Assembly (NCBI RefSeq): GCF_002159555.1
Contig: NZ_NFIV01000006.1
Coordinates: 124,001-188,000 of the forward strand
Direction: 5' to 3'
Length of the DNA: 64,000 bases
Source of the DNA: Muribaculum sp. An289
GTDB taxonomy: Bacteria; Bacteroidota; Bacteroidia; Bacteroidales; UBA932
Shown: positions 1 through 64,000 of the stretch, piece by piece
Position numbering within the stretch: position 1 is the first letter of the stretch
How the letters are laid out: each line of letters begins with the position of its first letter
Notes under the pieces: model-generated
Databases searched by the model: none
The model's input: the letters and a program-made list of their open reading frames with translations, nothing else
What the model was told of the DNA's origin: nothing
Made by a program: the position numbers and the translations under genes

Positions 1-1211
1 AGGTTCATGCACGCTTCGATGACTTTCGTTACAGGGACATTCATCAGGGTGGAGAGGTCGTTTACGGTTACGAATTCCGTAACTTTCAGGATTTTGCTCT
101 CCATCTCCGTCCTTTCGATTTCCTCCTGGAGCTTCTGGGATACATGCTCGCGTTTTTCCTTGCGGTGCTTGGACCCCTTGGTCTTGCCTCTGCTCTCGGT
201 CATCTTGGCGTATGTTTCCTTGATTTGCTTCTGGATAGCGTCTTCGTCTATCTCTACGGTTGCGGCAGGTTTGAACTTTTCGTTCTTCTTCTTGTTGCCT
301 CCGCCGTTCTGGAATGCCTGCTTTCCGCCTTTCGGTTGCTGGGAACCGTTGCGTTTGACGTTTTCCCCTTCCTTGGTTATGTCCACTTTCTGGTTTGCAG
401 GCGAAACGCCCTTGTGGATTCTTTCGCGCTTGGACTTGTTCTTGTTTTTCTTGTCGCTTTTCTTTTCGAATTGCGACAGGTCTATCTTGTCTATGATTTT
501 AGGCCCAGGGAGCCTTTCGATTCCTTCCTTGATGCCTGTCGCAGCAGGTTTGCTTTCGGTTGCCGGTGCTGCGGTTTCGGCGGCAGGCTGCTGTTTTGCG
601 GCATTTTCAGGCTCTCCTGTCGCCTGAGGGCTTTCCTTATGCGTTTCCTCTGCCTTGACAGCCGTTTCCTTCACCTTCTCAGGGGCAGGGACCGGTTTTG
701 CCTCTTCTTTTTCTTTACGCGGCTTTTTTACGTTCCCCTTTTCGTCGAGTTCTATTTTACCGAGTATTTTGAGCTGGCTGCCGGCCGTATTGGCCTGTTG
801 CCCGGATGCCTTCTCTTCGGCAGGGGCAGGGGCGGCAGTCTCGTTTTGCGGAATATTGCTGGCAGGTTCGTTTTTCTCGGGAGCGGCAGGGGCATTCGAC
901 TTGTTCTCGATAATAGTCGTGCGCACCATCAGGGTTTCTTCTTCGGTCTCCTCGGTGTCTTCGAGGCTGTCCTTCTTTACCTTGTCGGTGATTTCCTTTA
1001 TTTTTGTCGCTACTTTCTTCGATTGTTCCTTGATGTCGTGCTCTCCCTTGAATGCGTTTTCAATCAGGGGAATTGCGCCGGAAGGCACCCATGCGTTGGG
1101 TGTCTGTTCCATTTCAAAGCCTTTTTCCCTGAGAAAATCCACCAAGGTCTGTAACCCGATGTTGTACCTTTTCAAAATCTTGCTCGCTCTTACATCTCCC
1201 TGTTCTGCCAT
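1..1211 (-). CDS. infB: Translation initiation factor IF-2, N-terminal part (runs off the window)
   Basis: Reading back from the ATG at 1209-1211 gives 403 residues with no stop before the window edge. The first 45 residues (MAEQGDVRASKILKRYN...) match the start of Bacteroidota IF-2, a small helical domain ending in NAWVP. A long charged, low-complexity linker rich in Glu, Lys, Ala and Pro follows, then a Lys/Arg-rich stretch (KGSKHRKEKREHVSQ), then the start of the conserved IF2_N region (VTEFVTVNDLSTLMNVPVTK). The GTPase domain that delivers fMet-tRNA to the 30S subunit would lie outside the window. It is the third gene of rimP-nusA-infB, 61 bp after nusA. Identity is sure; the protein is incomplete only because of the window border. 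Confidence 0.93.
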   Translation of the reverse strand, partial: MAEQGDVRASKILKRYNIGLQTLVDFLREKGFEMEQTPNAWVPSGAIPLIENAFKGEHDIKEQSKKVATKIKEITDKVKKDSLEDTEETEEETLMVRTTIIENKSNAPAAPEKNEPASNIPQNETAAPAPAEEKASGQQANTAGSQLKILGKIELDEKGNVKKPRKEKEEAKPVPAPEKVKETAVKAEETHKESPQATGEPENAAKQQPAAETAAPATESKPAATGIKEGIERLPGPKIIDKIDLSQFEKKSDKKNKNKSKRERIHKGVSPANQKVDITKEGENVKRNGSQQPKGGKQAFQNGGGNKKKNEKFKPAATVEIDEDAIQKQIKETYAKMTESRGKTKGSKHRKEKREHVSQKLQEEIERTEMESKILKVTEFVTVNDLSTLMNVPVTKVIEACMN

Positions 1212-1272
1212 ATCTTGATTCCGCTGTTTAATTGTTGGTTAGCTTTCTTTGTTGTCAATAGGTCCATTAAAA

Positions 1273-2526
1273 TCAGTCTTCAAACTCTTTCCTGAGTATT
1301 TCCTGCACTTCCTCGACGGTTTCCGTCTCAAGGTCGGCGCGTTTTGCGATTTCATCCACGGAAAGGGCGAGTACGCTCTTCGCAGTGTCGCAGCCTATGC
1401 CTCTCAGGGCTTCTATTACCCATGGCTCTATTTCATCCTCGAATTCGGTAAGGAGTACGTCTTCTTCGACTTCCTGTGCTGCCGCTTCAGCTGCATCGAG
1501 CTCCCTGAAAATGTCTATTTCCTTGCCTGAAAGCATGTTGGCGAGCTTGATGTTGCAGCCTCCCTTTCCGATTGCCAGGGATATTTCGTTAGGTTTGAGG
1601 AAAACGTTTATATGGCCGGGTATTTCGCTCGGTTTGATGGAAGAAATCTTGGCCGGACTGAGCGCCCTCTGGATAAGGAGCTGTACATTGTTCGTCCAGT
1701 TTATGACGTCTATGTTTTCGTTTCTGAGTTCCCTTACGATTCCGTGTATCCTTGAACCTTTTACTCCGACACATGCGCCTACAGGGTCGATTCTCTCATC
1801 GTATGATTCGACGGCCACCTTGGCCCTTTCGCCCGGAATGCGGACCACTTTCTTTATGGTGATGAGCCCGTCGGCTATTTCAGGAACCTCCTGCTCGAAT
1901 AGTTTTTCAAGGAAAAGCTCCGAAGTCCTCGAAAGGGTGATAAGAGGCGAATTGCCTTTCATTTCAACACTCTTTATGATGGCTTTCACGGTGTCGCCTT
2001 TCTTGAAGAAGTCGCTTGGAATCTGCTCTGTCTTCGGGAGTATCAGTTCGTTGTCGTCTTCATCGAGGACGAGCACTTCCCTCTTCCATGCCTGATAAAC
2101 TTCCCCGACGATAATCTGTCCGATTTTTTCGGTGTATTTTGTGAAAAGCTGCCCTTTTTCGATGTCCATTATCCTTCCCGCAAGGTTCTGGCGGATATTG
2201 AGTATGCCGCGCCTGCCGAAACTTGCGAGGCTTACAGGTACCACATAGTCTTCGCCGAGTTCGTATGAATCGTCGATTTTGGAAACTTCCTCAAGGGAAA
2301 TCTGGGTGTTCGGATCTTCCACATTCTCTACGATTTTCCTGTTCCACCATATTTCGCAGTCCCCTTTGTCGATGTTTATGATGATGTCGAAATTGTCGGC
2401 GGTTCCGTAGATTTTCGCCAACTGTGTGCGGAAAACGTCTTCCAATACACTCATCATTGACGATCTGTCAATCCCTTTCGTCTCTTTGAATTCCGCGAAT
2501 GCGCTTTTAAGATCTATCGTTTCCAT
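1273..2526 (-). CDS. nusA: Transcription termination/antitermination factor NusA
   Basis: A 417-residue protein that binds RNA polymerase and nascent RNA and modulates pausing, termination and antitermination. The N-terminal polymerase-binding domain covers about residues 1-125, an S1 domain about 134-200, and two KH domains follow. The first KH has the VGVKGSRI loop at 253-260 and the second AIGKGGCNIK at 328-337. The C-terminus keeps one helix-hairpin-helix-like segment (about 370-417) after an acidic linker. The size is normal for Bacteroidota, which lack the long acidic repeats of Proteobacteria. It sits 15 bp after rimP and 61 bp before infB, the widely conserved order, so co-transcription from the rimP promoter is likely. 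Confidence 0.97.
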   Translation of the reverse strand: METIDLKSAFAEFKETKGIDRSSMMSVLEDVFRTQLAKIYGTADNFDIIINIDKGDCEIWWNRKIVENVEDPNTQISLEEVSKIDDSYELGEDYVVPVSLASFGRRGILNIRQNLAGRIMDIEKGQLFTKYTEKIGQIIVGEVYQAWKREVLVLDEDDNELILPKTEQIPSDFFKKGDTVKAIIKSVEMKGNSPLITLSRTSELFLEKLFEQEVPEIADGLITIKKVVRIPGERAKVAVESYDERIDPVGACVGVKGSRIHGIVRELRNENIDVINWTNNVQLLIQRALSPAKISSIKPSEIPGHINVFLKPNEISLAIGKGGCNIKLANMLSGKEIDIFRELDAAEAAAQEVEEDVLLTEFEDEIEPWVIEALRGIGCDTAKSVLALSVDEIAKRADLETETVEEVQEILRKEFED

Positions 2527-2541
2527 TTATAAAAATTAAAA

Positions 2542-3015
2542 TTATTCGAATGTTATATGGTATTTAACTGAATTCACTTCCTCTTTCCCGAATTTTTCGG
2601 TAACCTGCACTCTGGCCTTCTTTTTCTTCCCTTCGACGGCTTCGAGCCTTTCGTAGCTCAGCTCGATTCCGTCTTCACCTGCTTTTTCGAGCGTTCCGGT
2701 GAGCTTCCTTCCTCCTTTCAACTGGACTTCTACCTTGCTGCCGACGGCTTTCGCGTACTGCCCCGGAACCTTGAACGGGATGTCGATTCCGGCGGAACCC
2801 ACCGTCAGTTCGTAGTCTTCCTTGTCGCGGTCGAATTTTTCTTCGATTTTCCCGTTCAGCCACATGCAGTCGTCAATCGTCACGTTGTCCCGGGAAGACT
2901 CTATCGTTATGTCGATAACGTTGTCCTTGCTTACCGATACGTCCACCAAAAACAGCCGTTCGTTGCCTTCCAGTGCCTGTGCGGCGCACTGCCTTATGTC
3001 CTCTTTGTTAATCAT
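2542..3015 (-). CDS. rimP: Ribosome maturation factor RimP
   Basis: A 157-residue cytoplasmic protein of the RimP (YhbC/DUF150) family needed for 30S subunit maturation. The N-terminal alpha/beta domain includes the family-typical segment SRDNVTIDDCMWLNGKIEEK (about residues 40-60), followed by VGSAGIDIPFK, close to the usual VSSPGLDRPL signature. A C-terminal SH3-like half (about 88-157) is rich in Lys and Glu. It starts the rimP-nusA-infB operon. A promoter-like element lies about 70 bp upstream and a perfect 9-bp hairpin sits in the leader. Length and neighbours agree with the family. Confidence 0.94.
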   Translation of the reverse strand: MINKEDIRQCAAQALEGNERLFLVDVSVSKDNVIDITIESSRDNVTIDDCMWLNGKIEEKFDRDKEDYELTVGSAGIDIPFKVPGQYAKAVGSKVEVQLKGGRKLTGTLEKAGEDGIELSYERLEAVEGKKKKARVQVTEKFGKEEVNSVKYHITFE

Positions 3016-3047
3016 GCGGAGAAAATCATGTAGGTTTTACAAAATGT

Positions 3048-3070
3048 AAGGGGACAAATTCTGTCCCCTT
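3048..3070 (-). promoter_or_regulatory. Leader hairpin of the rimP-nusA-infB operon
   Basis: AAGGGGACA at 3048-3056 and TGTCCCCTT at 3062-3070 form a perfect 9-bp stem with a 5-nt loop. It lies between the predicted -7 box and the rimP start codon, so it would be in the 5' leader. No U-run follows directly on the minus strand, so it is not a plain terminator. A role in attenuation or stability of the nusA message is inference. Confidence 0.5.
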
Positions 3071-3085
3071 ATCCTCATCCCGCCG

Positions 3086-3117
3086 CAAAGATAAATATTT
3101 TTAATATAATATCCAAA
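3086..3117 (-). promoter_or_regulatory. Bacteroidota-type promoter for rimP-nusA-infB
   Basis: On the minus strand TTTG (complement of 3114-3117) is followed after 20 nt by TATCTTTG (complement of 3086-3093), matching the -33 TTTG and -7 TAnnTTTG boxes known for the Bacteroidota primary sigma factor. The start codon at 3015 lies about 70 nt downstream. Confidence 0.65.
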
Positions 3118-3183
3118 TTCATCGGATTCTTTGGATATCGGATACTTCGTTGACTCTGCCAAAAAGCGGGTAATCCAAGTTTG

Positions 3184-3215
3184 TTTGCTCTGCTTTCTGA
3201 TTTTTCTTATTTTTG
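3184..3215 (+). promoter_or_regulatory. Promoter of the lpx operon
   Basis: TTTG at 3184-3187, a 20-nt spacer, and TATTTTTG at 3208-3215 match the Bacteroidota -33/-7 pattern. The -7 box ends 19 nt before the chosen lpxD ATG at 3235, which argues against an upstream TTG start at 3181 because that would lie inside the promoter. Confidence 0.65.
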
Positions 3216-3234
3216 CACGATAAATACTTCAATC

Positions 3235-4233
3235 ATGGAATTTACTGCAAAAGAGATAGCTGAATATTTGAAAGGCGACATAAGCGGCGACCCGAATGTG
3301 AAAGTGAGCGGATTCGCCCGCATAGAGGCAGGCAAGAAAGGTACGTTGTGTTTTTTCGCAAATCCGAAATACGAGCATTTCCTATACGGCAACAAGGCCG
3401 ATATCATGATTATAAACAGGGATTACGAGTTGAAGCAGCCTTTGGATATGACCGTAATCCGCGTGGACAATGCGTACAGCGCAATAGCCTCACTGCTGGA
3501 ATATGTGTCTGCTAAAAAGAAGAAATACCGCAGGCACCGCGGCTGGTTCGTAAGACGTTTTTTTTCCACGAAAATAGGAAAACGTGTTTCGCTCGGGGAT
3601 TTTTCGTACATAGGCCGCCGTTCTTCGATTGGGGATTTCTCGATAATTTATCCCCAAGTATATATAGGTGAGGACGTGACCATAGGAAAACACTGCATAA
3701 TTTATTCCGGTGTCAGGATTTATCCCGGTACTGTCATCGGCGACAATTGCATCATACATGCGAATGTGGTTCTCGGCAGCGACGGCTTCGGCTATTCTCA
3801 TGAAGAGAACGGGACCTATAAAAAAATTGAGCATACGGGCAATCTGGTAATCGAGGACGATGTCGAAATCGGAGCCAATACCACGGTGGACCGCTCGACC
3901 CTGGGTTCTACGATTATCCATAAAGGTGTGAAAATCGACAATCTTTGCCAGGTGGCGCACAATGTCGAAGTGGGAGCCAATACCGTAATGTGCGCGATGA
4001 GCGCCATCGCCGGTTCTTCGACGGTAGGCGAACGTTGCGTGCTCGGCGGCCAGTCGGGCATATCGGGACACATTTCCATTGCCAACGGAACCAAGGTAGG
4101 AGGCCAGGCAGGGGTCATTACGGCTGTGAAAAAAGAGGATCAGGCTCTGCTCGGAACACCGGCCATAGATTTCCATCAATATTACCGTGCTTACGCTTTA
4201 TTCAGAAAAAGTGCAGAAAAACAAAAAAAATGA
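3235..4233 (+). CDS. lpxD: UDP-3-O-acylglucosamine N-acyltransferase LpxD
   Basis: A 332-residue acyltransferase that adds the N-linked 3-hydroxyacyl chain from acyl-ACP to UDP-3-O-acyl-glucosamine, the third step of lipid A synthesis at the cytoplasmic side of the inner membrane. The N-terminal uridine-binding domain (about 1-100) is followed by a left-handed beta helix of hexapeptide repeats (about 105-310). The signature GSDGFGY is at 181-187 and the AHN motif with the presumed catalytic His at 242. A C-terminal helix ends in Lys-rich residues. The ATG at 3235 is preferred over an in-frame TTG at 3181 because the protein then starts like other LpxDs and the promoter fits upstream. First gene of lpxD-lpxC-lpxA. 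Confidence 0.97.
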
Positions 4234-4275
4234 TTAACTTCGCGCCCCAATACTTGTTAGTAAATTGATATAGTC

Positions 4276-5196
4276 ATGCATATAAGACAGCATACCCTGA
4301 AAAGGAGCTATATATTCGAGGGGAAGGGCCTTCATACGGGGCGTATATCCAGGATGGCCATAAACCCGGCTCCCGAAGGGGCAGGCATAAGATTCTGCCG
4401 TACCGACAAAGGCGGTGTCATAATCGAGGCTTTGGCAGATTATGTTACCTCTACGGCGCGGAGTACTACGATAGAGAAAGACGGCGTGGCCGTGATAACC
4501 ATAGAGCACCTGATGTCCGCATTGTACGGACTGGGTGTCGACAATGCTTTTATAGAGATAAACGGTGATGAGGTGCCTATCCTTGACGGGAGCGCCAAGC
4601 CGTACATAGATGCCATTTCGGCCGACGGCCTGATGGAACAGGAGGCTTTGCGGGAATATTACAATCTCGATGAGGAGATTCATGTGACAGATGCCGAAAG
4701 GGGTTCGGAAATCATTTTTTATCCGGCTCCGGAGACATCTTTCGATGTTACCGTGGATTACAACTCGAAGGTTCTCGGCGTGCAGACGGCCCATTGGGAT
4801 CCGGCAATAGATTATGCATGCGAGGTGGGTACTTGCCGTACTTTCGTGTTTTTCCATGAAATAGCCTTCCTTTTCAGCAAGAACCTTATCAAAGGAGGCG
4901 ATGTGGACAACGCGATAGTAATCGTGGAGCATCCCGTGGTGCAGGACGAACTGGACAGGATGGCCGCACTTTTCAATATGCCGAGGCTGGTGCGGAATCC
5001 GGACGGATATCTGAACAATGTGGTTCTCCGGTATCCTAACGAGTGCGCCCGTCACAAACTCCTGGACCTTATGGGCGATTTGGCCCTTGTAGGGAGGCGG
5101 GTGAAGGCCCGTGTAGTTGCGACAAGGCCCGGCCACGGAATCAATACGAAAGCAGCACGTATATTGAGAGACAAGATTTTAAATGATAATAAGTAG
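4276..5196 (+). CDS. lpxC: UDP-3-O-acyl-N-acetylglucosamine deacetylase LpxC, stand-alone (no FabZ domain)
   Basis: A 306-residue zinc deacetylase catalysing the committed step of lipid A synthesis. Catalytic and metal residues are visible: Glu77-His78 in IEHLMSAL, His250 and Asp254 in HKLLDLMGD, and His277 in RPGHGIN. The sequence ends soon after the LpxC fold (ILRDKILNDNK, then a stop). In most Bacteroidota this gene is fused to a C-terminal FabZ dehydratase, giving about 460 residues. Here only 22 bp separate the stop from lpxA and no FabZ-like sequence is present. The length fits a normal single-domain LpxC. It lies 42 bp after lpxD and 22 bp before lpxA, so all three are probably co-transcribed. 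Confidence 0.97.
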   Translation: MHIRQHTLKRSYIFEGKGLHTGRISRMAINPAPEGAGIRFCRTDKGGVIIEALADYVTSTARSTTIEKDGVAVITIEHLMSALYGLGVDNAFIEINGDEVPILDGSAKPYIDAISADGLMEQEALREYYNLDEEIHVTDAERGSEIIFYPAPETSFDVTVDYNSKVLGVQTAHWDPAIDYACEVGTCRTFVFFHEIAFLFSKNLIKGGDVDNAIVIVEHPVVQDELDRMAALFNMPRLVRNPDGYLNNVVLRYPNECARHKLLDLMGDLALVGRRVKARVVATRPGHGINTKAARILRDKILNDNK

Positions 5197-5218
5197 TATT
5201 TAATATAACATTGTAAAA

Positions 5219-6025
5219 ATGGCGCAAAAAATACATCCTACAGCTATTGTGCATCCGGGTGCCAAGATTGGAGACAACGTCGAGATCGGGCCTTTCTGCT
5301 ATGTCGAGAGCGATGTCGTGATAGGCGATGGGTGCAAACTTTTCCCTCATGCTAATATTCTCCAGTATGTGAAAATGGGCAGGAACTGCACGGTTTATCC
5401 GGGAGCGGTAGTCGGGGCTACCCCGCAGGATCTCAAATTCAATGGAGAAGTGACGTATGTCGAGATAGGGGATAATGTGACAATAAGGGAGTGCGCCACG
5501 ATTAACAGGGGTACCAATGCAAGCGGAAAAGGCGTTACCAAGATTGGCAACAACGTACTTATCATGTCGTATGTTCACATAGCCCATGACTGTAGAATCG
5601 GCAACAACTGCATCCTCGTAAGTTTCGTCGGCCTTGCCGGTGAGACCGATGTCGATGACTGGGCGATAGTCAGCGGCGGGACGGTAGTCCACCAGTTCTC
5701 GAAAATAGGTGCGCATTCCATGGTAGGCGGCGGTTCCAGAATCAATCAGGATATCCCGCCTTACGTGCTTGCAGGACGTATTCCGATTGCCTATGGCGGT
5801 ATCAACGTAATAGGCTTGCGCCGCAGAGGCTTTTCGAACGAGACCATACAGATGATAAAGGACATGTACCATGTCATCTATTTCAGCGGTCTGAACACCT
5901 CTGATGCATGTGACCGGATTGAGGCCGACTTCCCAGCATGCGAAGAGCGCGATATCATCCTGAGATTCATCAGGGCTTCGAAGAGGGGCATAGTCAAGCA
6001 TACGACCAACGGGCCTATCGAATAA
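5219..6025 (+). CDS. lpxA: UDP-N-acetylglucosamine acyltransferase LpxA
   Basis: A 268-residue enzyme that transfers 3-hydroxyacyl from ACP to UDP-GlcNAc, the first step of lipid A synthesis. It shows continuous hexapeptide repeats from residue 8 (AIVHPGAKIGDNVEIG) to about 185, forming the left-handed beta helix, and a C-terminal helical tail from about 195. The family motif with the catalytic histidine is YVHIAHDC, His123. The segment GGTNASGKGVTKIG-like (here NRGTNASGKGVTKIG) matches the substrate-binding loop. It is the third gene of the lpx cluster, and the WbqC-like gene begins 5 bp after its stop. Confidence 0.97.
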   Translation: MAQKIHPTAIVHPGAKIGDNVEIGPFCYVESDVVIGDGCKLFPHANILQYVKMGRNCTVYPGAVVGATPQDLKFNGEVTYVEIGDNVTIRECATINRGTNASGKGVTKIGNNVLIMSYVHIAHDCRIGNNCILVSFVGLAGETDVDDWAIVSGGTVVHQFSKIGAHSMVGGGSRINQDIPPYVLAGRIPIAYGGINVIGLRRRGFSNETIQMIKDMYHVIYFSGLNTSDACDRIEADFPACEERDIILRFIRASKRGIVKHTTNGPIE

Positions 6026-6029
6026 TTTC

Positions 6030-7031
6030 ATGCACCGGGTAGGGCTGTTGTCCACGGCATATCTTCCGCCTGTAAGTTATTTTACCGTAATGGCGAAATA
6101 CGGGGCAGTGTCGATAGAAGCCTATGAAAATTTTCAGAAACAGTCTTATCGTACAAGGGCCCGCATAGCCTCCTCTTCGGGTACGGAATACATTTCCGTC
6201 CCCATATTGAAGGGTGAAGGCCATAAAAGGCCCATATCGGAGATAGAAATAGATTATAAGCGCGATTGGGTGTTGTCGCACAAACGGGCCTTGATGTCCT
6301 GTTACGGTTCAGCACCTTTTTATATATACTATAAGGATGATATTTTTTCCGTCCTCGACAGCCGTCCACGGTTTCTACTCGATTTGAATACCAGCCTTAC
6401 CCGTGTCCTTGCCGGACTTCTCGGCATAAGGTGCGAGATCCGTTTTACGGACAGTTACGTCGCCCCTGCCGATGTTGCTTCTGGTGTCGTTCCCGGTGTC
6501 GTTTCTGCTGTCGTTCCTGGTGTCGTTTCTGCTGCCGTTCCTGGTGTCGTTTCTGCTGCCGTTCCCGGTGTCGTTTCTGCTGCCGCTCCCGCTTCTGCTT
6601 CTTCCGGTGTCGTTCATGGTGTCGTTCCCGCTTCTGCTTCTTCCGGTGTCGTTCATGCTGCCGCTGCTTCCGATGCTGTTGTCGCTTCTGCTTCTTCCGA
6701 TGCTGGTGCTTTTCCCAATACTGGTGTTTCTGCCAATGTTGGTGCTTCTTCCGATGCTAACGATCTTCTTCATACTGACACTGCTTTTAATGCTGGCGCT
6801 ACTTTGCAGGACAGCACTTCTCTTCATGACGACACTGTTCTCCAAGACGATGGCCGGGCTTCAATTGATTTTCGTTATTGCATACATCCGAAACGGCCTC
6901 TTCCTACGGGATTTTTAAAAGGAGGTGAATACTATCAGGTTTTTGCCGACAGGCTGGGCTTCATTCCGGATTTGTCTGCCGTAGACCTGCTTTTCAACGA
7001 AGGCCCCAACGCCATCTCATTCCTGAAGTAA
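6030..7031 (+). CDS. WbqC-like family protein with a large repetitive insert
   Basis: A 333-residue protein. Its first 145 residues (start MHRVGLLSTAYLPPVSYF, with YENFQKQSYRTRA and a later SYGSAPFY-like stretch) and last 50 residues (FRYCIHPKRPLP ... NEGPNAISFLK) match the WbqC-like family, whose members are usually about 200 residues and lie near cell-surface polysaccharide genes; their biochemical role is not settled. Between them lies about 130 residues of Ala/Val/Ser/Gly/Pro repeats (about 146-278) that the family normally lacks. It follows lpxA by 5 bp and is probably the last gene of that operon. The reading frame is kept open through the insert, so the protein could be made, but whether it folds is unknown. 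Confidence 0.8.
   Translation: MHRVGLLSTAYLPPVSYFTVMAKYGAVSIEAYENFQKQSYRTRARIASSSGTEYISVPILKGEGHKRPISEIEIDYKRDWVLSHKRALMSCYGSAPFYIYYKDDIFSVLDSRPRFLLDLNTSLTRVLAGLLGIRCEIRFTDSYVAPADVASGVVPGVVSAVVPGVVSAAVPGVVSAAVPGVVSAAAPASASSGVVHGVVPASASSGVVHAAAASDAVVASASSDAGAFPNTGVSANVGASSDANDLLHTDTAFNAGATLQDSTSLHDDTVLQDDGRASIDFRYCIHPKRPLPTGFLKGGEYYQVFADRLGFIPDLSAVDLLFNEGPNAISFLK
6492..6665 (+). repeat. In-frame minisatellite inside the WbqC-like gene
   Basis: Four successive 24-bp units encode PGVVSA followed by two Ala/Val residues (6492-6587). Two 39-bp units follow, each encoding PASASSGVVH plus three residues (6588-6665). Degenerate Ser/Ala/Asp-rich repeats continue to about 6860. All units are multiples of 3, so copy-number change would keep the reading frame. 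Confidence 0.9.
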
Positions 7032-7137
7032 CCCGCCTGAGCATTTGGGTCAGCCTCTTATCCGCCGTAAGCCGCCGGAGGTGAGGCCATATATTCCGAC
7101 GGCAGTGCCGGTGTTAATAATGTCTTCTCTGTTCCCG

Positions 7138-7371
7138 GGGAAAGTGCCCAAGATTCGTGGAAATTTGGTTCACTTTCCCTGTGGTTTTCCGGCAGTTACC
7201 CTGTGTAGCCCCCCCTATAGTGCCCTGTAGTGTGTGAATCATAGGGGGAAAGTGCCCAAGATTCGTGGAAATTTGGTTCACTTTCCGGGAAGAAATGGCG
7301 AAAATGACGGTAAAATCAACATTTCCGGTGGGAAAGTGCCGTGAATTTGTTGAAATACGGTTTACTTTCCC
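7138..7371. repeat. Three 42-bp repeats bounded by GGGAAAGTG / CACTTTCCC
   Basis: Copies lie at 7138-7179, 7246-7286 and 7330-7371. Each begins GGGAAAGTGCC and ends with the inverted CACTTTCC(C), the third with TACTTTCCC. The interiors of copies 1 and 2 are identical (CAAGATTCGTGGAAATTTGG); copy 3 has diverged. Spacing between starts is 108 and 84 bp. The inverted ends suggest a small hairpin or mobile unit; no coding role is seen. Confidence 0.8.
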
Positions 7372-7410
7372 GGCTTCTTTGAATGTAGTGGAAGTCCGGG
7401 TGCAGGCAAT

Positions 7411-7527
7411 TTTGTAACAAACTGAATATCAATGCGATAAAAATTTAAGTGCACATTTCGAAAGTTTTAAACTGCCGAAATGTGCACCCGTTTTTGTTAA
7501 TCAATTGATTATCAATACATTCAAAAA
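7411..7527. repeat. Palindromic intergenic element E (12-bp perfect apical stem)
   Basis: GTGCACATTTCG (7449-7460) and CGAAATGTGCAC (7476-7487) form a perfect 12-bp stem with a 15-nt loop. The flanks carry the AT-rich dyad seen in the 173-bp elements: TGAATATCA at 7423-7431 and TGATTATCA at 7506-7514, 83 bp apart, with TTTGTAA/TTCAAAAA-type outer arms. It looks like a relative of those elements with a different tip sequence. Confidence 0.6.
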
Positions 7528-7875
7528 TCGCCATGCGCCGACTGTTCCAAAATTACATGGAAAACTTTACAAGTAAATTGCCCTGCTCCCGGTTGTGCAG
7601 AATAACGGTTGTACGGGATATAACGGATCAGCGGATAATTTTGCACAAACGGGAATAAGGATTTTTTGATTACATTCCGATAATGTGTTGATATATAGCC
7701 GTTTATGGGCGATATAGTTAAGCTGAGGCGTTCCCGGTTTGACACTATTCTTGCATGCCACGATTATGCTTCCGGTGGCCCGAGAAACAACATCTCTGCC
7801 TAAAGAATGACAGGAAGCGGGATGGAAGTGGGATGGAAGCGGAATGAGGAGGAAAAATAGGATTTTGTCGTGTCA

Positions 7876-8049
7876 TTTTCCAGCCCACAGCCAGCTGGAT
7901 TTCTTCGTAATGACTGATAATCAATAACTTACAAAAAACACAAGCTGGCTTTGGGTGCCTCAGAAAGCACCCAAGCGCAGATGTGGTTTTTGTAAATTGC
8001 TAATTATCAACCTTTTACAAGAACAGTGGCTGGCTATGGGGTAGAAAAA
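7876..8049. repeat. Palindromic intergenic element, copy A
   Basis: A 174-bp imperfect palindrome. The outer arms are TTTTCCAGCCCACAGCCAGC and the complementary GGCTGGCTATGGGGTAGAAAAA. Dyads TGATAATCA (7915-7923) and TAATTATCA (8001-8009) lie 86 bp apart. The tip is the perfect 8-bp stem TTGGGTGC (7951-7958) / GCACCCAA (7967-7974) with an 8-nt loop. Conserved sequence shared with copy B continues to about 8120 and includes a small TTCCG-AC-CGGAA hairpin. No protein-coding content is apparent. Confidence 0.8.
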
Positions 8050-8162
8050 GTTGATTTTGTTCGGGTCACGGGCGAGAAATGAAGCCACAGAAGATTCCGA
8101 CCGGAATTATCCGCTGGTCCGATATAACTTCTCCAGCGGGTAGCAAAGCCCCGCCCCTAAAC

Positions 8163-8300
8163 CTGAGCAGACCTTCAACCGGAACGGAGCGGGCCTTCAA
8201 CTTGAGCGGACCTTCAATTGGGGCGGACCTTCAACCTGAGCAGGCTTTTAGCCGTAGCGGACCTTCAACTGGAATGTCTCTTCAACCGGAACGGCCCTTC
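8163..8300. repeat. 17-bp tandem repeat just after the FadL-like stop codon
   Basis: About eight degenerate copies of a 17-bp unit, best represented by TTGAGCGGACCTTCAAC on the plus strand. One unit is stretched to 22 bp. It begins immediately beyond the stop codon of the minus-strand FadL-like gene. Confidence 0.75.
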
Positions 8301-9950
8301 TCAGAATCTGAACCCGATGGTCGCCACAAACGACATGAGGTAGTTCTTTACTCTGAGTTGCGGCGAAGCAATGAATCTGTCTGGATTATCGGAGTCCGGA
8401 ACATAGTCAGCGTAAGGCCTGTAAATCAAGTCCGGATAATCTCCGTACCTGAATGCCACGTCCGCATAGAACGAGCCGTTTGTCTTGAAGCCGAGTCCTC
8501 CTGAGTAGACGAACGTATATGCCTTCGCATCCTTTGCCGCAATCTCTCCCGGAGTAATGAAGTTGAAACCGCCCCTGATGGCTACGTATGGAGTGACATT
8601 GATTTCAAGGCCGGCACGGAGGTTATGCGAAACGCCGTACTGTGAGACTATGTCGCTGTTTGCATATTCGAATCCGTCACGGGAGCCATCAGTGTTTTTA
8701 AACCTCATGGAACCGTAATCTACGCCTTCATAGTCGATGCTCAACAGTCCGAAGCGGCCGAAGGTATAGGCTATTCCGACGTTATACTTGAACGGGGAGG
8801 TGAGCCTGTAGGTGTAATTTCCCTCCGGTGTTCCCCTGGAAACACGGCCTCCGGTCATATTCCCGTTCTCGTCCCTTTTGGTCTCGGTGGTCACTTCCAG
8901 ATCTTCGAACCATCTTTCGGATATCGTTGTCCCGGTAGGGGTCTGGATGGCTGCGCCTATCCTCAGCCCGGCTACAGGGGCGGCGATGATACCGAATTTT
9001 GCATAAAATCCCCTTCCCGAACTTTGCAGCACGTATCTGTCATGAAGGGATATGAATCCCGTCTGGAAGTCGGAACTGTTTACCGCAAATTCCGAGAACC
9101 TGCTGTCCATCGTATAGTCCATCATTACGAAGCCCAGATTCACCCCGGCATAAATAATGTCTGAAAAATTGAAGCCGGCGTTCAGAATGATGTCGCTTTT
9201 GTTTCCGTAAGTCCTGTATGAAATGCGCTGGTCGAGCGGGCCTCCGGTGTAGATATTGTAGCCGTCGCCCGTCTGCTCGATGTTTTCGGTTATGCCCGCA
9301 TATTCGGTATCGGGCGCATTGCCGAAATTAGATATCGCTCCCGTTTCCCAGCCGAGTACGGATGCCCAAGGAAGCCCCTTGAAATAGGGGTCTTCTCCGT
9401 TCAACAACGACGAACTGATTCCCATGGTATTTGCCGCCAGTGCCCCTGCCCAGGAAGTCGCCGAATTTATGCCCCTTCCGTTGAAGGCCATGTTGTAATC
9501 ATGGGTGCGGTTGTAGACAAGTCCGACAGTGACGGATTTAAGGCCTCTTGAACGGTATGTGTCGAAATTGAGGACGAATCCGAAATTAGGCATGGTGAAC
9601 CTGTTCTGGCCGTCCCGGAAACTGTTCCCCATGCCGGCAGGAAGGCTTATTCCATCTCCAGAGATGCTGGATGCAGTGCGTGAAAAACTTCCGCCGAGGG
9701 TCAGCTCGATTTCTGAATACCGGTAGACTCCCGAGCCTGCCGGGTTGACGGTTATTCCGCCGATGTCGCCTCCGAGGGCGGTAAAGGCGTTGCCCAGGGC
9801 TATGCTTCTTGCCGTGCCGTAATAATCCGTGTACGAATAATTGTAGGCGTCGTATGCGCTTTGTGCTCCGGCAGTGGCCGGAGCCATCGATGTGACGGCT
9901 CCGATAATCCCTGCGGCTATTATGCTTGAAATGATTTTACTCCTGTCCAT
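8301..9950 (-). CDS. FadL/OmpP1/TodX-type outer membrane transporter
   Basis: A 549-residue protein with an N-terminal signal peptide (about 1-29, hydrophobic run then ATAGAQS). The mature N-terminus YYGTARSIALGNAFTALGGD and NPAGSGVYR match the FadL/TodX family hatch motif (NPA). A beta barrel of alternating strands follows and ends in the typical ATIGFRF with a terminal Phe. In the family these are channels for hydrophobic compounds across the outer membrane; the substrate cannot be told here. It lies 15 bp after a lipoprotein gene on the same strand and the two are probably co-transcribed. Short tandem repeats follow its stop codon. Confidence 0.85.
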   Translation of the reverse strand: MDRSKIISSIIAAGIIGAVTSMAPATAGAQSAYDAYNYSYTDYYGTARSIALGNAFTALGGDIGGITVNPAGSGVYRYSEIELTLGGSFSRTASSISGDGISLPAGMGNSFRDGQNRFTMPNFGFVLNFDTYRSRGLKSVTVGLVYNRTHDYNMAFNGRGINSATSWAGALAANTMGISSSLLNGEDPYFKGLPWASVLGWETGAISNFGNAPDTEYAGITENIEQTGDGYNIYTGGPLDQRISYRTYGNKSDIILNAGFNFSDIIYAGVNLGFVMMDYTMDSRFSEFAVNSSDFQTGFISLHDRYVLQSSGRGFYAKFGIIAAPVAGLRIGAAIQTPTGTTISERWFEDLEVTTETKRDENGNMTGGRVSRGTPEGNYTYRLTSPFKYNVGIAYTFGRFGLLSIDYEGVDYGSMRFKNTDGSRDGFEYANSDIVSQYGVSHNLRAGLEINVTPYVAIRGGFNFITPGEIAAKDAKAYTFVYSGGLGFKTNGSFYADVAFRYGDYPDLIYRPYADYVPDSDNPDRFIASPQLRVKNYLMSFVATIGFRF

Positions 9951-9965
9951 GTCGATGAATTTTTA

Positions 9966-11360
9966 TTATCTCCTTCCCGATGACCTTGAAACTCCTCCTC
10001 CGGAAGATCTCGTTGTCCCTGACGACCTCGAAACGGTTCCTCCCGAAGGTCTGTATGATGACGAGCTTCTCGATGGGGTGAAACTTTGCCGCGAAGTCGA
10101 TGAGCTCTTCCTGAACGTGCTGCCGCTATTCCTGTTCGACGAGCTTGATGTATTGTAAAAACTTCTTGAACTGCTACTTGAGGAAGTGCTGTATGACTGC
10201 CTGTCGGACGATGTGGTCCTTGAAGGCCTGAAACTGTTCACCGTGGCGCTTTGCCTGTACGTAGCGCTTTGCCTGTATGAGGACGTGGAACCGCTACGGA
10301 TGGAAGCGGCCTGCCGGTTTGCACCTGAAACCCTTGACACTCTTGATGCCGTATTGTTCCGGGATGGATTCTCCCCGGCGGTCATTGCCTGTTTTCTTGT
10401 CGAAGAAGTCGCGTATTTGCTGCTCGTCACTTTGTTCACTGCATTCAGGCCTGAAGTCCGGGTTGCCGTTGAGGCCGCCCCGCTTGTACGCAATACCCTG
10501 TTTACGCTGCCTGAAGATGTAGCCGTTCCTTTCGTCGCATTGGCGGCCGTATTTGTCGTCCTCGTAATCCTCATTCCCTGTACGGAAGTGCCGGAAGAGG
10601 ATGTCGAGTTGCGGTTTCCAGCGCTGACGGCGTCCCTGCGGTTGGATGTAATGGCTGTCGAAATGGAAGACGAACTTCCTCCTCTCGACCCTGAACCGTA
10701 GCCTGTCGAGTTCCTGCTTCCGTAATACCTGTCAGGTCCATGATGATGGTCCGGTCCGTAGATAGGATAATGGTGATGATGGTGGTGGTAGAACGGATAA
10801 TATCCGTAGAGCGGTCTGTATCCGAATACCGGATTGAACCAAGGGTCCCACCAGATGGAAGCGAAGTAAGGGTCGTATCCCCAGCCGCCCCACCACGGGT
10901 CCCAGTAATTGTAGAACCCTCCGTACCAGCCATAGTAGCCGAAGAGATTGCCCCAGCCCCAGCCTATGCGCAGGTCTGCCCAGTAAGGATAGTGGTAATA
11001 TCCCCAATTGTAAAACGGGGTGTTGTAAAAATAAAACTGGTTGATTGTCCCGTCTTCCGAAAGGAAGCCGTCAGAGACAGCTACCAGCGCCGTATCCTCT
11101 ATGAATCTGAACTGTGCGTTTTTTCCTGCAGGTACGGCAAGGGTGTCCGTGCCGCTTCCGGTACCTATAAGATATATGTCGGATTCGTTGGTCTCCTGCG
11201 TAAGCTCTGCAAGATAGCCGTTGTCATTTTCCAGAGGGGATTCATTACGGTAATAGAGCCCGTCCTCGTATTTCATGTCCGAGTATGCCGTATATGAGCG
11301 TACCGAACAAGAGGACAGAGCCATTATGACGGACGTTGCCGCGAAAAGATACTTTCTCAT
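9966..11360 (-). CDS. Lipoprotein with W/Y/G/H-rich core and Ser/Arg/Thr-rich tail
   Basis: 464 residues of no family I can name firmly. A lipoprotein signal with the lipidated Cys at 18 (IMALSSC) is followed by about 90 ordinary residues. Residues about 110-205 are extremely rich in Trp, Tyr, Gly and Phe (repeats like YYGWYGGFYNYWDPWWGG) and contain a natural six-His run at 192-197 and another HHH. Residues 210-464 are a low-complexity Ser/Arg/Thr/Asn tail with no clear domain. It is probably anchored to the outer membrane and partly disordered. Similar aromatic-rich lipoproteins occur in Bacteroidota, but no function is known to me. It precedes the FadL-like porin by 15 bp. Metal binding by the His cluster is only a guess. 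Confidence 0.75.
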   Translation of the reverse strand: MRKYLFAATSVIMALSSCSVRSYTAYSDMKYEDGLYYRNESPLENDNGYLAELTQETNESDIYLIGTGSGTDTLAVPAGKNAQFRFIEDTALVAVSDGFLSEDGTINQFYFYNTPFYNWGYYHYPYWADLRIGWGWGNLFGYYGWYGGFYNYWDPWWGGWGYDPYFASIWWDPWFNPVFGYRPLYGYYPFYHHHHHHYPIYGPDHHHGPDRYYGSRNSTGYGSGSRGGSSSSISTAITSNRRDAVSAGNRNSTSSSGTSVQGMRITRTTNTAANATKGTATSSGSVNRVLRTSGAASTATRTSGLNAVNKVTSSKYATSSTRKQAMTAGENPSRNNTASRVSRVSGANRQAASIRSGSTSSYRQSATYRQSATVNSFRPSRTTSSDRQSYSTSSSSSSRSFYNTSSSSNRNSGSTFRKSSSTSRQSFTPSRSSSSYRPSGGTVSRSSGTTRSSGGGVSRSSGRR

Positions 11361-11383
11361 AATTGTAATCTCCTATTTTTTTG

Positions 11384-11391
11384 TACTTTTG
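11384..11391 (+). promoter_or_regulatory. -7 box upstream of proS
   Basis: TACTTTTG matches TAnnTTTG. A weak -33 (ATTG ending at 11365) lies 18 nt upstream. The start codon is 57 nt downstream, and the divergent lipoprotein gene starts at 11360. Confidence 0.45.
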
Positions 11392-11447
11392 CACCTAATT
11401 CCAATAATCGTGCAATTTAAATATTTTTTTCAAATTTTTTGTATACA

Positions 11448-12926
11448 ATGGCAAAAGAGGTGACGAGCAGGGCGGAGAATTACTCCCAATGGTACAATAA
11501 TCTTGTTGTAAAGGCGGATTTGGCTGAAAATTCGGCAGTACGCGGGTGTATGGTGATAAAACCTTACGGATACGCCATTTGGGAAAAGATGCAGCATGAA
11601 CTTGACAGGATGTTCAAGGAAACCGGACATTCCAATGCGTATTTCCCGCTTTTCATACCCAAATCGTTTCTCAGCAAAGAGGCCGAGCATGTCGAAGGTT
11701 TCGCCAAGGAATGCGCCGTAGTTACGCACCACCGGCTCATGAACAATCCTGACGGGCCGGGAGTGGTAGTGGATCCATCGGCAAAATTAGAAGAGGAACT
11801 TATCGTGCGTCCGACATCGGAGACGATAATATGGAATACATATAAAAACTGGATAAAGTCATGGCGCGACCTGCCGATACTTTGCAACCAATGGGCGAAT
11901 GTGGTAAGATGGGAAATGCGTACGAGGCTTTTCCTCCGTACCGCCGAGTTCCTTTGGCAGGAAGGCCATACCGCACATGCGACCGAGCAGGAGGCGATTG
12001 AAGAGACTAAGAGGATGGTGAACGTCTATGCCGACTTTGCACGCAACTATATGGCGATGCCTGTCGTGGTCGGTCACAAGAGCGAGAACGAGCGTTTTGC
12101 CGGGGCGGTGGATACGATGTGCATCGAGGCCATGATGCAGGACGGAAAGGCCCTTCAGGCAGGCACCTCGCATTTCCTCGGGCAGAATTTTGCGAAGGCT
12201 TTCGATGTGAAGTATGCCAACAAGGACGGCCAGCTCGAATACGTATGGGCAACGTCATGGGGCGTATCCACAAGGCTTATGGGTGCCCTCATCATGGCGC
12301 ACGGAGATGACAACGGACTCGTGCTTCCTCCGAAACTCGCCCCTATCCAGGTAGTGATGGTACCTATTTTCAAGAGCGAAGAAGAGTTGAACGGCATCTT
12401 GGCGAAAATGAATGAGATAGCGGTATCGCTCAAAGCTATGGGGATAAGTTATAGGATAGACGACAGGGACAATCTCCGTCCGGGATTCAAGTTCTCCGAG
12501 TGGGAGCTCAAGGGCGTTCCCGTAAGAATAGCAATCGGTCCGCGCGATTTGGAAAACGGCATGGTAGAACTTTCACGCAGGGACGAACTGACGAAAGAGA
12601 GCGTGCCTCAGGAAGGTCTTGCCGAAAGGATTTCCGTGCTTTTGGACGACATTCAGAAAAACATTTATGCCAAGGCGTTGGCTTTCAGGGATAAAAATAT
12701 AATAAAGGTGGATACGTGGGAGGATTTCAAAGAGAAAATCACCCAGGGAGGCTTCCTTTCCTGCCATTGGGACGGTACGGTCGAGACCGAGGAGCGCATA
12801 AAGGAAGAGACCAAGGCTACAATCAGGTGCATACCAATAGATACTGCCGTTTGCGAGGAGGAAGGCAGGTGTGTCTATTCCGGCAGGCCTTCGCACAGAA
12901 GGGTGTTGTTCGCGATAGCATATTAA
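11448..12926 (+). CDS. proS: Prolyl-tRNA synthetase
   Basis: A 492-residue class II synthetase charging tRNA-Pro in the cytoplasm. It starts [20 protein letters not shown], the form seen in archaeal/eukaryotic-like ProS that Bacteroidota carry, without the editing (INS) domain of the E. coli type. Class II motif 2 is near [21 protein letters not shown]-type sequence (about 150-170), with TSETIIW (about 125) just before it. The anticodon-binding domain lies about 295-400 ([12 protein letters not shown]) and a zinc-binding-like C-terminal domain ends in RRVLFAIAY. The ATG at 11448 is chosen over an upstream in-frame TTG because it gives the family N-terminus. Confidence 0.96.
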
Positions 12927-12980
12927 GGCTGTTGGAAAAACAAAAAACGATATAATAGCCGTTAACTAATTTTTGACATT

Positions 12981-14006
12981 ATGAGAAAATTGATTGTTTT
13001 ATTCGCTGTGCTTGCCGTTTGCCCGGTTTGTGCATTCGCCCAGGCCGATACGGTGAAAACCGACAGTGCGGCAGCGGATACGGTTTTGGCCGAAGAGTAT
13101 CAGGTGGCTGCCGAAATGGCAGAAGAAGTAGTGGCGGCAAAGGAGGTAGAGCCTCAGGTCGAAAAACCTAAGTACTGGACTACGGGACTGTCCACGCAGT
13201 TGGGTTTCTCGCAGGTGGGAATCACCCAATGGGCCGACGGTGCCAACCAGTCGATTTCGTTCAACTCGTTTATCGATGCCTTTGCCAATTATGCCAAGGA
13301 CAAGATTATCTGGGAAACGAGGTTGCAGCTTGCATACGGAATCATAACCGATATCGATGACGGCTTTACCAAGAAAACAGATGATAACATCCAGTTGGAC
13401 AGTAAGTTCGGGTATAACATATCCAAAAACCTGTATCTTTCGGCACAGTATTCTTTCAAGACCCAGTTCTCAAACGGTTACAAATACGATGGGAATACGA
13501 TTGTCCAGAAAGAGTCGGCCTTCCTGTCCCCGGGCTATACCAATCTTGCCCTCGGTATCGATTACAAGCCTTGGAAATGGCTCAGTCTCAATGTGGCTCC
13601 GCTCACCGGAGGTGTCGTTATCGTGAACGATCCTGCATTGAGGGAAAAATACGGCAACTACAAGACGGCCGAGGACGGCAGCAAGATAACCATGCCGGTC
13701 AAGTTCGAGCTCGGTGCCCAGGTGAAAATGGATATTAAGCTCAAAATAGGTTCGAAAATCGATTTCGCCTCCTATCTTACGCTCTTTTCGGATTATTTGG
13801 ACAAACCGCAGAATATCAGGGTGAACTGGGATACGGTTACGGATTTCAACATAAGCAAATTCTTCTCGATTAATTTCAGGACATACCTTATATATGACGA
13901 TGATATAATGATAACCGATTTCAGGAACCCTGAGGCCCCTGCAAAGCAGCGTGTGCAGTTCAAGGAAATATTCACAATCGGCTTCACTTATTCGTTCGGG
14001 GCCTAA
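12981..14006 (+). CDS. DUF3078 domain outer-membrane protein
   Basis: A 341-residue protein with a signal peptide (MRKLIVLFAVLAVCPVCAFA) and an acidic Ala/Glu/Val-rich spacer (about 25-60). The region starting KYWTTGLSTQLGFSQVGITQWADGA is typical of DUF3078 proteins of Bacteroidota. The remainder has alternating hydrophobic beta strands and ends in FTIGFTYSFGA, as in an outer-membrane barrel. The function of the family is unknown. It follows proS by 54 bp and precedes tilS by 32 bp on the same strand. Confidence 0.8.
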   Translation: MRKLIVLFAVLAVCPVCAFAQADTVKTDSAAADTVLAEEYQVAAEMAEEVVAAKEVEPQVEKPKYWTTGLSTQLGFSQVGITQWADGANQSISFNSFIDAFANYAKDKIIWETRLQLAYGIITDIDDGFTKKTDDNIQLDSKFGYNISKNLYLSAQYSFKTQFSNGYKYDGNTIVQKESAFLSPGYTNLALGIDYKPWKWLSLNVAPLTGGVVIVNDPALREKYGNYKTAEDGSKITMPVKFELGAQVKMDIKLKIGSKIDFASYLTLFSDYLDKPQNIRVNWDTVTDFNISKFFSINFRTYLIYDDDIMITDFRNPEAPAKQRVQFKEIFTIGFTYSFGA

Positions 14007-14038
14007 CGGATTCCGACGTTTAACGGATTTGTAATGTA

Positions 14039-15538
14039 ATGGCTGATTTACAGTATAGATTCAATAAAAATCTGTCAGGACTTTTCGGACAGGATGAGAC
14101 ATGCCCCCGCGTACTTCTTGCTGTAAGCGGGGGCGTGGATTCAATGACCATGGCCGAAATGGCTTCGACCTGCCCGTATATCGCGAAATCAGCCGTGGCC
14201 CATTGCAATTTTTCGCTCAGAGGGAAGGAGAGCGATGGTGACGAGGCTCTGGTGCGGAAGTGGGCGGAAGAGCATTCACTCCCGTTTTACCGCATCCGTT
14301 TCGATACTGTCGGGTACGCCGGGGAAAAGTCGCTTTCGGTAGAGATGGCCGCTCGGGAGCTCAGGTATGCATGGTTCATGGATTTGCTTTCGAAGGAAGG
14401 TTATGATTATGTCTTCGTTGCCCATAACATGAACGACAATGCGGAAACGCTGTTCCTCAATCTGCTCAGGGGCACCGGCATAAAGGGCATTTCGGGGATG
14501 AAGGCAAGAAGCGGCCGGATTCTGAGGCCGATGCTCATATTTTCCCGTCATGAAATAGAGTGTTTCGCTTCGGCACATTCCGTTCAATACAGGAACGACA
14601 GTACGAATTTTTCTTCAGAATACAAGCGTAACCGCATCAGGAACGAGGTTTTTCCGATTTTGGGCAAAATCAATCCGTCTTTTCTGAAAACCCTTGTTTC
14701 CGATATGGATTATTTTTCCGAGGTATCGGCTTTGGCTGACCGTGCTGTTGAGGATGCCATCCGTGCTGCGGCCTTGCCAGTTGCGGATACAGACAGTATT
14801 GCCTGCGAGTCGGCTTATTCTGTAAATGTATTGAAAAACAGTCGTTTGTCCTCTTATTCGCTGTTCGCTGTCGCTTCCCGTTATGGCTTTGCTTCGGCAC
14901 AGTGCCGCGATATGGAGAAGGTGCTTTATGCGGATAATGACGGTTGTCCTACGGGAAAATATTTTCTTTCTCGTTCGCATTTTGCCCTTGCCGACAGAGG
15001 CCGCCTTCTGTTTTACCCGCTTTGCAAGGTCCCCGTTTCATTGGGTGGCGGGGCTGTGCAGGATGAAATCGATGCAGGGGCAAGTGACTTGTCTTTCCGG
15101 TTTTTCTCCAGGGAATTTTCATTGAAGTTCCTTCCGTCCGATTCGGCTGAGCTGCCCTTCAATACGGCAGGTCCCCGAATGGAACGTGCAGGTGCGGGGT
15201 TCTCTTATGCAGGAGTTCCGGATGCCGGTTCCGCCGGTGCGGGTCACTATGGTGCCCGGCTCTCGGCTGTCAGCCTCTATGCCGATGCAGACAAGGTGCA
15301 ATTTCCGGTAAAAATACGGCAATGGCGCCCGTCCGACAGGATGAGGCCTTTCGGTATGAAAGGCTGGAAGAAGCTGAGCGACATTTTCTCGGATGCAAAA
15401 ATCCCTCTTGTCGAAAAGCATACGCTTCCAGTCATCGAAGATGCTTCCGGGGCGGTCGTTGCCATAGCCGGACTTAAAAGCTCCGAGGATTTCAGGGTAA
15501 CGGAGAAAACCCGCAGGGTGCTTGTAATAGTATCCTGA
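14039..15538 (+). CDS. tilS: tRNA(Ile)-lysidine synthetase
   Basis: A 499-residue enzyme that uses ATP and lysine to turn C34 of the CAT-anticodon tRNA-Ile into lysidine, so that it reads AUA. The PP-loop SGGVDS is at 30-35, followed by AHCNFSLRGKESDGDE and ELRYAWF, all typical of TilS. The conserved HNMNDNAETLFLNLLRG follows near 135, and RNDSTNFSSEYKRNRIRN near 190. The C-terminal domain ends in a TilS_C motif (VKIRQWRPSDRMRPFGMKG). A Gly/Ala-rich insert of about 35 residues (DNA about 15165-15270) interrupts the C-terminal half. The coding end is followed by a short duplicated segment containing the stop. Confidence 0.95.
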   Translation: MADLQYRFNKNLSGLFGQDETCPRVLLAVSGGVDSMTMAEMASTCPYIAKSAVAHCNFSLRGKESDGDEALVRKWAEEHSLPFYRIRFDTVGYAGEKSLSVEMAARELRYAWFMDLLSKEGYDYVFVAHNMNDNAETLFLNLLRGTGIKGISGMKARSGRILRPMLIFSRHEIECFASAHSVQYRNDSTNFSSEYKRNRIRNEVFPILGKINPSFLKTLVSDMDYFSEVSALADRAVEDAIRAAALPVADTDSIACESAYSVNVLKNSRLSSYSLFAVASRYGFASAQCRDMEKVLYADNDGCPTGKYFLSRSHFALADRGRLLFYPLCKVPVSLGGGAVQDEIDAGASDLSFRFFSREFSLKFLPSDSAELPFNTAGPRMERAGAGFSYAGVPDAGSAGAGHYGARLSAVSLYADADKVQFPVKIRQWRPSDRMRPFGMKGWKKLSDIFSDAKIPLVEKHTLPVIEDASGAVVAIAGLKSSEDFRVTEKTRRVLVIVS

Positions 15539-15569
15539 ATTGTAAAATAGTATCCTGAGCCGTAAAACT
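15539..15569. repeat. Short duplication across the tilS stop
   Basis: The string ATAGTATCCTGA (with the TGA stop) recurs about 22 bp later, each followed by a TGTAAAA/CGTAAAA sequence. This looks like a small tandem duplication of the gene end. Confidence 0.55.
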
Positions 15570-15604
15570 GTGGCCGCCAGTCTGAAAAACCAGCTGACGG
15601 CCAC
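15570..15604. terminator. Stem-loop between convergent tilS and sppA
   Basis: GTGGCCGCCAG (15570-15580) pairs with CTGACGGCCAC (15594-15604): ten pairs with one mismatch and a 13-nt loop. It lies between convergent genes and could end transcription in both directions, although the flanking T-runs are short. Confidence 0.5.
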
Positions 15605-15675
15605 GTTATTAAAGTGTTATGATTTTCCGCTGCTCCGGAATTACGGCCTCAGAACTACGTCTCAGAATTACGGCT

Positions 15676-17469
15676 TCAGAACGTGAAGCCGTAGTCCCAA
15701 GGAAGCCTTGCGTAGATTTTTCCGGAGATTTCCTGAAGATTGCCGTATGCGCTTTCTATACGGTGTCCCAGCATGGCTTCTTCAATGGTGAGGCCTTCAG
15801 GAAGCGGAGTGCCTGACAGGGCGTCTATCACGGCACCCATCCCGCCGAACTGCTCCATAAGCATTTCTAACTGTGTCAGAGGTTTAGGATACTGTACCAC
15901 GGTGTAGTCGGTGTATCCGGAAACGGCCGCTGCATATTCGATTGCATCGTAAAGTCCTCCAATCTGGTCCACAAGCCCGATTTCAAGGGCTTCGGTTCCG
16001 GCCCAGACACGCCCTTGTGCTATTTCATCCACGTCTTCCACATCCATCCCGCGGCCCTGTGCCACCAATTTCGTGAATTTTGTGTAGATGGTATCCACGG
16101 ATGCCTGCATGTACCTTTCTTCGGCAGCATCGAGAGGCCTCATGAGATTGAACATGTCGGCATGCTCGTGGGTCTTGATTGTGTATACGTTGAGGTGCGC
16201 CTTCTCTTTCACGGCCTTTCCTATTTCTGGAATCATGCTGAACACTCCGATGCTTCCCGTCAGTGTCGTAGCATCCGAAAAGATGTAATCGCAGCCGGCA
16301 GAAATCCAGTAGCCTCCGGAAGCCGCGTATGAACCGTATGAAGCGATGATTGTACGGCCCTGGGCCTTCATGAGGTCTATTTCGCGCTTGATTTTCTCAG
16401 CCGCGCTCACGCTTCCGCCAGGAGAATTAACACGGAAGACGATGGTGCGGATGGTCGTATCTTTCCTTATTTCGGCAAGTTGCCCGGAGAAAGAATCCCC
16501 GCCGATATTTTCGGAAGATTTTCCTTCGACGATTTCACCGTCGGCGTATATGACGGCTATCTTGTTGGCCGATACTGATTTTACTGTATTGTTCGCGGCA
16601 TAGTCGTCGAATGGGATGAAACTCAGGTCCTTTTCGTCCTCGACCTCGTAAAGGGTGCAGAGTTTTTCGCTCATCTGGTCCTTTGTAGCGGTCCCGTCAA
16701 TCAGCCCGTTTTCGATGAAATCCTCGGGCGAATCGAGTTCGAGCCCGTTGATCATGCCGTCAAGTTCTTCTATGGTGATATCCCTTGCCGAGGCCATTTT
16801 TTCACCGAGGCTCTCCCAGATTGCATCCAGCATCTCCTCGTTCTGCCTCCTGTTTTCCGGACTCATTTCACTTTTGATATAAGGTTCCCCGGCCGATTTG
16901 TATTTTCCGTGGCGGATAAGCTGGATGTTTATTCCAATCTTGTCCAGAAGGTCCTTGAAATAAATCATCTGGCTTCCGAGGCCGAGTATCATTCCGTTTC
17001 CATAAGGGGCCATGTATATTTTATCTGAAACGGATGCCAGATAGTAGCTTCCGAGCGTAGGTGTCTGTGTGAAGGATATGATGGCCTTCCCGCTTGCGCG
17101 GAATCTTTCAAGGGCGGTGCGGAACTCTTCCATCGCGGCTATCGGGCCGGAAAAATTGTCGGGTTCCATATAGATGAATTTCACTCCCGGGTCGGTTGCG
17201 GCCTTCTCTATCGCCTTGATGGCATCGTAGAGCGTTGTCGTTCCGCTGTTTTCCCCCATTATTATCTGGTTGAGGGAGGCGGGGATGCTCCTTTCCGAAA
17301 TGACATTTTTAAAATCGATTTTCAAAATTCCCGTTTTCGGAATGACAGGAGTCGAGGATTGTCCGAGAAAGGCCAGCGAGCCTATGACTCCGATACATAT
17401 CATGATTGCGATGAACAATGCAATCGCGCATCCTAAGAAGGAAGCCAAGAGTGTTTTTAAAAATTTCAT
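15676..17469 (-). CDS. sppA: Signal peptide peptidase SppA, 67K type
   Basis: A 597-residue serine protease of the inner membrane that degrades cleaved signal peptides. One N-terminal membrane anchor (about 5-38) is followed by two tandem S49 peptidase domains. The presumed catalytic Lys191 is in GKYKSAGEP and the nucleophile Ser384 in YAASGGYW, matching Lys209/Ser409 of E. coli SppA. The start MKFLKTLL at 17469 is chosen rather than an ATG four codons upstream. Just after the stop (plus strand 15619-15690) about three 14-bp repeats of GAATTACGGCYTCA type occur, each carrying a TGA in the gene's direction. Confidence 0.95.
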   Translation of the reverse strand: MKFLKTLLASFLGCAIALFIAIMICIGVIGSLAFLGQSSTPVIPKTGILKIDFKNVISERSIPASLNQIIMGENSGTTTLYDAIKAIEKAATDPGVKFIYMEPDNFSGPIAAMEEFRTALERFRASGKAIISFTQTPTLGSYYLASVSDKIYMAPYGNGMILGLGSQMIYFKDLLDKIGINIQLIRHGKYKSAGEPYIKSEMSPENRRQNEEMLDAIWESLGEKMASARDITIEELDGMINGLELDSPEDFIENGLIDGTATKDQMSEKLCTLYEVEDEKDLSFIPFDDYAANNTVKSVSANKIAVIYADGEIVEGKSSENIGGDSFSGQLAEIRKDTTIRTIVFRVNSPGGSVSAAEKIKREIDLMKAQGRTIIASYGSYAASGGYWISAGCDYIFSDATTLTGSIGVFSMIPEIGKAVKEKAHLNVYTIKTHEHADMFNLMRPLDAAEERYMQASVDTIYTKFTKLVAQGRGMDVEDVDEIAQGRVWAGTEALEIGLVDQIGGLYDAIEYAAAVSGYTDYTVVQYPKPLTQLEMLMEQFGGMGAVIDALSGTPLPEGLTIEEAMLGHRIESAYGNLQEISGKIYARLPWDYGFTF

Positions 17470-17505
17470 AACAGTATACAATTAGTGCGATTTTCAAACT
17501 GTCTA

Positions 17506-17513
17506 CAAAGTTA
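17506..17513 (-). promoter_or_regulatory. -7 box upstream of sppA
   Basis: On the minus strand TAACTTTG matches TAnnTTTG, 37 nt before the sppA start. No good -33 TTTG is visible at the proper distance. Confidence 0.35.
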
Positions 17514-17522
17514 CTGATACTT

Positions 17523-17553
17523 TTTGAAAAATTGGACTTTGTTTCTAAATTTG
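17523..17553 (+). promoter_or_regulatory. Promoter of the NfnAB-like pair
   Basis: TTTG at 17523-17526, a 19-nt spacer, then TAAATTTG at 17546-17553, exactly the Bacteroidota pattern. The start codon is at 17577. Confidence 0.7.
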
Positions 17554-17576
17554 CGCTCCGATAAATTAAAAGACAG

Positions 17577-18431
17577 ATGTTTCGTATAGTTGAGAAAGAG
17601 TGGCTTGCCGACAATATATGCCGCATGTCGGTCGAAGCGCCGCGCCTTGCAAAAGCCGCAAGACCGGGGCAGTTCCTGATTGTCAGAGACAACGAGAAGG
17701 GCGAAAGGGTCCCGCTTACGATATGCGATTATGACGGCCAGGCCGGTACTGTAGACATAGTGATACAGACTATTGGCGCATCCACAAAGGAAATGTGCGC
17801 TTATAATGTCGGTGACTGTTTTGCCGATGTGGTGGGCCCCCTCGGAGTGCCTTCGGAGTTCATATCGAAGACCCCGGAAGAACTGAAAGGCCGCCGGTAT
17901 CTTTTCATTGCAGGCGGAGTAGGGACAGCTCCCGTATATCCGCAGGTCAAATGGCTCAAGGCCCACGGTGCTGCCGTAGATGTGATAATGGGGGCTAAGA
18001 ACGTTTCCCTTGTTATCCTTGAAGATAAGATGAGGGCCTTGTGCGACAATCTTTATGTCTGCACCGATGACGGGTCGGCCGGCTTCAAGGGAATGGTCAC
18101 GGCCTGTGCCGAGGAACTTCTGGACGGCGGACATGAATATGACGAAGCTGTCGCGATAGGACCGATGATCATGATGAAATTCGTATCCCTCACATTGAAA
18201 AAATACAATATCCCGCTTACCGTGAGCCTCAATACGCTGATGGTGGACGGAACCGGAATGTGCGGGGCCTGCCGTGTCACCGTCGGGGGAAAGACCCGTT
18301 TTGCCTGTGTCGAAGGTCCGGAGTTCGACGGTTATGCCGTCGATTACGATGAGGCCATGAGGCGCCAGGGAATGTACCGTCCTCAAGAAATAGAGGAAGA
18401 TCATAAGTGTCATTTGGGATTGGGAAAATAA
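17577..18431 (+). CDS. NfnA-like ferredoxin-NADP oxidoreductase FAD/[2Fe-2S] subunit
   Basis: A 284-residue flavoprotein of the PyrK/NfnA (sulfide dehydrogenase beta) family. An FAD-binding barrel (about 1-100) includes ARPGQFLIVR and RVPLTICDYD; a nucleotide-binding domain starts at FIAGGVGTAPVYPQ (about 112). A C-terminal [2Fe-2S] motif reads GTGMCGACRVTVGG with a later FACVEGPEFDG. In NfnAB this subunit exchanges electrons with NADH and forms a bifurcating complex with the NADPH-binding subunit. The partner gene follows after 15 bp, supporting that reading over a pyrD-linked PyrK. A strong promoter lies directly upstream. Confidence 0.85.
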   Translation: MFRIVEKEWLADNICRMSVEAPRLAKAARPGQFLIVRDNEKGERVPLTICDYDGQAGTVDIVIQTIGASTKEMCAYNVGDCFADVVGPLGVPSEFISKTPEELKGRRYLFIAGGVGTAPVYPQVKWLKAHGAAVDVIMGAKNVSLVILEDKMRALCDNLYVCTDDGSAGFKGMVTACAEELLDGGHEYDEAVAIGPMIMMKFVSLTLKKYNIPLTVSLNTLMVDGTGMCGACRVTVGGKTRFACVEGPEFDGYAVDYDEAMRRQGMYRPQEIEEDHKCHLGLGK

Positions 18432-18446
18432 TTTTATAAAAATATT

Positions 18447-19838
18447 ATGGCAAACAATATTCCGCGCGTACCTGTCAGGGAGCAGGATCCCAAGGTCAGG
18501 GCTGCCAATTTCGACGAGGTATGCTATGGTTATAATATGGAAGAAGCCTTGCTTGAGGCTTCAAGATGTCTGAACTGCAAGAACCCGCGTTGCGTGGAAG
18601 GGTGTCCTGTCAATGTGAAAATCCCCCAGTTCATAGCCCGTGTCGCCGCCGGCGATATCAAGGGGGCGGCCGAGGTGATTTCGCAGGACAGTTCACTGCC
18701 GTCGGTATGCGGCAGGGTCTGCCCTCAGGAGTTGCAGTGCGAAGGCCGCTGCATCCTCGGTGTGAAAGGGCAGCCGGTCTCGATAGGCAAACTGGAGCGT
18801 TTCGTAGGGGACTGGAGCCGTGAAAACGGAGTCCGTTTTACCCAATGCGCCCCATCCAACGGGCACCGCATCGCCATAGTGGGAAGCGGCCCGGCTTCGT
18901 TGGCCTGTGCGGGCGACCTTGCAAAACTCGGTTATCAGGTGACTATGTTCGAGGCCTTGCACAAGGCCGGCGGCGTGCTTGAATACGGCATTCCCGAGTT
19001 CAGGCTTCCGAAAGATACCGTGGTGGCCGGCGAAATAGCCAATATCAAAGCCATGGGGGTCCGCATAGAGACCGATACCGTGGTTGGGCAGACCATAAGC
19101 ATAGACGAATTGTTCGACAATGAAGGATACGAGGCAGTTTTCATAGGTTCCGGAGCAGGGCTTCCGAGATTCATGGACATTCCCGGCGAGAATCTCAACG
19201 GGGTATTTTCGGCGAATGAGTTCCTGACGAGGAACAATCTGATGAAAGCTTACCGCGACGACTACATGACACCAATCTATACGGGCAACAGGGTCGCCGT
19301 AGTGGGCGGAGGAAACGTGGCCATGGATGCCGCGAGGACGGCATTGAGGCTCGGCGCCGAGGTCACAATCGTTTACAGGCGTACCGAGAAGGAGCTTCCG
19401 GCAAGGGCCGAGGAAGTGCATCATGCAAAGGATGAAGGGATACATTTCGAATTGCTTTCGAATCCTGTGGAAGTACTCGGCAACGAGAAAGGCTGGGTGC
19501 GCGGCCTGAAATGCATACGGATGGAACTCGGAGAGCCTGACGAAAGCGGGAGGCGTTCCCCTGTCGAAATCCCCGATTCATATTTTGAAATAGAGTGCGA
19601 TGCCGTGATAATGGCTCTCGGGACTTCCCCTAATCCGCTGCTTTCACGCGTGACCCCGGGGCTCCAGAGCGACAAACGCGGCCGCATTGTGGCCTCCGAA
19701 GACGAGAAAACCACCCGTGAGGGGGTTTTTGCCGGGGGAGATGCCGTTACCGGTGCGGCGACCGTCATACTTGCAATGGGAGCCGGGCGCAAGGCGGCGA
19801 AATCGATAGACGAATATATCAGAAGCAAGGAAAAATAA
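18447..19838 (+). CDS. NfnB-like NADPH-dependent oxidoreductase (glutamate synthase small-subunit homologue)
   Basis: A 463-residue flavoprotein. The N-terminal [4Fe-4S] domain shows CLNCKNPRCVEGCPVNV and later CGRVCPQELQCEGRC. An FAD-binding motif VGSGPASLACAGDLAKLG (about 144-161) and an NADP-binding motif VVGGGNVAMDAARTALRLGA (about 281) follow. This is the GltD-like fold. There is no large glutamate synthase subunit beside it; the NfnA-like gene directly upstream makes NADH-dependent reduced ferredoxin:NADP+ oxidoreductase the best reading (electron bifurcation between NADPH, ferredoxin and NAD). Some annotations call this gltA or sudA. Confidence 0.87.
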   Translation: MANNIPRVPVREQDPKVRAANFDEVCYGYNMEEALLEASRCLNCKNPRCVEGCPVNVKIPQFIARVAAGDIKGAAEVISQDSSLPSVCGRVCPQELQCEGRCILGVKGQPVSIGKLERFVGDWSRENGVRFTQCAPSNGHRIAIVGSGPASLACAGDLAKLGYQVTMFEALHKAGGVLEYGIPEFRLPKDTVVAGEIANIKAMGVRIETDTVVGQTISIDELFDNEGYEAVFIGSGAGLPRFMDIPGENLNGVFSANEFLTRNNLMKAYRDDYMTPIYTGNRVAVVGGGNVAMDAARTALRLGAEVTIVYRRTEKELPARAEEVHHAKDEGIHFELLSNPVEVLGNEKGWVRGLKCIRMELGEPDESGRRSPVEIPDSYFEIECDAVIMALGTSPNPLLSRVTPGLQSDKRGRIVASEDEKTTREGVFAGGDAVTGAATVILAMGAGRKAAKSIDEYIRSKEK

Positions 19839-19848
19839 TTAGGATTAC

Positions 19849-21237
19849 ATGATACAGAAACCTTCCATACCAAAGGGTACGAGGGATTTTCTTCCCCGCC
19901 AATGTGCCGAGAGGCAGTATATTTTCGATACGATAAGTTCCGTATTCGAGACTTTCGGCTATGCCCGTATCGAGACTCCTGCCATGGAGAACCTTTCCAC
20001 CCTGCTCGGAAAATACGGAGAAGAGGGCGACAAGCTGCTTTTCCGCATCCTTAATTCTGGCGATGCGTTTTCAGGGATTGATTTTTCCCGATACAGGACG
20101 GAAGGGGAAGGTTTGGAGTATGACAGCAAGGCACTGTCCCTGAAGACATGCGAAAAGGGGTTGCGGTACGATCTTACTGTCCCGTTTGCGAGATTCGTAG
20201 TCCAGCACCGCAACGATATCGTTTTCCCGTTCAAAAGGTTTCAGATCCAGCCGGTCTGGCGTGCCGACAGGCCTCAGAAGGGCAGGTACAGGGAGTTTTA
20301 CCAGTGCGATGCCGACATCGTGGGTTCGGAATCATTGCTGAACGAGCTTGAACTTGTCCAGATAGTAGATACTGTCTTCAGGCGTTTGGGCATCCGGGTT
20401 TCGGTCAAAATCAACAACCGCAAGGTGCTTGCCGGTCTGGCGGAGGCATGCTGTTTCCCGGACAGGATTACGGACATCACCGTCGCCATAGACAAGATAG
20501 ACAAGATAGGTATAGAGGCGGTAAAACAGGAACTGGCCGGGCGAGGGCTTACACCTGAAGCTATTGCAGTCATAGAGCCTGTCCTGTCGCTTTCCGGAGA
20601 TACCGCTTCCAAACTGGAGGCCATGCGGACTGTCCTTTCCGGTTCTGAAATAGGCAATAAGGGCTTGGACGAGGTCGAGGAACTCTTCGGGCTGATTTCC
20701 GCGGCCGGGATTTCCTCTCCTGTGGAATTCGACCTTTCCCTGGCCCGCGGACTCAATTATTATACCGGGGCAATTTTTGAGGTCAAGGCTTTGGATTTCC
20801 CGATAGGGAGTATCTGCGGCGGAGGACGTTATGACAACCTCACTGGGATTTTCGGTATGCCGGGGCTTTCCGGAGTGGGCATTTCTTTCGGTGCCGACAG
20901 GATTTATGATGTGTTGTCGGGGCTTGAAAAATTCCCTTCGTCCGTGCTTTCAGGGCCGAAAGTGCTTGTCGCAAATCTCGGTCCGGCCGAGACGGCTTAT
21001 TTGCTGCCGGTCGTGAAAGAGTTGAGGGACAACGGTATTTCCTGTGAGATATACCCTGATGCAGTGAAACTGAAAAAGCAGTTCGATTATGCGGCCAAAC
21101 GCAATATCACGTATATGATTATCACCGGAAGCGATGAAATGGAGCGCCATGCGGTCAATATCAAAAACATCGTAACAGGAGAACAGAAGGAGGCGCCTAT
21201 GGACTGTGTCGCCGACCTTGTTTCGTGCATGTATTGA
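19849..21237 (+). CDS. hisS: Histidyl-tRNA synthetase
   Basis: A 462-residue class II synthetase. It starts [16 protein letters not shown], with the KGTRDFLP motif 1 region. The arginine-containing motif 2 is near [21 protein letters not shown], and the histidine-binding motif is [14 protein letters not shown] (about 297). Motif 3 lies near [13 protein letters not shown], and the anticodon-binding domain covers the last 100 residues. It starts 10 bp after the NfnB-like gene. Degenerate 15-bp-like repeats follow the stop (21240-21320). Confidence 0.96.
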
Positions 21238-21331
21238 GAAGCTGTTTTCGCCGGCTTTTGATTGCTTTCCGTCAGTTTCCCGACTGCTTTGCCAACTTTC
21301 CAGCTGCTTCCGCCCGCTTTTGAAAATAAAT

Positions 21332-21362
21332 TTTGCTGAATTGAAAATTATATCTATCTTTG
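21332..21362 (+). promoter_or_regulatory. Promoter of the initiator tRNA gene
   Basis: TTTG (21332-21335), a 19-nt spacer and TATCTTTG (21355-21362). The mature tRNA starts 12 nt after the -7 box. Confidence 0.75.
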
Positions 21363-21373
21363 CAGTCCAATAC

Positions 21374-21449
<76 letters not shown>

Positions 21450-21453
21450 AGAC

Positions 21454-21482
21454 AAAGCGACCATTCAGGCCGCTTTTTTTGT
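21454..21482 (+). terminator. Terminator after tRNA-fMet
   Basis: AAAGCG (21454-21459) pairs with CGCTTT (21471-21476), with inner CC/GG pairs, followed by a T-run. Confidence 0.65.
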
Positions 21483-21527
21483 TTTGCCATCCCAATTCTG
21501 GATTTCTGAGCCGTGGTGTACGTCGCG

Positions 21528-21761
21528 ATGAAAAAGAAGATATCCGACAGGGATTACCGGTATAAGCGTGATATGGCCGTCCGTCCGGTAGAATGGATAA
21601 GGGACTATGTAATGCTGGATGCGAAAGCCCTGCTGAAAAGCGGAAAATATACGGTACAGCAGGTCAGTGACATGCTGAATTTTCCGAATCAGTCGTTTTT
21701 CGGCACTTATTTTAAAAAGGAGTCGGGCGTTTCCCCGAAAGCCTATATGTCCGGCAAGTGA
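21528..21761 (+). pseudogene. AraC-family regulator remnant (C-terminal HTH only)
   Basis: About 78 residues. The region from VEWIRDYVMLDAKALLKS through VQQVSDMLNFPNQSFFGTYF to GVSPKAYMSG matches the connecting helix and second helix-turn-helix of AraC-type regulators, including the family signature before the C-terminus. The sensor domain and most of the first HTH, usually about 220 more residues, are absent: upstream lies the tRNA terminator. It may be a truncated gene or, less likely, a small DNA-binding protein started at the ATG at 21528. It is on the plus strand and converges with the gene ending at 21762, with no gap. Confidence 0.6.
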
Positions 21762-22517
21762 TTATCTTCCTTCCTCGTCGAGCACTTTCGTCTTCGTCTT
21801 GAGAATCTTCAGGACTATGTAGGAAAGTCCGGTGAAGATTGCCAGTACTATTATGGCCCAGTTCAGATGGATGTATTGCGGGCAGAGCCACCATCCGCAG
21901 AGGTTGAATATGCAGAAAATCAGGAAAAGGAAGAAAACTCCGTTCTTCTCTTTCTTCAGCACCTTCTTCCATGAGAAAGGAAGTGACGGCTTTACGAAGC
22001 CTTTGAATTTCGGGAAGAAGGCAGGGACGTGTTCAGACCATGCGAGGTATTCTTCCGAAAACTTCCTGCGGAGAAACTGCTCTTCCGCGTACATGATGCG
22101 TTCATAATACAGCCAGAAAATGAGGATGAACATGAGGATGAACGCAATGTTGCAGGTGAGCAGGGCTATCCCGAAATACATCAGGAAATTCCCGAGGTAT
22201 AGCGGATGGCGCACAGTCGAGTAGATTCCCGTCTTGTTCAGGCTGTCTGCCACCTGTTTTTCCGTGTTCCTTCCGGAAGTGTTGGCCGGTGTATGTCCGA
22301 CCGTGTATACCCTGACAAAGACTCCGAGGAGACTGACGAGCAGGCAGAAAAATTCATAGTATATCCAGTACGGGGCGAGAGCCGAGAACATCATCCCCTG
22401 CATTTCGAGGGTAAGCAGATATATTCCGAGTCCTACTACCAAAACGAATATGGGGAGCACTCCCCTGCGCTTGAACAGCCAGTTGCCCTGTTTTTCGAAA
22501 GTCTCTTGCAGTGCCAT
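21762..22517 (-). CDS. Isoprenylcysteine carboxylmethyltransferase / PEMT-like membrane methyltransferase
   Basis: A 251-residue membrane protein with about six hydrophobic segments. The core GIYSTVRHPLYLGNFLMYFG and the later EEQFLRRKFSEEYLAWSEHV are the SAM-binding signatures of the ICMT/phospholipid methyltransferase family (RHP and EE motifs). Members in bacteria methylate lipids or small substrates; a lipid A phosphate methyltransferase is one known case, but the substrate here is not shown. It has its own promoter (22574-22604) and is monocistronic. About 50 C-terminal residues with two further hydrophobic segments extend past the usual core. Confidence 0.75.
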   Translation of the reverse strand: MALQETFEKQGNWLFKRRGVLPIFVLVVGLGIYLLTLEMQGMMFSALAPYWIYYEFFCLLVSLLGVFVRVYTVGHTPANTSGRNTEKQVADSLNKTGIYSTVRHPLYLGNFLMYFGIALLTCNIAFILMFILIFWLYYERIMYAEEQFLRRKFSEEYLAWSEHVPAFFPKFKGFVKPSLPFSWKKVLKKEKNGVFFLFLIFCIFNLCGWWLCPQYIHLNWAIIVLAIFTGLSYIVLKILKTKTKVLDEEGR

Positions 22518-22573
22518 AGTTTGTTATAAAAATTGTTTTTGAATAATCTCAGTAAAAATTAGTAAAAATCGCA

Positions 22574-22604
22574 CAAAAGTAGGAAACACTTTTTAAAAAT
22601 CAAA
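22574..22604 (-). promoter_or_regulatory. Promoter of the ICMT-like gene
   Basis: On the minus strand TTTG (complement of 22601-22604), 20-nt class spacing (19 nt between boxes, up to one base by count), then TACTTTTG (complement of 22574-22581). The leader to the start codon is about 55 nt. Confidence 0.65.
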
Positions 22605-22614
22605 AACTGCTTGC

Positions 22615-22622
22615 TATCTTTG
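22615..22622 (+). promoter_or_regulatory. -7 box of the DUF2147 gene
   Basis: TATCTTTG, divergent from and partly overlapping the promoter region of the ICMT-like gene. No clear -33 TTTG is seen. Confidence 0.45.
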
Positions 22623-22627
22623 TATGT

Positions 22628-22650
22628 CATGCCGGTTTTGCTCCGGCATG
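22628..22650 (+). promoter_or_regulatory. Leader hairpin of the DUF2147 gene
   Basis: CATGCCGG (22628-22635) and CCGGCATG (22643-22650) form a perfect 8-bp stem with a 7-nt loop, directly after the -7 box and 27 bp before the start codon. It would be at or near the 5' end of the mRNA; its role is unknown. Confidence 0.5.
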
Positions 22651-22676
22651 CGCGTGTGGTTAAATCGTATGTGTAT

Positions 22677-23132
22677 ATGAGAGTTTTGTTCCTGTCTGTT
22701 TTCATCCTGTCATCCTGTCTCAGCTCCTTTGCCGCCGCGGCGGCCGGAGGGCCCGGCCCGGAAGAGGCCATACTCGGCAAGTGGGAGACCTGCGACAAAC
22801 ACGGCAATCCGCAATCCGAAGTCATAATATATAAGGTGGATGACGGCTACAATTGCAAGATAACCGGACTTCTCGGTGAATTCGAGGCCTACGGCAGTCC
22901 TTTGTGTGCAGGCTGTCCGGGCGAATACGAGGACAAACCGGTAATCGGTATGGACATAGCCAAGGGCCTGCGCTATGAGGACGGCGTATTCAAGGGGAAG
23001 ATACTCAGCCCCGACAGGGCCAGACTGTTCAGAACGACGATGGAAGTGGACGGGGATGACCCGGACATACTGATTGTGAAAGGCTATGTCGGCCCTTTCA
23101 GTGAAACCCAGAAGTGGAAAAGAATCGATTAA
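22677..23132 (+). CDS. DUF2147 domain secreted protein
   Basis: A 151-residue protein with a signal peptide (MRVLFLSVFILSSCLSSFAAAAA). GKWETCDKHGNPQSEVIIYK starts the DUF2147 domain and QKWKRID ends it, as in the family; the central PLCAGCPGEYEDKPVIGM carries the typical cysteine pair. The fold is a small calycin-like barrel and the role is unknown. The ATG at 22677 is chosen because an earlier in-frame start would read through the leader hairpin. It precedes pgi by 11 bp, so the two are probably co-transcribed. Confidence 0.8.
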   Translation: MRVLFLSVFILSSCLSSFAAAAAGGPGPEEAILGKWETCDKHGNPQSEVIIYKVDDGYNCKITGLLGEFEAYGSPLCAGCPGEYEDKPVIGMDIAKGLRYEDGVFKGKILSPDRARLFRTTMEVDGDDPDILIVKGYVGPFSETQKWKRID

Positions 23133-23143
23133 AATTTCATATT

Positions 23144-24493
23144 ATGTTTAAAACAAATCTCGACGGCTGCATGCCTTTCGTTTATGAAGGCGATTACAGT
23201 TTTTATCTTGAAAAAGCCCTTGAGGCGTACGGCATATTGGATAAGGAAACGGGCGCGGGGAATGATTTTCTCGGATGGAAACATCTTCCTTCGCAGACTC
23301 CGGAGTCCCTTCTGAAACAGTTCGAAGATATCAGGGACGAATGGTTGCAGGCCGGGGTGGACACCGTGGTAGTCATAGGCATAGGCGGCTCCTATCTCGG
23401 CGCCAAGTGCGCGATAGAAGCCCTGTCGCATTCGTTCCAGTCCCGGTTGGGGCGCAAGGAAAACAGTCTGGATGTGGTTTTTGCCGGAAACAACCTGTCG
23501 GAGGACTATCTGGCCGAGCTGCTCGATCTGATGCTCCGCCGTTCCGTGGCCACCGTAGTCATTTCCAAATCCGGCACTACTACCGAGCCGGCAATAGCTT
23601 TCCGTCTGGTCAGGAACTTCATAGAGGACCGTTACGGTAAAAAGGCCGCAGCCAGCCGGATAGTGGCGGTGACGGACAAGGCGAAGGGCGCTCTGAAGAA
23701 ACTGTCGGATACGGAAGGATACAGGACTTTCGTCATTGAAGACAATGTGGGGGGACGTTTTTCCGTGCTGACTCCGGTAGGGCTGCTTCCGATAGTGCTT
23801 GCAGGCCATGATGCGCGAAAATTGCTTGCAGGGGCGGCAGAGTCGGAGAAAATCTGTTCCGAAGCCACGGAAGACAATCCTGCATTGAGATATGCGGCGA
23901 TGAGGAACCTTTTGTACTCGAAAGGCTATAAGATAGAGATGCTGGTTTCGTTCAACCCGAAACTCACTTATCTCGGAGAATGGTGGAAACAGCTTTTCGG
24001 AGAGTCCGAAGGCAAGGACGGCAAGGGGATTTTCCCGGCATCGGCCAGTTTTACCACCGACCTGCACTCCATGGGGCAATATATCCAGGACGGGGAACGA
24101 ACCCTTATGGAGACCGTTGTTTCTGTTGAAAATTCCGGCAGGAAGCTTATGATAAATACGGATCCCGAAAATCTCGACGGGCTCAATTTCATTGCTGCGA
24201 AAAGGGTGGAGGAGTGCAACAGGATGGCGGAGCTCGGAACCAGGCTCGCACATATCGACGGAGGCGTGCCTCAGATGCAGGTTTCGATAGAGCGTGTGGA
24301 TGAGGCCAACCTCGGCGGGCTTTTCTATTTTTTCGAAATGGCGTGCGGAATCAGCGCCTACATACTCGGCGTGAATCCTTTCGACCAGCCGGGGGTAGAG
24401 GCTTATAAGAAGAACATGTTTGCCCTTCTCGGCAAGCCCGGATACGAGGCGGATGCCGTTGCATTGCGCGAAAGGCTTCCAATCGGTTTCTGA
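23144..24493 (+). CDS. pgi: Glucose-6-phosphate isomerase
   Basis: A 449-residue enzyme interconverting glucose-6-phosphate and fructose-6-phosphate. Sugar isomerase motifs are GIGGSYLGAKCAIEAL (about 85) and SKSGTTTEPAIAFR (about 145). The active-site stretch DLHSMGQYIQDG (about 306) and a C-terminal region with the conserved lysine (GVEAYKKNMF) are present. Length fits the short bacterial form. The ATG at 23144 follows the DUF2147 stop by 11 bp. The neighbouring AddB-like gene starts 61 bp downstream. Confidence 0.96.
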   Translation: MFKTNLDGCMPFVYEGDYSFYLEKALEAYGILDKETGAGNDFLGWKHLPSQTPESLLKQFEDIRDEWLQAGVDTVVVIGIGGSYLGAKCAIEALSHSFQSRLGRKENSLDVVFAGNNLSEDYLAELLDLMLRRSVATVVISKSGTTTEPAIAFRLVRNFIEDRYGKKAAASRIVAVTDKAKGALKKLSDTEGYRTFVIEDNVGGRFSVLTPVGLLPIVLAGHDARKLLAGAAESEKICSEATEDNPALRYAAMRNLLYSKGYKIEMLVSFNPKLTYLGEWWKQLFGESEGKDGKGIFPASASFTTDLHSMGQYIQDGERTLMETVVSVENSGRKLMINTDPENLDGLNFIAAKRVEECNRMAELGTRLAHIDGGVPQMQVSIERVDEANLGGLFYFFEMACGISAYILGVNPFDQPGVEAYKKNMFALLGKPGYEADAVALRERLPIGF

Positions 24494-24554
24494 GAAATCG
24501 CAGGTTTGCGGCCGGCAGACTTGCAAAAGAAAAAACAGAGGAAAATCTCTATCC

Positions 24555-27368
24555 ATGGGAGAAATAAAACCTTTTTTGCGGCAAGTGGCCGAAATATGCA
24601 AAGACAGGATTCTTGACCGGAATTCGAGGGTCTGTCTGGTTTTTCCGAGCAGGCGTTCCACTGTGTTTTTCCGTCAGTACCTTTCGGAAATAATGGACAA
24701 GCCGTTCTTTTCTCCGGAACTGATTACCATAAATGAACTTTTCGGTAAGATTTCCGATCTCCGTGTGGCGGACAGAATAACTCTGCTGCAACGGCTTTAT
24801 GCCTGTTATTCGGAAATAGTACCGGAGCCGGAAAGTTTGGACAGTTTCGTTTTCTGGGGGGACATGCTTGTCTCCGATTTCAATGATGTGGACAAATACA
24901 TGGTAGATGCGCGTAGCCTGTTCATGAATGTGTCCGATTTGAACGCTTTGAAAGATGATTTCAGCTATCTTACAGAAAAACAGAGGGAAGCCATAAAGGG
25001 CTTCTGGGGCCATTATTTTGGAAACGGGGTTTCTGTTTCGGATGGCGTGCGTAAGAATTTCAGCAGCAATTGGCGCATATTGTTCCCCCTTTATGAAAGA
25101 TTCAGGGCTTTACTCGGGAAAGAAGGCATCGCATACGACGGGATGCTGTATCGCCAAGTCGCGGAAAAGCTGCGCGCCGGTTCTTTGGAACCGTTGGAAG
25201 GATATGGCACAGTAGTGTTTATCGGACTGAATGCGCTCAACGAGTGTGAAAAAGTCCTGCTGAAGCATTTTATGGACGAAGGACGCGCGGATTTCTATTG
25301 GGATTTTTGCGGAAGCATGCTCAGGGACGAAAAGAATGCAGCATCGCTTTTCATGAAGGAAAACATTAAAGATTTCCCTTCCAGATATGTTTTGGACGAC
25401 AGTGATGTAACAGCCCCGTGTATTCAGGCTGTATCCGTACCTTCTGCGGTGGGGGAAGCGAAATATGCCGGAGAGATCCTCTCTTCCCTTGGAGACGGTA
25501 TCGGACGAGAAACGGCGGTTGTGCTTCCTGACAGTTCCCTGCTGGCCCCGCTTTTGAGCGCCATTCCTCAGAATGTGTCTTCGATAAATGTGACAATGGG
25601 ATGCCCTATGGGAGGTTCAGCCTTGTATTCGTTTATGCGTTCGTTGAAGGAATTGCATCTGCATTCGCGCAGACTGCCATCGGGAAAGATGAAATTTTAT
25701 CACCGGAACGTGATCGATTTGCTGCACCACAGATATCTGTGTTCGCAGCCGGGGGTACAGGATACGATAAAAACCATTTTTTCGTGCAACATGGTCTATG
25801 TTGAGCCGGAACTCCCCGGGACGTCGCCTTTGTTGAAAACGGTTTTCCGTGTAGTAATCGATGACTTCGAAAGTACGGAAAATACCGGTCAGCTCGCGGA
25901 TTATTGCAAGGATGTGCTGTGGGAACTCGGAGTTTCGGCGCCAAGCATTGACAGGGAGTTTATCAAGAAGTATCTTTCGGCCGTTGTCAAAATCGCTGAC
26001 ATGCGCCTTCCGGTACGTCCGGCCACGTGGTTCCGTCTTACAGACACGCTTGTGGCCGGTGCCACGGTGCCTTTCAAGGGCGAACCTCTGAGCGGGATAC
26101 AGATAATGGGACCTTTGGAGACAAGGGCCCTGGATTTTAAAAATGTTATCATTACATCCATGAACGAAGGGCTGTTCCCTTCGAACAAAAACGATTCTTC
26201 ATTCATTCCTTTTGTGCTCAGGAAAGGTTTCGGCCTGCCTACATACGAATATGAGGATGCCATATGGGCTTATTATTTCTATCGTCTGATCAGCCGTGCG
26301 GAAAAAGTCTTCTTAATATCCGATACTCGTGTCGAAGGATTGAAAGGAGGAGGCGAGAGCCGGTATGTCAAGCAGATAGAATATCTTTATTCTGACAAGG
26401 CGGTATTTTCGAGAAAAAATGTTTCGTTCTTTTCGGGCCCCGGAATGGCACCGCAGTCCGGGCAGGTCGTCAAGACTCCTGAAATCAGTTCCTTGATGGA
26501 AAAGATTTTTTTTGAGGACAGAACCCCGTTTTCATACAGTTCACTGAATGATTATGTGACTTGCCCTTTGAAATTCTATTACGCGCATGTTGCCCGGGAA
26601 ATTCCCGAAGAAGAGTTGGTGGACGATGTGGATTATTCATCATTCGGTCGCTGGTATCATTTGGCGATGCAGACATTGTACGGTCCGTGGGTAGGGAGAG
26701 AAATGACCAGGCAGTGCATTGAAAAAATGATTTCCGACAGGGATGCCCTTTCCGCCGTGGTGGACGAATCATTTTCCAAAATAACGCAGAATACTGAAAT
26801 ACGCGGCGCAAATCTGATAAATCGAGAGATAATCCTCAGGCTTGTGGAAAAGACATTGGAAGCGGATGCTGGTTTTGCACCGTTGAAGATAGCCGGGCTG
26901 GAAAGGTGGCTCACGGCCCCTTTCAGCTTGGATGACGGACGCCATGTGATGCTTGGAGGGTTTATTGACAGGTTGGATATTTGCGACGGTCGGTTGAGGA
27001 TAATAGATTATAAGACAGGTGCCGTGGATTTGAAGTACAAGGACGTATCGGAAGTTTTCGACAAAGGGAGGCAGAAGCGTCCCGGTATCATACTTCAGCT
27101 ATTCATTTACCGTTATCTTTTAGAACATGCGGGCCAAAGCATGGCGATGGGGTATCCTATGGCCGGTGTCATATATTCGTTAAAAGAGATATTCCGGTCG
27201 TCACCTCAGGAGTTTTGTTTTACTGACGGTGACTATTCGTCAATGCGCAAAGGGACCGCGTCCCTGATTGAAGAGATTCTGGACCCGGCGGTGCCTTTCA
27301 CCGAGGGGCCGTCGGCAAAATGCGAATATTGCGATTTCGCTTCTATATGTAAAAAGACGGAGGTGTGA
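24555..27368 (+). CDS. addB: AddB-like PD-(D/E)XK nuclease of a recombination helicase-nuclease
   Basis: A 937-residue protein with a degenerate UvrD-like N-terminal half (VFPSRRSTVFFRQYLSE at about 29) and a C-terminal nuclease. Nuclease motifs are visible as GGFIDRLDICDGRLRIIDYKTG-type sequence (about 800), with Asp and Lys of DYKTG. An iron-sulfur cluster is suggested by TCPLKFYY (about 675) plus CEYCDFASICKK at the C-terminus, the arrangement of AddB. In AddAB it processes double-strand breaks for RecA loading. The AddA-like helicase starts 2 bp after its stop. Bacteroidota versions are diverged, so the assignment rests on motifs and pairing. Confidence 0.85.
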   Translation: MGEIKPFLRQVAEICKDRILDRNSRVCLVFPSRRSTVFFRQYLSEIMDKPFFSPELITINELFGKISDLRVADRITLLQRLYACYSEIVPEPESLDSFVFWGDMLVSDFNDVDKYMVDARSLFMNVSDLNALKDDFSYLTEKQREAIKGFWGHYFGNGVSVSDGVRKNFSSNWRILFPLYERFRALLGKEGIAYDGMLYRQVAEKLRAGSLEPLEGYGTVVFIGLNALNECEKVLLKHFMDEGRADFYWDFCGSMLRDEKNAASLFMKENIKDFPSRYVLDDSDVTAPCIQAVSVPSAVGEAKYAGEILSSLGDGIGRETAVVLPDSSLLAPLLSAIPQNVSSINVTMGCPMGGSALYSFMRSLKELHLHSRRLPSGKMKFYHRNVIDLLHHRYLCSQPGVQDTIKTIFSCNMVYVEPELPGTSPLLKTVFRVVIDDFESTENTGQLADYCKDVLWELGVSAPSIDREFIKKYLSAVVKIADMRLPVRPATWFRLTDTLVAGATVPFKGEPLSGIQIMGPLETRALDFKNVIITSMNEGLFPSNKNDSSFIPFVLRKGFGLPTYEYEDAIWAYYFYRLISRAEKVFLISDTRVEGLKGGGESRYVKQIEYLYSDKAVFSRKNVSFFSGPGMAPQSGQVVKTPEISSLMEKIFFEDRTPFSYSSLNDYVTCPLKFYYAHVAREIPEEELVDDVDYSSFGRWYHLAMQTLYGPWVGREMTRQCIEKMISDRDALSAVVDESFSKITQNTEIRGANLINREIILRLVEKTLEADAGFAPLKIAGLERWLTAPFSLDDGRHVMLGGFIDRLDICDGRLRIIDYKTGAVDLKYKDVSEVFDKGRQKRPGIILQLFIYRYLLEHAGQSMAMGYPMAGVIYSLKEIFRSSPQEFCFTDGDYSSMRKGTASLIEEILDPAVPFTEGPSAKCEYCDFASICKKTEV

Positions 27369-27369
27369 C

Positions 27370-30327
27370 ATGTTAAAGGTTTACAGCGCTTCGGCCGGTT
27401 CTGGCAAGACTTTCCGGTTGGCAAAAGAATACATAAAGCTTCTTTTCAGGCATGAATACGCCTATCGGAACATACTTGCCGTGACTTTTACAAACAAGGC
27501 GACGGAAGAAATGAAGTCCCGTATCCTTGAGCAGTTGAATGTGCTTGCGTCTTGTCCCGAAAAGTCCCCTTACTATGAGGACATAGCTTCGGCATGCGGG
27601 TTTTCCGCCAAAGAAACCGCAGAAACGGCAAGAAATGTCCTGGAACGCATAATGAATGATTATACGACATTCTCCGTAAGCACCATAGACCGGTTCTTCC
27701 AAAGGACGATGAGGGCTTTTGCCCGCGAACTCGGGCTTTACGGCTCCTATTCAGTTGATTTGGACAGGATGGCTGTTTATTCGGAGGGTATAGATGACGT
27801 AGTGGACTCCATAGGCGGTGACAGCACGGATCCGGCATTGATCGGATGGTTGGTGGAGATGGCGATGGATTCTTTTGAAAGAGGGGGAAAATGGAATGTC
27901 AAGGATTTTCTTAAAAATTCCGGAACGGAAATTTTCAGCGAAGAGTTCCGCATAAAGAGCGGAGGAGTCCCATACGACAGGGCTTTGCCGAAAAAATCCA
28001 TAGCCCTCGTGCGTGAACGGTGCGGACGCATTATGGGAGATTTTGAGCAGGGAATGTCCGGTTATGCTTCCCGTGCGCTGTCTGTCATCTCGGAAGGGAT
28101 GCTGGCTCCGGAAGATTTTATCGGAGGGGGCCGTTCGCCTTTCAGGAAGCTTCGTGATATTGCGGAAGGCAAACTTTTTGAAATCCCCGATTCTCTGACG
28201 GCCAGGATTGATGCCTCATCCGAGGCATGGTACGCAAGGACATCTGCCTTCAAAGACCGCATATCGGCAGTGTATCCGTCTCTTAACGATTGCCTGCACG
28301 AAATGAAGGTTTATTATGAAGACAATCATGTTTTGTACAATACTGCCGTTGCTGTCTCTTCGGAACTGTTGCGCCTCGGTGTCGTGTCAGACATAGCGTC
28401 TGCGATAGCGAGCATTCTGAGAGAACGCAACACTGTCATGCTGGACGATACGAACCAGGCTTTGGCAGGGATTATTTCCGATGACGATACCCCTTTCGTG
28501 TACGAGAAGCTCGGTACGCGTTATGACGACTACCTTTTGGATGAGTTCCAGGATACTTCGAGGTTGCAGTGGCACAATTTCCTGCCTCTTGTATCCAATT
28601 CTGTATCACAGGGCGGTGAAACATTGGTGGTCGGAGACGTAAAACAGAGTATCTACAGGTGGCGCTCCGGAGATTGGCGTATTTTGGGCGGAGAAATTAA
28701 AGAAAGATTTCCAGATGCCTTGTTTGAAAGCATGAAGGAAAACTGGAGGAGTCTTGGCAACATAGTTTCATTCAACAATGATTTTTTTTCTTTTGCGGTA
28801 GAGCGTTGCGGAAGCAGTATGCTTTCCGAGGTATATGCCGATATACGGCAGGAAGTACCGTCCCTCCGTGCGCAGAAGGCCGAAGGCGGGCATGTGCATA
28901 TCAGGTTTTTGTCGAAGGATGACGATGTTTCATCGGCCGATGAATGCTTGCTGTCTTCTATTTCGCGTTTGCGCGCCAACGGGTACGTATTTTCCGACAT
29001 TACTTTGCTGGTCCGTTCCAACTCGGACGGCGAAAGGGCCGTGGAACTCTTGAAAAACAATGGTATTCCGGTAATTTCAGATGATTCGTTACTTGTAGGC
29101 AATTCATTTGCGGTAAAATATGTCATAAATACGCTCCGGAAAACCGCTCCCGGCGACATGCCTGCCATGTCTCTGTATGCCTTTTGCGAAGCTTGTGTCG
29201 CTGAGTTGCCAGAGGAAACCATGGCTCCGGATACGGCCCATGTATACGCTTTCCTTGACAAGGTCAATGAGTTCGTTTCTTCCGAGGGCGATGATCCGCA
29301 TGGATTTCTTTCATGGTGGGAGACTTTTTCGCAGTCATTTACCGTACCTGCCCCGGAAAACGATTATGCGGTGAGGGTTATGACTGTGCACAAGTCAAAA
29401 GGCCTCGATTTCAAGGCCGTGATAGTCCCTTACCTTGAAGTGCCGATGTACAAGGCTTCTAAAAGATGGGTGAGACTCCCCGAAGACGATTTCGGTACCG
29501 GATTGTTGGTGCCGGTCGTGTTGAACTCTAAGTCTGAAAAAACGCTTTTCGCAGATGATTACAGAGAGGAGGCGGAGCTTTCCATAGTGGACAATTTCAA
29601 TATAGCTTACGTGGCCTTTACGCGCGGCGTGGAGGAGCTGGTGATTATATGTGATCCGCTCTCAAAAGCTTTTATGTCCAATCCGTCCGAACCTTCGAGA
29701 ATCTCGGAATACCTGTATGCTTTCTGCCGTGAAAACCGGGGTGAAGGCATGTCTTTCGATTTCGGGGATTGGATGCGCGCTTCATCAGGAAACAGGCAGA
29801 ATAAAACGGAAAATGCCATAGTGCCGTATTTTCGTCCTTTGTCATTCGGCAACAGGCTGAAACTCGCGTATGACAGTTTCGATTATTTCACCGATGCTCC
29901 GCAAAGGCGCGGTAGGGGGAAAATACTGCACACGATCATGTCGCGCATAAAATCGGTAGGGGACATTGAAGGTTCCCTGTCCCGTTCCGTGATGGAAGGG
30001 GACATAAGCCTTGCAGAAATGCCGGAATATCTTGAAGAGATAAATTCTGCGGTCTCGTCCGTAGAAAAATACGGCTGGTTTACCGGAAAATACGATGTTT
30101 TGACCGAAATAGAGATCATCGAACCCGGAGGGCGGATAAGCCGCCCGGACAGGGTGCTTGTCTCCGGAAACGAAGCCGTTGCGATAGACTATAAATTCGG
30201 GAGACAGGAAGCCGGCCATGAAAGACAGATAAGACGCTACATGTCTCTTTTGTCCTCGATGGGCTATTTGCGGGTAAAAGGCTTCCTCTGGTACGTTGAA
30301 CAAGGTCACATTCTTGGTTTTGAATAA
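27370..30327 (+). CDS. addA: AddA-like UvrD/Rep-family helicase-nuclease
   Basis: A 985-residue helicase. Walker A SAGSGKT is at 8-14 in MLKVYSASAGSGKTFRLAKE. Motif Ia is LAVTFTNKATEEMK (about 37), the DEFQDTS Walker B about 392, GDVKQSIYRWR about 424, and VMTVHKSKGLDFKAVIVP about 670. The C-terminal RecB-like nuclease keeps AIDYKFG. The size is smaller than Firmicutes AddA (about 1,200). It starts 2 bp after addB, so the two form one unit. Role: double-strand break end processing. RecB-like is an equivalent family-level name. Confidence 0.88.
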   Translation: MLKVYSASAGSGKTFRLAKEYIKLLFRHEYAYRNILAVTFTNKATEEMKSRILEQLNVLASCPEKSPYYEDIASACGFSAKETAETARNVLERIMNDYTTFSVSTIDRFFQRTMRAFARELGLYGSYSVDLDRMAVYSEGIDDVVDSIGGDSTDPALIGWLVEMAMDSFERGGKWNVKDFLKNSGTEIFSEEFRIKSGGVPYDRALPKKSIALVRERCGRIMGDFEQGMSGYASRALSVISEGMLAPEDFIGGGRSPFRKLRDIAEGKLFEIPDSLTARIDASSEAWYARTSAFKDRISAVYPSLNDCLHEMKVYYEDNHVLYNTAVAVSSELLRLGVVSDIASAIASILRERNTVMLDDTNQALAGIISDDDTPFVYEKLGTRYDDYLLDEFQDTSRLQWHNFLPLVSNSVSQGGETLVVGDVKQSIYRWRSGDWRILGGEIKERFPDALFESMKENWRSLGNIVSFNNDFFSFAVERCGSSMLSEVYADIRQEVPSLRAQKAEGGHVHIRFLSKDDDVSSADECLLSSISRLRANGYVFSDITLLVRSNSDGERAVELLKNNGIPVISDDSLLVGNSFAVKYVINTLRKTAPGDMPAMSLYAFCEACVAELPEETMAPDTAHVYAFLDKVNEFVSSEGDDPHGFLSWWETFSQSFTVPAPENDYAVRVMTVHKSKGLDFKAVIVPYLEVPMYKASKRWVRLPEDDFGTGLLVPVVLNSKSEKTLFADDYREEAELSIVDNFNIAYVAFTRGVEELVIICDPLSKAFMSNPSEPSRISEYLYAFCRENRGEGMSFDFGDWMRASSGNRQNKTENAIVPYFRPLSFGNRLKLAYDSFDYFTDAPQRRGRGKILHTIMSRIKSVGDIEGSLSRSVMEGDISLAEMPEYLEEINSAVSSVEKYGWFTGKYDVLTEIEIIEPGGRISRPDRVLVSGNEAVAIDYKFGRQEAGHERQIRRYMSLLSSMGYLRVKGFLWYVEQGHILGFE

Positions 30328-30412
30328 TGAAGTGCTTCCGCTTCCGGCTACGGTCAAAACCGGCCAATGAGAATCGGTTCAAAATTTATTGGCATATCTC
30401 TCGGTTTTTTCG

Positions 30413-30420
30413 TACCTTTG
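30413..30420 (+). promoter_or_regulatory. -7 box of the lipoprotein/fimbrillin operon
   Basis: TACCTTTG fits TAnnTTTG. A partial -33 (ATTG ending 30391) lies 21 nt upstream and the first gene starts at 30448. Confidence 0.5.
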
Positions 30421-30447
30421 TGTTTGAATTTAAATATTTTATAATCA

Positions 30448-31422
30448 ATGAAACGTTTTTTAGTACCATTTGTTTTATTAGTTGGGATTTTTTCATGTTC
30501 CAAAGGGACTGAGGAAGTTCCTACAATGGATTCCGTGATTGAAATAGATCCCGGAATCGTGGAAGTCGAGGCTGCGGGAGGAACTTATACTGTCAGCTAT
30601 TCGATAACCGATCCTGCCGAAGATGGCGTAATCGAGACTCCGATATGCACCGATGGATGGTGTAATCAATTCGATGTCAGCGAACCGGGCGTTATTTCGT
30701 TCAATGTGGACCCCAATACGGTTCCCGGTGAAAGAAGGACGGAGGTAACCGTTCTGTATTCCAATGCGGAGGAACCTGCTGTGTTTACGGTAATCCAAGC
30801 GGATCCGACCAAAGTTCTGGCATCTGATCTGGATAATACTCTCTGGACTGCCGAAGTTTGTGAATTCGACCGCGATTCTACCATATTCAGGCTATTGACG
30901 GAATATAATGAACTGAGTTATCAGACGATAACCGCAGGGGAATTTGCTGACCAGTATGCGATTGACTATAATATGGCAAATCCGGACAGCCCGATATCTC
31001 CGGATGACGCGCTCGGATTTCAATTCATCGATACTCCGGAGTACAGGTCATACGCCAATGTTCTTTTCGGCGGCAATCAGATAGAGTTCGTCCACGGGGC
31101 TTCTAATCCTGTCGGCGGTGTAGCGGTCACGGATTTTTCAGGGCCTTACGTGTTTGATGAAAGCACCGGTATAATTACGGTAAACGACAAGAGCAACACG
31201 AACTATGAAAGGGAAGTAACCATACATGTCTCAAAGGACGGGGATTACCTTCTGTTCAGAATCATCAAGATGTGGTGGCCTGAGACTATTGCAGACTATT
31301 ACGGGGGTGACAAGCCTTATTTGGGTTTCAATGTTACCAATTACAACGGAACTCAAGCATATTGCCCTTACGGGTATCTTTTGTACAGAATGAAACTTTC
31401 ACAAAACGAAGATGAGCAGTAA
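30448..31422 (+). CDS. BACON-like domain lipoprotein
   Basis: A 324-residue exported protein. The lipoprotein signal ends in GIFSC (Cys17). Residues about 30-115 form a BACON-like beta-sandwich: VEVEAAGGTYTVSYSI, then DPNTVPGERRTEVTVLYSN and VFTVIQADP, the usual closing strand of that domain. The remaining 200 residues include a WTAEVCEF...TEYNELSY stretch and end with YLLYRMKLS; I do not recognise the fold. It is the first gene of a three-lipoprotein operon. It is probably surface-exposed or periplasmic; its ligand is unknown. Confidence 0.75.
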   Translation: MKRFLVPFVLLVGIFSCSKGTEEVPTMDSVIEIDPGIVEVEAAGGTYTVSYSITDPAEDGVIETPICTDGWCNQFDVSEPGVISFNVDPNTVPGERRTEVTVLYSNAEEPAVFTVIQADPTKVLASDLDNTLWTAEVCEFDRDSTIFRLLTEYNELSYQTITAGEFADQYAIDYNMANPDSPISPDDALGFQFIDTPEYRSYANVLFGGNQIEFVHGASNPVGGVAVTDFSGPYVFDESTGIITVNDKSNTNYEREVTIHVSKDGDYLLFRIIKMWWPETIADYYGGDKPYLGFNVTNYNGTQAYCPYGYLLYRMKLSQNEDEQ

Positions 31423-31456
31423 AAAACAATCAAAATTTAAATAAAAAAAGAAAACA

Positions 31457-33415
31457 ATGAAAAATATATTTACTTTATTGAAAATATCGGTGTTGGCACT
31501 GATTGCCATGTCGGTCTTTTCCTGTAAAAAGGACGAAGTGAAGACAGTCCCTACTGTAAGTGTCGAATTTGTGTCCTCGGGCATGACTTCGGCTACGCTT
31601 AGCATAACTTCTGAAAATGCAAATGAATTGGCATACATGATGTTGAACGATGCGGCGGAAGTGCCTTCAGCAAGGGGTATATTGACCGCAGGTACAAAGA
31701 TACAGGTTCCCGGCGGGGATGTGACGGTTTCCGACCTTGTCGCCGGTGAAACTTATCATATAGCGGCTGCGGCTGTTTCGGAAAACGGCGAATATTCTGA
31801 GGTGGCGACTCTGGAGTTCGGCACATCGGGGCAGAATTGTTCGTTTGACATTGATGTGATTTCCGCTACGGACAAATCCATATCGTATTCGGTAGTTCCT
31901 TCCATGGACAATGTAGACTATTATGTTGCCGCTTTGGAATTTTCCGTTTACGGGGACTCTGATGATGAAGCCATATATGAAGCCGTGGCCGAAAGTGCGG
32001 CACAGGCGGCTTCCGCAGCAGGGATTTCGTTGCAGGAATACCTTTCACAGAATCTCCATAGGGGAGAATATTCCGGTGTTGTTTCGGAACTCGTCCCTGA
32101 AACCGAATATTTGCTGACGGTATTCGGCATGTCTTCAGAAGATGCGTCCCCTACGACCCCTCTTTCAAGGATAGAAACATCTACAGTGCCTGAAACTCCG
32201 GAACTTACATTCGATTTGGAATACTCTGACGTTACAACCACGACTGTCCATTTGAAAGTGACTCCTTCAAACAAGACAGCACAGTTTATATTCCTCTGCC
32301 TTCCATCCGCGAATTTCCCTGATCTGACAGAAGATGATGCGGATGAAATCGCTCAGAGATATGTAGATGGCGTTAAAAGCTATTTGGATGCCGGAATAGG
32401 ACTTTATACTGGTGATCAGGACGTGCCTAACTTCTCGATAATGCAGAATACTGAATACTATTTCTTCGCTTTCGGATATACTCCGGGTGTGGGTATTTCA
32501 AGCAAATGCGAACTTGTGTCGTTCATGAGCGAAAGGGGCGTCGTTCCGGAGGACTTCGAGGCAGAAATAATCATAGATGCCACGACAGCGAAGCGTATCT
32601 CGGCCAGAGTGGTTCCGGCAGCCGGGTTTGAAAGCATCTTTTACGGTTGTGTCGCAATTCCTACCGATGAGTATACGGAAGAACTCGCAAAAGAGAGTGT
32701 CGAGCAGGCGATAGTCGATTATTACAACCAGCAGGTAGAATTTAATCCTACATACTCTATGCTGGATGCCGTTACTGCCGTATGCGACAGAGGTGAAGGA
32801 TGGTTTGAACCGTCAGGGCTTACTCCTGAAACGGAATATACTGTCGCTGCAGTATCCGTTTCAAATGAAGGTATCGCGGCAAAGGTTCTGACTACCACGG
32901 CTACCACAGGTTCGGAGGATGTTTCGGCAGCGACTTTCACAAGTACTTTCGTGAAAGTTTATGACGGTAATGAGGCATTGGAGGCCGGCTTGTTTGCCGA
33001 CTCGCCTCATCTGATGAAAGACAAAGGTATTGCAGTGTTCCATTTCGAACGTTCGTCCGAGGCTGTGGAATGCTATTATTACATGGCGAACGGAGACTAT
33101 TCCAACCCAGATGAAGAATTCAAGACCGATGATGACCTGTTGAGTTGGATAACTACCAATCCGTATTTCTATCAGGCTGACGAAAACACCCACTACGCTT
33201 TCGTGTCGGTTGATTTCTATGATGCATACACTTATTTGGGATGGTACTACACCATGCTTACTGTCGCAAAGGATTCACAGGGAATGTGGGGGCCTGTGGG
33301 CAGGACAATGATTCTGCCAGAGTATGCGAAAAGAGGAGATATCCAGGAATTGGTAGACCTCATCAATGAAATAGAGGCTGGTACAGAAAGTCTTTCAATT
33401 AAAGCAAGTAAATGA
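31457..33415 (+). CDS. Large modular lipoprotein with repeated fibronectin-III-like units
   Basis: 652 residues with a lipoprotein signal (AMSVFSC). It contains at least four modules of about 130 residues. Several carry strands like TATLSITSENANELAYMM and the closing motif LVPETEYLLTVFGMS / LTPETEYTVAAVSVS, typical of fibronectin-III-like or Bacteroidota surface glycan-binding proteins. Acidic residues dominate. The same kind of modules occur in the gene at 48,181. Its stop overlaps the start of the next gene by ATGA, suggesting translational coupling. The binding partner is unknown; it may be a surface accessory protein of the fimbrillin-like product. Confidence 0.7.
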   Translation: MKNIFTLLKISVLALIAMSVFSCKKDEVKTVPTVSVEFVSSGMTSATLSITSENANELAYMMLNDAAEVPSARGILTAGTKIQVPGGDVTVSDLVAGETYHIAAAAVSENGEYSEVATLEFGTSGQNCSFDIDVISATDKSISYSVVPSMDNVDYYVAALEFSVYGDSDDEAIYEAVAESAAQAASAAGISLQEYLSQNLHRGEYSGVVSELVPETEYLLTVFGMSSEDASPTTPLSRIETSTVPETPELTFDLEYSDVTTTTVHLKVTPSNKTAQFIFLCLPSANFPDLTEDDADEIAQRYVDGVKSYLDAGIGLYTGDQDVPNFSIMQNTEYYFFAFGYTPGVGISSKCELVSFMSERGVVPEDFEAEIIIDATTAKRISARVVPAAGFESIFYGCVAIPTDEYTEELAKESVEQAIVDYYNQQVEFNPTYSMLDAVTAVCDRGEGWFEPSGLTPETEYTVAAVSVSNEGIAAKVLTTTATTGSEDVSAATFTSTFVKVYDGNEALEAGLFADSPHLMKDKGIAVFHFERSSEAVECYYYMANGDYSNPDEEFKTDDDLLSWITTNPYFYQADENTHYAFVSVDFYDAYTYLGWYYTMLTVAKDSQGMWGPVGRTMILPEYAKRGDIQELVDLINEIEAGTESLSIKASK

Positions 33416-35028
33416 TGAGAAACATATACAGCTTGTTGATAATGATTCCGGCAATCCTTGTGATTGCCGGTTGTGAAAAGAACGGGCAGGAATCGGTTCT
33501 GGTGCCTTTGACTGTTTCCGTGTCAGATGACGGCTTCCTGTCATCGGACGGTGCGGCCGTATATCCTGCTGAATTCTCGGACGGGGATGCGATAGGTTTG
33601 TTTGCGGTTGAAAACGGAACGGTGTTAGAAGCTGTGGACAATCTTCGTCTTACGGCTTCATCCAATGGAGGGTCCATTGTCTGGTCTTCTTCGGATTCAG
33701 TCATGACATTTCCTGAAAATGCGGTTTATTATGCATATTATCCGTATCAGGAAAATTTCGGGGCCTCTGTAGACCCGGCTGCGACCACGGCTTCGGAATT
33801 TTTTGCTGACTTCATTGCAGGATGGAATTTGCCGGATGACCAGAGCAACGGTTTTGCAGATTATGACCTGTCTGTAGGAACAGCGTCTCCTTCATCGGGT
33901 AGGCTTGATTTTGAAATGTCCCATGCGATGGGATTGGTGAAAATAAGTCTTCCGGAGAAAACTTACCGCTTTACCAATACGGACAGGCAGATTCCTGACT
34001 ATTCTTTGTCCGGCAATGTGGTTTTCAATGACTTTAAGCCGTGGACGGATGGCAACTTTTACATTTATTTGATCATGCCGGGGAATTTCAGCCTGTCTGG
34101 CAGTTACGGGGATACACCGTGGCAACAGGACGGCGAGGCGATAGCCGACAATTGCGTGACTATAGACTATGGCGAACCTGAAGTGATAGAGCATTTGCTG
34201 CAAGTCGGTGATTTCTTTCTTGCGGACGGCTCTCTGATTTCTAAGGACGCTCCGGCATCAGAGGTGTCCTCGGCCGATGTGATAGGCATTGTATGCCAGA
34301 TTGATCCTGACAGGATAGCAGATGGTGAAAAAGAGGCCCTTGGCGGTGTCGCGCATGCCATTGTTCTGGCTACGCGGGTAGCAGGTTTTTTAAGCGCAGA
34401 TAATTTAGGGTATATGCGCCGTTTCTATACCGATTATTCTATTCAGAATACTGACTTCGAGGCCAGCTATACAAGGGACGAGGAGGAAATAGGTTTTCCT
34501 AATATCCCGATGACATCCGATCTGCAAGAACTGTATACGTTGGCAGATGAAAATCTGGATGGATATAGAGCCACTCATTTGATATATACCGAAAGGGCGG
34601 ATGATTTCGCAAAGGGATATTATCCCGGTTTTAAGGCGGTATATGATTTTGCTTCAGAAGTGGGAGGCCCGGCAGAGGGTGTCACTACAGGTTGGTTCAT
34701 GCCGTCGGGAGGCCAGTATCTTGATGCAATCCGCAATCTATGCAATGTAGAATTGGATATTACCGGTATCGTTGCATCGGGTGTCGCGAACGGCAGTATG
34801 GCATGGGAAGGCCAAGGCGCTCTGGCATCGGCCATGAATAAGGCCATGGAGAAAGTTTCCAACAATAATAAAATACTGTATAGCGATTATCAGAACGGGG
34901 TTATGATTGCGGCTACCGCATCTGACAAATATTACAGATATATAGATATCGCCGATGGAGGCTGGGTGGACTATATATGTTTCTTTAAATATGCTACTTC
35001 GATTGTAAGGCCTATGTTGGCATTCTGA
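33412..35028 (+). CDS. Fimbrillin-family lipoprotein
   Basis: 538 residues. The signal ends in VIAGC (lipidated Cys). The first half reads as a fimbrillin N-terminal fold: PAEFSDGDAIGLFAVENG, YYAYYPYQENFG, and LDFEMSHAMGLVKISLP with the typical hydrophobic strand after 'MSH'. The second half starts LLQVGDFFLADGSLI and includes GWFMPSGGQYLDAIRNL, a motif of Bacteroidota surface adhesins. Fimbrillins build surface fibres after lipid anchoring and proteolysis, so adhesion is the likely role. No chaperone-usher or protease gene lies nearby. Translation is coupled to the preceding gene (4-bp overlap); an alternative ATG lies one codon later. Confidence 0.75.
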   Translation: MMRNIYSLLIMIPAILVIAGCEKNGQESVLVPLTVSVSDDGFLSSDGAAVYPAEFSDGDAIGLFAVENGTVLEAVDNLRLTASSNGGSIVWSSSDSVMTFPENAVYYAYYPYQENFGASVDPAATTASEFFADFIAGWNLPDDQSNGFADYDLSVGTASPSSGRLDFEMSHAMGLVKISLPEKTYRFTNTDRQIPDYSLSGNVVFNDFKPWTDGNFYIYLIMPGNFSLSGSYGDTPWQQDGEAIADNCVTIDYGEPEVIEHLLQVGDFFLADGSLISKDAPASEVSSADVIGIVCQIDPDRIADGEKEALGGVAHAIVLATRVAGFLSADNLGYMRRFYTDYSIQNTDFEASYTRDEEEIGFPNIPMTSDLQELYTLADENLDGYRATHLIYTERADDFAKGYYPGFKAVYDFASEVGGPAEGVTTGWFMPSGGQYLDAIRNLCNVELDITGIVASGVANGSMAWEGQGALASAMNKAMEKVSNNNKILYSDYQNGVMIAATASDKYYRYIDIADGGWVDYICFFKYATSIVRPMLAF

Positions 35029-35050
35029 CAGATATAAAGACTTTTCTTGG

Positions 35051-35086
35051 GGGGTTGTGTCAAAATGAAATTTTTGATACAACCCC
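35051..35086. terminator. Bidirectional terminator between fimbrillin-like gene and perM
   Basis: GGGGTTGTGTCAAAA (35051-35065) pairs with TTTTGATACAACCCC (35072-35086): 15 bp with one G.T pair and a 6-nt loop. It lies between convergent genes, just after both stop codons. Confidence 0.75.
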
Positions 35087-35088
35087 TG

Positions 35089-36225
35089 TCATTTTTGGGA
35101 TTTTTCCTGCACACTGCCCGTGAGCATCCTTACGAATTTTATATGCGACAGGAATTTTGCGGCGAATACCCTTATCACCGTATACGACGGTATGGCAATG
35201 AGCATTCCGACCACTCCTCCCACATAGCCGGCCATAAGAAGGACGATGAAGATTTCGAGCGGGTGGGCCTTTACGCTGTTGGAATATATTATAGGTTGGA
35301 ATATGTAATTGTCAATGAGTTGCGCGAAGACGAAAATGGCTACAAGTATGGCCGTATATCCCCAGAAGCTGACATCTATCCCCATAGGGCTTGCCGAATA
35401 GTATTTCAGTATCAGGCCGAGGAAAGTGCCGATTACGCCTCCTGCGAATGGACCTACGTATGGAATGATGTTGAGAAGTCCGGTCATGAAGGCTATGCCG
35501 ACAGCCATGCTGAAAGTCAGGCCGGCAACGAAATGCAGTCCTATCGTGTTGATGAGCGCCACTCCGATGACTTCGATGATGAGCCCTATGAAATAGCGGC
35601 TGAGCAGTCTGTACATGTCTTCTATCGCCTCTCCCGTTTTCTGCGTGTATTTGTCGTTTACGAACGACAATATGATGTTTTTGAACATATTGTCATTGTT
35701 TATGAAGAAAAACGAGATGAACACGATGGCGAAAAGCCCTACGCCTATGTTGATGATTGTCCCTGCCGCAGAGCCTATGATTGAGGTGAAAGTGCTGACA
35801 TCGAGTATGTTGCCGAGATGGTGGAGCAGCGCTGACTCAATCTTGAAGTCTGGCCCGAGAGCCGGGAACGTCTCTATGAGGAATCTGTTAAGCTCCATAA
35901 GCGGAAGTTCTATGCTGGCGCCGGTAGTGCGCAGGTTGGACGTGTCGAAATTGACTATGACGTTGCTGATGATAGGGATAATGAAGGAAAACAGAGAAAG
36001 GAGCACCACGAGTACTGTCACTATCGACAGTATGGATGCCAGCCACTTGGGGAAAACGAATTTTCTTATGCGTATTTTCCTCAATGTCCTTGCTATCGGG
36101 GTTGCGACAAGTGAAAATACCGCAGCGAGCAGTATGTATGATATTACTTCCCTGAAGTACCAGCAGAATGCCCCTATCAGGGCAATGGATGCCGCTATGA
36201 TAATGTATTTTGCCAATCGTTCCAT
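35089..36225 (-). CDS. AI-2E family transporter / PerM-type permease
   Basis: A 378-residue inner-membrane protein with about eight hydrophobic segments. The conserved central and C-terminal motifs of the AI-2E/PerM family are visible: GLINTIGLHF-like sequence, MTGLLNIIPYVGPFAGG, GIDVSFWGYTAILVAIFVFAQLIDNYIFQPIIYS, and HPLEIFIVLLMAGYVGGVVGMLIAIP. Family members transport diverse small molecules or ions; the substrate here is unknown. The ATG at 36225 is chosen because it directly precedes the first membrane segment; the upstream open frame has no family similarity. It is divergent from the Ca2+-ATPase gene across 104 bp. Confidence 0.85.
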   Translation of the reverse strand: MERLAKYIIIAASIALIGAFCWYFREVISYILLAAVFSLVATPIARTLRKIRIRKFVFPKWLASILSIVTVLVVLLSLFSFIIPIISNVIVNFDTSNLRTTGASIELPLMELNRFLIETFPALGPDFKIESALLHHLGNILDVSTFTSIIGSAAGTIINIGVGLFAIVFISFFFINNDNMFKNIILSFVNDKYTQKTGEAIEDMYRLLSRYFIGLIIEVIGVALINTIGLHFVAGLTFSMAVGIAFMTGLLNIIPYVGPFAGGVIGTFLGLILKYYSASPMGIDVSFWGYTAILVAIFVFAQLIDNYIFQPIIYSNSVKAHPLEIFIVLLMAGYVGGVVGMLIAIPSYTVIRVFAAKFLSHIKFVRMLTGSVQEKSQK

Positions 36226-36251
36226 GTGACAAACATACGCAAAAATTTTCC

Positions 36252-36259
36252 TATTTTTG
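36252..36259 (+). promoter_or_regulatory. -7 box upstream of the P-type ATPase
   Basis: TATTTTTG fits TAnnTTTG, 70 nt before the start codon. No -33 box is clear. Confidence 0.4.
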
Positions 36260-36329
36260 CAAATTGTTGATTTTTTGTATGTTTTTTGCTGGACGGTGAA
36301 AGCATTTTGAAAACAGATTTTATAAAAAT

Positions 36330-39020
36330 ATGGAAAATTACAAAGGACTGACTCCCGAAGAAGTGGAAGCGAGCCGGGCGGAACATGGCAGCAACATTCT
36401 GACACCTCCCAAACGCAGACCGGTATGGCTGCAATTTCTGGACAAATTCAAGGACCCGATTATCAGGATACTTCTGATAGCGCTGCTCTTCTCTTTCGGA
36501 GTATCGGCCTATCATTATTTTGCCGAAGGGGCCGGGGCCAATGTGTTTTTCGAGCCTGCCGGGATTCTTGTCGCGATACTTCTCGCCACGCTTGTCGGCT
36601 TTATACTCGAACTCAGGGCGAACAAGGCTTTCGATGTACTGAACAAGGTCAATGACGACACTCCGGTGAAGGTATACCGGAGCGGCGAACTCGTGGAAGT
36701 GCCCAAGAAGGATGTGGTAGTAGGGGATATCGTGCTGCTCGAAACCGGTGAGGAAGTCCCGGCCGACGGGGAACTTCTCGAAGCGGTTTCGCTTTCCGTC
36801 AACGAGTCCACGCTTACAGGGGAGCCGCTTGCACGCAAAGGCGTTGAAGCCGATACTCCGCAGGGGCTTGAGGCGACATATCCTTACCACCATGTGATGA
36901 AAGGCACAACCGTCTCGGAGGGCCGCGGAGTGATGAGGGTCTTTGCCGTAGGCGATGCTTCGGAGTACGGGAAGGTCTATGTGGCTTCGCAAATCGACTC
37001 TTCGACGAGGACCCCGCTCAACCAGCAGCTTGACAGGCTGAGCAAGGTGATTTCCATAGCGAGTTATATTATCGCCGGACTTATCGTAGTCGGCCGGCTT
37101 GCGGTCTATTTTCTTGACGGCCAGCATTCCGGAGATGCGTTTTCGTGGAGCGGCTTCGGAAGTTACCTGTTGAATACTTTCATGATAGCCGTTACCCTGA
37201 TAGTGGTTTCCGTTCCGGAAGGCCTGCCTATGAGCGTAACCCTCAGCCTTGCGCTCAGTATGAAGAGGATGCTTGCCTCCAACAATCTTGTCAGGAAAAT
37301 ACATGCCTGCGAGACGATGGGCGCGGCTACCGTAATCTGTACCGACAAGACGGGAACGCTTACCCAGAACCGCATGACCGTGGCCGAGGCCAGGTTTCTT
37401 GTGGACGACAAGGTTCTGGTGGAACAAAGCATAGCGGCCAATTCCACGGCCCACATCAAGGAGGAGGACGGGAATGACAAGGTCATGGGAAATCCTACCG
37501 AAGGGGCTTTGCTCCTGTGGCTGAAATCACGCGGGGATGATCCGATGGCCCTGCGTGCCTCTTTCGAGGTATATGACCAGCTGACGTTTTCGACCGAAAG
37601 AAAATATATGGCGACAGTCGTGCGCCATGAAGGAAAATTGCGCCTTTTGATCAAAGGCGCTCCTGAAATAGTCCTCGGCCTGTGTACGGAGATTGCCGGA
37701 GGTGCCTCACGTGAAGAAATCCTGGAGATATTGAGGGGATGCCAGGCAAAGGCCATGAGGACCCTCGGTTTTGCCTATAAGGACATGGCGGCGGATGCGT
37801 ATCCGGAGGGGGCCCTCGATCCGAAATCCCCTGATACGGTCATCGGAGGTCTGACCTTCATAGGGCTGACGGCCATTTCCGACCCTGTCCGCCCTACTGT
37901 GCCGGCGGCAATCCGCAGCTGTATCGATGCCGGCATAGATGTGAAGATGGTGACGGGGGACACCTCGGTTACGGCGGCCGAAATAGGCCGTCAGGTGGGG
38001 CTTGTCCCGGAAGACGTGACTCTCGAACAGATACAGAGCGGCTTTGACGGCAACGGCAGGAGATTCCAGATTACGGGGCCTGAATTCGCCGCATTGTCGG
38101 ATGAGGAACTGGAGGCCTGTGTCTCGGATTTGAAGGTTATATCCCGGGCCCGTCCTTTGGACAAGGAGAGACTGGTGAAGACCCTCCAGAAAAAGGGAGA
38201 GGTGGTAGCCGTGACCGGGGACGGAACCAACGATGCTCCTGCCCTGAATGCGGCTCAGGTGGGATTGTCCATGGGAGACGGGACTTCAGTTGCCAAGGAA
38301 GCCAGTGACATAACAATCCTGGACAATTCTTTCGACAGCATTGTGAATGCCGTAGTATGGGGCCGTTCCCTTTACAAGAACATCCAGCGTTTCATACTCT
38401 TCCAGCTTACCATCAACGTGGTTGCCTCGTTGATTGTGCTTATCGGCGCCTTCATCGGCGAACAGTCCCCGCTGACTGTCACGCAGATGCTTTGGGTGAA
38501 CCTCATAATGGATACCTTTGCGGCCATCGCGCTTGCTTCGCTTCCTCCGACAAGGGATGTCCTGAAAGAGAAGCCGCGCCGCAGGAGCGATTTCATCATA
38601 AGCAGGAATATGGCAGCGCTGATTTTCGGAGTGGGCGCGGCTTTCGTGGCGGTGCTGATGTGGCTGCTGCTGTATTTCAGGAATGACGGCGACGGCCTTA
38701 CCACTTACGAACTTTCCATGTTCTTCACTGCCTTTGTGATGTTACAGTTATGGAACATGTTCAATGTAAAGGCGTTCATGACGGGAAAATCCGCTTTTTC
38801 ACACCTGTTTTCATCGAAAGGTTTTATCTGGATGGTCGTCGTGATACTTGCGGGCCAGATACTTATAACGACTTTCGGCGGCGAAATGTTTTCTGTAGTC
38901 CCTATCAGGCCTTTGGACTGGCTGAAGATTGTAGGGCTTACCTCGGCGGTTCTTTGGGTAGGGGAGATTGCTCGGCTTTTCTCTTCAATCGGAACTTCCC
39001 GCTCCCGAGGTTGCAGATGA
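36330..39020 (+). CDS. Calcium-translocating P-type ATPase (PMCA/SERCA-like)
   Basis: An 896-residue P2-type ATPase. The actuator motif TGEP is at 163-166. The membrane motif PEGLP at 296-300 is typical of calcium pumps. The phosphorylated Asp339 lies in DKTGTLT, followed by KGAPE (nucleotide domain) and GDGTNDAPALNAA (hinge). The last third has about six membrane segments. By family it exports Ca2+ or Mn2+ from the cytoplasm using ATP; the exact ion is not provable here. No calmodulin-binding tail is seen. The last 83 bp overlap the convergent gene at 38938. Confidence 0.9.
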   Translation: MENYKGLTPEEVEASRAEHGSNILTPPKRRPVWLQFLDKFKDPIIRILLIALLFSFGVSAYHYFAEGAGANVFFEPAGILVAILLATLVGFILELRANKAFDVLNKVNDDTPVKVYRSGELVEVPKKDVVVGDIVLLETGEEVPADGELLEAVSLSVNESTLTGEPLARKGVEADTPQGLEATYPYHHVMKGTTVSEGRGVMRVFAVGDASEYGKVYVASQIDSSTRTPLNQQLDRLSKVISIASYIIAGLIVVGRLAVYFLDGQHSGDAFSWSGFGSYLLNTFMIAVTLIVVSVPEGLPMSVTLSLALSMKRMLASNNLVRKIHACETMGAATVICTDKTGTLTQNRMTVAEARFLVDDKVLVEQSIAANSTAHIKEEDGNDKVMGNPTEGALLLWLKSRGDDPMALRASFEVYDQLTFSTERKYMATVVRHEGKLRLLIKGAPEIVLGLCTEIAGGASREEILEILRGCQAKAMRTLGFAYKDMAADAYPEGALDPKSPDTVIGGLTFIGLTAISDPVRPTVPAAIRSCIDAGIDVKMVTGDTSVTAAEIGRQVGLVPEDVTLEQIQSGFDGNGRRFQITGPEFAALSDEELEACVSDLKVISRARPLDKERLVKTLQKKGEVVAVTGDGTNDAPALNAAQVGLSMGDGTSVAKEASDITILDNSFDSIVNAVVWGRSLYKNIQRFILFQLTINVVASLIVLIGAFIGEQSPLTVTQMLWVNLIMDTFAAIALASLPPTRDVLKEKPRRRSDFIISRNMAALIFGVGAAFVAVLMWLLLYFRNDGDGLTTYELSMFFTAFVMLQLWNMFNVKAFMTGKSAFSHLFSSKGFIWMVVVILAGQILITTFGGEMFSVVPIRPLDWLKIVGLTSAVLWVGEIARLFSSIGTSRSRGCR

Positions 39021-39837
39021 TATATGCATCGGGGTCATTGCCGATGATTTCCGTTGCGGACTTTTCAGAGAGCCTTTTCATGGGCTCTCTTTTGTTTTCG
39101 CTTACGATGAAAGACTGCGGCGGCGTGACGTTTTCGAATGCGAAGCCAAGGGTTTCGTAAACCCTCCCGTCCGACCATTCGAGGTCGGCGTAGCTCATTA
39201 TGTCGTCAGGTGCCGTCTCCGCTATGAATGCGTTCAGCGATTTTCCCATGCCCCCGGCGATACGTATTCCGGGAAGGGATGCGTACCTTATCCATTCGTA
39301 TGATGAGACCGTACCTTCCGGCTTCTGCCATCTGCGTGCTCCGGAAAATGTGGATACCGCTATGAGCCGTCCCTCCTGTGAAAACGTTCCGTAGCGGTAT
39401 TTGCATTTGGAACTCCCGTAACTGTGGTATCTGTCGAGAAAATCATCGGCTTCCGGCCCGGTTATGCGCCTTACCGTGCATTTCCTCCCCATTATCTGTT
39501 CGAAATGCGATATTCGTGCTTTTATCCTGAGCCTGATGTTCCCGTTTTCCCTGTACCATCTGTCCTCGTATATGACGGCGGCATCCATGGATTTCCGCAA
39601 ATGGCCCACGAAGGAAAGGATGGCGTCCGACCTTATCTGTGCCGCGAAGATTTCCCCTCTTTCGGTCTTCGGAGGCCTCGGGACAATCAGGAATCCGCAT
39701 CGTCCGTCTCCGGCCTCCATGTTCCGGAAGGTGCAGGTGGCAAGCGCATATTCGGGAAAATCCCGCAAGGGACGTGTTATTTCCGTTTCCTTGCAGGCTT
39801 CCCGTAAAAATCCTATGGCTTCATCGCTGAAATTCAT
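38938..39837 (-). CDS. Uncharacterised protein with GNAT-like / phage-associated domain
   Basis: 299 residues of unclear family. The region CTVRRITGPEADDFLDRYHSYGSSK (about 118-142) and the later SYEWIRYASLPGIRIAGGMGKSLNAFI, MSYADLEWSDGRVYETLGF resemble the small acyltransferase-like domain (GNAT or Mom-like) seen in phage-associated proteins, where the strand-helix run before YxxLGF binds a substrate. The N-terminal third (MNFSDEAIGFLREACKE) is unique. The ATG at 39837 is chosen as the first start followed by conserved-looking sequence. It overlaps the end of the Ca2+-ATPase by 83 bp on the opposite strand. Function unknown. Confidence 0.55.
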   Translation of the reverse strand: MNFSDEAIGFLREACKETEITRPLRDFPEYALATCTFRNMEAGDGRCGFLIVPRPPKTERGEIFAAQIRSDAILSFVGHLRKSMDAAVIYEDRWYRENGNIRLRIKARISHFEQIMGRKCTVRRITGPEADDFLDRYHSYGSSKCKYRYGTFSQEGRLIAVSTFSGARRWQKPEGTVSSYEWIRYASLPGIRIAGGMGKSLNAFIAETAPDDIMSYADLEWSDGRVYETLGFAFENVTPPQSFIVSENKREPMKRLSEKSATEIIGNDPDAYIICNLGSGKFRLKRKAEQSPLPKEPPR

Positions 39838-40266
39838 TGTCTTTCTTCTCCAGAATGGTTTTAATGCCGCGCAATTTAGAAAATAAAATGTAAATGTCAA
39901 AAAACTGGCGGCGGATTTTGCCTGCTTGTTTCGCACTGGAATTTTTCACCCCATATCCATGAGGTGGTTTTTGAAATTACTGACAATCAGTGTGTTATAA
40001 AAATGCGAGCTGTCTTTGGGTACTTTCCGATGTACCCAAGCGTAGGAGTGATTTTGGTAAAATATTGAATATCAATACGTTGTAAGAATGATGGCTGGCT
40101 GTGAAGTTGGAAAATATGCCGGCATTTTCTGGCGCGGAAATACAGGTTCCCAGGCCTCCCGGAAAAAGTGTCCCGTCCTGAAAAAGGTTTACCTGTCCCG
40201 CCAAAAAATTGCAAAATGTCATATTTTTTTGTATTTTGCAACAATCGTTTTTAATCAATTGGAGTT
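39838..40266. other. 429-bp gap with palindromic element
   Basis: No gene seen. Most of the stretch is palindromic element copy C (39942-40114). The last 50 bp include an AT-rich run ending in GTATTTTGC, a poor -7-like box for the small gene at 40267. Confidence 0.7.
39942..40114. repeat. Palindromic intergenic element, copy C
   Basis: A 173-bp imperfect palindrome from TTTTTCACCCCATATCCA to TGGCTGGCTGTGAAGTTGGAAAA. Dyads TGACAATCA (39981-39989) and TGAATATCA (40066-40074) are 85 bp apart. The tip stem TTGGGTAC (40016-40023) / GTACCCAA (40032-40039) has an 8-nt loop. Against copy A the stem has a compensatory change: G-C becomes A-T at the seventh pair. Confidence 0.8.
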
Positions 40267-40662
40267 ATGAAAATCATGAAATTGTTCAATGACCGGGCAA
40301 TGGGGTTTTTCTCCATAGGTGCTTTATTCGGACTTTTGCTTTGCATGAGGAGTGAAGGCCTGCATGTTTTAAATATCGTCATGTGGGTCGTGGCCGGATT
40401 GTTCCTGCTGCTGTTCCTTGTAAGGATGTTTGTCCTGTTGTTTGGCAAGGAAGCAAGATTCCTGGCAATGAAAGACAGTGGAACGGGACTGGAAAGATTC
40501 GCCTTTCCTGCCATACTGCTGCTTTTCACTGTCGAGTTTTATTGCAGGGAAAATATGACGGCGGCCGTAGTGGCGCTCATCCTTTTCGTCCTGTCTTTGC
40601 TCGGGACTATATTGCTGGCAATCAAGGATTCTTCGGAGTCGCGGAATCAGCCTGAAAAATAA
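40267..40662 (+). CDS. Small membrane protein of unknown function, paralogue 1
   Basis: 131 residues with four hydrophobic segments (about 12-27, 33-57, 78-92, 98-118) and a charged tail. No known family is recognised. It is clearly related to the frame at 45929-46274: shared WVVAGLFLLLFLVR-like, GKEARFLAMKD-like, FPAILLLFTVEF-like and VALILFVL-like segments. It stands between palindromic elements C and F, just past the end of the minus-strand Xus operon. Start is the ATG at 40267; a second ATG lies 12 bp downstream. Possibly an inner-membrane accessory protein, but no role can be given. Confidence 0.65.
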   Translation: MKIMKLFNDRAMGFFSIGALFGLLLCMRSEGLHVLNIVMWVVAGLFLLLFLVRMFVLLFGKEARFLAMKDSGTGLERFAFPAILLLFTVEFYCRENMTAAVVALILFVLSLLGTILLAIKDSSESRNQPEK

Positions 40663-40738
40663 CCATGCCCACCTTCTTTGAAGCACGCCCCGACTTAATC
40701 TGAGTGTGCTGTTTTGTGCTGATGTACAGTGTTTTATC

Positions 40739-40856
40739 GTTGTAATAATATTTTATGAATGTGGATTTCAAAGGGTTCCGAACCCCTTGAAATCCACGGT
40801 AATTTTCGGTGCTCTCTTTATAAGTTATTGATTCATAATATCTTACAATTGGAAAA
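40739..40856. repeat. Palindromic intergenic element F
   Basis: GTGGATTTCAAAGGGTT (40761-40777) and AACCCCTTGAAATCCAC (40781-40797) form a 17-position stem with one mismatch and a 3-nt loop. The outer flanks TTGTAATAATATTTTATGAAT and ATTCATAATATCTTACAA are inverted copies, with a TTATTGATT motif as in the other elements. It lies downstream of the Xus operon stop, so it could also act as its terminator, but no T-run follows. Confidence 0.55.
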
Positions 40857-40876
40857 ATTAAATCGGGGTGTGCCCG

Positions 40877-41857
40877 TCATTTTTTCAATCTTCTAAGCCA
40901 CAGCCAATAGCCTGTCAGGGGAAGTGTGCCTCCGATGAGGGCGGCTATGAAATAAAGTATCTTGCTCCAGATTCCGCCCCATGTGCCGGTGTGCAGTGAG
41001 AATATCAGGCCTTTCAGTTGGCCCGGTTCCGCGCCTGCGACTGCATAGAACGCCTCGCGGTACCAGCCGAAAGACCATGTAAGGCCGGTGAGGGCCATGA
41101 CAAGGAGCAAAATCAGGCTGTAGAATCCCAATGAAACGTGGCTGTCGTAAAGAAAACGTTTCCAGCCCTTGGTGCATGAGAGGCCGAGCCTTGCGCGGAG
41201 CATCCGGGAACCTTTGGGCAGCCAAATCGCAAGACCGCTGATCAGGATTACGACCATCAGCAATGTACTTATGCCGACAATGGTTTTCCCGACAGTCTTT
41301 TCTCCCTTGGCTGCCGGTATGTCCATCAGCCATCGGTGCAGTTGGCGTACCGCTGTGAAAAATCCGCTTCTTTCCACCCAGCCGTTGATTTCGCCAGTAT
41401 AGGGATTTACGCTCAGGGCCTTTCTTCCGCCGCCCTTGAATGTAACCATTGCGCAACCGTTTTCCCTGTCCGGAAGCCTGACGTTTGCCACCTCGGTCCG
41501 CTTTGCCACTCCCGCTGACCCGGCTGTTTCCGGCAGCCCGGCCACCTCGGCCCGGGCGCTTGCTTCGGCCCGCCTGTCGCCGTCGGCGCCGGAAACGGCG
41601 TTATCAGGGGCAGGCATGCCAGGAGCTCCGTCCGCACCTGGAACAACGGCGCCCGAGGCATTGAGAGCTTTTGCTATTTCCTCACCGGACATCATTGCGG
41701 AGCCCTCGGGAACTTCACATCTGTATAGATGCGGGTGCGCAAGTGCGAGAATTTCCTTTTCGAAAACGAGGATTGCCCCGGTAAGGCAGGTTATGCTGAT
41801 AATCAGCCCTATCGGGACGGAAATCCACAGGTGTATTTTCCTGAAAAAACGTCTCAT
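40877..41857 (-). CDS. xusC: PepSY-associated membrane protein, XusC-like
   Basis: A 326-residue inner-membrane protein. The first segment reads [22 protein letters not shown], the typical PepSY-TM start. Then come FEKEILA, a PepSY domain with SVNPYTGEI (about 150) and RQLHRWLM (about 170). The last segments are [43 protein letters not shown] and [12 protein letters not shown]. PepSY-TM proteins are thought to act as siderophore or ferric reductases/transport aids at the inner membrane. About 60 residues of Ala/Gly/Pro-rich sequence (DNA about 41473-41662) are inserted between the first segment and the PepSY domain. It overlaps the DUF4374 gene by 4 bp (ATGA). Confidence 0.75.
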
Positions 41858-43245
41858 TTTTGTACTTTCAGTTTTCCTGCGCGGCTTATCGCATCGGCCT
41901 CTACCGACAGTCCCTTGCTTGCCTGTCCTGTCCTTGCATCGATTTTATAGAATGCCGGACGTTCTCCGCCGGTTACGGTCACCGCGATATAGATGTTGCC
42001 GCCCTCGCTGTAAGGCTCGCCTCCGAAACCAGCAAGGTCGTCCGGCAGGCCGGTTACAGGGGTGATGCTCCTGTCTTCACCCTTGAATATGGCAAGCTCG
42101 TTCGTGTTGGCGTTGCGGCCGTCGTTTATCATGCTCTCCACCCCGTCCTTGTAAAGCTGAAGAAGGAAATAATCTTCGGTAATGTGCCAGCATCTGAAGA
42201 TAGGATGTCCCGTCCCGAGTTCTTCAATATTTACGTAATATGAAGGGTCGAATTCCGTTTCCCCGGCCTTGATGCGGACTACTCCCGAAGGAAGCGTGCC
42301 GGTGACTTTCTTCAAGTCGGAAGTGGAGACGGCCGTGCGCCCGTAACCTGGTGAAAATACATAAAGGTCTCCGTTGCCGGCTGCCCAGATGGTCTGATAG
42401 TACTGGCTCCTCATACGCCCGCTTGCAAAACCGATTTTTCCTGTTCTCGCTATTACTGGAGTTTCGTCGAAACTGTCCCCGCTGTAGATTGCCACGAAGG
42501 CCGAATCAGGGAACTGGGTGGACGGTATTACTCCGGCCGTGTAGCTCCCGCTTCCCTGCCCGCCGTCTTGCGTGGTTACGAGTTCGGGGTCGGTCACTTT
42601 GTCGGGCCATTGTCCGATGCCGTACTTGCTCATTCCCATAGGGACTACGGAGGTGTAAAGTTTTCCGTTAGCCTCCACGAAGCCGGCAAAGGTCACTTTC
42701 TCCCCGTTGCCGAGGTAATTCTCGGCATTTGTCGAGCTTTCGTACTGTGAGCCGTCGTTGGCGTTCAGGTAGTTGAACAGCAGGGCCTGTGCTATGTTGC
42801 CTTCTTCGTCGGTGGTGTTGGAATCCCCGGTGGATGCGGTGATTACGTTTTCACCCCAAAGCCCGTATGTGGTAATCCTGTTGAATTCGTAGATGTATTT
42901 TTCTTCCGGAAGTCCGCTCGCGTTCAGATAATATGATGCGCCCGTGCCGCTTCCTCCGTCATTGTAGGCGAGGGAAAATACATAGTTCATGTCTTTGTAA
43001 ATCCAGTATGTGCCCCCGATTACTTCGGTGCCTGAATTGCGGGTGGTCACTTCGCCCGAATCCAGAGTTTCCGATGTTATGAGATAACTCACGCCGTCTA
43101 CCTGAGCCGCAATGACATACAGTTCTTCGGCATCGGTCGGGTTTTCCGGCCCTTCATTGATGTTCCCTTTTTCGCAGGAACTTGCCGCAAGCGCCGCTGT
43201 CAGGACGAGGGACGCTGAAATCCCTTTAAAAATAATTTTCTTCAT
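41854..43245 (-). CDS. xusB: DUF4374 surface lipoprotein, XusB-like
   Basis: A 463-residue lipoprotein with a signal peptide ending in ASSC. The rest fits DUF4374: [19 protein letters not shown], the interior [21 protein letters not shown], and repeated beta-propeller-like strands such as [24 protein letters not shown] and [12 protein letters not shown]. In Bacteroides thetaiotaomicron the homologous XusB is a surface-exposed lipoprotein that captures enterobactin-type siderophores. It lies between the TonB receptor and the PepSY gene, the XusABC order. Coupled to xusC by an ATGA overlap. The exact siderophore is not predictable. Confidence 0.78.
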
Positions 43246-43302
43246 TTTCCTTATGCTTTTAATTATTGTTTTTCTGAAAAATCTTTATTTGTCTTTTGAT
43301 AG

Positions 43303-45723
43303 TCAATTGCTTCCGAAATGGACCCTGATTTTCAGGTAAAACGCCCTTCCGGCTTTCTGAAGGCTGAAATTGTCATAAAGCTTTTCGTCGGTAAAGTTCC
43401 TGCATTCGAAAGAAATGTTGTAACGACCGTCGCTGATGCTGTAAGTCAGGGAAATATTGTGCGAAAACTGGGTAGGGACATAGTTTTTGGAGTCCTTGTG
43501 CCCGATGTTTTCCCAATAAAGCGGGAACTCGTGCTGCCAGAAATTGTCGTAACTTACCGTCAGCGTATTTCCTTTCGCGAAGAGGTCGTTCCAATAAAAA
43601 TTGGCATCGAAGCCGGCGTATCTGTAAGGGATATTCGGCAGCCGGACCTTGTAGTGCATGCTTTCCTGAAGCGAACCGCCGGTCCATGTCTTTTCGAAAT
43701 CCCGCGTGTCGATATCGTTGTACGTGACCCCGGCATCGAACCATTTGGAATAAGAATATCTCAGGGAGATGTTGTAGCCCATTGTGCGGACATGCCCGTG
43801 GTTCTCGTAGATGCCGAACTGGGTGCTTCCGTGCTTGCCGAGCCCGCGTTTTATGTAGTCCTTGGTATTGCGGAAGATGAAACTTCCTTCGGCATAGATG
43901 CGGTGCCCTCCTTCGAAATCGTGACCGTAACTCAGGTTGAGGTTCACGTTGTCGCTTTTTTCGGGTCTCAAGTCCGTTTTCCCGGCTTCGAGGTCTTCGT
44001 CTCCGAAGAGTTCATCCGTCGTAGGCAGCCTGTATGCCTTTTCGTATGAAAGTTTTATCTGGAACCCCCTCAGCGGGATGTACGTCCCGGCGATGCCGTA
44101 TCCGAACGAATCGGTAGTCCGCTCCATGCTTATGTAGTCTCCAACCCCGTCGGAACTTTGGGACACCGGCCCCTGGTTGTATTGGTTGTAGTATTTTCCG
44201 AAAACCGACACGTTCCATTTCCGCGAGAGTGCAAGGCGGTAGGAGAGTCCCGTGATGTTTTTCCGGGTCACTTTCGGGATGTCGAAGGCCGTAAGGACCG
44301 ATGAAGTGCCTATGTATGAGCGACTTTTGCGCCGGAAGTCGCTGGTTATATGGTTGAAGGTGAAGGTGTGGGCCTTGCCGAGACGGTAATTGATGTTTAC
44401 CGAAGCGTTGATATTGGTGTTTTTCGATTCGCTGTTCTGGTAAGACTGTTCCCCTTTCGTGTCCTTGATATAATATTCCCCGTACCAGTTGTAGTATCTT
44501 GCGGAAGTATCGATGTTCCTTGTAATGTTATAATTAAAATTGGCCGCAACGGTGACGTCGAGTCCTTTGACGAAAAGGTTGCGTTTGACGTATTCGAGCG
44601 ATGGGGAGACCGACCAGCCTTTGCGGTGTTTCTGTCCGAAAACAATCTCTTGATATACTCCGGTCTGTATGTCTTTGTAAAAATTGGAATACGAAACCCC
44701 GAAGATGAGCCTGTCGGCCCAGTCTTTCCCGGCTACTCCGAGTTTTGCCATCACGACTTCGTTGTGGAAGGTGTCATGGAAACGCCTTACATGTTTTATG
44801 TCGTTTTTGTCCACTGGGAGCTTGTGTACGTTCCCGTTTTCGTCCGTTTCGAATTCCCTTACCCAGTTGTCGATATAGTAGCTGTTGTCGGAATAATTCT
44901 GGAAGGCGTTGACTTCGTATGTAAAACCGTTTTCGAGAGTCTGGCCGAAATTCACGTATGACTTGTGCGTGTTGAACGACCCGTAGGAATACGAGGCGTC
45001 CACATGCCATTTCGGCCTAGCCTTGTCGGTTACGATGTTGATTACTCCTCCGATTGCATCCGTTCCGAAGGATACCGGAACCACCCCTTTGTACACCTCT
45101 ATACGTTCCGCGAAATTTACCGGTATGTTGTTGATGTCGAATGCAGTTCCGGCACCTTCCTGAGGCACTCCGTCGATGAAGACTTTTACGTGTTTCCCGC
45201 TGAATCCGTCCAGCATCAGCTGCATGTCCGAGCCTACTCCCCCTGATTCGCGCAGCTTCATGCCCGGCAGCCTTGTGAGGGCGTCCCCGAGGTTTTTCGC
45301 GGAATTCCTGAGGCCTTTGGTCTCGACTGCCACGGCGTTGAATGCGGAACGTTTTACCCTTCCGATGGCATTTCCGGTGACTACGGATGCTTCGAGGCGG
45401 GTGGCTTCGTGTCTGAGCCTTACATTGTGTTTCAATGCTTCTCCCTCCGGGATGTCTACTGTCTGTTCATACTTTTCAAATCCCAGAGCGGAGACAATCA
45501 AGGTATATTCGCCGGCAGGGGCTTCAAGCCTGTAATGGCCGTGCCTGTCGGTGTAACAGTTGTATTCCGTGCCTTTAAGCAGTACCGTGGCGTAGTCGAT
45601 GATTTCGCCTTCCGTGGAAGATATTTTTCCGAATATGGAGCCGGGTTGCGCCTTTGCCGTGAAAATGCCTGTCAATATCAGGACGGACACTGCGGCGAGT
45701 CGTCGTAATCCGTAAAATGTCAT
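43303..45723 (-). CDS. xusA: TonB-dependent outer membrane receptor, XusA-like
   Basis: An 806-residue receptor. Signal peptide 1-25 (ILTGIFTAKAQ) is followed by a carboxypeptidase-like regulatory domain (GSIFGKISSTEGEIIDYATV, about 27-110). The plug domain has VVTGNAIGR, LRNSAKNLGDALTRLPGMKL and VFIDGVPQEG. A 22-strand-type barrel follows with TonB-receptor strands (DNVNLNLSYGHDFEGG) and ends in FYLKIRVHFGSN. It takes up ligand through the outer membrane using TonB energy; the operon partners make a ferric siderophore the likely cargo. It is the first gene of the operon. Starting at 45723 (MTFYG) gives a normal signal peptide; an upstream in-frame ATG at 45780 would add 19 residues of no use. 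Confidence 0.8.
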   Translation of the reverse strand: MTFYGLRRLAAVSVLILTGIFTAKAQPGSIFGKISSTEGEIIDYATVLLKGTEYNCYTDRHGHYRLEAPAGEYTLIVSALGFEKYEQTVDIPEGEALKHNVRLRHEATRLEASVVTGNAIGRVKRSAFNAVAVETKGLRNSAKNLGDALTRLPGMKLRESGGVGSDMQLMLDGFSGKHVKVFIDGVPQEGAGTAFDINNIPVNFAERIEVYKGVVPVSFGTDAIGGVINIVTDKARPKWHVDASYSYGSFNTHKSYVNFGQTLENGFTYEVNAFQNYSDNSYYIDNWVREFETDENGNVHKLPVDKNDIKHVRRFHDTFHNEVVMAKLGVAGKDWADRLIFGVSYSNFYKDIQTGVYQEIVFGQKHRKGWSVSPSLEYVKRNLFVKGLDVTVAANFNYNITRNIDTSARYYNWYGEYYIKDTKGEQSYQNSESKNTNINASVNINYRLGKAHTFTFNHITSDFRRKSRSYIGTSSVLTAFDIPKVTRKNITGLSYRLALSRKWNVSVFGKYYNQYNQGPVSQSSDGVGDYISMERTTDSFGYGIAGTYIPLRGFQIKLSYEKAYRLPTTDELFGDEDLEAGKTDLRPEKSDNVNLNLSYGHDFEGGHRIYAEGSFIFRNTKDYIKRGLGKHGSTQFGIYENHGHVRTMGYNISLRYSYSKWFDAGVTYNDIDTRDFEKTWTGGSLQESMHYKVRLPNIPYRYAGFDANFYWNDLFAKGNTLTVSYDNFWQHEFPLYWENIGHKDSKNYVPTQFSHNISLTYSISDGRYNISFECRNFTDEKLYDNFSLQKAGRAFYLKIRVHFGSN

Positions 45724-45780
45724 ATCTGTGTTTTTTGCGTTTTCGCCCGCAAAGTAACAGACTTCCCGTTTCCCGCACAA

Positions 45781-45951
45781 TCACCATTTTTGGTGAAAAT
45801 CCACCGTTCCGGTAGCCGGATTTTGGGAAAATGGCTTAAAAAAATGCTTTGTCTGTATTTTTTTCACGGATTCAACGGATTTGCAAAGCCGTTTTGAAAT
45901 TTGTTCGATAGTCATCCCTGCATACGACATGGCCAGGACGTTTTTTTTCAT
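45781..45951 (-). pseudogene. Possible HTH (LuxR/sigma-70 region 4-like) fragment
   Basis: A 56-residue frame. MSYAGMTIEQISKRLCKSVES followed by VKKIQTKHFF looks like a LuxR or sigma region 4 helix-turn-helix (turn at MTIEQISKRL, recognition helix after SVES). The start ATG carries an A8 run. It lies between the Xus receptor gene and the small membrane paralogue, antisense to the latter's first codons. The rest of any such regulator is not seen. It may be a truncated remnant or chance. Confidence 0.3.
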
Positions 45952-46274
45952 TGTCGTCGAGAAATGTCTGGGGTTTTTCCGTCCAATACTCCGTGTCGGG
46001 GTTGTATTTCCATGCAGCATGGGTTGTGTCCGGTTTGTTTTTACTGGCATTTGCCGTAAGGCTTGTTGTAGTATTGTCGTGCGGGGAAGCCAGGACTTTG
46101 GCAGTGCGGGATGGCGGAGGGGACGGACTTGTTTTTCCAGCCGTCTTATTGCTTTTCGCAGTCGAGTTTCACCGTACCGGAAGGGCGGATGCGGCCATGA
46201 TTGCCCTGGTTGTTTTTGTTCTGGCGTTTTGCGCTTCGCTTTTCCTGATGTTTCGCGGCGTAAGTGAAAAGTAA
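45929..46274 (+). pseudogene. Small membrane protein, paralogue 2 (frameshifted at T8)
   Basis: From about codon 8 the frame ending at 46274 encodes WVVSGLFLLAFAVRLVVVL, GEARTLAVRD, FPAVLLLFAVEFHRTG and ALVVFVLAFCASLFLMF, matching the protein at 40267-40662. But the only ATG start nearby (45929) is in another frame, separated by a run of eight T (45941-45948). With seven T the gene would be open from that ATG (MARTFFSLSSRN...). So either a pseudogene, a slippage-controlled gene, or a sequencing error. It lies 205 bp upstream of xusA, on the opposite strand, so the two paralogues flank the Xus operon. Confidence 0.55.
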
Positions 46275-46338
46275 AAAGAAAGAACTTTTGAAAAATTTTA
46301 AACAGCTTCAAAGAAGCTTCTAAAAATTCGAAAGAAAT

Positions 46339-46369
46339 TTTGCGGGTAATAAAAATATGTTTACCTTTG
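46339..46369 (+). promoter_or_regulatory. Promoter of tRNA-Lys genes
   Basis: TTTG (46339-46342), 19-nt spacer, TACCTTTG (46362-46369), 36 nt before the first tRNA. Confidence 0.75.
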
Positions 46370-46404
46370 CAGTCCCGTTCGGAAAACGAAGGGGAATAAG
46401 GTTG

Positions 46405-46477
46405 GATTCGTTAGCTCAGTTGGTAGAGCACAACACTTTTAATGTTGGGGTCCTGGGTTCGAGCCCCAGACGGATCA
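46405..46477 (+). tRNA. tRNA-Lys (TTT)
   Basis: A 73-nt cloverleaf. The acceptor GATTCGT pairs with ACGGATC (one G.U), D stem GCTC/GAGC, anticodon loop CTTTTAA with TTT, T stem CTGGG/CCCAG, discriminator A. CCA is not encoded. Confidence 0.95.
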
Positions 46478-46499
46478 CAAGACGGCGTTTGCCGGACAT

Positions 46500-46573
46500 G
46501 CTTCCTTAGCTCAGTTGGCTAGAGCATCTGACTCTTAATCAGAGGGTCCTGGGTTCGAGCCCCAGAGGAAGTA
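46500..46573 (+). tRNA. tRNA-Lys (CTT)
   Basis: A 74-nt cloverleaf. Acceptor GCTTCCT/AGGAAGT with a G1.U72 pair, anticodon loop CTCTTAA with CTT, T stem CTGGG/CCCAG, discriminator A. It follows tRNA-Lys(TTT) by 22 nt and is likely in the same transcript. CCA is not encoded. Confidence 0.93.
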
Positions 46574-46581
46574 CTTCAAAA

Positions 46582-46612
46582 AGCACTTGCAGCGATGTTG
46601 CAGGTGCTTTTT
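46582..46612 (+). terminator. Terminator after the tRNA-Lys pair
   Basis: AGCACTTGCA (46582-46591) pairs with TGCAGGTGCT (46599-46608), ten pairs with one T.G, followed by a T-run (TTTTTGTTTT). Confidence 0.8.
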
Positions 46613-46693
46613 GTTTTCGGGCAGCCATAGCACGGGCGGGCAGGGGCAAGGAGTGGGAAACAGGAGCGGGAAATGTGAACCGAACCTACTTGA

Positions 46694-46838
46694 AGCGAGT
46701 AAATTATTTACAAATATCTAATTATCAATTATTTAGAAAAACGCAACTCGCTTTCAACCATGTCCTCATACCCCTCAAAAACGAGCTTAATTTTGATAAA
46801 TTATTGATTGTTAATGATTTAACAAAATGTAACTCGCT
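46694..46838. repeat. Palindromic intergenic element D
   Basis: 145 bp. Two halves, each bounded by AGCGAGT / ACTCGCT (or its variant), are inverted copies of each other. TAATTATCA (46719-46727) and TTGATTGTTA (from 46805) are 86 bp apart, the same spacing as in copies A-C. The GC-richer tip sequence differs from A-C. Confidence 0.6.
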
Positions 46839-46918
46839 CCAAACTTTCGTTTTCTGGCGATCAGGGAAACAACATCTTTGCCGAGGGACTGGCGGGCGAA
46901 TCGGATTTTACCGGCATA

Positions 46919-47091
46919 TTTTTCACCCCACAGCCATCCGGTTCCTTCTGAAATGATTGATAATCAGTAATTTACAAAAACACAAGCTGTCTTTGGGTGC
47001 CTCAGAAAGTACCCAAGCGCAGATGTGATTTTTATAAACTGCTTATTATCAACACTTTACAAGAACACAGGCTGGCTGTGGGGTAGAAAAA
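46919..47091. repeat. Palindromic intergenic element, copy B
   Basis: A 173-bp imperfect palindrome from TTTTTCACCCCACAGCCA to TGGCTGTGGGGTAGAAAAA. Dyads TGATAATCA (46958-46966) and TTATTATCA (47043-47051) are 85 bp apart. The tip stem TTGGGTGC (46993-47000) / GTACCCAA (47009-47016) has a G.T pair where copy A has G-C and copy C has A-T. About 70 bp beyond the right end, to 47160, is nearly identical to the flank of copy A. Confidence 0.8.
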
Positions 47092-47230
47092 GTTGATTTT
47101 GTCCGGTCACGGGCGAGAAATGAGGCCACGGAAGTTTCCGACCGGAATTATCCGCTGGTCCCTTATTCTTTTTGACAAGCCGGAGATTGAACAGAAGGAA
47201 ATGGGGCGCGGCGGTCCATTAACGCAAAAT

Positions 47231-47260
47231 AAAAGCGGTCCGCAAAATAACGGGCCGCTT
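47231..47260 (-). terminator. Terminator of hsp20
   Basis: On the minus strand AAGCGGCCCG pairs with CGGACCGCTT (10 pairs, one G.T; 8-nt loop), followed by TTTTATTTTG, directly after the hsp20 stop. Confidence 0.7.
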
Positions 47261-47280
47261 CAATTTAACCGTTTGATTCA

Positions 47281-47730
47281 CTATTCGATATCTATCGTAT
47301 GGATAGAGTTTTCGGGTTTCTCTTCTTCTTTCTTAGGCAATACTATGGTAAGCACGCCGTGTTCCATTTTTGCGGAAATGCCTTTCTTGTCGACGTTGTC
47401 AGGCAATACCAGGCTCTGCTGGAACCTGCTGTAAGAGAACTCCCTTCTAAGGTATTTTCCTTCTTTCTTCTTGCCTTCCCCTTCCTTGTTCTCGTATTTT
47501 TTCTCCATTTCAATTGTCAGTTCGTCATCGTTGGCGATATTGATTTTGAAATCGGATTTGGTGAGACCCGGGGCGGCGACTTCTACCGTAAAGTCCTTTT
47601 CGTTTTCTATGATGTTTACGGCAGGTGAAGTGCTGTTCAACCTTGCTACATTGTTACTCATGAAGTCATCGTCGAATATGTCATTGAATATAGACGGTAA
47701 CCAATACTGATTTCTTCTAACGAGTGCCAT
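47281..47730 (-). CDS. Small heat shock protein, Hsp20/alpha-crystallin family
   Basis: A 149-residue ATP-independent chaperone. The alpha-crystallin domain covers about 36-135, with the strands AVNIIENEKDFTVEVAAPG and EFSYSRFQQSLVLPDNVD and the conserved HGVLTIVLPK near the end. The C-terminal tail (about 137-149) is charged and lacks a clear IXI motif apart from the HTIDI end. The ATG at 47730 is chosen because it has a strong GGAGGATAT ribosome site upstream, rare in this genome. Monocistronic, with its own terminator. Confidence 0.9.
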   Translation of the reverse strand: MALVRRNQYWLPSIFNDIFDDDFMSNNVARLNSTSPAVNIIENEKDFTVEVAAPGLTKSDFKINIANDDELTIEMEKKYENKEGEGKKKEGKYLRREFSYSRFQQSLVLPDNVDKKGISAKMEHGVLTIVLPKKEEEKPENSIHTIDIE

Positions 47731-47924
47731 AATTATATCCTCCAAATTTTAAATTCAACTTTTATTCTCTGAACCCGACCTTCATCGGATTCGACGTATG
47801 TTTTGTCAAAGGATGTGCCAGCGGAAAAATCGTTGTAAAAACGGCCCTGTTTGCGCCAAAAAGTCATTAATACGACAATTTTTCACCCGAAAAGTGACAA
47901 ATTTTCTTAAAAAGGCTTAAAAAT

Positions 47925-47955
47925 TTTGGTGTTTCATTAAAAACCTCTATATTTG
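47925..47955 (+). promoter_or_regulatory. Promoter of tRNA-Asn
   Basis: TTTG (47925-47928), 19-nt spacer, TATATTTG (47948-47955). Confidence 0.75.
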
Positions 47956-47994
47956 CAGTCGCAAAAGCGAGTTTTATAAAGGTTTATATTACAA

Positions 47995-48068
47995 TCCTCA
48001 TTAGCTCAGTTGGTTAGAGCATCTGACTGTTAATCAGAGGGTCCTAGGTTCAAGTCCTAGATGAGGAG
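47995..48068 (+). tRNA. tRNA-Asn (GTT)
   Basis: A 74-nt cloverleaf. Acceptor TCCTCAT/ATGAGGA, anticodon loop CTGTTAA with GTT, T stem CTAGG/CCTAG, discriminator G as expected for Asn. CCA is not encoded. Confidence 0.95.
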
Positions 48069-48070
48069 CA

Positions 48071-48105
48071 GAAATCCGCTCGTAAGAGCGGATTTCTTTT
48101 TTTTT
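48071..48105 (+). terminator. Terminator after tRNA-Asn
   Basis: GAAATCCGCTC (48071-48081) pairs perfectly with GAGCGGATTTC (48086-48096), with a GTAA loop, followed by a T-run. Confidence 0.9.
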
Positions 48106-48180
48106 GTTTCTTGCAAAATAGGTTTATTTTTTTTAATTTTACAACCGATAACTTCTATAAACAACTTAAAACTCGATGCA

Positions 48181-50237
48181 ATGAAACATTTCTTTTATTT
48201 TACGGCAGCCGCCGTCGCTTTTCTGGTAATCAACGGATGTGAGCAAATCCCCCCCCCCCCAAGCCTGTTTTTGAGCCTGTATCTTCTGAGGATATGACAG
48301 TTCCGTGCTCCGGCGGTATTTTTTCAGTGGCATACGAAATCGTCAATCCATCGGAAAACGGGGATGTATTGGCGCATACCGAAGCTGATTGGATCACGGA
48401 TTTCGATTATTCAGTTTTCGGCGAGGTGAAATTCCTGGTTGAAGAGAATATCGGGAAAGACAAGCGCGAAAGCGTGATATTTCTGGAATATGAATATTCA
48501 GAAGGCGAATCTTTGGAGTTCGGTGTCAAAATTGTTCAGGAGGCGGCAGGGGATCTTCCTCCGGAGCCGGACGACGATCCTTTTACGATAGAAGTTTATG
48601 AAATAGGTGCGACTTCCGCCAAAGTGAAAACCACGCCGCTCGACATGGAGCTTACCTATACGTCCCAGTTGATGACCAAGGCTGATTTCGAATATCAGGT
48701 AGGAGATGTGGATAATGCGCAGCAGTGGCTGAGGGAGACCTTCGAATACATGGCGTACAGTTATGGTATGACTTTCTATGATTTTATGAAGGCTTTCCTG
48801 ATAAGCGGTGTCGAGGATTATCCTTATACGGGATTGCTTCCCGAAACCGAACATATCGTTTTTGCCGTGGGGCTTGACTATGAGTGTAATTTCACTACCG
48901 AATTTTATATAGGTGCGAATTTTTTTACGATGGAGTTTACCCTTACCGACTTGTCGTTTACCATGGATGTAGTTCCGGAAGCAAGGACCGCTTTCGTTGT
49001 TACGACTCCTTCCGACATGACCGCCAATTATGTAGTCTTTCCGATTATGCAGTCCGACTGTGCAGGATTGTCAGACGAGGATATCATCCAAAGTATAATC
49101 GATGCATATTCCATGTTCATAGAGGTATATGTGGTTTATGGGATAAACGAGAGGAATTTTACCGGATTAGAGCCTGACACGGATTATTATGCATTGGCTT
49201 TCGGTTTTGAGCCGAGTGCTTTCATGTATACTTCGAATCTCCACAAAGAACCTTTCACTACATTGAATACGGGTGACCCGACCAAGGTTACTTTCGACAT
49301 ATCTGCCGACAGGATAAGTGCTTATTTTGCAGATATTACCGTAAAACCTTCGGACGCGTCGGTGTTTTATCTTTACAATGTCATCCAGAAATCTCTTTAT
49401 GAGTCTTATGGCGGAGACAAGGACGCTCTGCAACGGTATTCGGATGAGCTCATAGATGAATTATACCAAGATTATGTGGGCTATGGATATACTTGGGAAG
49501 AAATTGTGGAACAATTTTATGTTGCAGGCGAAACGACTTTTACTGCTGAATGCCTTGTCCCGGAAACGGAATATTATGTTTGGGCGGCCACATGTGATGA
49601 ACAGGGTGTATTCTTATCGGAACCGGCTCTCGTACCGTTTGTTACAGAGCAACATGTACCTTCCGACGCGTATGTTCCAGGCATAGTGGACGAGTATTTC
49701 GATGGTTATGAAATAGCCGAATACAATCCTCTTTATGGCGGATATCAGGGCATGGTTGTCGTTCCGATCGTATATGAGCCTAACGATTCGGCTGTAGATT
49801 GGTGCGTGTCCGTTTTCCAAGGAGACGTAGTCGCCATGTATGGCGAAGATGATGTGTTCTTATCCACATTGGAAAGCTCGCAGTGGGGGCAGAACATTGT
49901 GGGCATACCTACTTTCGCATTAATGTACGATCAGCCGTATACTGTAACTACTATTGCAGTGGATGAGGATGGAAATTACGGTGAGATGTATCATCAGGTA
50001 TACACAATGACAAAAGATGGAGTGGCTCCGCCTGAAAATGTTGATTATTATTTTAATCAGTTCATGCCGTATTCAGGATATCCGGAGGAGTTAAAACGCG
50101 TGATGCCGAAGATAATGTGCCATAAGGAGGATAAGCCTGACTGCGTAGCGGATACGTCCGAATCTTTGGATATGGGAGAATTGCCTCCGATCGGCAAAGA
50201 TTCGTCTGGAAAGATAATTAAAGCTGATTTGTTTTGA
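48181..50237 (+). CDS. Large modular surface lipoprotein split by a 12-C tract (phase-variable candidate)
   Basis: The start ATG gives a lipoprotein signal ending INGCEQI, then 12 C (48249-48260) that shift the frame and lead to TGA at 48295. Two bases fewer or one more (10 or 13 C) would join it to the long frame through KPVFEPVSSEDMTVPCSGG to 50237, giving 685 residues. The joined protein has a BACON-like domain at about 35-120. Repeated modules follow that resemble the protein at 31457 (LLPETEHIVFAVG, LEPDTDYYALAFG, LVPETEYYVWAATC). The product is likely surface-exposed. The tract is OFF in this sequence, unless it reflects an assembly or sequencing error. Confidence 0.75.
48249..48260 (+). 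repeat. Poly-C tract (12 C) in a lipoprotein N-terminus
   Basis: Twelve C directly after the codons of the lipoprotein signal. The length puts the downstream 1.9 kb out of frame with the start codon. Confidence 0.9.
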
Positions 50238-50290
50238 TTGCGAATAATGACTAATTTTGCAAGAGCATTGTATTTCTAATTCACGCACGG

Positions 50291-51073
50291 ATGGACGTAC
50301 TTCTTTTATCCCGTATGATTAAGGAGCTTGTGCTCGAAAACGACAGGGTTTCGCTTCCGGGACTCGGAGTTTTCGTCTGTGAGTATGTCCCTGCTTCATT
50401 TTCCGATAAGGGTTTTGTCATAAACCCTCCTTACAAGAGGATATATTTCAGGAGCAAGAAGGAAGATGACGGGCTTCTCGTTTCCTTTTATGCAGGGAAG
50501 AACGGGGTGGATAAGGACGTTGCGGAAAAATTTGTCGAGGATGCGGTTTCGGACATAAGGCAGGAGCTTGAGTCGAAACGTTCCGTGGAATTTCCCGAGT
50601 TGGGGAAGTTGCGCTCGACAAAGGAAAATACTCTGTTTTTCGTGGCCGACCAGGATTTGGATATTTACCCCGACGGTTTCGGGTTGGTTTCGGTATCGTT
50701 GAAGAGCAGCGAGAGCGAAGACATTCCGGAATCTGTTCCGGTAACACCAGCGGTGCCAGTAGCATCGGCGACACCAGTGACTCCGGAGGTTCCGGCGGCA
50801 CCAGCGGTGCCAGTAGCCCCAGCGGCTCCAGCAGTATCGGAGACCGTGGAGACCCCAGTAACAGCGGCGACCCCGGAAGCCCCAGCGATTCCGGAAAGCG
50901 GGAAAAAGAAGGCCCCTGCATGGAAATGGGGGCTGGCGATTTCGGGTATAGTAGTTCTTGCGTTGGTGTTGTTCGCGATATCGGCCAGAATCTTTCCCGA
51001 CAGTGGCTTTATAAACGGGCTTCTGTACTCGGAAGAGGAAATCGAGATATTGAAATGGGCGGGACTTTTATGA
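50291..51073 (+). CDS. HU-CCDC81-like membrane protein with Pro/Ala/Val linker
   Basis: 260 residues. The first 130 residues (RVSLPGLGVFVCEYVPASF, NPPYKRIYFRSKKEDDG, RSVEFPELGKL) match the paired bacterial HU-CCDC81 domains of Bacteroidota, proposed to bind DNA or polymers in a division-related membrane protein. A 60-residue linker of P-V-A-T repeats follows (about 146-205), then one membrane segment (about 213-231) and a short tail. It lies upstream of and convergent to metG. In the family, proteins with this layout sit near the cell-wall or division apparatus; the role here is unproven. Confidence 0.7.
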   Translation: MDVLLLSRMIKELVLENDRVSLPGLGVFVCEYVPASFSDKGFVINPPYKRIYFRSKKEDDGLLVSFYAGKNGVDKDVAEKFVEDAVSDIRQELESKRSVEFPELGKLRSTKENTLFFVADQDLDIYPDGFGLVSVSLKSSESEDIPESVPVTPAVPVASATPVTPEVPAAPAVPVAPAAPAVSETVETPVTAATPEAPAIPESGKKKAPAWKWGLAISGIVVLALVLFAISARIFPDSGFINGLLYSEEEIEILKWAGLL

Positions 51074-51136
51074 TCCCGCCCTGTTTCTTGTGTTTTTTGT
51101 CGTGCGGTTGACCGATTAGGCCGTACCGTTTGTTCG

Positions 51137-53323
51137 CTAACCTATTTCGGAACCGTTGTCCAGGACTTCTTCCGGAGTTATGAATCTCATTTTTCCATCG
51201 GGCTGGCGTGCCATCAGTATCATTCCCTTGGATTCGATTCCTTTTATTTTACGCGGAAGCAGGTTCGCGAGGACACAGATTTGCCTGCCGATCATCTGTT
51301 CCGGAGTGTAGTATTCCGCTATTCCGGATACGATTGTGCGCCTGTCGATGCCCGTATCTATGGTAAGTTTCAGAAGTTTGTCGGTCTTAGGAACTCTTTC
51401 GGCCTCCAGTACCGTGGCCGTGCGGATATCCATTTTCCCGAAATCGTCGAAGGTGCAGCTTTCCTTTTGTGGGGATACTGCCGGGCCGGCGGACTGTTTG
51501 GCAGCCAAGGCGGCACGTTCATTGGCCTTTTTTGCTTCCTCCAGTTTGTCCAGCTGTTTTTGTATGGCATCGTCTTCTATCTTTGCAAACAGAAGTTCCG
51601 GAGCCGACAACTGATGGCCGGCCGGAAGCAGGTCGCTCTCTCCGAGCCTGTCCCAGTACAATAATATGCGGCCGTCATTGCCGTTGGTGTCTCCGGTGGC
51701 CGAATCGGCAGGAATAGCCGGAACGGCAGGAATGGCAGGCACTCTGTCGAAATTGTCATCGGAAGTATGTTCGCCGTAATTGTTTATGTCGGCGTTGAGC
51801 ATTTTTCTCAATTTGCGGCAGCTGTCCGGGAGGAACGGCTCGAAGGCTATGGCGAGGTCGGCGCATATCTGCAACGATACGTTGAGTATCGAAGCCGTCC
51901 TGTCCATGTCTGTCTTGGCCGTTTTCCAAGGTTCGGTATCGGAAATGTATTTGTTTCCGAGCCGTGCTATTTCCATGGCCCCTTTGAGGGCTTCGCGGAA
52001 CTTGAAGTTTTCTATGCTTTCTTCGATGTTCTTCTTTATAAGAGGAATCTGCGACAGGGTTTCTGTGTCAACAGGCGCCGGTGAAAGGTTTTCAGGCACC
52101 TTCCCTCCGAAATATTTGTGCGAGAGCACTATCGCCCTGTTTACGAAGTTGCCGAATATCGCGACAAGTTCGCTGTTGTTGTGGGCCTGGAAATCCTTCC
52201 ATGTAAAATCGTTGTCCTTCGTTTCCGGCAGATTGGAACAGAGGACATACCTGAGGACGTCCTGCTGGCCAGGAAAATCCTGAAGGTACTCGTGCAGCCA
52301 TACGGCATGGTTGCGCGAGGTGGACAGTTTCTCGCCTTCGAGGTTGAGGAACTCGTTTGCAGGCACGTTGTCCGGGAGGATGAACTCCCCGTATGCCTTG
52401 AGCATGGACGGGAAGACTATGCAATGGAATACGATGTTGTCCTTGCCTATGAAATGGATCATCCTCGTGTCCTTGCTCTTCCACCATTTCTCCCATGTGC
52501 GCGGGAGGAGCTCTATGGTATTGGAAATATAGCCGATAGGGGCATCGAACCATACGTAAAGTACTTTGCCCTCGGCCCCTTCCACGGGTACGGGAACTCC
52601 CCAGTCGAGGTCGCGGCTTACCGCCCTCGGCTGCAATCCTCCGTCAAGCCAGGACTTGCATTGGCCGTACACGTTAGGCTTCCATTCCTTGTGTTCTTCG
52701 AGAATCCATTCTTTCAGCCATCCTTCATATTGGTCCAAAGGAAGATACCAGTGTTTGGTCTTTTTCTTTACAGGCTCGCTTCCGCTTATAGCCGAGTGCG
52801 GATTTATGAGCTCTTCAGGGCTGAGGGTGCTTCCGCACTTCTCGCACTGGTCGCCGTAGGCTCCTTCATTGCCGCATTTCGGGCAGGTTCCCACAATGTA
52901 TCTGTCGGCAAGGAATGTTTTCGCTTCCGGGTCGTAGTATTGCTCGCTTTCCTTTACGATGAACTTCCCTTCGTCATAAAGTTTTCTGAAAAAATCCGCC
53001 GCGAAGCGGTGGTGGGTAGGGGAGCTCGTCCTTGAATATATGTCGAAATCGATTCCGAGCCCGGAAAACGAATCCTTTATCATTTTATGGTATTTGTCCA
53101 CGATGTCCTGAGGAGAACAGCCTTCCTTTTTCGCCTTTATCGTTATTGGCACGCCGTGTTCATCGGAACCGCAGACAAAAAGCACTTTTTCACCGCGCAT
53201 TCGCAAGTACCTTACATAAATGTCGGCCGGAACATAGACTCCGGCGAGATGTCCGATGTGAAGGGGCCCGTTGGCGTAAGGCAGGGCGCATGTTACGAGT
53301 GTGCGTTTGAAATTCTTTTCCAT
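51137..53323 (-). CDS. metG: Methionyl-tRNA synthetase
   Basis: A 728-residue class I synthetase. The HIGH motif is at 22-25 in [10 protein letters not shown] zinc knuckle [18 protein letters not shown] is at about 142-159, and the KMSKS-like loop reads GEKLSTSR near 335. An anticodon domain and a C-terminal tRNA-binding (EMAP-like) domain ([14 protein letters not shown]... to the end) follow. Before that domain lies a repetitive insert of the kind [11 protein letters not shown] (DNA about 51700-51740) and a coiled, Lys/Glu-rich linker. It has a -7 box about 35 nt upstream and is not obviously in an operon with the MFS genes upstream. Confidence 0.96.
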
Positions 53324-53358
53324 AAAACAATTTTATTAGAATATGTTTATAAAACATG

Positions 53359-53366
53359 CAAAATTA
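53359..53366 (-). promoter_or_regulatory. -7 box of metG
   Basis: On the minus strand TAATTTTG (complement of 53359-53366), 36 nt before the start codon. No clear -33. Confidence 0.4.
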
Positions 53367-53403
53367 ACGAAAAAAAGCGGAAAGGACGTGCGTGTGCGCA
53401 TTT

Positions 53404-54819
53404 TTATCCTTTGCTTTTGGCCTTTTTGTCAAGGCAAAGCTCCGGATGCCTGTCGGATGACCGGCTCAGGATGCACGAGATAGCTATGGCGCACAATGCC
53501 AGGGCGATGAAAAAATATTCGGCCATTGCCGGCTCGGCTGTGTTTTCGATGATTTTCCCGACAATGATGGGGGTGAAGAAAAGTCCGATGTTCTGTATCC
53601 AGTAAACCAATGAAAATGCAGTCCCGAGTTTGCTCTCGGGGATGATTTTCGGAAGCGAAGGCCACATGGCCGCCGGAACAAGGGAATATCCGAGTCCGAG
53701 AATCGAGATTGCAATGAAGCCGAATGCCGGGATTCCCGGGGCGAATGCCACCATCAGGTGGGACAGCAGAATCATTGCAGAACCGAGTATCATGATTTTC
53801 GTCCCTTTGCCTACCATGTCCACGACCGCTCCGAACAGCGGGGCGAATACAAGGGTGAAGAATGGTATCATGGCGACCATCAGGGAAGCGATGTCGCTTT
53901 CTATCCCGAACCGGGGGATGAGTATGGCCGTGGCGAATTTCCGGAAGGATATTACGCAGCAGTAAAATGTCACGCAGAGCAGGGAAATCAGTATGAAATG
54001 CCGGTTGCCGATTATTTTCCAGACATCGGAAAAACGGAATCTGTCCTCGGTGCCGCCGTTTTTTTCTTCCGCAGCCGGTCCTTTGTCCTGCTGCCCTTTG
54101 CCCGGTCCTTTGCCCGGTCCTTTGCGCCCTGTCCGGTAGTCGATGGCTATGAACAATGCCCACAGTATCAGTCCGGTCATTATCAGTATCAGCCCGAGAT
54201 GTGCCGGTCTGGATGTTTCTGAAAACGGGATGTAGCCTTCAAGGTTTACGATTCTCGGCACAGTGACGAGGGCGGCCGCCGTACCGAGCCTTGCCAGTGC
54301 GAGCTGAAGCCCCATGGCGAATGCCATTTCCCTGCCTTTGAACCATTTGGCAATAGACCTGTTTACGGCTACCCCGGCTATTTCGCTGCCGAGGCCGAAT
54401 ATCGCGCAGCCGGCGTATGCCAAAGCGAGCGAAGGTTTCTCGAAAAGTCCGGAAAGCCATCCGGCGAAACGGCTTGCCGCAAAGGAGCCGGATATCGAAT
54501 ATGTTATCAGTGCCGCCCCGCAGACCATTAGGCCTACGAAAATGGAGCCCGTTATCCTGACACCCCACTTGTCGAGGAGCATCCCGCAGACAATCAGGCC
54601 TCCGAAGATGCAGAGCAGCGAATATGCGCTTCTGAAAAATCCGTAATCCGCAATGGACCAGCCGAGGGCCACGTTACCGGGATTTTCGAACTCCTGGCTT
54701 ATCGTGGAAAAGATGTCATCGAAAAAATACGATGCGAACATCGGAAGCGAAAGGGATACGAGCACAATCCATCTCAGATTGCCCGTATCCCTGAAAAATT
54801 CCGATATTTTCTTTCCCAT
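53404..54819 (-). CDS. Major facilitator superfamily transporter (copy 1)
   Basis: A 471-residue protein with about 12 hydrophobic segments. MFS loop signatures include LLDKWGVRITGS between segments 2 and 3 and RSIAKWFKGREMAFAMGLQLALARLG near segment 5, like nitrate/formate/oxalate-type MFS members. The central loop carries a GPGKGPGKGQQDKG insert (DNA about 54080-54125). It is a paralogue of the MFS gene 11 bp upstream and probably in the same transcript. Substrate unknown. Confidence 0.85.
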   Translation of the reverse strand: MGKKISEFFRDTGNLRWIVLVSLSLPMFASYFFDDIFSTISQEFENPGNVALGWSIADYGFFRSAYSLLCIFGGLIVCGMLLDKWGVRITGSIFVGLMVCGAALITYSISGSFAASRFAGWLSGLFEKPSLALAYAGCAIFGLGSEIAGVAVNRSIAKWFKGREMAFAMGLQLALARLGTAAALVTVPRIVNLEGYIPFSETSRPAHLGLILIMTGLILWALFIAIDYRTGRKGPGKGPGKGQQDKGPAAEEKNGGTEDRFRFSDVWKIIGNRHFILISLLCVTFYCCVISFRKFATAILIPRFGIESDIASLMVAMIPFFTLVFAPLFGAVVDMVGKGTKIMILGSAMILLSHLMVAFAPGIPAFGFIAISILGLGYSLVPAAMWPSLPKIIPESKLGTAFSLVYWIQNIGLFFTPIIVGKIIENTAEPAMAEYFFIALALCAIAISCILSRSSDRHPELCLDKKAKSKG

Positions 54820-54830
54820 CAGGAAAATCC

Positions 54831-56210
54831 CTATTCTTCCTGTTTCTTGGCTACGTTAGGAAGCTCAAGCCCGTATTTCTTCTTGCGGTCTTCCCTCTTG
54901 AGCCAGAAACTGAAGAGGAAGGCGAGCACTCCGAATGAAGAGAATATGAGCATAGGTGCGAGGTATCCTCCGGTGGACTGCAATACTTTTCCAATCAGCA
55001 GTGGAACTAAGCACAGGCCGATGTTCTGCACCCAGAATATCAGGCAGTATGCGCTTCCGAGTATCTTTTCGTCTATGATTTTAGGAACGCTCGGCCAGAG
55101 TGCGGCGGGAACGAGCGAAAAGCTTACGCCGAGTATCGCTATCAGTGTTACCGCGAACCATTTCTGAGGGTATAGCGGCAGTACGAATGCGAAGCACAGA
55201 TGGCATGCGAACATTATGATTGCCCCGAGCATGAGCATGGTGGCTCCCTTTCCTTTACGGTCGAGGAAGATTCCGAGCAGCGGGGTGAGGCACATAGCCA
55301 GTATAGGGAAGAAACTGAACAGCTGGGAAGCCGTGCCGTTGTCGACTCCGAGGGTCACTTCAAGATAATTAGGAGCGTATCTCTGGAACGGGAATATCGC
55401 AGAATAGTAGAGCACGCACAGAAGCGCCACCAGCCAGAACATCTTGCTTGAAAATATCTTTCCGAGGTCCTTGATGTGGAACTCGTCTTCAGGCGATTTT
55501 TCGGCCGTCTCCATACCTGCCGCAATGAGCTGTTTGTCGAATTTGGAATCCATTACGGAGAATACGATGAAATTAATCAGGCCGATGAGGAGGAGCACTG
55601 TGCAGAAAGCCACCGGAGCCACTACCGACTGGTCGAACTTGTCGGAGATTATAGGGGCCAGCCACATTACGGCGAAGACTCCGAGACGGGCTATTGCCAT
55701 TTCCAGTCCCATCGCCAGGGCCATTTCCTTGCCCTTGAACCATTTTGCTATCGATTTCGACACAGTCGTCCCTGCCATTTCGCAGCCGCAGCCGAAAATC
55801 ATGAAACCGAGGGATGCCATTTTCGCGCTACCAGGCATCGATGTCCACCAGCTGTCGAGCCAGCCGCAGAAAGCCGTCGCCTGGAACCATTCGCTGATGC
55901 CCACGAACTTGATTCCCGCTCCTATTACCATGAGCGAAGCGGACAGGAGTCCGGTGAACCGTATTCCCATCTTGTCCAGGATGATTCCGGCCAGGATGAG
56001 GAAACCGCATACGTTCAGTATGTATTCGGATGCGGCGTATGTCCCGAAAGTGCCGCTGTCCCAACCGCGGGCGGTCTCGATTATGGATTTGAGAGGGGAC
56101 ATGACGTCCACGAACATGTAGGCGAAAAACATCATCAGAGCGATGAGAAGCAATGCTGCCCAGCGTGCTGCCGCACTGTCATTGAGCATTCTGGAAATCT
56201 TTTCTTGCAT
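54831..56210 (-). CDS. Major facilitator superfamily transporter (copy 2)
   Basis: A 459-residue protein with about 12 hydrophobic segments. ILDKMGIRFTG and KSIAKWFKGKEMALAMGLEMAIARLG match the same motifs as the neighbouring gene, so the two arose by tandem duplication. It has no insert in the central loop. It starts 40 bp after dnaG, with a -7-like box in the gap. Substrate unknown. Confidence 0.85.
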   Translation of the reverse strand: MQEKISRMLNDSAAARWAALLLIALMMFFAYMFVDVMSPLKSIIETARGWDSGTFGTYAASEYILNVCGFLILAGIILDKMGIRFTGLLSASLMVIGAGIKFVGISEWFQATAFCGWLDSWWTSMPGSAKMASLGFMIFGCGCEMAGTTVSKSIAKWFKGKEMALAMGLEMAIARLGVFAVMWLAPIISDKFDQSVVAPVAFCTVLLLIGLINFIVFSVMDSKFDKQLIAAGMETAEKSPEDEFHIKDLGKIFSSKMFWLVALLCVLYYSAIFPFQRYAPNYLEVTLGVDNGTASQLFSFFPILAMCLTPLLGIFLDRKGKGATMLMLGAIIMFACHLCFAFVLPLYPQKWFAVTLIAILGVSFSLVPAALWPSVPKIIDEKILGSAYCLIFWVQNIGLCLVPLLIGKVLQSTGGYLAPMLIFSSFGVLAFLFSFWLKREDRKKKYGLELPNVAKKQEE

Positions 56211-56232
56211 TATGTAAAATTTTTAATTGTTG

Positions 56233-56240
56233 CAAAATTA
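56233..56240 (-). promoter_or_regulatory. -7 box of the MFS pair
   Basis: On the minus strand TAATTTTG (complement of 56233-56240), 23 nt before the start codon at 56210, in the dnaG-MFS gap. Confidence 0.4.
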
Positions 56241-56250
56241 TAAACATTTT

Positions 56251-58254
56251 CTAAATAGTCAGCCTTTTGAGCAGTTTGGAGTAATAATTTTTAAGCCCTG
56301 AAATCCTCATGAATTTTCCCGTAAGCCCTTCTATTTTCTCCCTGTCGTTTTCCTTTTGCGCCGAGGCGATTTCTTCGGTTATTTCCCTCAGCATGGCATC
56401 CACCACCTTCGATTTGTAGATGCACATGAGTTTGGGCACCGTTTCCGAGAGCGTGGCGGTTTCGTCCGGAACGGTATCGGCGAACTCCTTTATGGTTATG
56501 ACATGCCTGTCGTACACATAGTCGAGTGTCTCTTCGGCGATGTTTTCATTCGGGTGGTGCAGGAAATAGCTTATTATCTCCTTGCCGTAGACAGGCGCGT
56601 TCCGGAAATATTCGTCGTAGATTTCCGAATACAGCCTGTTCCGCATTTCCAATCCGTCTTCGGACATGGAATTTTTTATGTATTCGGCCACTGTCACCGT
56701 ATAGTCCGGATTTTCCGGATCGTATTCTACCGAACCCGGAGGGAATTTCAGTTTTTCATCCCCGAACTTGACAAGATAATAGGCGATTTCCTTTTCGCAC
56801 GGGGCGAAAAAACGGTCGTTGATGAGCCCGTCTTCCCCATAGGTTTCCTCCTTTCTCCCTTCATGCCGGCTCTCGTCGGCCTTTGTCTCCTGTACGGTCC
56901 GGGACATCGCCGGGGATTGCGCTTTCGTGCTTTCCCTGGCCTTTTTTTCTTCGCGCAATGTCCTTACCCTTTCGAAGACGAGGTCCGGTTCTATGCCGAA
57001 CATCGCCGCACACCTTTCGGCATACAGCGAACGCGCTATGGCATCGGGTATGACGGCGATGCTTGTCGATATGTTGTTTATGAGGCCCGCCCTTTTCCTC
57101 GGGTCGTCTCCGGCCTCTTCGAGAAGGAGTGAGGCCTTGAAGTCTATGAAGTCCTGCTCATGCCCGCTGATGAATTCCTCGACTTCCTCCCTTGTGTGTT
57201 TCATGGAGAATGAGTCGGGGTCGTCCCCGTCCGGGATAAGCACTATCTTGACGTTCATGCCTTCTTCGAGCACGAGGTCTATTCCGCGCAGGGAGGCCTT
57301 GATTCCGGCCGAATCCCCGTCATATAGGATTGTAATATTGGAGGTAAAGCGCCTGATGAGCCGTATCTGTTCCGTGGTAAGCGAAGTCCCGCTCGATGCC
57401 ACCACGTTGGTTATGCCTGCCTGGTGCATGGAGATTACGTCCAGATAGCCTTCCACGAGCAGGCATTTGTCCTTTTTGCTTATTTCCCCCTTCGCAAAGT
57501 AGATTCCGTAAAGCGAACGCCTTTTCAGGTAGATTTCGCTTTCCGGCGAATTGACGTATTTCGCTATGGTCTTGTCTGCTTTCAGGGTACGCCCTCCGAA
57601 TGCTATGACACGTCCGCTCAATGAATGTATCGGGAAAATCACCCTTTCGAAAAACCTGTCATAAAGTCCGCCTCCGTTCTCCTTTTCGATGCACAGCCCT
57701 GTGGCGGTGAGGAATTCCGGCTTGTAGCCGTTGGCTATGGCTTCCTTTGCGAACGAATCCCTTTTTGCGGGGGAGTAGCCCAGGCCGAAGAGGCGGATGG
57801 TGTCTTCGCGCAGCCTCCTTTTTTCCCGGAAATAGCTCAGCCCTACAGCCCGTCCTTCAGGGGTGTCCAGGAGGGTTTTGGCAAAATATTTTGCGGCGAA
57901 TTCGTTTACGAGCATCATGCTTTCGCTCTTCATCCTGCTCGCTATTTCTTCGGCCGTCTCTTCCTTTTCCACCACATCGATGTGGTATTTGGCGGCAAGC
58001 CATTTGAGGGCCTCGGGATACGAAAGATGCTCATGTTCCATTATGAAATGGACCGCATCGCCTCCTTTGCCGCAGCCGAAGCATTTGAATATTCCCTTGC
58101 TCGGCGAGACTGAGAAGGACGGGGTCTTTTCATCATGGAACGGACAGCATGCGACATAATTCGCCCCCCTCCTTCTGAGGGAGACGAATTCGCCGATTAC
58201 GTCTACGATTTGTGTCGCATCGAGTATTTTCTGTATGGTTTCCTGATTTATCAT
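56251..58254 (-). CDS. dnaG: DNA primase
   Basis: A 667-residue RNA-primer synthetase of the replisome. The N-terminal zinc-binding domain has CPFH and CFGC (Cys37, His40, Cys58, Cys61). The TOPRIM core has LLVEGYLDVISMHQAG with the catalytic Glu and ILYDGDSAGI with Asp residues. A C-terminal DnaB-interacting helical region ends in LLKRL. The start ATG shares its A with the trpS stop (TGATG), so translational coupling is likely. A weaker TTG start lies one codon upstream. Confidence 0.95.
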   Translation of the reverse strand: MINQETIQKILDATQIVDVIGEFVSLRRRGANYVACCPFHDEKTPSFSVSPSKGIFKCFGCGKGGDAVHFIMEHEHLSYPEALKWLAAKYHIDVVEKEETAEEIASRMKSESMMLVNEFAAKYFAKTLLDTPEGRAVGLSYFREKRRLREDTIRLFGLGYSPAKRDSFAKEAIANGYKPEFLTATGLCIEKENGGGLYDRFFERVIFPIHSLSGRVIAFGGRTLKADKTIAKYVNSPESEIYLKRRSLYGIYFAKGEISKKDKCLLVEGYLDVISMHQAGITNVVASSGTSLTTEQIRLIRRFTSNITILYDGDSAGIKASLRGIDLVLEEGMNVKIVLIPDGDDPDSFSMKHTREEVEEFISGHEQDFIDFKASLLLEEAGDDPRKRAGLINNISTSIAVIPDAIARSLYAERCAAMFGIEPDLVFERVRTLREEKKARESTKAQSPAMSRTVQETKADESRHEGRKEETYGEDGLINDRFFAPCEKEIAYYLVKFGDEKLKFPPGSVEYDPENPDYTVTVAEYIKNSMSEDGLEMRNRLYSEIYDEYFRNAPVYGKEIISYFLHHPNENIAEETLDYVYDRHVITIKEFADTVPDETATLSETVPKLMCIYKSKVVDAMLREITEEIASAQKENDREKIEGLTGKFMRISGLKNYYSKLLKRLTI

Positions 58255-59246
58255 CAAAATTTTCTGAAACCGACGGCTTCCCTTGCCGCCCTGAGTGTCG
58301 CGGATGCGCTCGCCCGCGCCTTGTCCCTGCCTTCAGACACTACTTTTGAAAGATAGGCTTCGTCCGAAGAAACCGCATCGATGTGTTCCCTGATAGGCCT
58401 CGTCAGATTGCAGATGTCCTCGGCCAGCTGTTTTTTCATGTCCCCGTACCTAATCGAGCAGTCGTTCCATTTCTCCCTGAAATAGGCGACTGTGTCAGGT
58501 TTTGATACGAGTTCCATGATAGTGAACAGGTTCTGTATGACCTCCGGCATCGGGGAGCATGGTTCCTTGGGGCCTGAATCCGTTACGGCCTTCATGACCT
58601 TTTTCCTTATGGTCGCTTCGTCGTCGCAAAGATATATCGCATTCCCCTCGCTTTTCCCCATCTTTCCGCTTCCGTCAAGGCCCGGGACCTTTACGGGTTT
58701 TTCATTTCCGAAATTGAACGGATGAGGTTCCTTGAAAACTTCCGTGCCATAGAGGTTGTTGAACCTCCTTGCATAGACCCTTGCCATTTCCAGATGCTGT
58801 TCCTGGTCCTTGCCTACGGGTACGTAATCAGCATTATGGACAAGGATGTCCGATGCCATCAGTACGGGATAGGTAAGGAGCCCCGCGTTGATGTTTTCGG
58901 GGTTTTTCCTCGCCTTGTCCTTGAACGAGGCCGTCCTTTCGAGCTCTCCCTTGTATGCTATCATGTTGAGCAGCACGTAAAGCTCGCAGATTTCAGGCAC
59001 GTCGCTCTGTACGAACAGCGCGCATTTCTCCGGGTCCAGGCCGGCTGCAAGGTATTCCGAAAGTATGATTTTTACATTTGCATGAAAATCGTCCGGATGC
59101 GGATGTGTCGTAAGCGAATGCAGGTCGGCTATGAAAAAATAGCAGTCGTAGCCGTTCTGCATCTTTACGAAATTTTTCAATGCCCCGAGGTAATTGCCGA
59201 GGTGCAGGTGTCCGGTGGAGCGTATCCCGCTTACTACTTTTTCCAT
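58254..59246 (-). CDS. trpS: Tryptophanyl-tRNA synthetase
   Basis: A 330-residue class I synthetase. The HIGH-type motif reads TGHLHLGNYLGAL (about 11-23), and the KMSKS-type loop is SGKMGKSEGN (about 193). Conserved AYKGELERTASFKDK and PVGKDQEQHLEMAR lie between. It starts 5 bp after recA and ends in a TGATG overlap with dnaG, so recA-trpS-dnaG form a compact unit. Confidence 0.95.
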   Translation of the reverse strand: MEKVVSGIRSTGHLHLGNYLGALKNFVKMQNGYDCYFFIADLHSLTTHPHPDDFHANVKIILSEYLAAGLDPEKCALFVQSDVPEICELYVLLNMIAYKGELERTASFKDKARKNPENINAGLLTYPVLMASDILVHNADYVPVGKDQEQHLEMARVYARRFNNLYGTEVFKEPHPFNFGNEKPVKVPGLDGSGKMGKSEGNAIYLCDDEATIRKKVMKAVTDSGPKEPCSPMPEVIQNLFTIMELVSKPDTVAYFREKWNDCSIRYGDMKKQLAEDICNLTRPIREHIDAVSSDEAYLSKVVSEGRDKARASASATLRAAREAVGFRKF

Positions 59247-59251
59247 TTCCG

Positions 59252-60283
59252 TCAGTCTTTGATGTTTTGGAGGACTTCCCTGATTTTACCCTCTATCTCG
59301 TCGCTCAGCTCGGTATTGTCCATGAGCATCTGTTTGACGGCTTCCCGTCCCTGGCCTATCTTGGTGTCCCCGTAGCTGAACCATGAACCGCTCTTTTTGA
59401 TTATGTCGTATTCGACACCGAGGTCTATGATTTCACCCGTCCTGGATATTCCTTCCCCGAAAACTATGTCGAATTCGGCTTTCTTGAAAGGAGGGGCGAG
59501 CTTGTTCTTTACGATTTTTACCTTCGTCCTGTTCCCGAGGGCCTCTTCGCCGTCCTTGATCTGAGTGCTCTTCCTTACGTCGATGCGGACGGAGGCATAG
59601 AACTTCAGTGCGTTTCCTCCCGTTGTGGTCTCCGGATTGCCGAACATGACACCGATCTTGTCCCTGAGCTGGTTGATGAATATGCAGCAGGTATTCGTCT
59701 TGCTGATATTTGCGGTAAGTTTTCTTAAAGCCTGGCTCATGAGCCTTGCCTGCAAGCCCATTTTCGCATCTCCCATCTCCCCTTCGATTTCGGCCTTTGG
59801 CGTGAGCGCCGCCACCGAGTCTATCACGATGATGTCGATTGCTCCGGAACGTATGAGGTTGTCGGTTATTTCAAGAGCCTGTTCTCCGTTGTCCGGCTGC
59901 GATATGAGCAGCGAATCCACGTTCACGCCGAGGTTTTTCGCGTATGTACGGTCGAAAGCATGCTCGGCGTCGATTATCGCCGCTATGCCGCCCTGCTTCT
60001 GCGCTTCGGCGATGGCATGTATGGCAAGCGTGGTCTTACCGGACGATTCCGGTCCGAAAATCTCGATTACTCTTCCTCGCGGATATCCCCCGATTCCGAG
60101 GGCATGGTCCAAGGATATTGAACCCGACGGTATCACGGATACTTCCCATTTAGGCTGTTCGCCCAACTTCATGATGGTCCCTTTTCCGAAATCCTTTTCG
60201 ATTTTGTCTATTGTCGCCTGCAAAGCCTTGAGTTTGGCGGCATTGACTTCAGGAGCCCTGTCTTCTACATCTTCTTTAGCCAT
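59252..60283 (-). CDS. recA: RecA recombinase
   Basis: A 343-residue ATP-dependent strand-exchange protein. Walker A is GPESSGKT at 77-84, the Walker B region reads [17 protein letters not shown] (about 150), and the DNA-binding loop 2 region is [17 protein letters not shown] (about 210). The C-terminal tail is short and acidic/basic mixed. A -7 box lies 38 nt upstream on the minus strand. It begins the recA-trpS-dnaG run. Confidence 0.97.
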
Positions 60284-60320
60284 AATGAAAGTCTGTTTTT
60301 AATTAGTGTTACAAAGTTTG

Positions 60321-60328
60321 CAAAGTTA
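60321..60328 (-). promoter_or_regulatory. -7 box of recA
   Basis: On the minus strand TAACTTTG (complement of 60321-60328), 38 nt before recA. No SOS operator was recognised. Confidence 0.4.
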
Positions 60329-60375
60329 TCGAAAAAAATCGAATTTTGCACTATAAATCCGATTGCATTGAGAAT

Positions 60376-61389
60376 ATGAAGAAAAAACTGTTGGGGAAAA
60401 ATCTATATGAATTGCAGGATGTCGTATCGTCTTACGGAACGCCTCTTTACGTTGCAAAACAGATGGCTGACTGGCTGTATAAAAAGAAGGTGCGCGACAT
60501 CGGGGATATGACGAACCTGTCGAAGCAATTCAGGGAAAGGCTGTCGGAGGATTATGAAATCGGGGTGACTGAATATTCCGCGGTTTACAGGTCTTCGGAC
60601 GGTACTAAAAAATATGTTTTCCCTGTGACGGGCGGCGGTTCCGTGGAAACTGTAATGATTCCGGAGCCGGACCGTGCTACTCTGTGCGTTTCGTCCCAGA
60701 ACGGCTGCAAGATGAACTGTTCTTTCTGCATGACCGGGCGCGGCGGTTTCAGGGGGAATCTCGATGCTGCCGAAATAATGTCGCAGTATATCGCGGTGGA
60801 CGAGGCCGACATGCTTACAAATACGGTTTTCATGGGGATGGGAGAGCCTTTGGACAATATCGATACCGTGATGCGCTGTCTTGAAATCCTCGTTTCCGAC
60901 TGGGGTTTCGGCTGGAGCCCGAAGCGGATAACTGTATCCACGATAGGGGTCCTTCCTGCACTGCGGCGGTTTCTCGAAGAGTCCAGGTGCCATCTGGCCA
61001 TAAGCCTTCACAATCCGTTCCCGGCCGAGCGGGAATCCATGATGCCTGTCGAAAAGGCGTTCCCGGTGTCCGAAACCATAGAACTGCTGAAAAAATACGA
61101 TTTCAGCGGACAGCGCCGCGTGAGCTTCGAATACACGATGTTTGCCGGTGTAAACGATTCGGGAAGGCACTGCAACGCCCTGATGGCTATGCTCTCGGGC
61201 CTGGAATGCAGGATTAACCTGATACGTTTCCACAAAATCCCCGGCTCCAACCTGCTGCCGTCTCCGGATGTCGTGATGGAACGGTTCCGCGACAAGTTGA
61301 ATTCCCATGGATTCATCTGTACGATAAGGGCTTCGAGAGGTGAAGACATAATGGCGGCCTGCGGAATGCTTGCCGGAAAGAAAGATTAA
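60376..61389 (+). CDS. rlmN: Dual-specificity 23S rRNA/tRNA methyltransferase RlmN
   Basis: A 337-residue radical-SAM enzyme methylating C2 of A2503 in 23S rRNA and A37 of some tRNAs. The 4Fe-4S motif is Cys111, Cys115 and Cys118 in GCKMNCSFC. The two further cysteines are Cys104 in ATLCVSSQ and Cys329 in MAACGMLAG, the latter carrying the methyl group. The start ATG at 60376 is the family start. It is divergent from recA. Confidence 0.95.
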   Translation: MKKKLLGKNLYELQDVVSSYGTPLYVAKQMADWLYKKKVRDIGDMTNLSKQFRERLSEDYEIGVTEYSAVYRSSDGTKKYVFPVTGGGSVETVMIPEPDRATLCVSSQNGCKMNCSFCMTGRGGFRGNLDAAEIMSQYIAVDEADMLTNTVFMGMGEPLDNIDTVMRCLEILVSDWGFGWSPKRITVSTIGVLPALRRFLEESRCHLAISLHNPFPAERESMMPVEKAFPVSETIELLKKYDFSGQRRVSFEYTMFAGVNDSGRHCNALMAMLSGLECRINLIRFHKIPGSNLLPSPDVVMERFRDKLNSHGFICTIRASRGEDIMAACGMLAGKKD

Positions 61390-61408
61390 TGGTATTTTTG
61401 TCCCTGTT

Positions 61409-63742
61409 ATGAAAAACTTATCAGCCGGCATATTGTCTGTATTTGCAGCCCTGGCGTTCGTCCTGGTGCCGCAACGGTCCTGTTTCGGTTCCGAGGGCCC
61501 GGCAATGCCTGCCGATAAGGGGGAATCCCCTGTGGTCGCCCTTGTGCTGAGCGGGGGAGGGGCCAAGGGTGCGGCCCATGTGGGCGCGATAAAATATCTG
61601 GAATCCCTCGGCTATGATTTCGACATGGTGGTCGGCACGAGCATGGGCTCCATAATAGGCGGGCTCTATTCCCTCGGTTATACCGGGACCGAAATCGATT
61701 CGCTGATAAAGGCCCAGGACTGGTCGGTGCTGATGAACGACAGGACCCCGAGGAAGTATCTGTCCTATGCGAGCAAGAAGTACAGGGAAAAATATCTCCT
61801 TTCCATTTCTTTCGATTTCAAGGACCGTCTGGATACGCTCATCGGGGTCGCCAATCAGGACAGTCCCGTAATCGGCGATGCGTTTTTCCGTACCCTTCCT
61901 TCGGGTTTGGTCGCGGGACAGAATATATTCAATCTTTTTACCGGGTTGTCCGTAGGTTATCAGGATTCGCTGGATTTCAATACTTTGCCAATCCCTTTCG
62001 CCTGCGTGGCGACGGATTTGGTTACGGGGGACGAAATAGTTTTCCATGAGGGGCATTTTCCTACGGCGGTCAGGGCGTCCATGGCCATTCCGGTGTTTTT
62101 CGCCCCGGTGCGTTCCGGAGACCGCGTGCTGGTTGACGGCGGTACGCTGAACAATTATCCGGTGGATGTCGCCAAGAAAATGGGTGCGGATATTATAATA
62201 GGTGTCGATGTCAGCGGCGAAAAATCGGATTATTCGGAGATTAACAATATCGCGGACATCCTCGGCAGCGTGATTTCATTGATGGGGGATACGAAATATC
62301 AGGGAAATGTCGATGATACGGACATATACATACGGCCCCAGCTTTCAGGGTACGGGACGATGAGTTTCGATGATGCGAGCATAGACACGATTGTGGACAG
62401 GGGATACCGTGCCGCCAAACTGAAAGAAAAGGAACTTAAGGAAATGCTTGCCGACATAAGGCGCGCCAAGGGTTATTCTGAAAATTATTCCGGGGGACAG
62501 CGTTTGAACGCCCCGCCGGCAGTCAATCTCTATTCAGACTCGATCATGCTCGCATCGGTCAGGATACATGGGGTGAACAAGGCCGAGCGCGCATGGTTGA
62601 AGAAAAATATAGAACTTCCTTTGTATCAAAATATAACAAGCGATGATATCGATGCCGCGATAAGCAGCATCTACAGTACGGAGGCCTTCAGTTCGGTCAC
62701 ATACGAGCTTGTGGGGAAAACCAGTCCGTACGAAATGAGGATATTCTGCACGAAGGGCAATGCGCACAAACTCGGGCTTGGGGCCCGTTTCGATACGGAA
62801 GAAGTGGCGGCCGTGCTCCTGAATGCAGGTTTCAACAGCAAGAAACTCACCGGGTCGAAATACGATCTGACACTCAGGCTGAGCATGAACCCTTATTTCA
62901 GGTTCGATTATTCATACATGGCGCCTAAGATTCCGAGGCTCAATTTTTCGCTCGGGCTTTATTCGGAAAGCGCCGATATCATAAGCAACGGGAAGAAGGG
63001 TGCGGACCTGAAATTCTACAAATTCGATGTTTCCGCTTTCATTTCCAATATTTCATTTAAAAATATAGACATGCAACTCGGGGTGAGGACGGACGGTTTT
63101 TATATCCGCTCGTTCCTTACTTCGTCGGATATCGTCGGAAACTACGATATAACACAGAATCTGAACAGTTATCTTTCGGCTTTCGCTTCATTCCGGGTTG
63201 ACAATCTGGATGATGCCTATTTTCCTAAGCGCGGTTTTACTGCCGGGCTGGATTATTCTTATTATTTTACAGGATTCTACAAAAGTTTCAATCCTTTCCA
63301 TTCGGTGAGCTTCGATGCCCGTGTCGCCGTCCCGCTTTCACGGATTTTCACTCTGATTCCTTCCCTGTACGGACGTTTCCTTTTCGGGAACAACATCCCT
63401 TTCCCTTATATGAATGTCATGGGGGGACTTGAGCCGGGCAGGTATTTCGACCAGCAGTTCGCTTTCGTGGGAACGCAGGATCTGAACGTTTTCCGGAATT
63501 ACCTTACGGCCGTGAGGTGCGACCTGAGGGCCAATGTCTACGGCAACCATTACCTGTCGCTGATGGTGAATTATGCCAGGGACTGCGAGCGGTTGAAATA
63601 TTATCTGAACGGGGACGGCTATATAGGGGCTGGTCTGGAATATTCGTTCAAATCCATGATCGGGCCTATCTCGGGTTCCGTCTTCTGGTCGAATTATACA
63701 AAAAACGTAGGTGTGTATGTCAGCATCGGATATTACTTCTGA
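61409..63742 (+). CDS. Patatin-POTRA-barrel outer-membrane phospholipase (type Vd-like)
   Basis: A 777-residue protein with a signal peptide. The patatin domain (about 40-330) has the GGGAKG oxyanion loop (49-54), nucleophile Ser78 in GTSMG, and the catalytic Asp243 in DGG. A POTRA-like domain follows (ASVRIHGVNKAERAWLKKN, about 380), then a 16-strand Omp85-like barrel ending KNVGVYVSIGYYF. It resembles PlpD-type Vd autotransporters and Bacteroidota patatin-barrel proteins that display a phospholipase. Substrate not known. The stop overlaps the recX start by 26 bp. Confidence 0.87.
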   Translation: MKNLSAGILSVFAALAFVLVPQRSCFGSEGPAMPADKGESPVVALVLSGGGAKGAAHVGAIKYLESLGYDFDMVVGTSMGSIIGGLYSLGYTGTEIDSLIKAQDWSVLMNDRTPRKYLSYASKKYREKYLLSISFDFKDRLDTLIGVANQDSPVIGDAFFRTLPSGLVAGQNIFNLFTGLSVGYQDSLDFNTLPIPFACVATDLVTGDEIVFHEGHFPTAVRASMAIPVFFAPVRSGDRVLVDGGTLNNYPVDVAKKMGADIIIGVDVSGEKSDYSEINNIADILGSVISLMGDTKYQGNVDDTDIYIRPQLSGYGTMSFDDASIDTIVDRGYRAAKLKEKELKEMLADIRRAKGYSENYSGGQRLNAPPAVNLYSDSIMLASVRIHGVNKAERAWLKKNIELPLYQNITSDDIDAAISSIYSTEAFSSVTYELVGKTSPYEMRIFCTKGNAHKLGLGARFDTEEVAAVLLNAGFNSKKLTGSKYDLTLRLSMNPYFRFDYSYMAPKIPRLNFSLGLYSESADIISNGKKGADLKFYKFDVSAFISNISFKNIDMQLGVRTDGFYIRSFLTSSDIVGNYDITQNLNSYLSAFASFRVDNLDDAYFPKRGFTAGLDYSYYFTGFYKSFNPFHSVSFDARVAVPLSRIFTLIPSLYGRFLFGNNIPFPYMNVMGGLEPGRYFDQQFAFVGTQDLNVFRNYLTAVRCDLRANVYGNHYLSLMVNYARDCERLKYYLNGDGYIGAGLEYSFKSMIGPISGSVFWSNYTKNVGVYVSIGYYF

Positions 63743-64000
63743 TTATGACAGGCTGTTGGACAGGATGCGCCGGGCTTGTTCGCGGCGTGAGTACTGTTCG
63801 GCCGATATCAGGCGGAAGCTGTCGGCAGCGGGAGCCCCGTCAGCACTGTCAGGAAAAATATTGTCATCGTTGAAGTCGGAAGGATATCTCGATGACGGCC
63901 GTTATGCGCGGGCCTATTGCCGGGACAAGTCCGGTCTGTCCGGCTGGGGAGAGGCGAAAATCCGCTATGCCCTCGGCTTGAAAGGCATCCCGGGTCCGGT
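63717..64000 (+). CDS. recX: RecX family regulatory protein, N-terminal part (runs off the window)
   Basis: 94 residues visible. ACSRREYCSADIRRKL and LKSEGYLDDGRYARAYCRDK match RecX, a modulator that caps or destabilises RecA filaments. The ATG at 63717 lies inside the end of the patatin gene (26-bp overlap). recA is 3.4 kb away on the opposite strand, unlike the adjacent layout of many Proteobacteria. The C-terminus is outside the window. Confidence 0.85.
   Translation, partial: MSASDITSDYDRLLDRMRRACSRREYCSADIRRKLSAAGAPSALSGKILSSLKSEGYLDDGRYARAYCRDKSGLSGWGEAKIRYALGLKGIPGP

Follow-up and report, generated by a model that had tools for sequence, protein, structure and literature searches.

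A 12-C tract interrupts a lipoprotein gene just behind its signal peptide: a likely slipped-strand contingency locus in a gut Bacteroidales genome

Results

Organization of the lipoprotein gene and its surroundings

The window, i.e., the whole stretch of 64,000 nucleotides analyzed here, contains a lipoprotein gene whose frame is broken at a run of C near its start. The following features were found at this site:

47995..48069, + strand, tRNA-Asn upstream of the lipoprotein gene (ARAGORN)
48070..48105, + strand, intrinsic terminator of the tRNA-Asn (12-bp stem and T tail; fold -20.2 kcal/mol, z -4.55)
48111..48141, + strand, candidate Bacteroidota promoter, TTG-N20-TAATTTTA (pattern scan)
48181..48240, + strand, SPII-type lipoprotein signal peptide, ending in the translation at the lipobox Cys (VINGC), with the same layout in paralogues
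48181..48297, + strand, frame as sequenced, with 12 C: 38 codons, then TGA at 48295-48297, giving a truncated product
48249..48260, + strand, 12-C tract in a Pro-rich linker, a few codons past the lipobox Cys; the proposed slippage switch
48261..50237, + strand, downstream frame of 658 intact codons with a BACON-like start and internal repeats
50291..51073, + strand, HU-CCDC81 gene, the syntenic downstream neighbor

The gene starts with the ATG at 48181 (N-terminal translation, MKHFFYFTAAAVAFLVINGCEQIPPPP), and its lipobox Cys codon occupies 48238-48240. The signal was read directly off the translation, without a signal-peptide predictor, and it met the criterion for an SPII lipoprotein, i.e., a signal peptide with a lipobox Cys. 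The C run was exactly 12 long, and no stop interrupted the downstream frame before the TGA at 50235-50237, which leaves 658 codons after the tract or 647 when counted from an internal ATG at 48294. An earlier note on this region had claimed that the start codon and lipoprotein signal run into 12 C and stop at 48295, that an intact frame of about 640 residues follows, and that 10 or 13 C would join the two; the first two claims held, and the arithmetic of the third was correct. The locus also fulfilled two of the criteria for a phase-variable gene based on a simple sequence repeat: a G/C homopolymer of at least 8 in the coding region, and a tract length that sets the full-length frame (658 codons) versus an early stop (38 codons), the paralogues being joined.

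The start of the downstream body matched BACON (PF13004) with an E value of 0.003 and 17.9 bits, below the Pfam gathering cut-off of 25; it is thus BACON-like only and not a BACON-domain member by this score. The protein belongs to an expanded lipoprotein-like family of the genus, with 19-30 matching stretches per genome, and many of the related proteins have internal repeats. The paralogues carry the SPII signal, the lipobox Cys, an acidic Pro/Glu-rich linker, and the BACON-like body start, all in one frame, indicating that the two frames of the window gene are parts of one coding sequence. In the nearest paralogue, L043, the linker reads CEEPEPAPVPVFGAVSSDDINAPAEGGTF versus CEQIPPPP..KPVFEPVSSEDMTVPCSGGIF in the window gene (the pair was also given as CEEPEPAPVPVFGAVSSDD versus CEQIPPPP..KPVFEPVSSED). 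The product had previously been described as a large modular surface lipoprotein. This held in part, as the lipobox, the BACON-like start, and the repeat-bearing relatives support it; surface exposure was not shown. When 84,980 species genomes were scanned with the window protein, no relative was retrieved, nor did a PDB sequence search return one; a single-sequence structure model, built with no alignment, was useless (pLDDT 34.5), so no fold search was based on it.

The terminator at 48070..48105 is predicted, from sequence alone, to isolate the lipoprotein gene from the tRNA-Asn. The candidate promoter, placed 39 nt 5' of the ATG with one mismatch to TAnnTTTG, is putative, its function being inferred from the pattern. 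Because of this strong terminator and the candidate promoter, the gene is probably transcribed on its own, although this too is a sequence-based inference. The gene was absent at the syntenic site of Ca. M. pullicola, where the HU-CCDC81 gene lies directly 3' of the tRNA-Asn, and no HU-CCDC81 match was found in genome G002. The earlier note had proposed a comparison of C number with relatives, but the one sister species in which the locus is syntenic has no such gene. The lipoprotein gene is thus accessory, with no orthologue whose tract could be set beside its own.

Two other repeats were observed in the window: a 27-bp minisatellite at 50745-50832, in the linker of HU-CCDC81, where the match to the G001 orthologue breaks, and a 24-bp tandem repeat at 6479-6591 (4.7 copies, 94% identical), inside a predicted ORF at 6030-7031.

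A 12-C run is not expected from base composition

In shuffled windows, a 10-C pattern gave a mean of 0.41 overlapping matches, and a first-order model predicted, per 64 kb, ~0.17 C/G runs of at least 10 and ~0.013 of at least 12. CCC is a minor Pro codon in the window (11%), and C runs drop steeply with length (11 of five, one of six, and one of seven) before the single run of 12. The 12-C run is, therefore, unexpected from base composition.

The genome that contains the window, hereafter G000, is a 2.32 Mb draft of 36 contigs with 99.8% completeness. An MBOAT scan gave Ca. Merdivivens pullistercoris and Ca. Merdivivens pullicola as genus mates, with Coprenecus more distant; one more Merdivivens species, faecigallinarum, is listed in the NCBI taxonomy. 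G000 is placed in one genus with pullistercoris and pullicola and is thus a further species of Ca. Merdivivens, a genus of uncultured gut Bacteroidales. Exact G/C runs across this genome numbered 8, 7, 6, 9, 0, and 2 for lengths 7 to 12, respectively; the 24 runs of at least 8 formed a flat length tail, without geometric decay. Poly-G/C tracts are generally under-represented across 99 prokaryote genomes (PMC2831843). For G000, the first-order model predicted ~86 runs of 8 versus 24 seen, but with counts dropping steeply as length increases. Since the model overpredicts these runs, the signal resides in the shape of the tail and the placement of the tracts, not in the raw count.

Other genes of the same genome are broken at G/C runs

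When the frames around every G000 tract were analyzed, six genes proved to be broken precisely at the run while their downstream frame was open. Besides the window gene, these were:

L093, lipoprotein, G10
L099, Acyl_transf_3 protein (acyltransferase), split across G10
L100, secreted SLT transglycosylase, G10
L102, DUF3575/OmpA protein, G12 just 5' of a hydrophobic signal segment
L104, MBOAT O-acyltransferase, G9

A hexapeptide transferase (L099) and a TPR lipoprotein (L124) were probable further tract breaks, and another lipoprotein (L097) had a G9 in its signal peptide that was in frame. Among the G000 stretches analyzed, runs of at least 9 were associated with 7 broken and 4 intact frames, versus 6 broken and 101 intact for runs of 5-7 (Fisher test, p = 9e-6). 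These calls were made by an automatic rule, and the background of short-run breaks is overstated if anything, because the listed cases include many gene boundaries.

These data bear on the main rival explanation, already named as such in the earlier note, that a sequencing or assembly error hides a true tract that is in frame, the gene being simply expressed. In its favor, homopolymers of 12 are error-prone, G000 is a draft, and a single assembly in which 7 of the 11 long coding tracts are out of frame could itself point to error. Against it, the window ORFs that contain some 30 runs of 6-8 were intact, arguing against general homopolymer indels, and A/T runs of 5-8 were called broken in only 54 of 651 cases, gene boundaries included. 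Moreover, lengths of 9, 10, and 12 coexist in G000, which excludes a truncation ceiling below 12, and even with a misread length, so long a C run at this site would be expected to mutate at a high rate all the same. We consider this explanation unlikely, but it cannot be excluded for the 12-C tract without reads.

Weighing against the switch reading, tracts in the sister species were mostly elsewhere than those of G000, suggesting that most are lineage-specific. The SLT orthologues examined had an interrupted run and no tract, and the DUF3575 relatives (26-35%) showed none where the site could be checked, although they are too distant for orthologue calls. The SLT transglycosylase gene of G000 has two tracts, a C9 in the leader and a C10 in the coding region (3968-3977 and 4279-4287 of L100).

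The MBOAT gene differs in tract length and frame state between species

For the MBOAT gene, a difference in tract length between genomes was seen at the same site, a comparison for which the window gene had no orthologue. G000 carries an out-of-frame G9 and Ca. M. pullistercoris an in-frame G8 at the identical position, and this is the sole length difference in the aligned coding region of this pair. The same site reads GGTCGGGAGTG in Ca. M. pullicola and GGGG in Coprenecus, both in frame and without a tract. No excess of nonsynonymous change was found in the G000 lineage (N/S 61/87 vs 50/84, p = 0.54), and the pairwise dN/dS was ~0.06, an approximate value since synonymous sites are near saturation. 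These values indicate that the broken G000 copy is still under purifying selection, and they are compatible with silencing that can be reversed, or with a slip of very recent date, and not with an old pseudogene.

The comparison is relevant to two further rivals. One is non-adaptive, with a hypermutable tract having merely broken the lipoprotein gene, which would be a recent pseudogene. The gene is indeed accessory, missing from the Ca. M. pullicola locus, and the tract-free SLT orthologues indicate that a tract can expand in a single lineage without having to be preserved. However, 658 downstream codons have no stop, the same defect recurs in several envelope genes, and the broken MBOAT gene shows no relaxed selection; we thus regard the pseudogene reading as very unlikely. 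In the other, RNA polymerase or the ribosome would slip on the 12-C run, yielding a constant minority of full-length protein with the DNA unchanged. Polymerase slippage is possible at long homopolymers, as with poly-A in Buchnera (PMC2831843), but this would leave unexplained the MBOAT length difference and the differing lengths between loci, and we hold it to be the least probable of the rivals.

Tracts in a related genus

Two genomes of another genus of the same family, g23, contained 17 (G024) and 16 (G066) tracts of at least 9. Many of the breaks in this genus fall in genes for nutrient uptake and sensing: tracts of G9-11 interrupt SusC receptors and two-component sensors, as well as a GH31 gene and lipoproteins, often at the signal peptide. 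The affected loci were:

TonB/SusC-type receptors (CarboxypepD_reg and Plug domains): L281, L287, L298, L300-L302, L309
Sensors (Reg_prop, Y_Y_Y, HisKA or AraC domains): L296, L297, L304
GH31 gene: L295
Lipoproteins: L277, L280

As in the window gene, the tract lies within the signal peptide or immediately after it in L277, L280, L287, L300, L302, and L309 (the latter from G096). Other tracts were in frame, namely those in L272, L275, L279, L284, L288, and L292. In G066 (L292-L307), 15 of 16 G/C tracts were exactly 9 long; this near-uniformity may reflect either biology or the handling of homopolymers by the assembly, and individual OFF states there lack read support. A comparison of SusC tracts within g23 was not informative, as the relatives, at 44-45%, were too distant.

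Discussion

Proposed switch

Our preferred explanation, which we consider likely, is a slipped-strand contingency locus at the 12-C tract that belongs to a multi-locus homopolymer phasome and is at present OFF. Slipped-strand mispairing during replication would alter the number of C in the Pro-coding linker just behind the lipobox. With lengths in one residue class modulo three, reading would continue from the signal peptide into the 658-codon body (ON); with all others it would stop early (OFF), the assembly with 12 C representing the OFF state. The tract, its two frames, and the intact downstream frame are observed directly, and together with the broken frame they can be explained without an invertible promoter. 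The likeliest function would be the stochastic ON/OFF display of an envelope lipoprotein. High-rate reversible length change in one population, expression and surface display in ON cells, and an adaptive benefit are all inferred; length mixtures within one population were not shown, in the absence of reads or a second strain of the same species, and this limits the switch reading.

The earlier proposal of phase variation, made for a single gene, was supported beyond it by the other envelope genes of G000, MBOAT, and g23. The multi-locus pattern and one change in length and frame state between species (MBOAT) are shown. In the proposed model, the window gene would belong to a group of contingency loci, based on G/C tracts, that the species shares with its family. 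The group would comprise envelope lipoproteins, O-acyltransferases, and outer-membrane proteins; SusC receptors and two-component sensors would join it in another genus. A bolder reading is that a family-wide G/C-homopolymer phasome of many loci, often at signal peptides, operates in uncultured gut Bacteroidales; the present evidence leaves this as open to being wrong as right. No more settled is the suggestion that such a phasome switches glycan-foraging and envelope genes (SusC, two-component sensors, lipoproteins, O-acyltransferases) by slippage, as Bacteroides does by DNA inversion. Calls of gene absence or pseudogenes in genomes with many tract-broken genes may capture a momentary OFF state.

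Comparison with known systems

G/C runs this long are established sites of slipped-strand mispairing in Neisseria, Campylobacter, and Helicobacter (PMC3786947, PMC6321876, PMC8355987). Like the locus described here, their poly-G/C loci (e.g., HmbR/HpuAB, PMC3786947) have coding tracts of ~8-12 with out-of-frame stops, and there are many per genome, with surface and transport targets (phasome, PMC6321876, PMC8355987). By contrast, here the organism is a Bacteroidales gut commensal, the targets are BACON-like lipoproteins and MBOAT, with SusC and two-component sensors added by the related genus, and switching is only inferred. Among gut commensals, the G9 of Amuc_1413 in Akkermansia muciniphila (PMC13055324) and a pilus poly-G in Bifidobacterium breve (cited there) likewise frameshift a surface-related gene, but these belong to other phyla and one or two loci were described (PMC13055324), compared with many here. 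Within the Bacteroidales, Bacteroides fragilis also turns surface components ON and OFF, with invertible promoters and the Mpi recombinase (cited in PMC11868660); there, DNA inversion acts on transcription, whereas slippage at the window gene would act on the reading frame. A frameshift in a C run, with slippage proposed, has also been reported for an acetyltransferase of B. fragilis 638R (PMC3090145), but this run has only 4 C, it is a single strain difference, and there is no long tract. The open-access literature searched, whose coverage was incomplete, yielded no account of such a phasome based on homopolymers in Bacteroidales, and this is absence of evidence. The mechanism is known, best from pathogens, and the lineage and the surface/glycan targets appear to be new.

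Intergenic tracts

For intergenic G(n)TA tracts, a role in a promoter spacer adjoining TAnnTTTG was considered and rejected, as it gave a good fit for one of them only. Intergenic tracts were also dropped from the switch claim, because many of those in the sister species sit in dispersed intergenic repeats. Intergenic poly-C runs of 10, 9, and 9 occur at L095:4067-4076 (G000), L110:2983-2991 (G001), and L150:3052-3060 (G002), near a conserved stretch of 86-90% DNA identity that is followed in G000 by a MacB-like permease gene; this could be a shared regulatory tract. A G9 at L101:4040-4048 (G000) and a G8 at L143:3014-3021 (G002) both lie shortly 5' of the start of an OmpR-type response regulator, for which they might conceivably serve as a switch. 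The Merdivivens poly-G tracts within dispersed intergenic repeats included L127, L129, L139, L141, L146, and L151 of G002 and L096 of G000, and one class of these repeats carries TATTTTGCGG or TAATTTTGCGG behind the G run.
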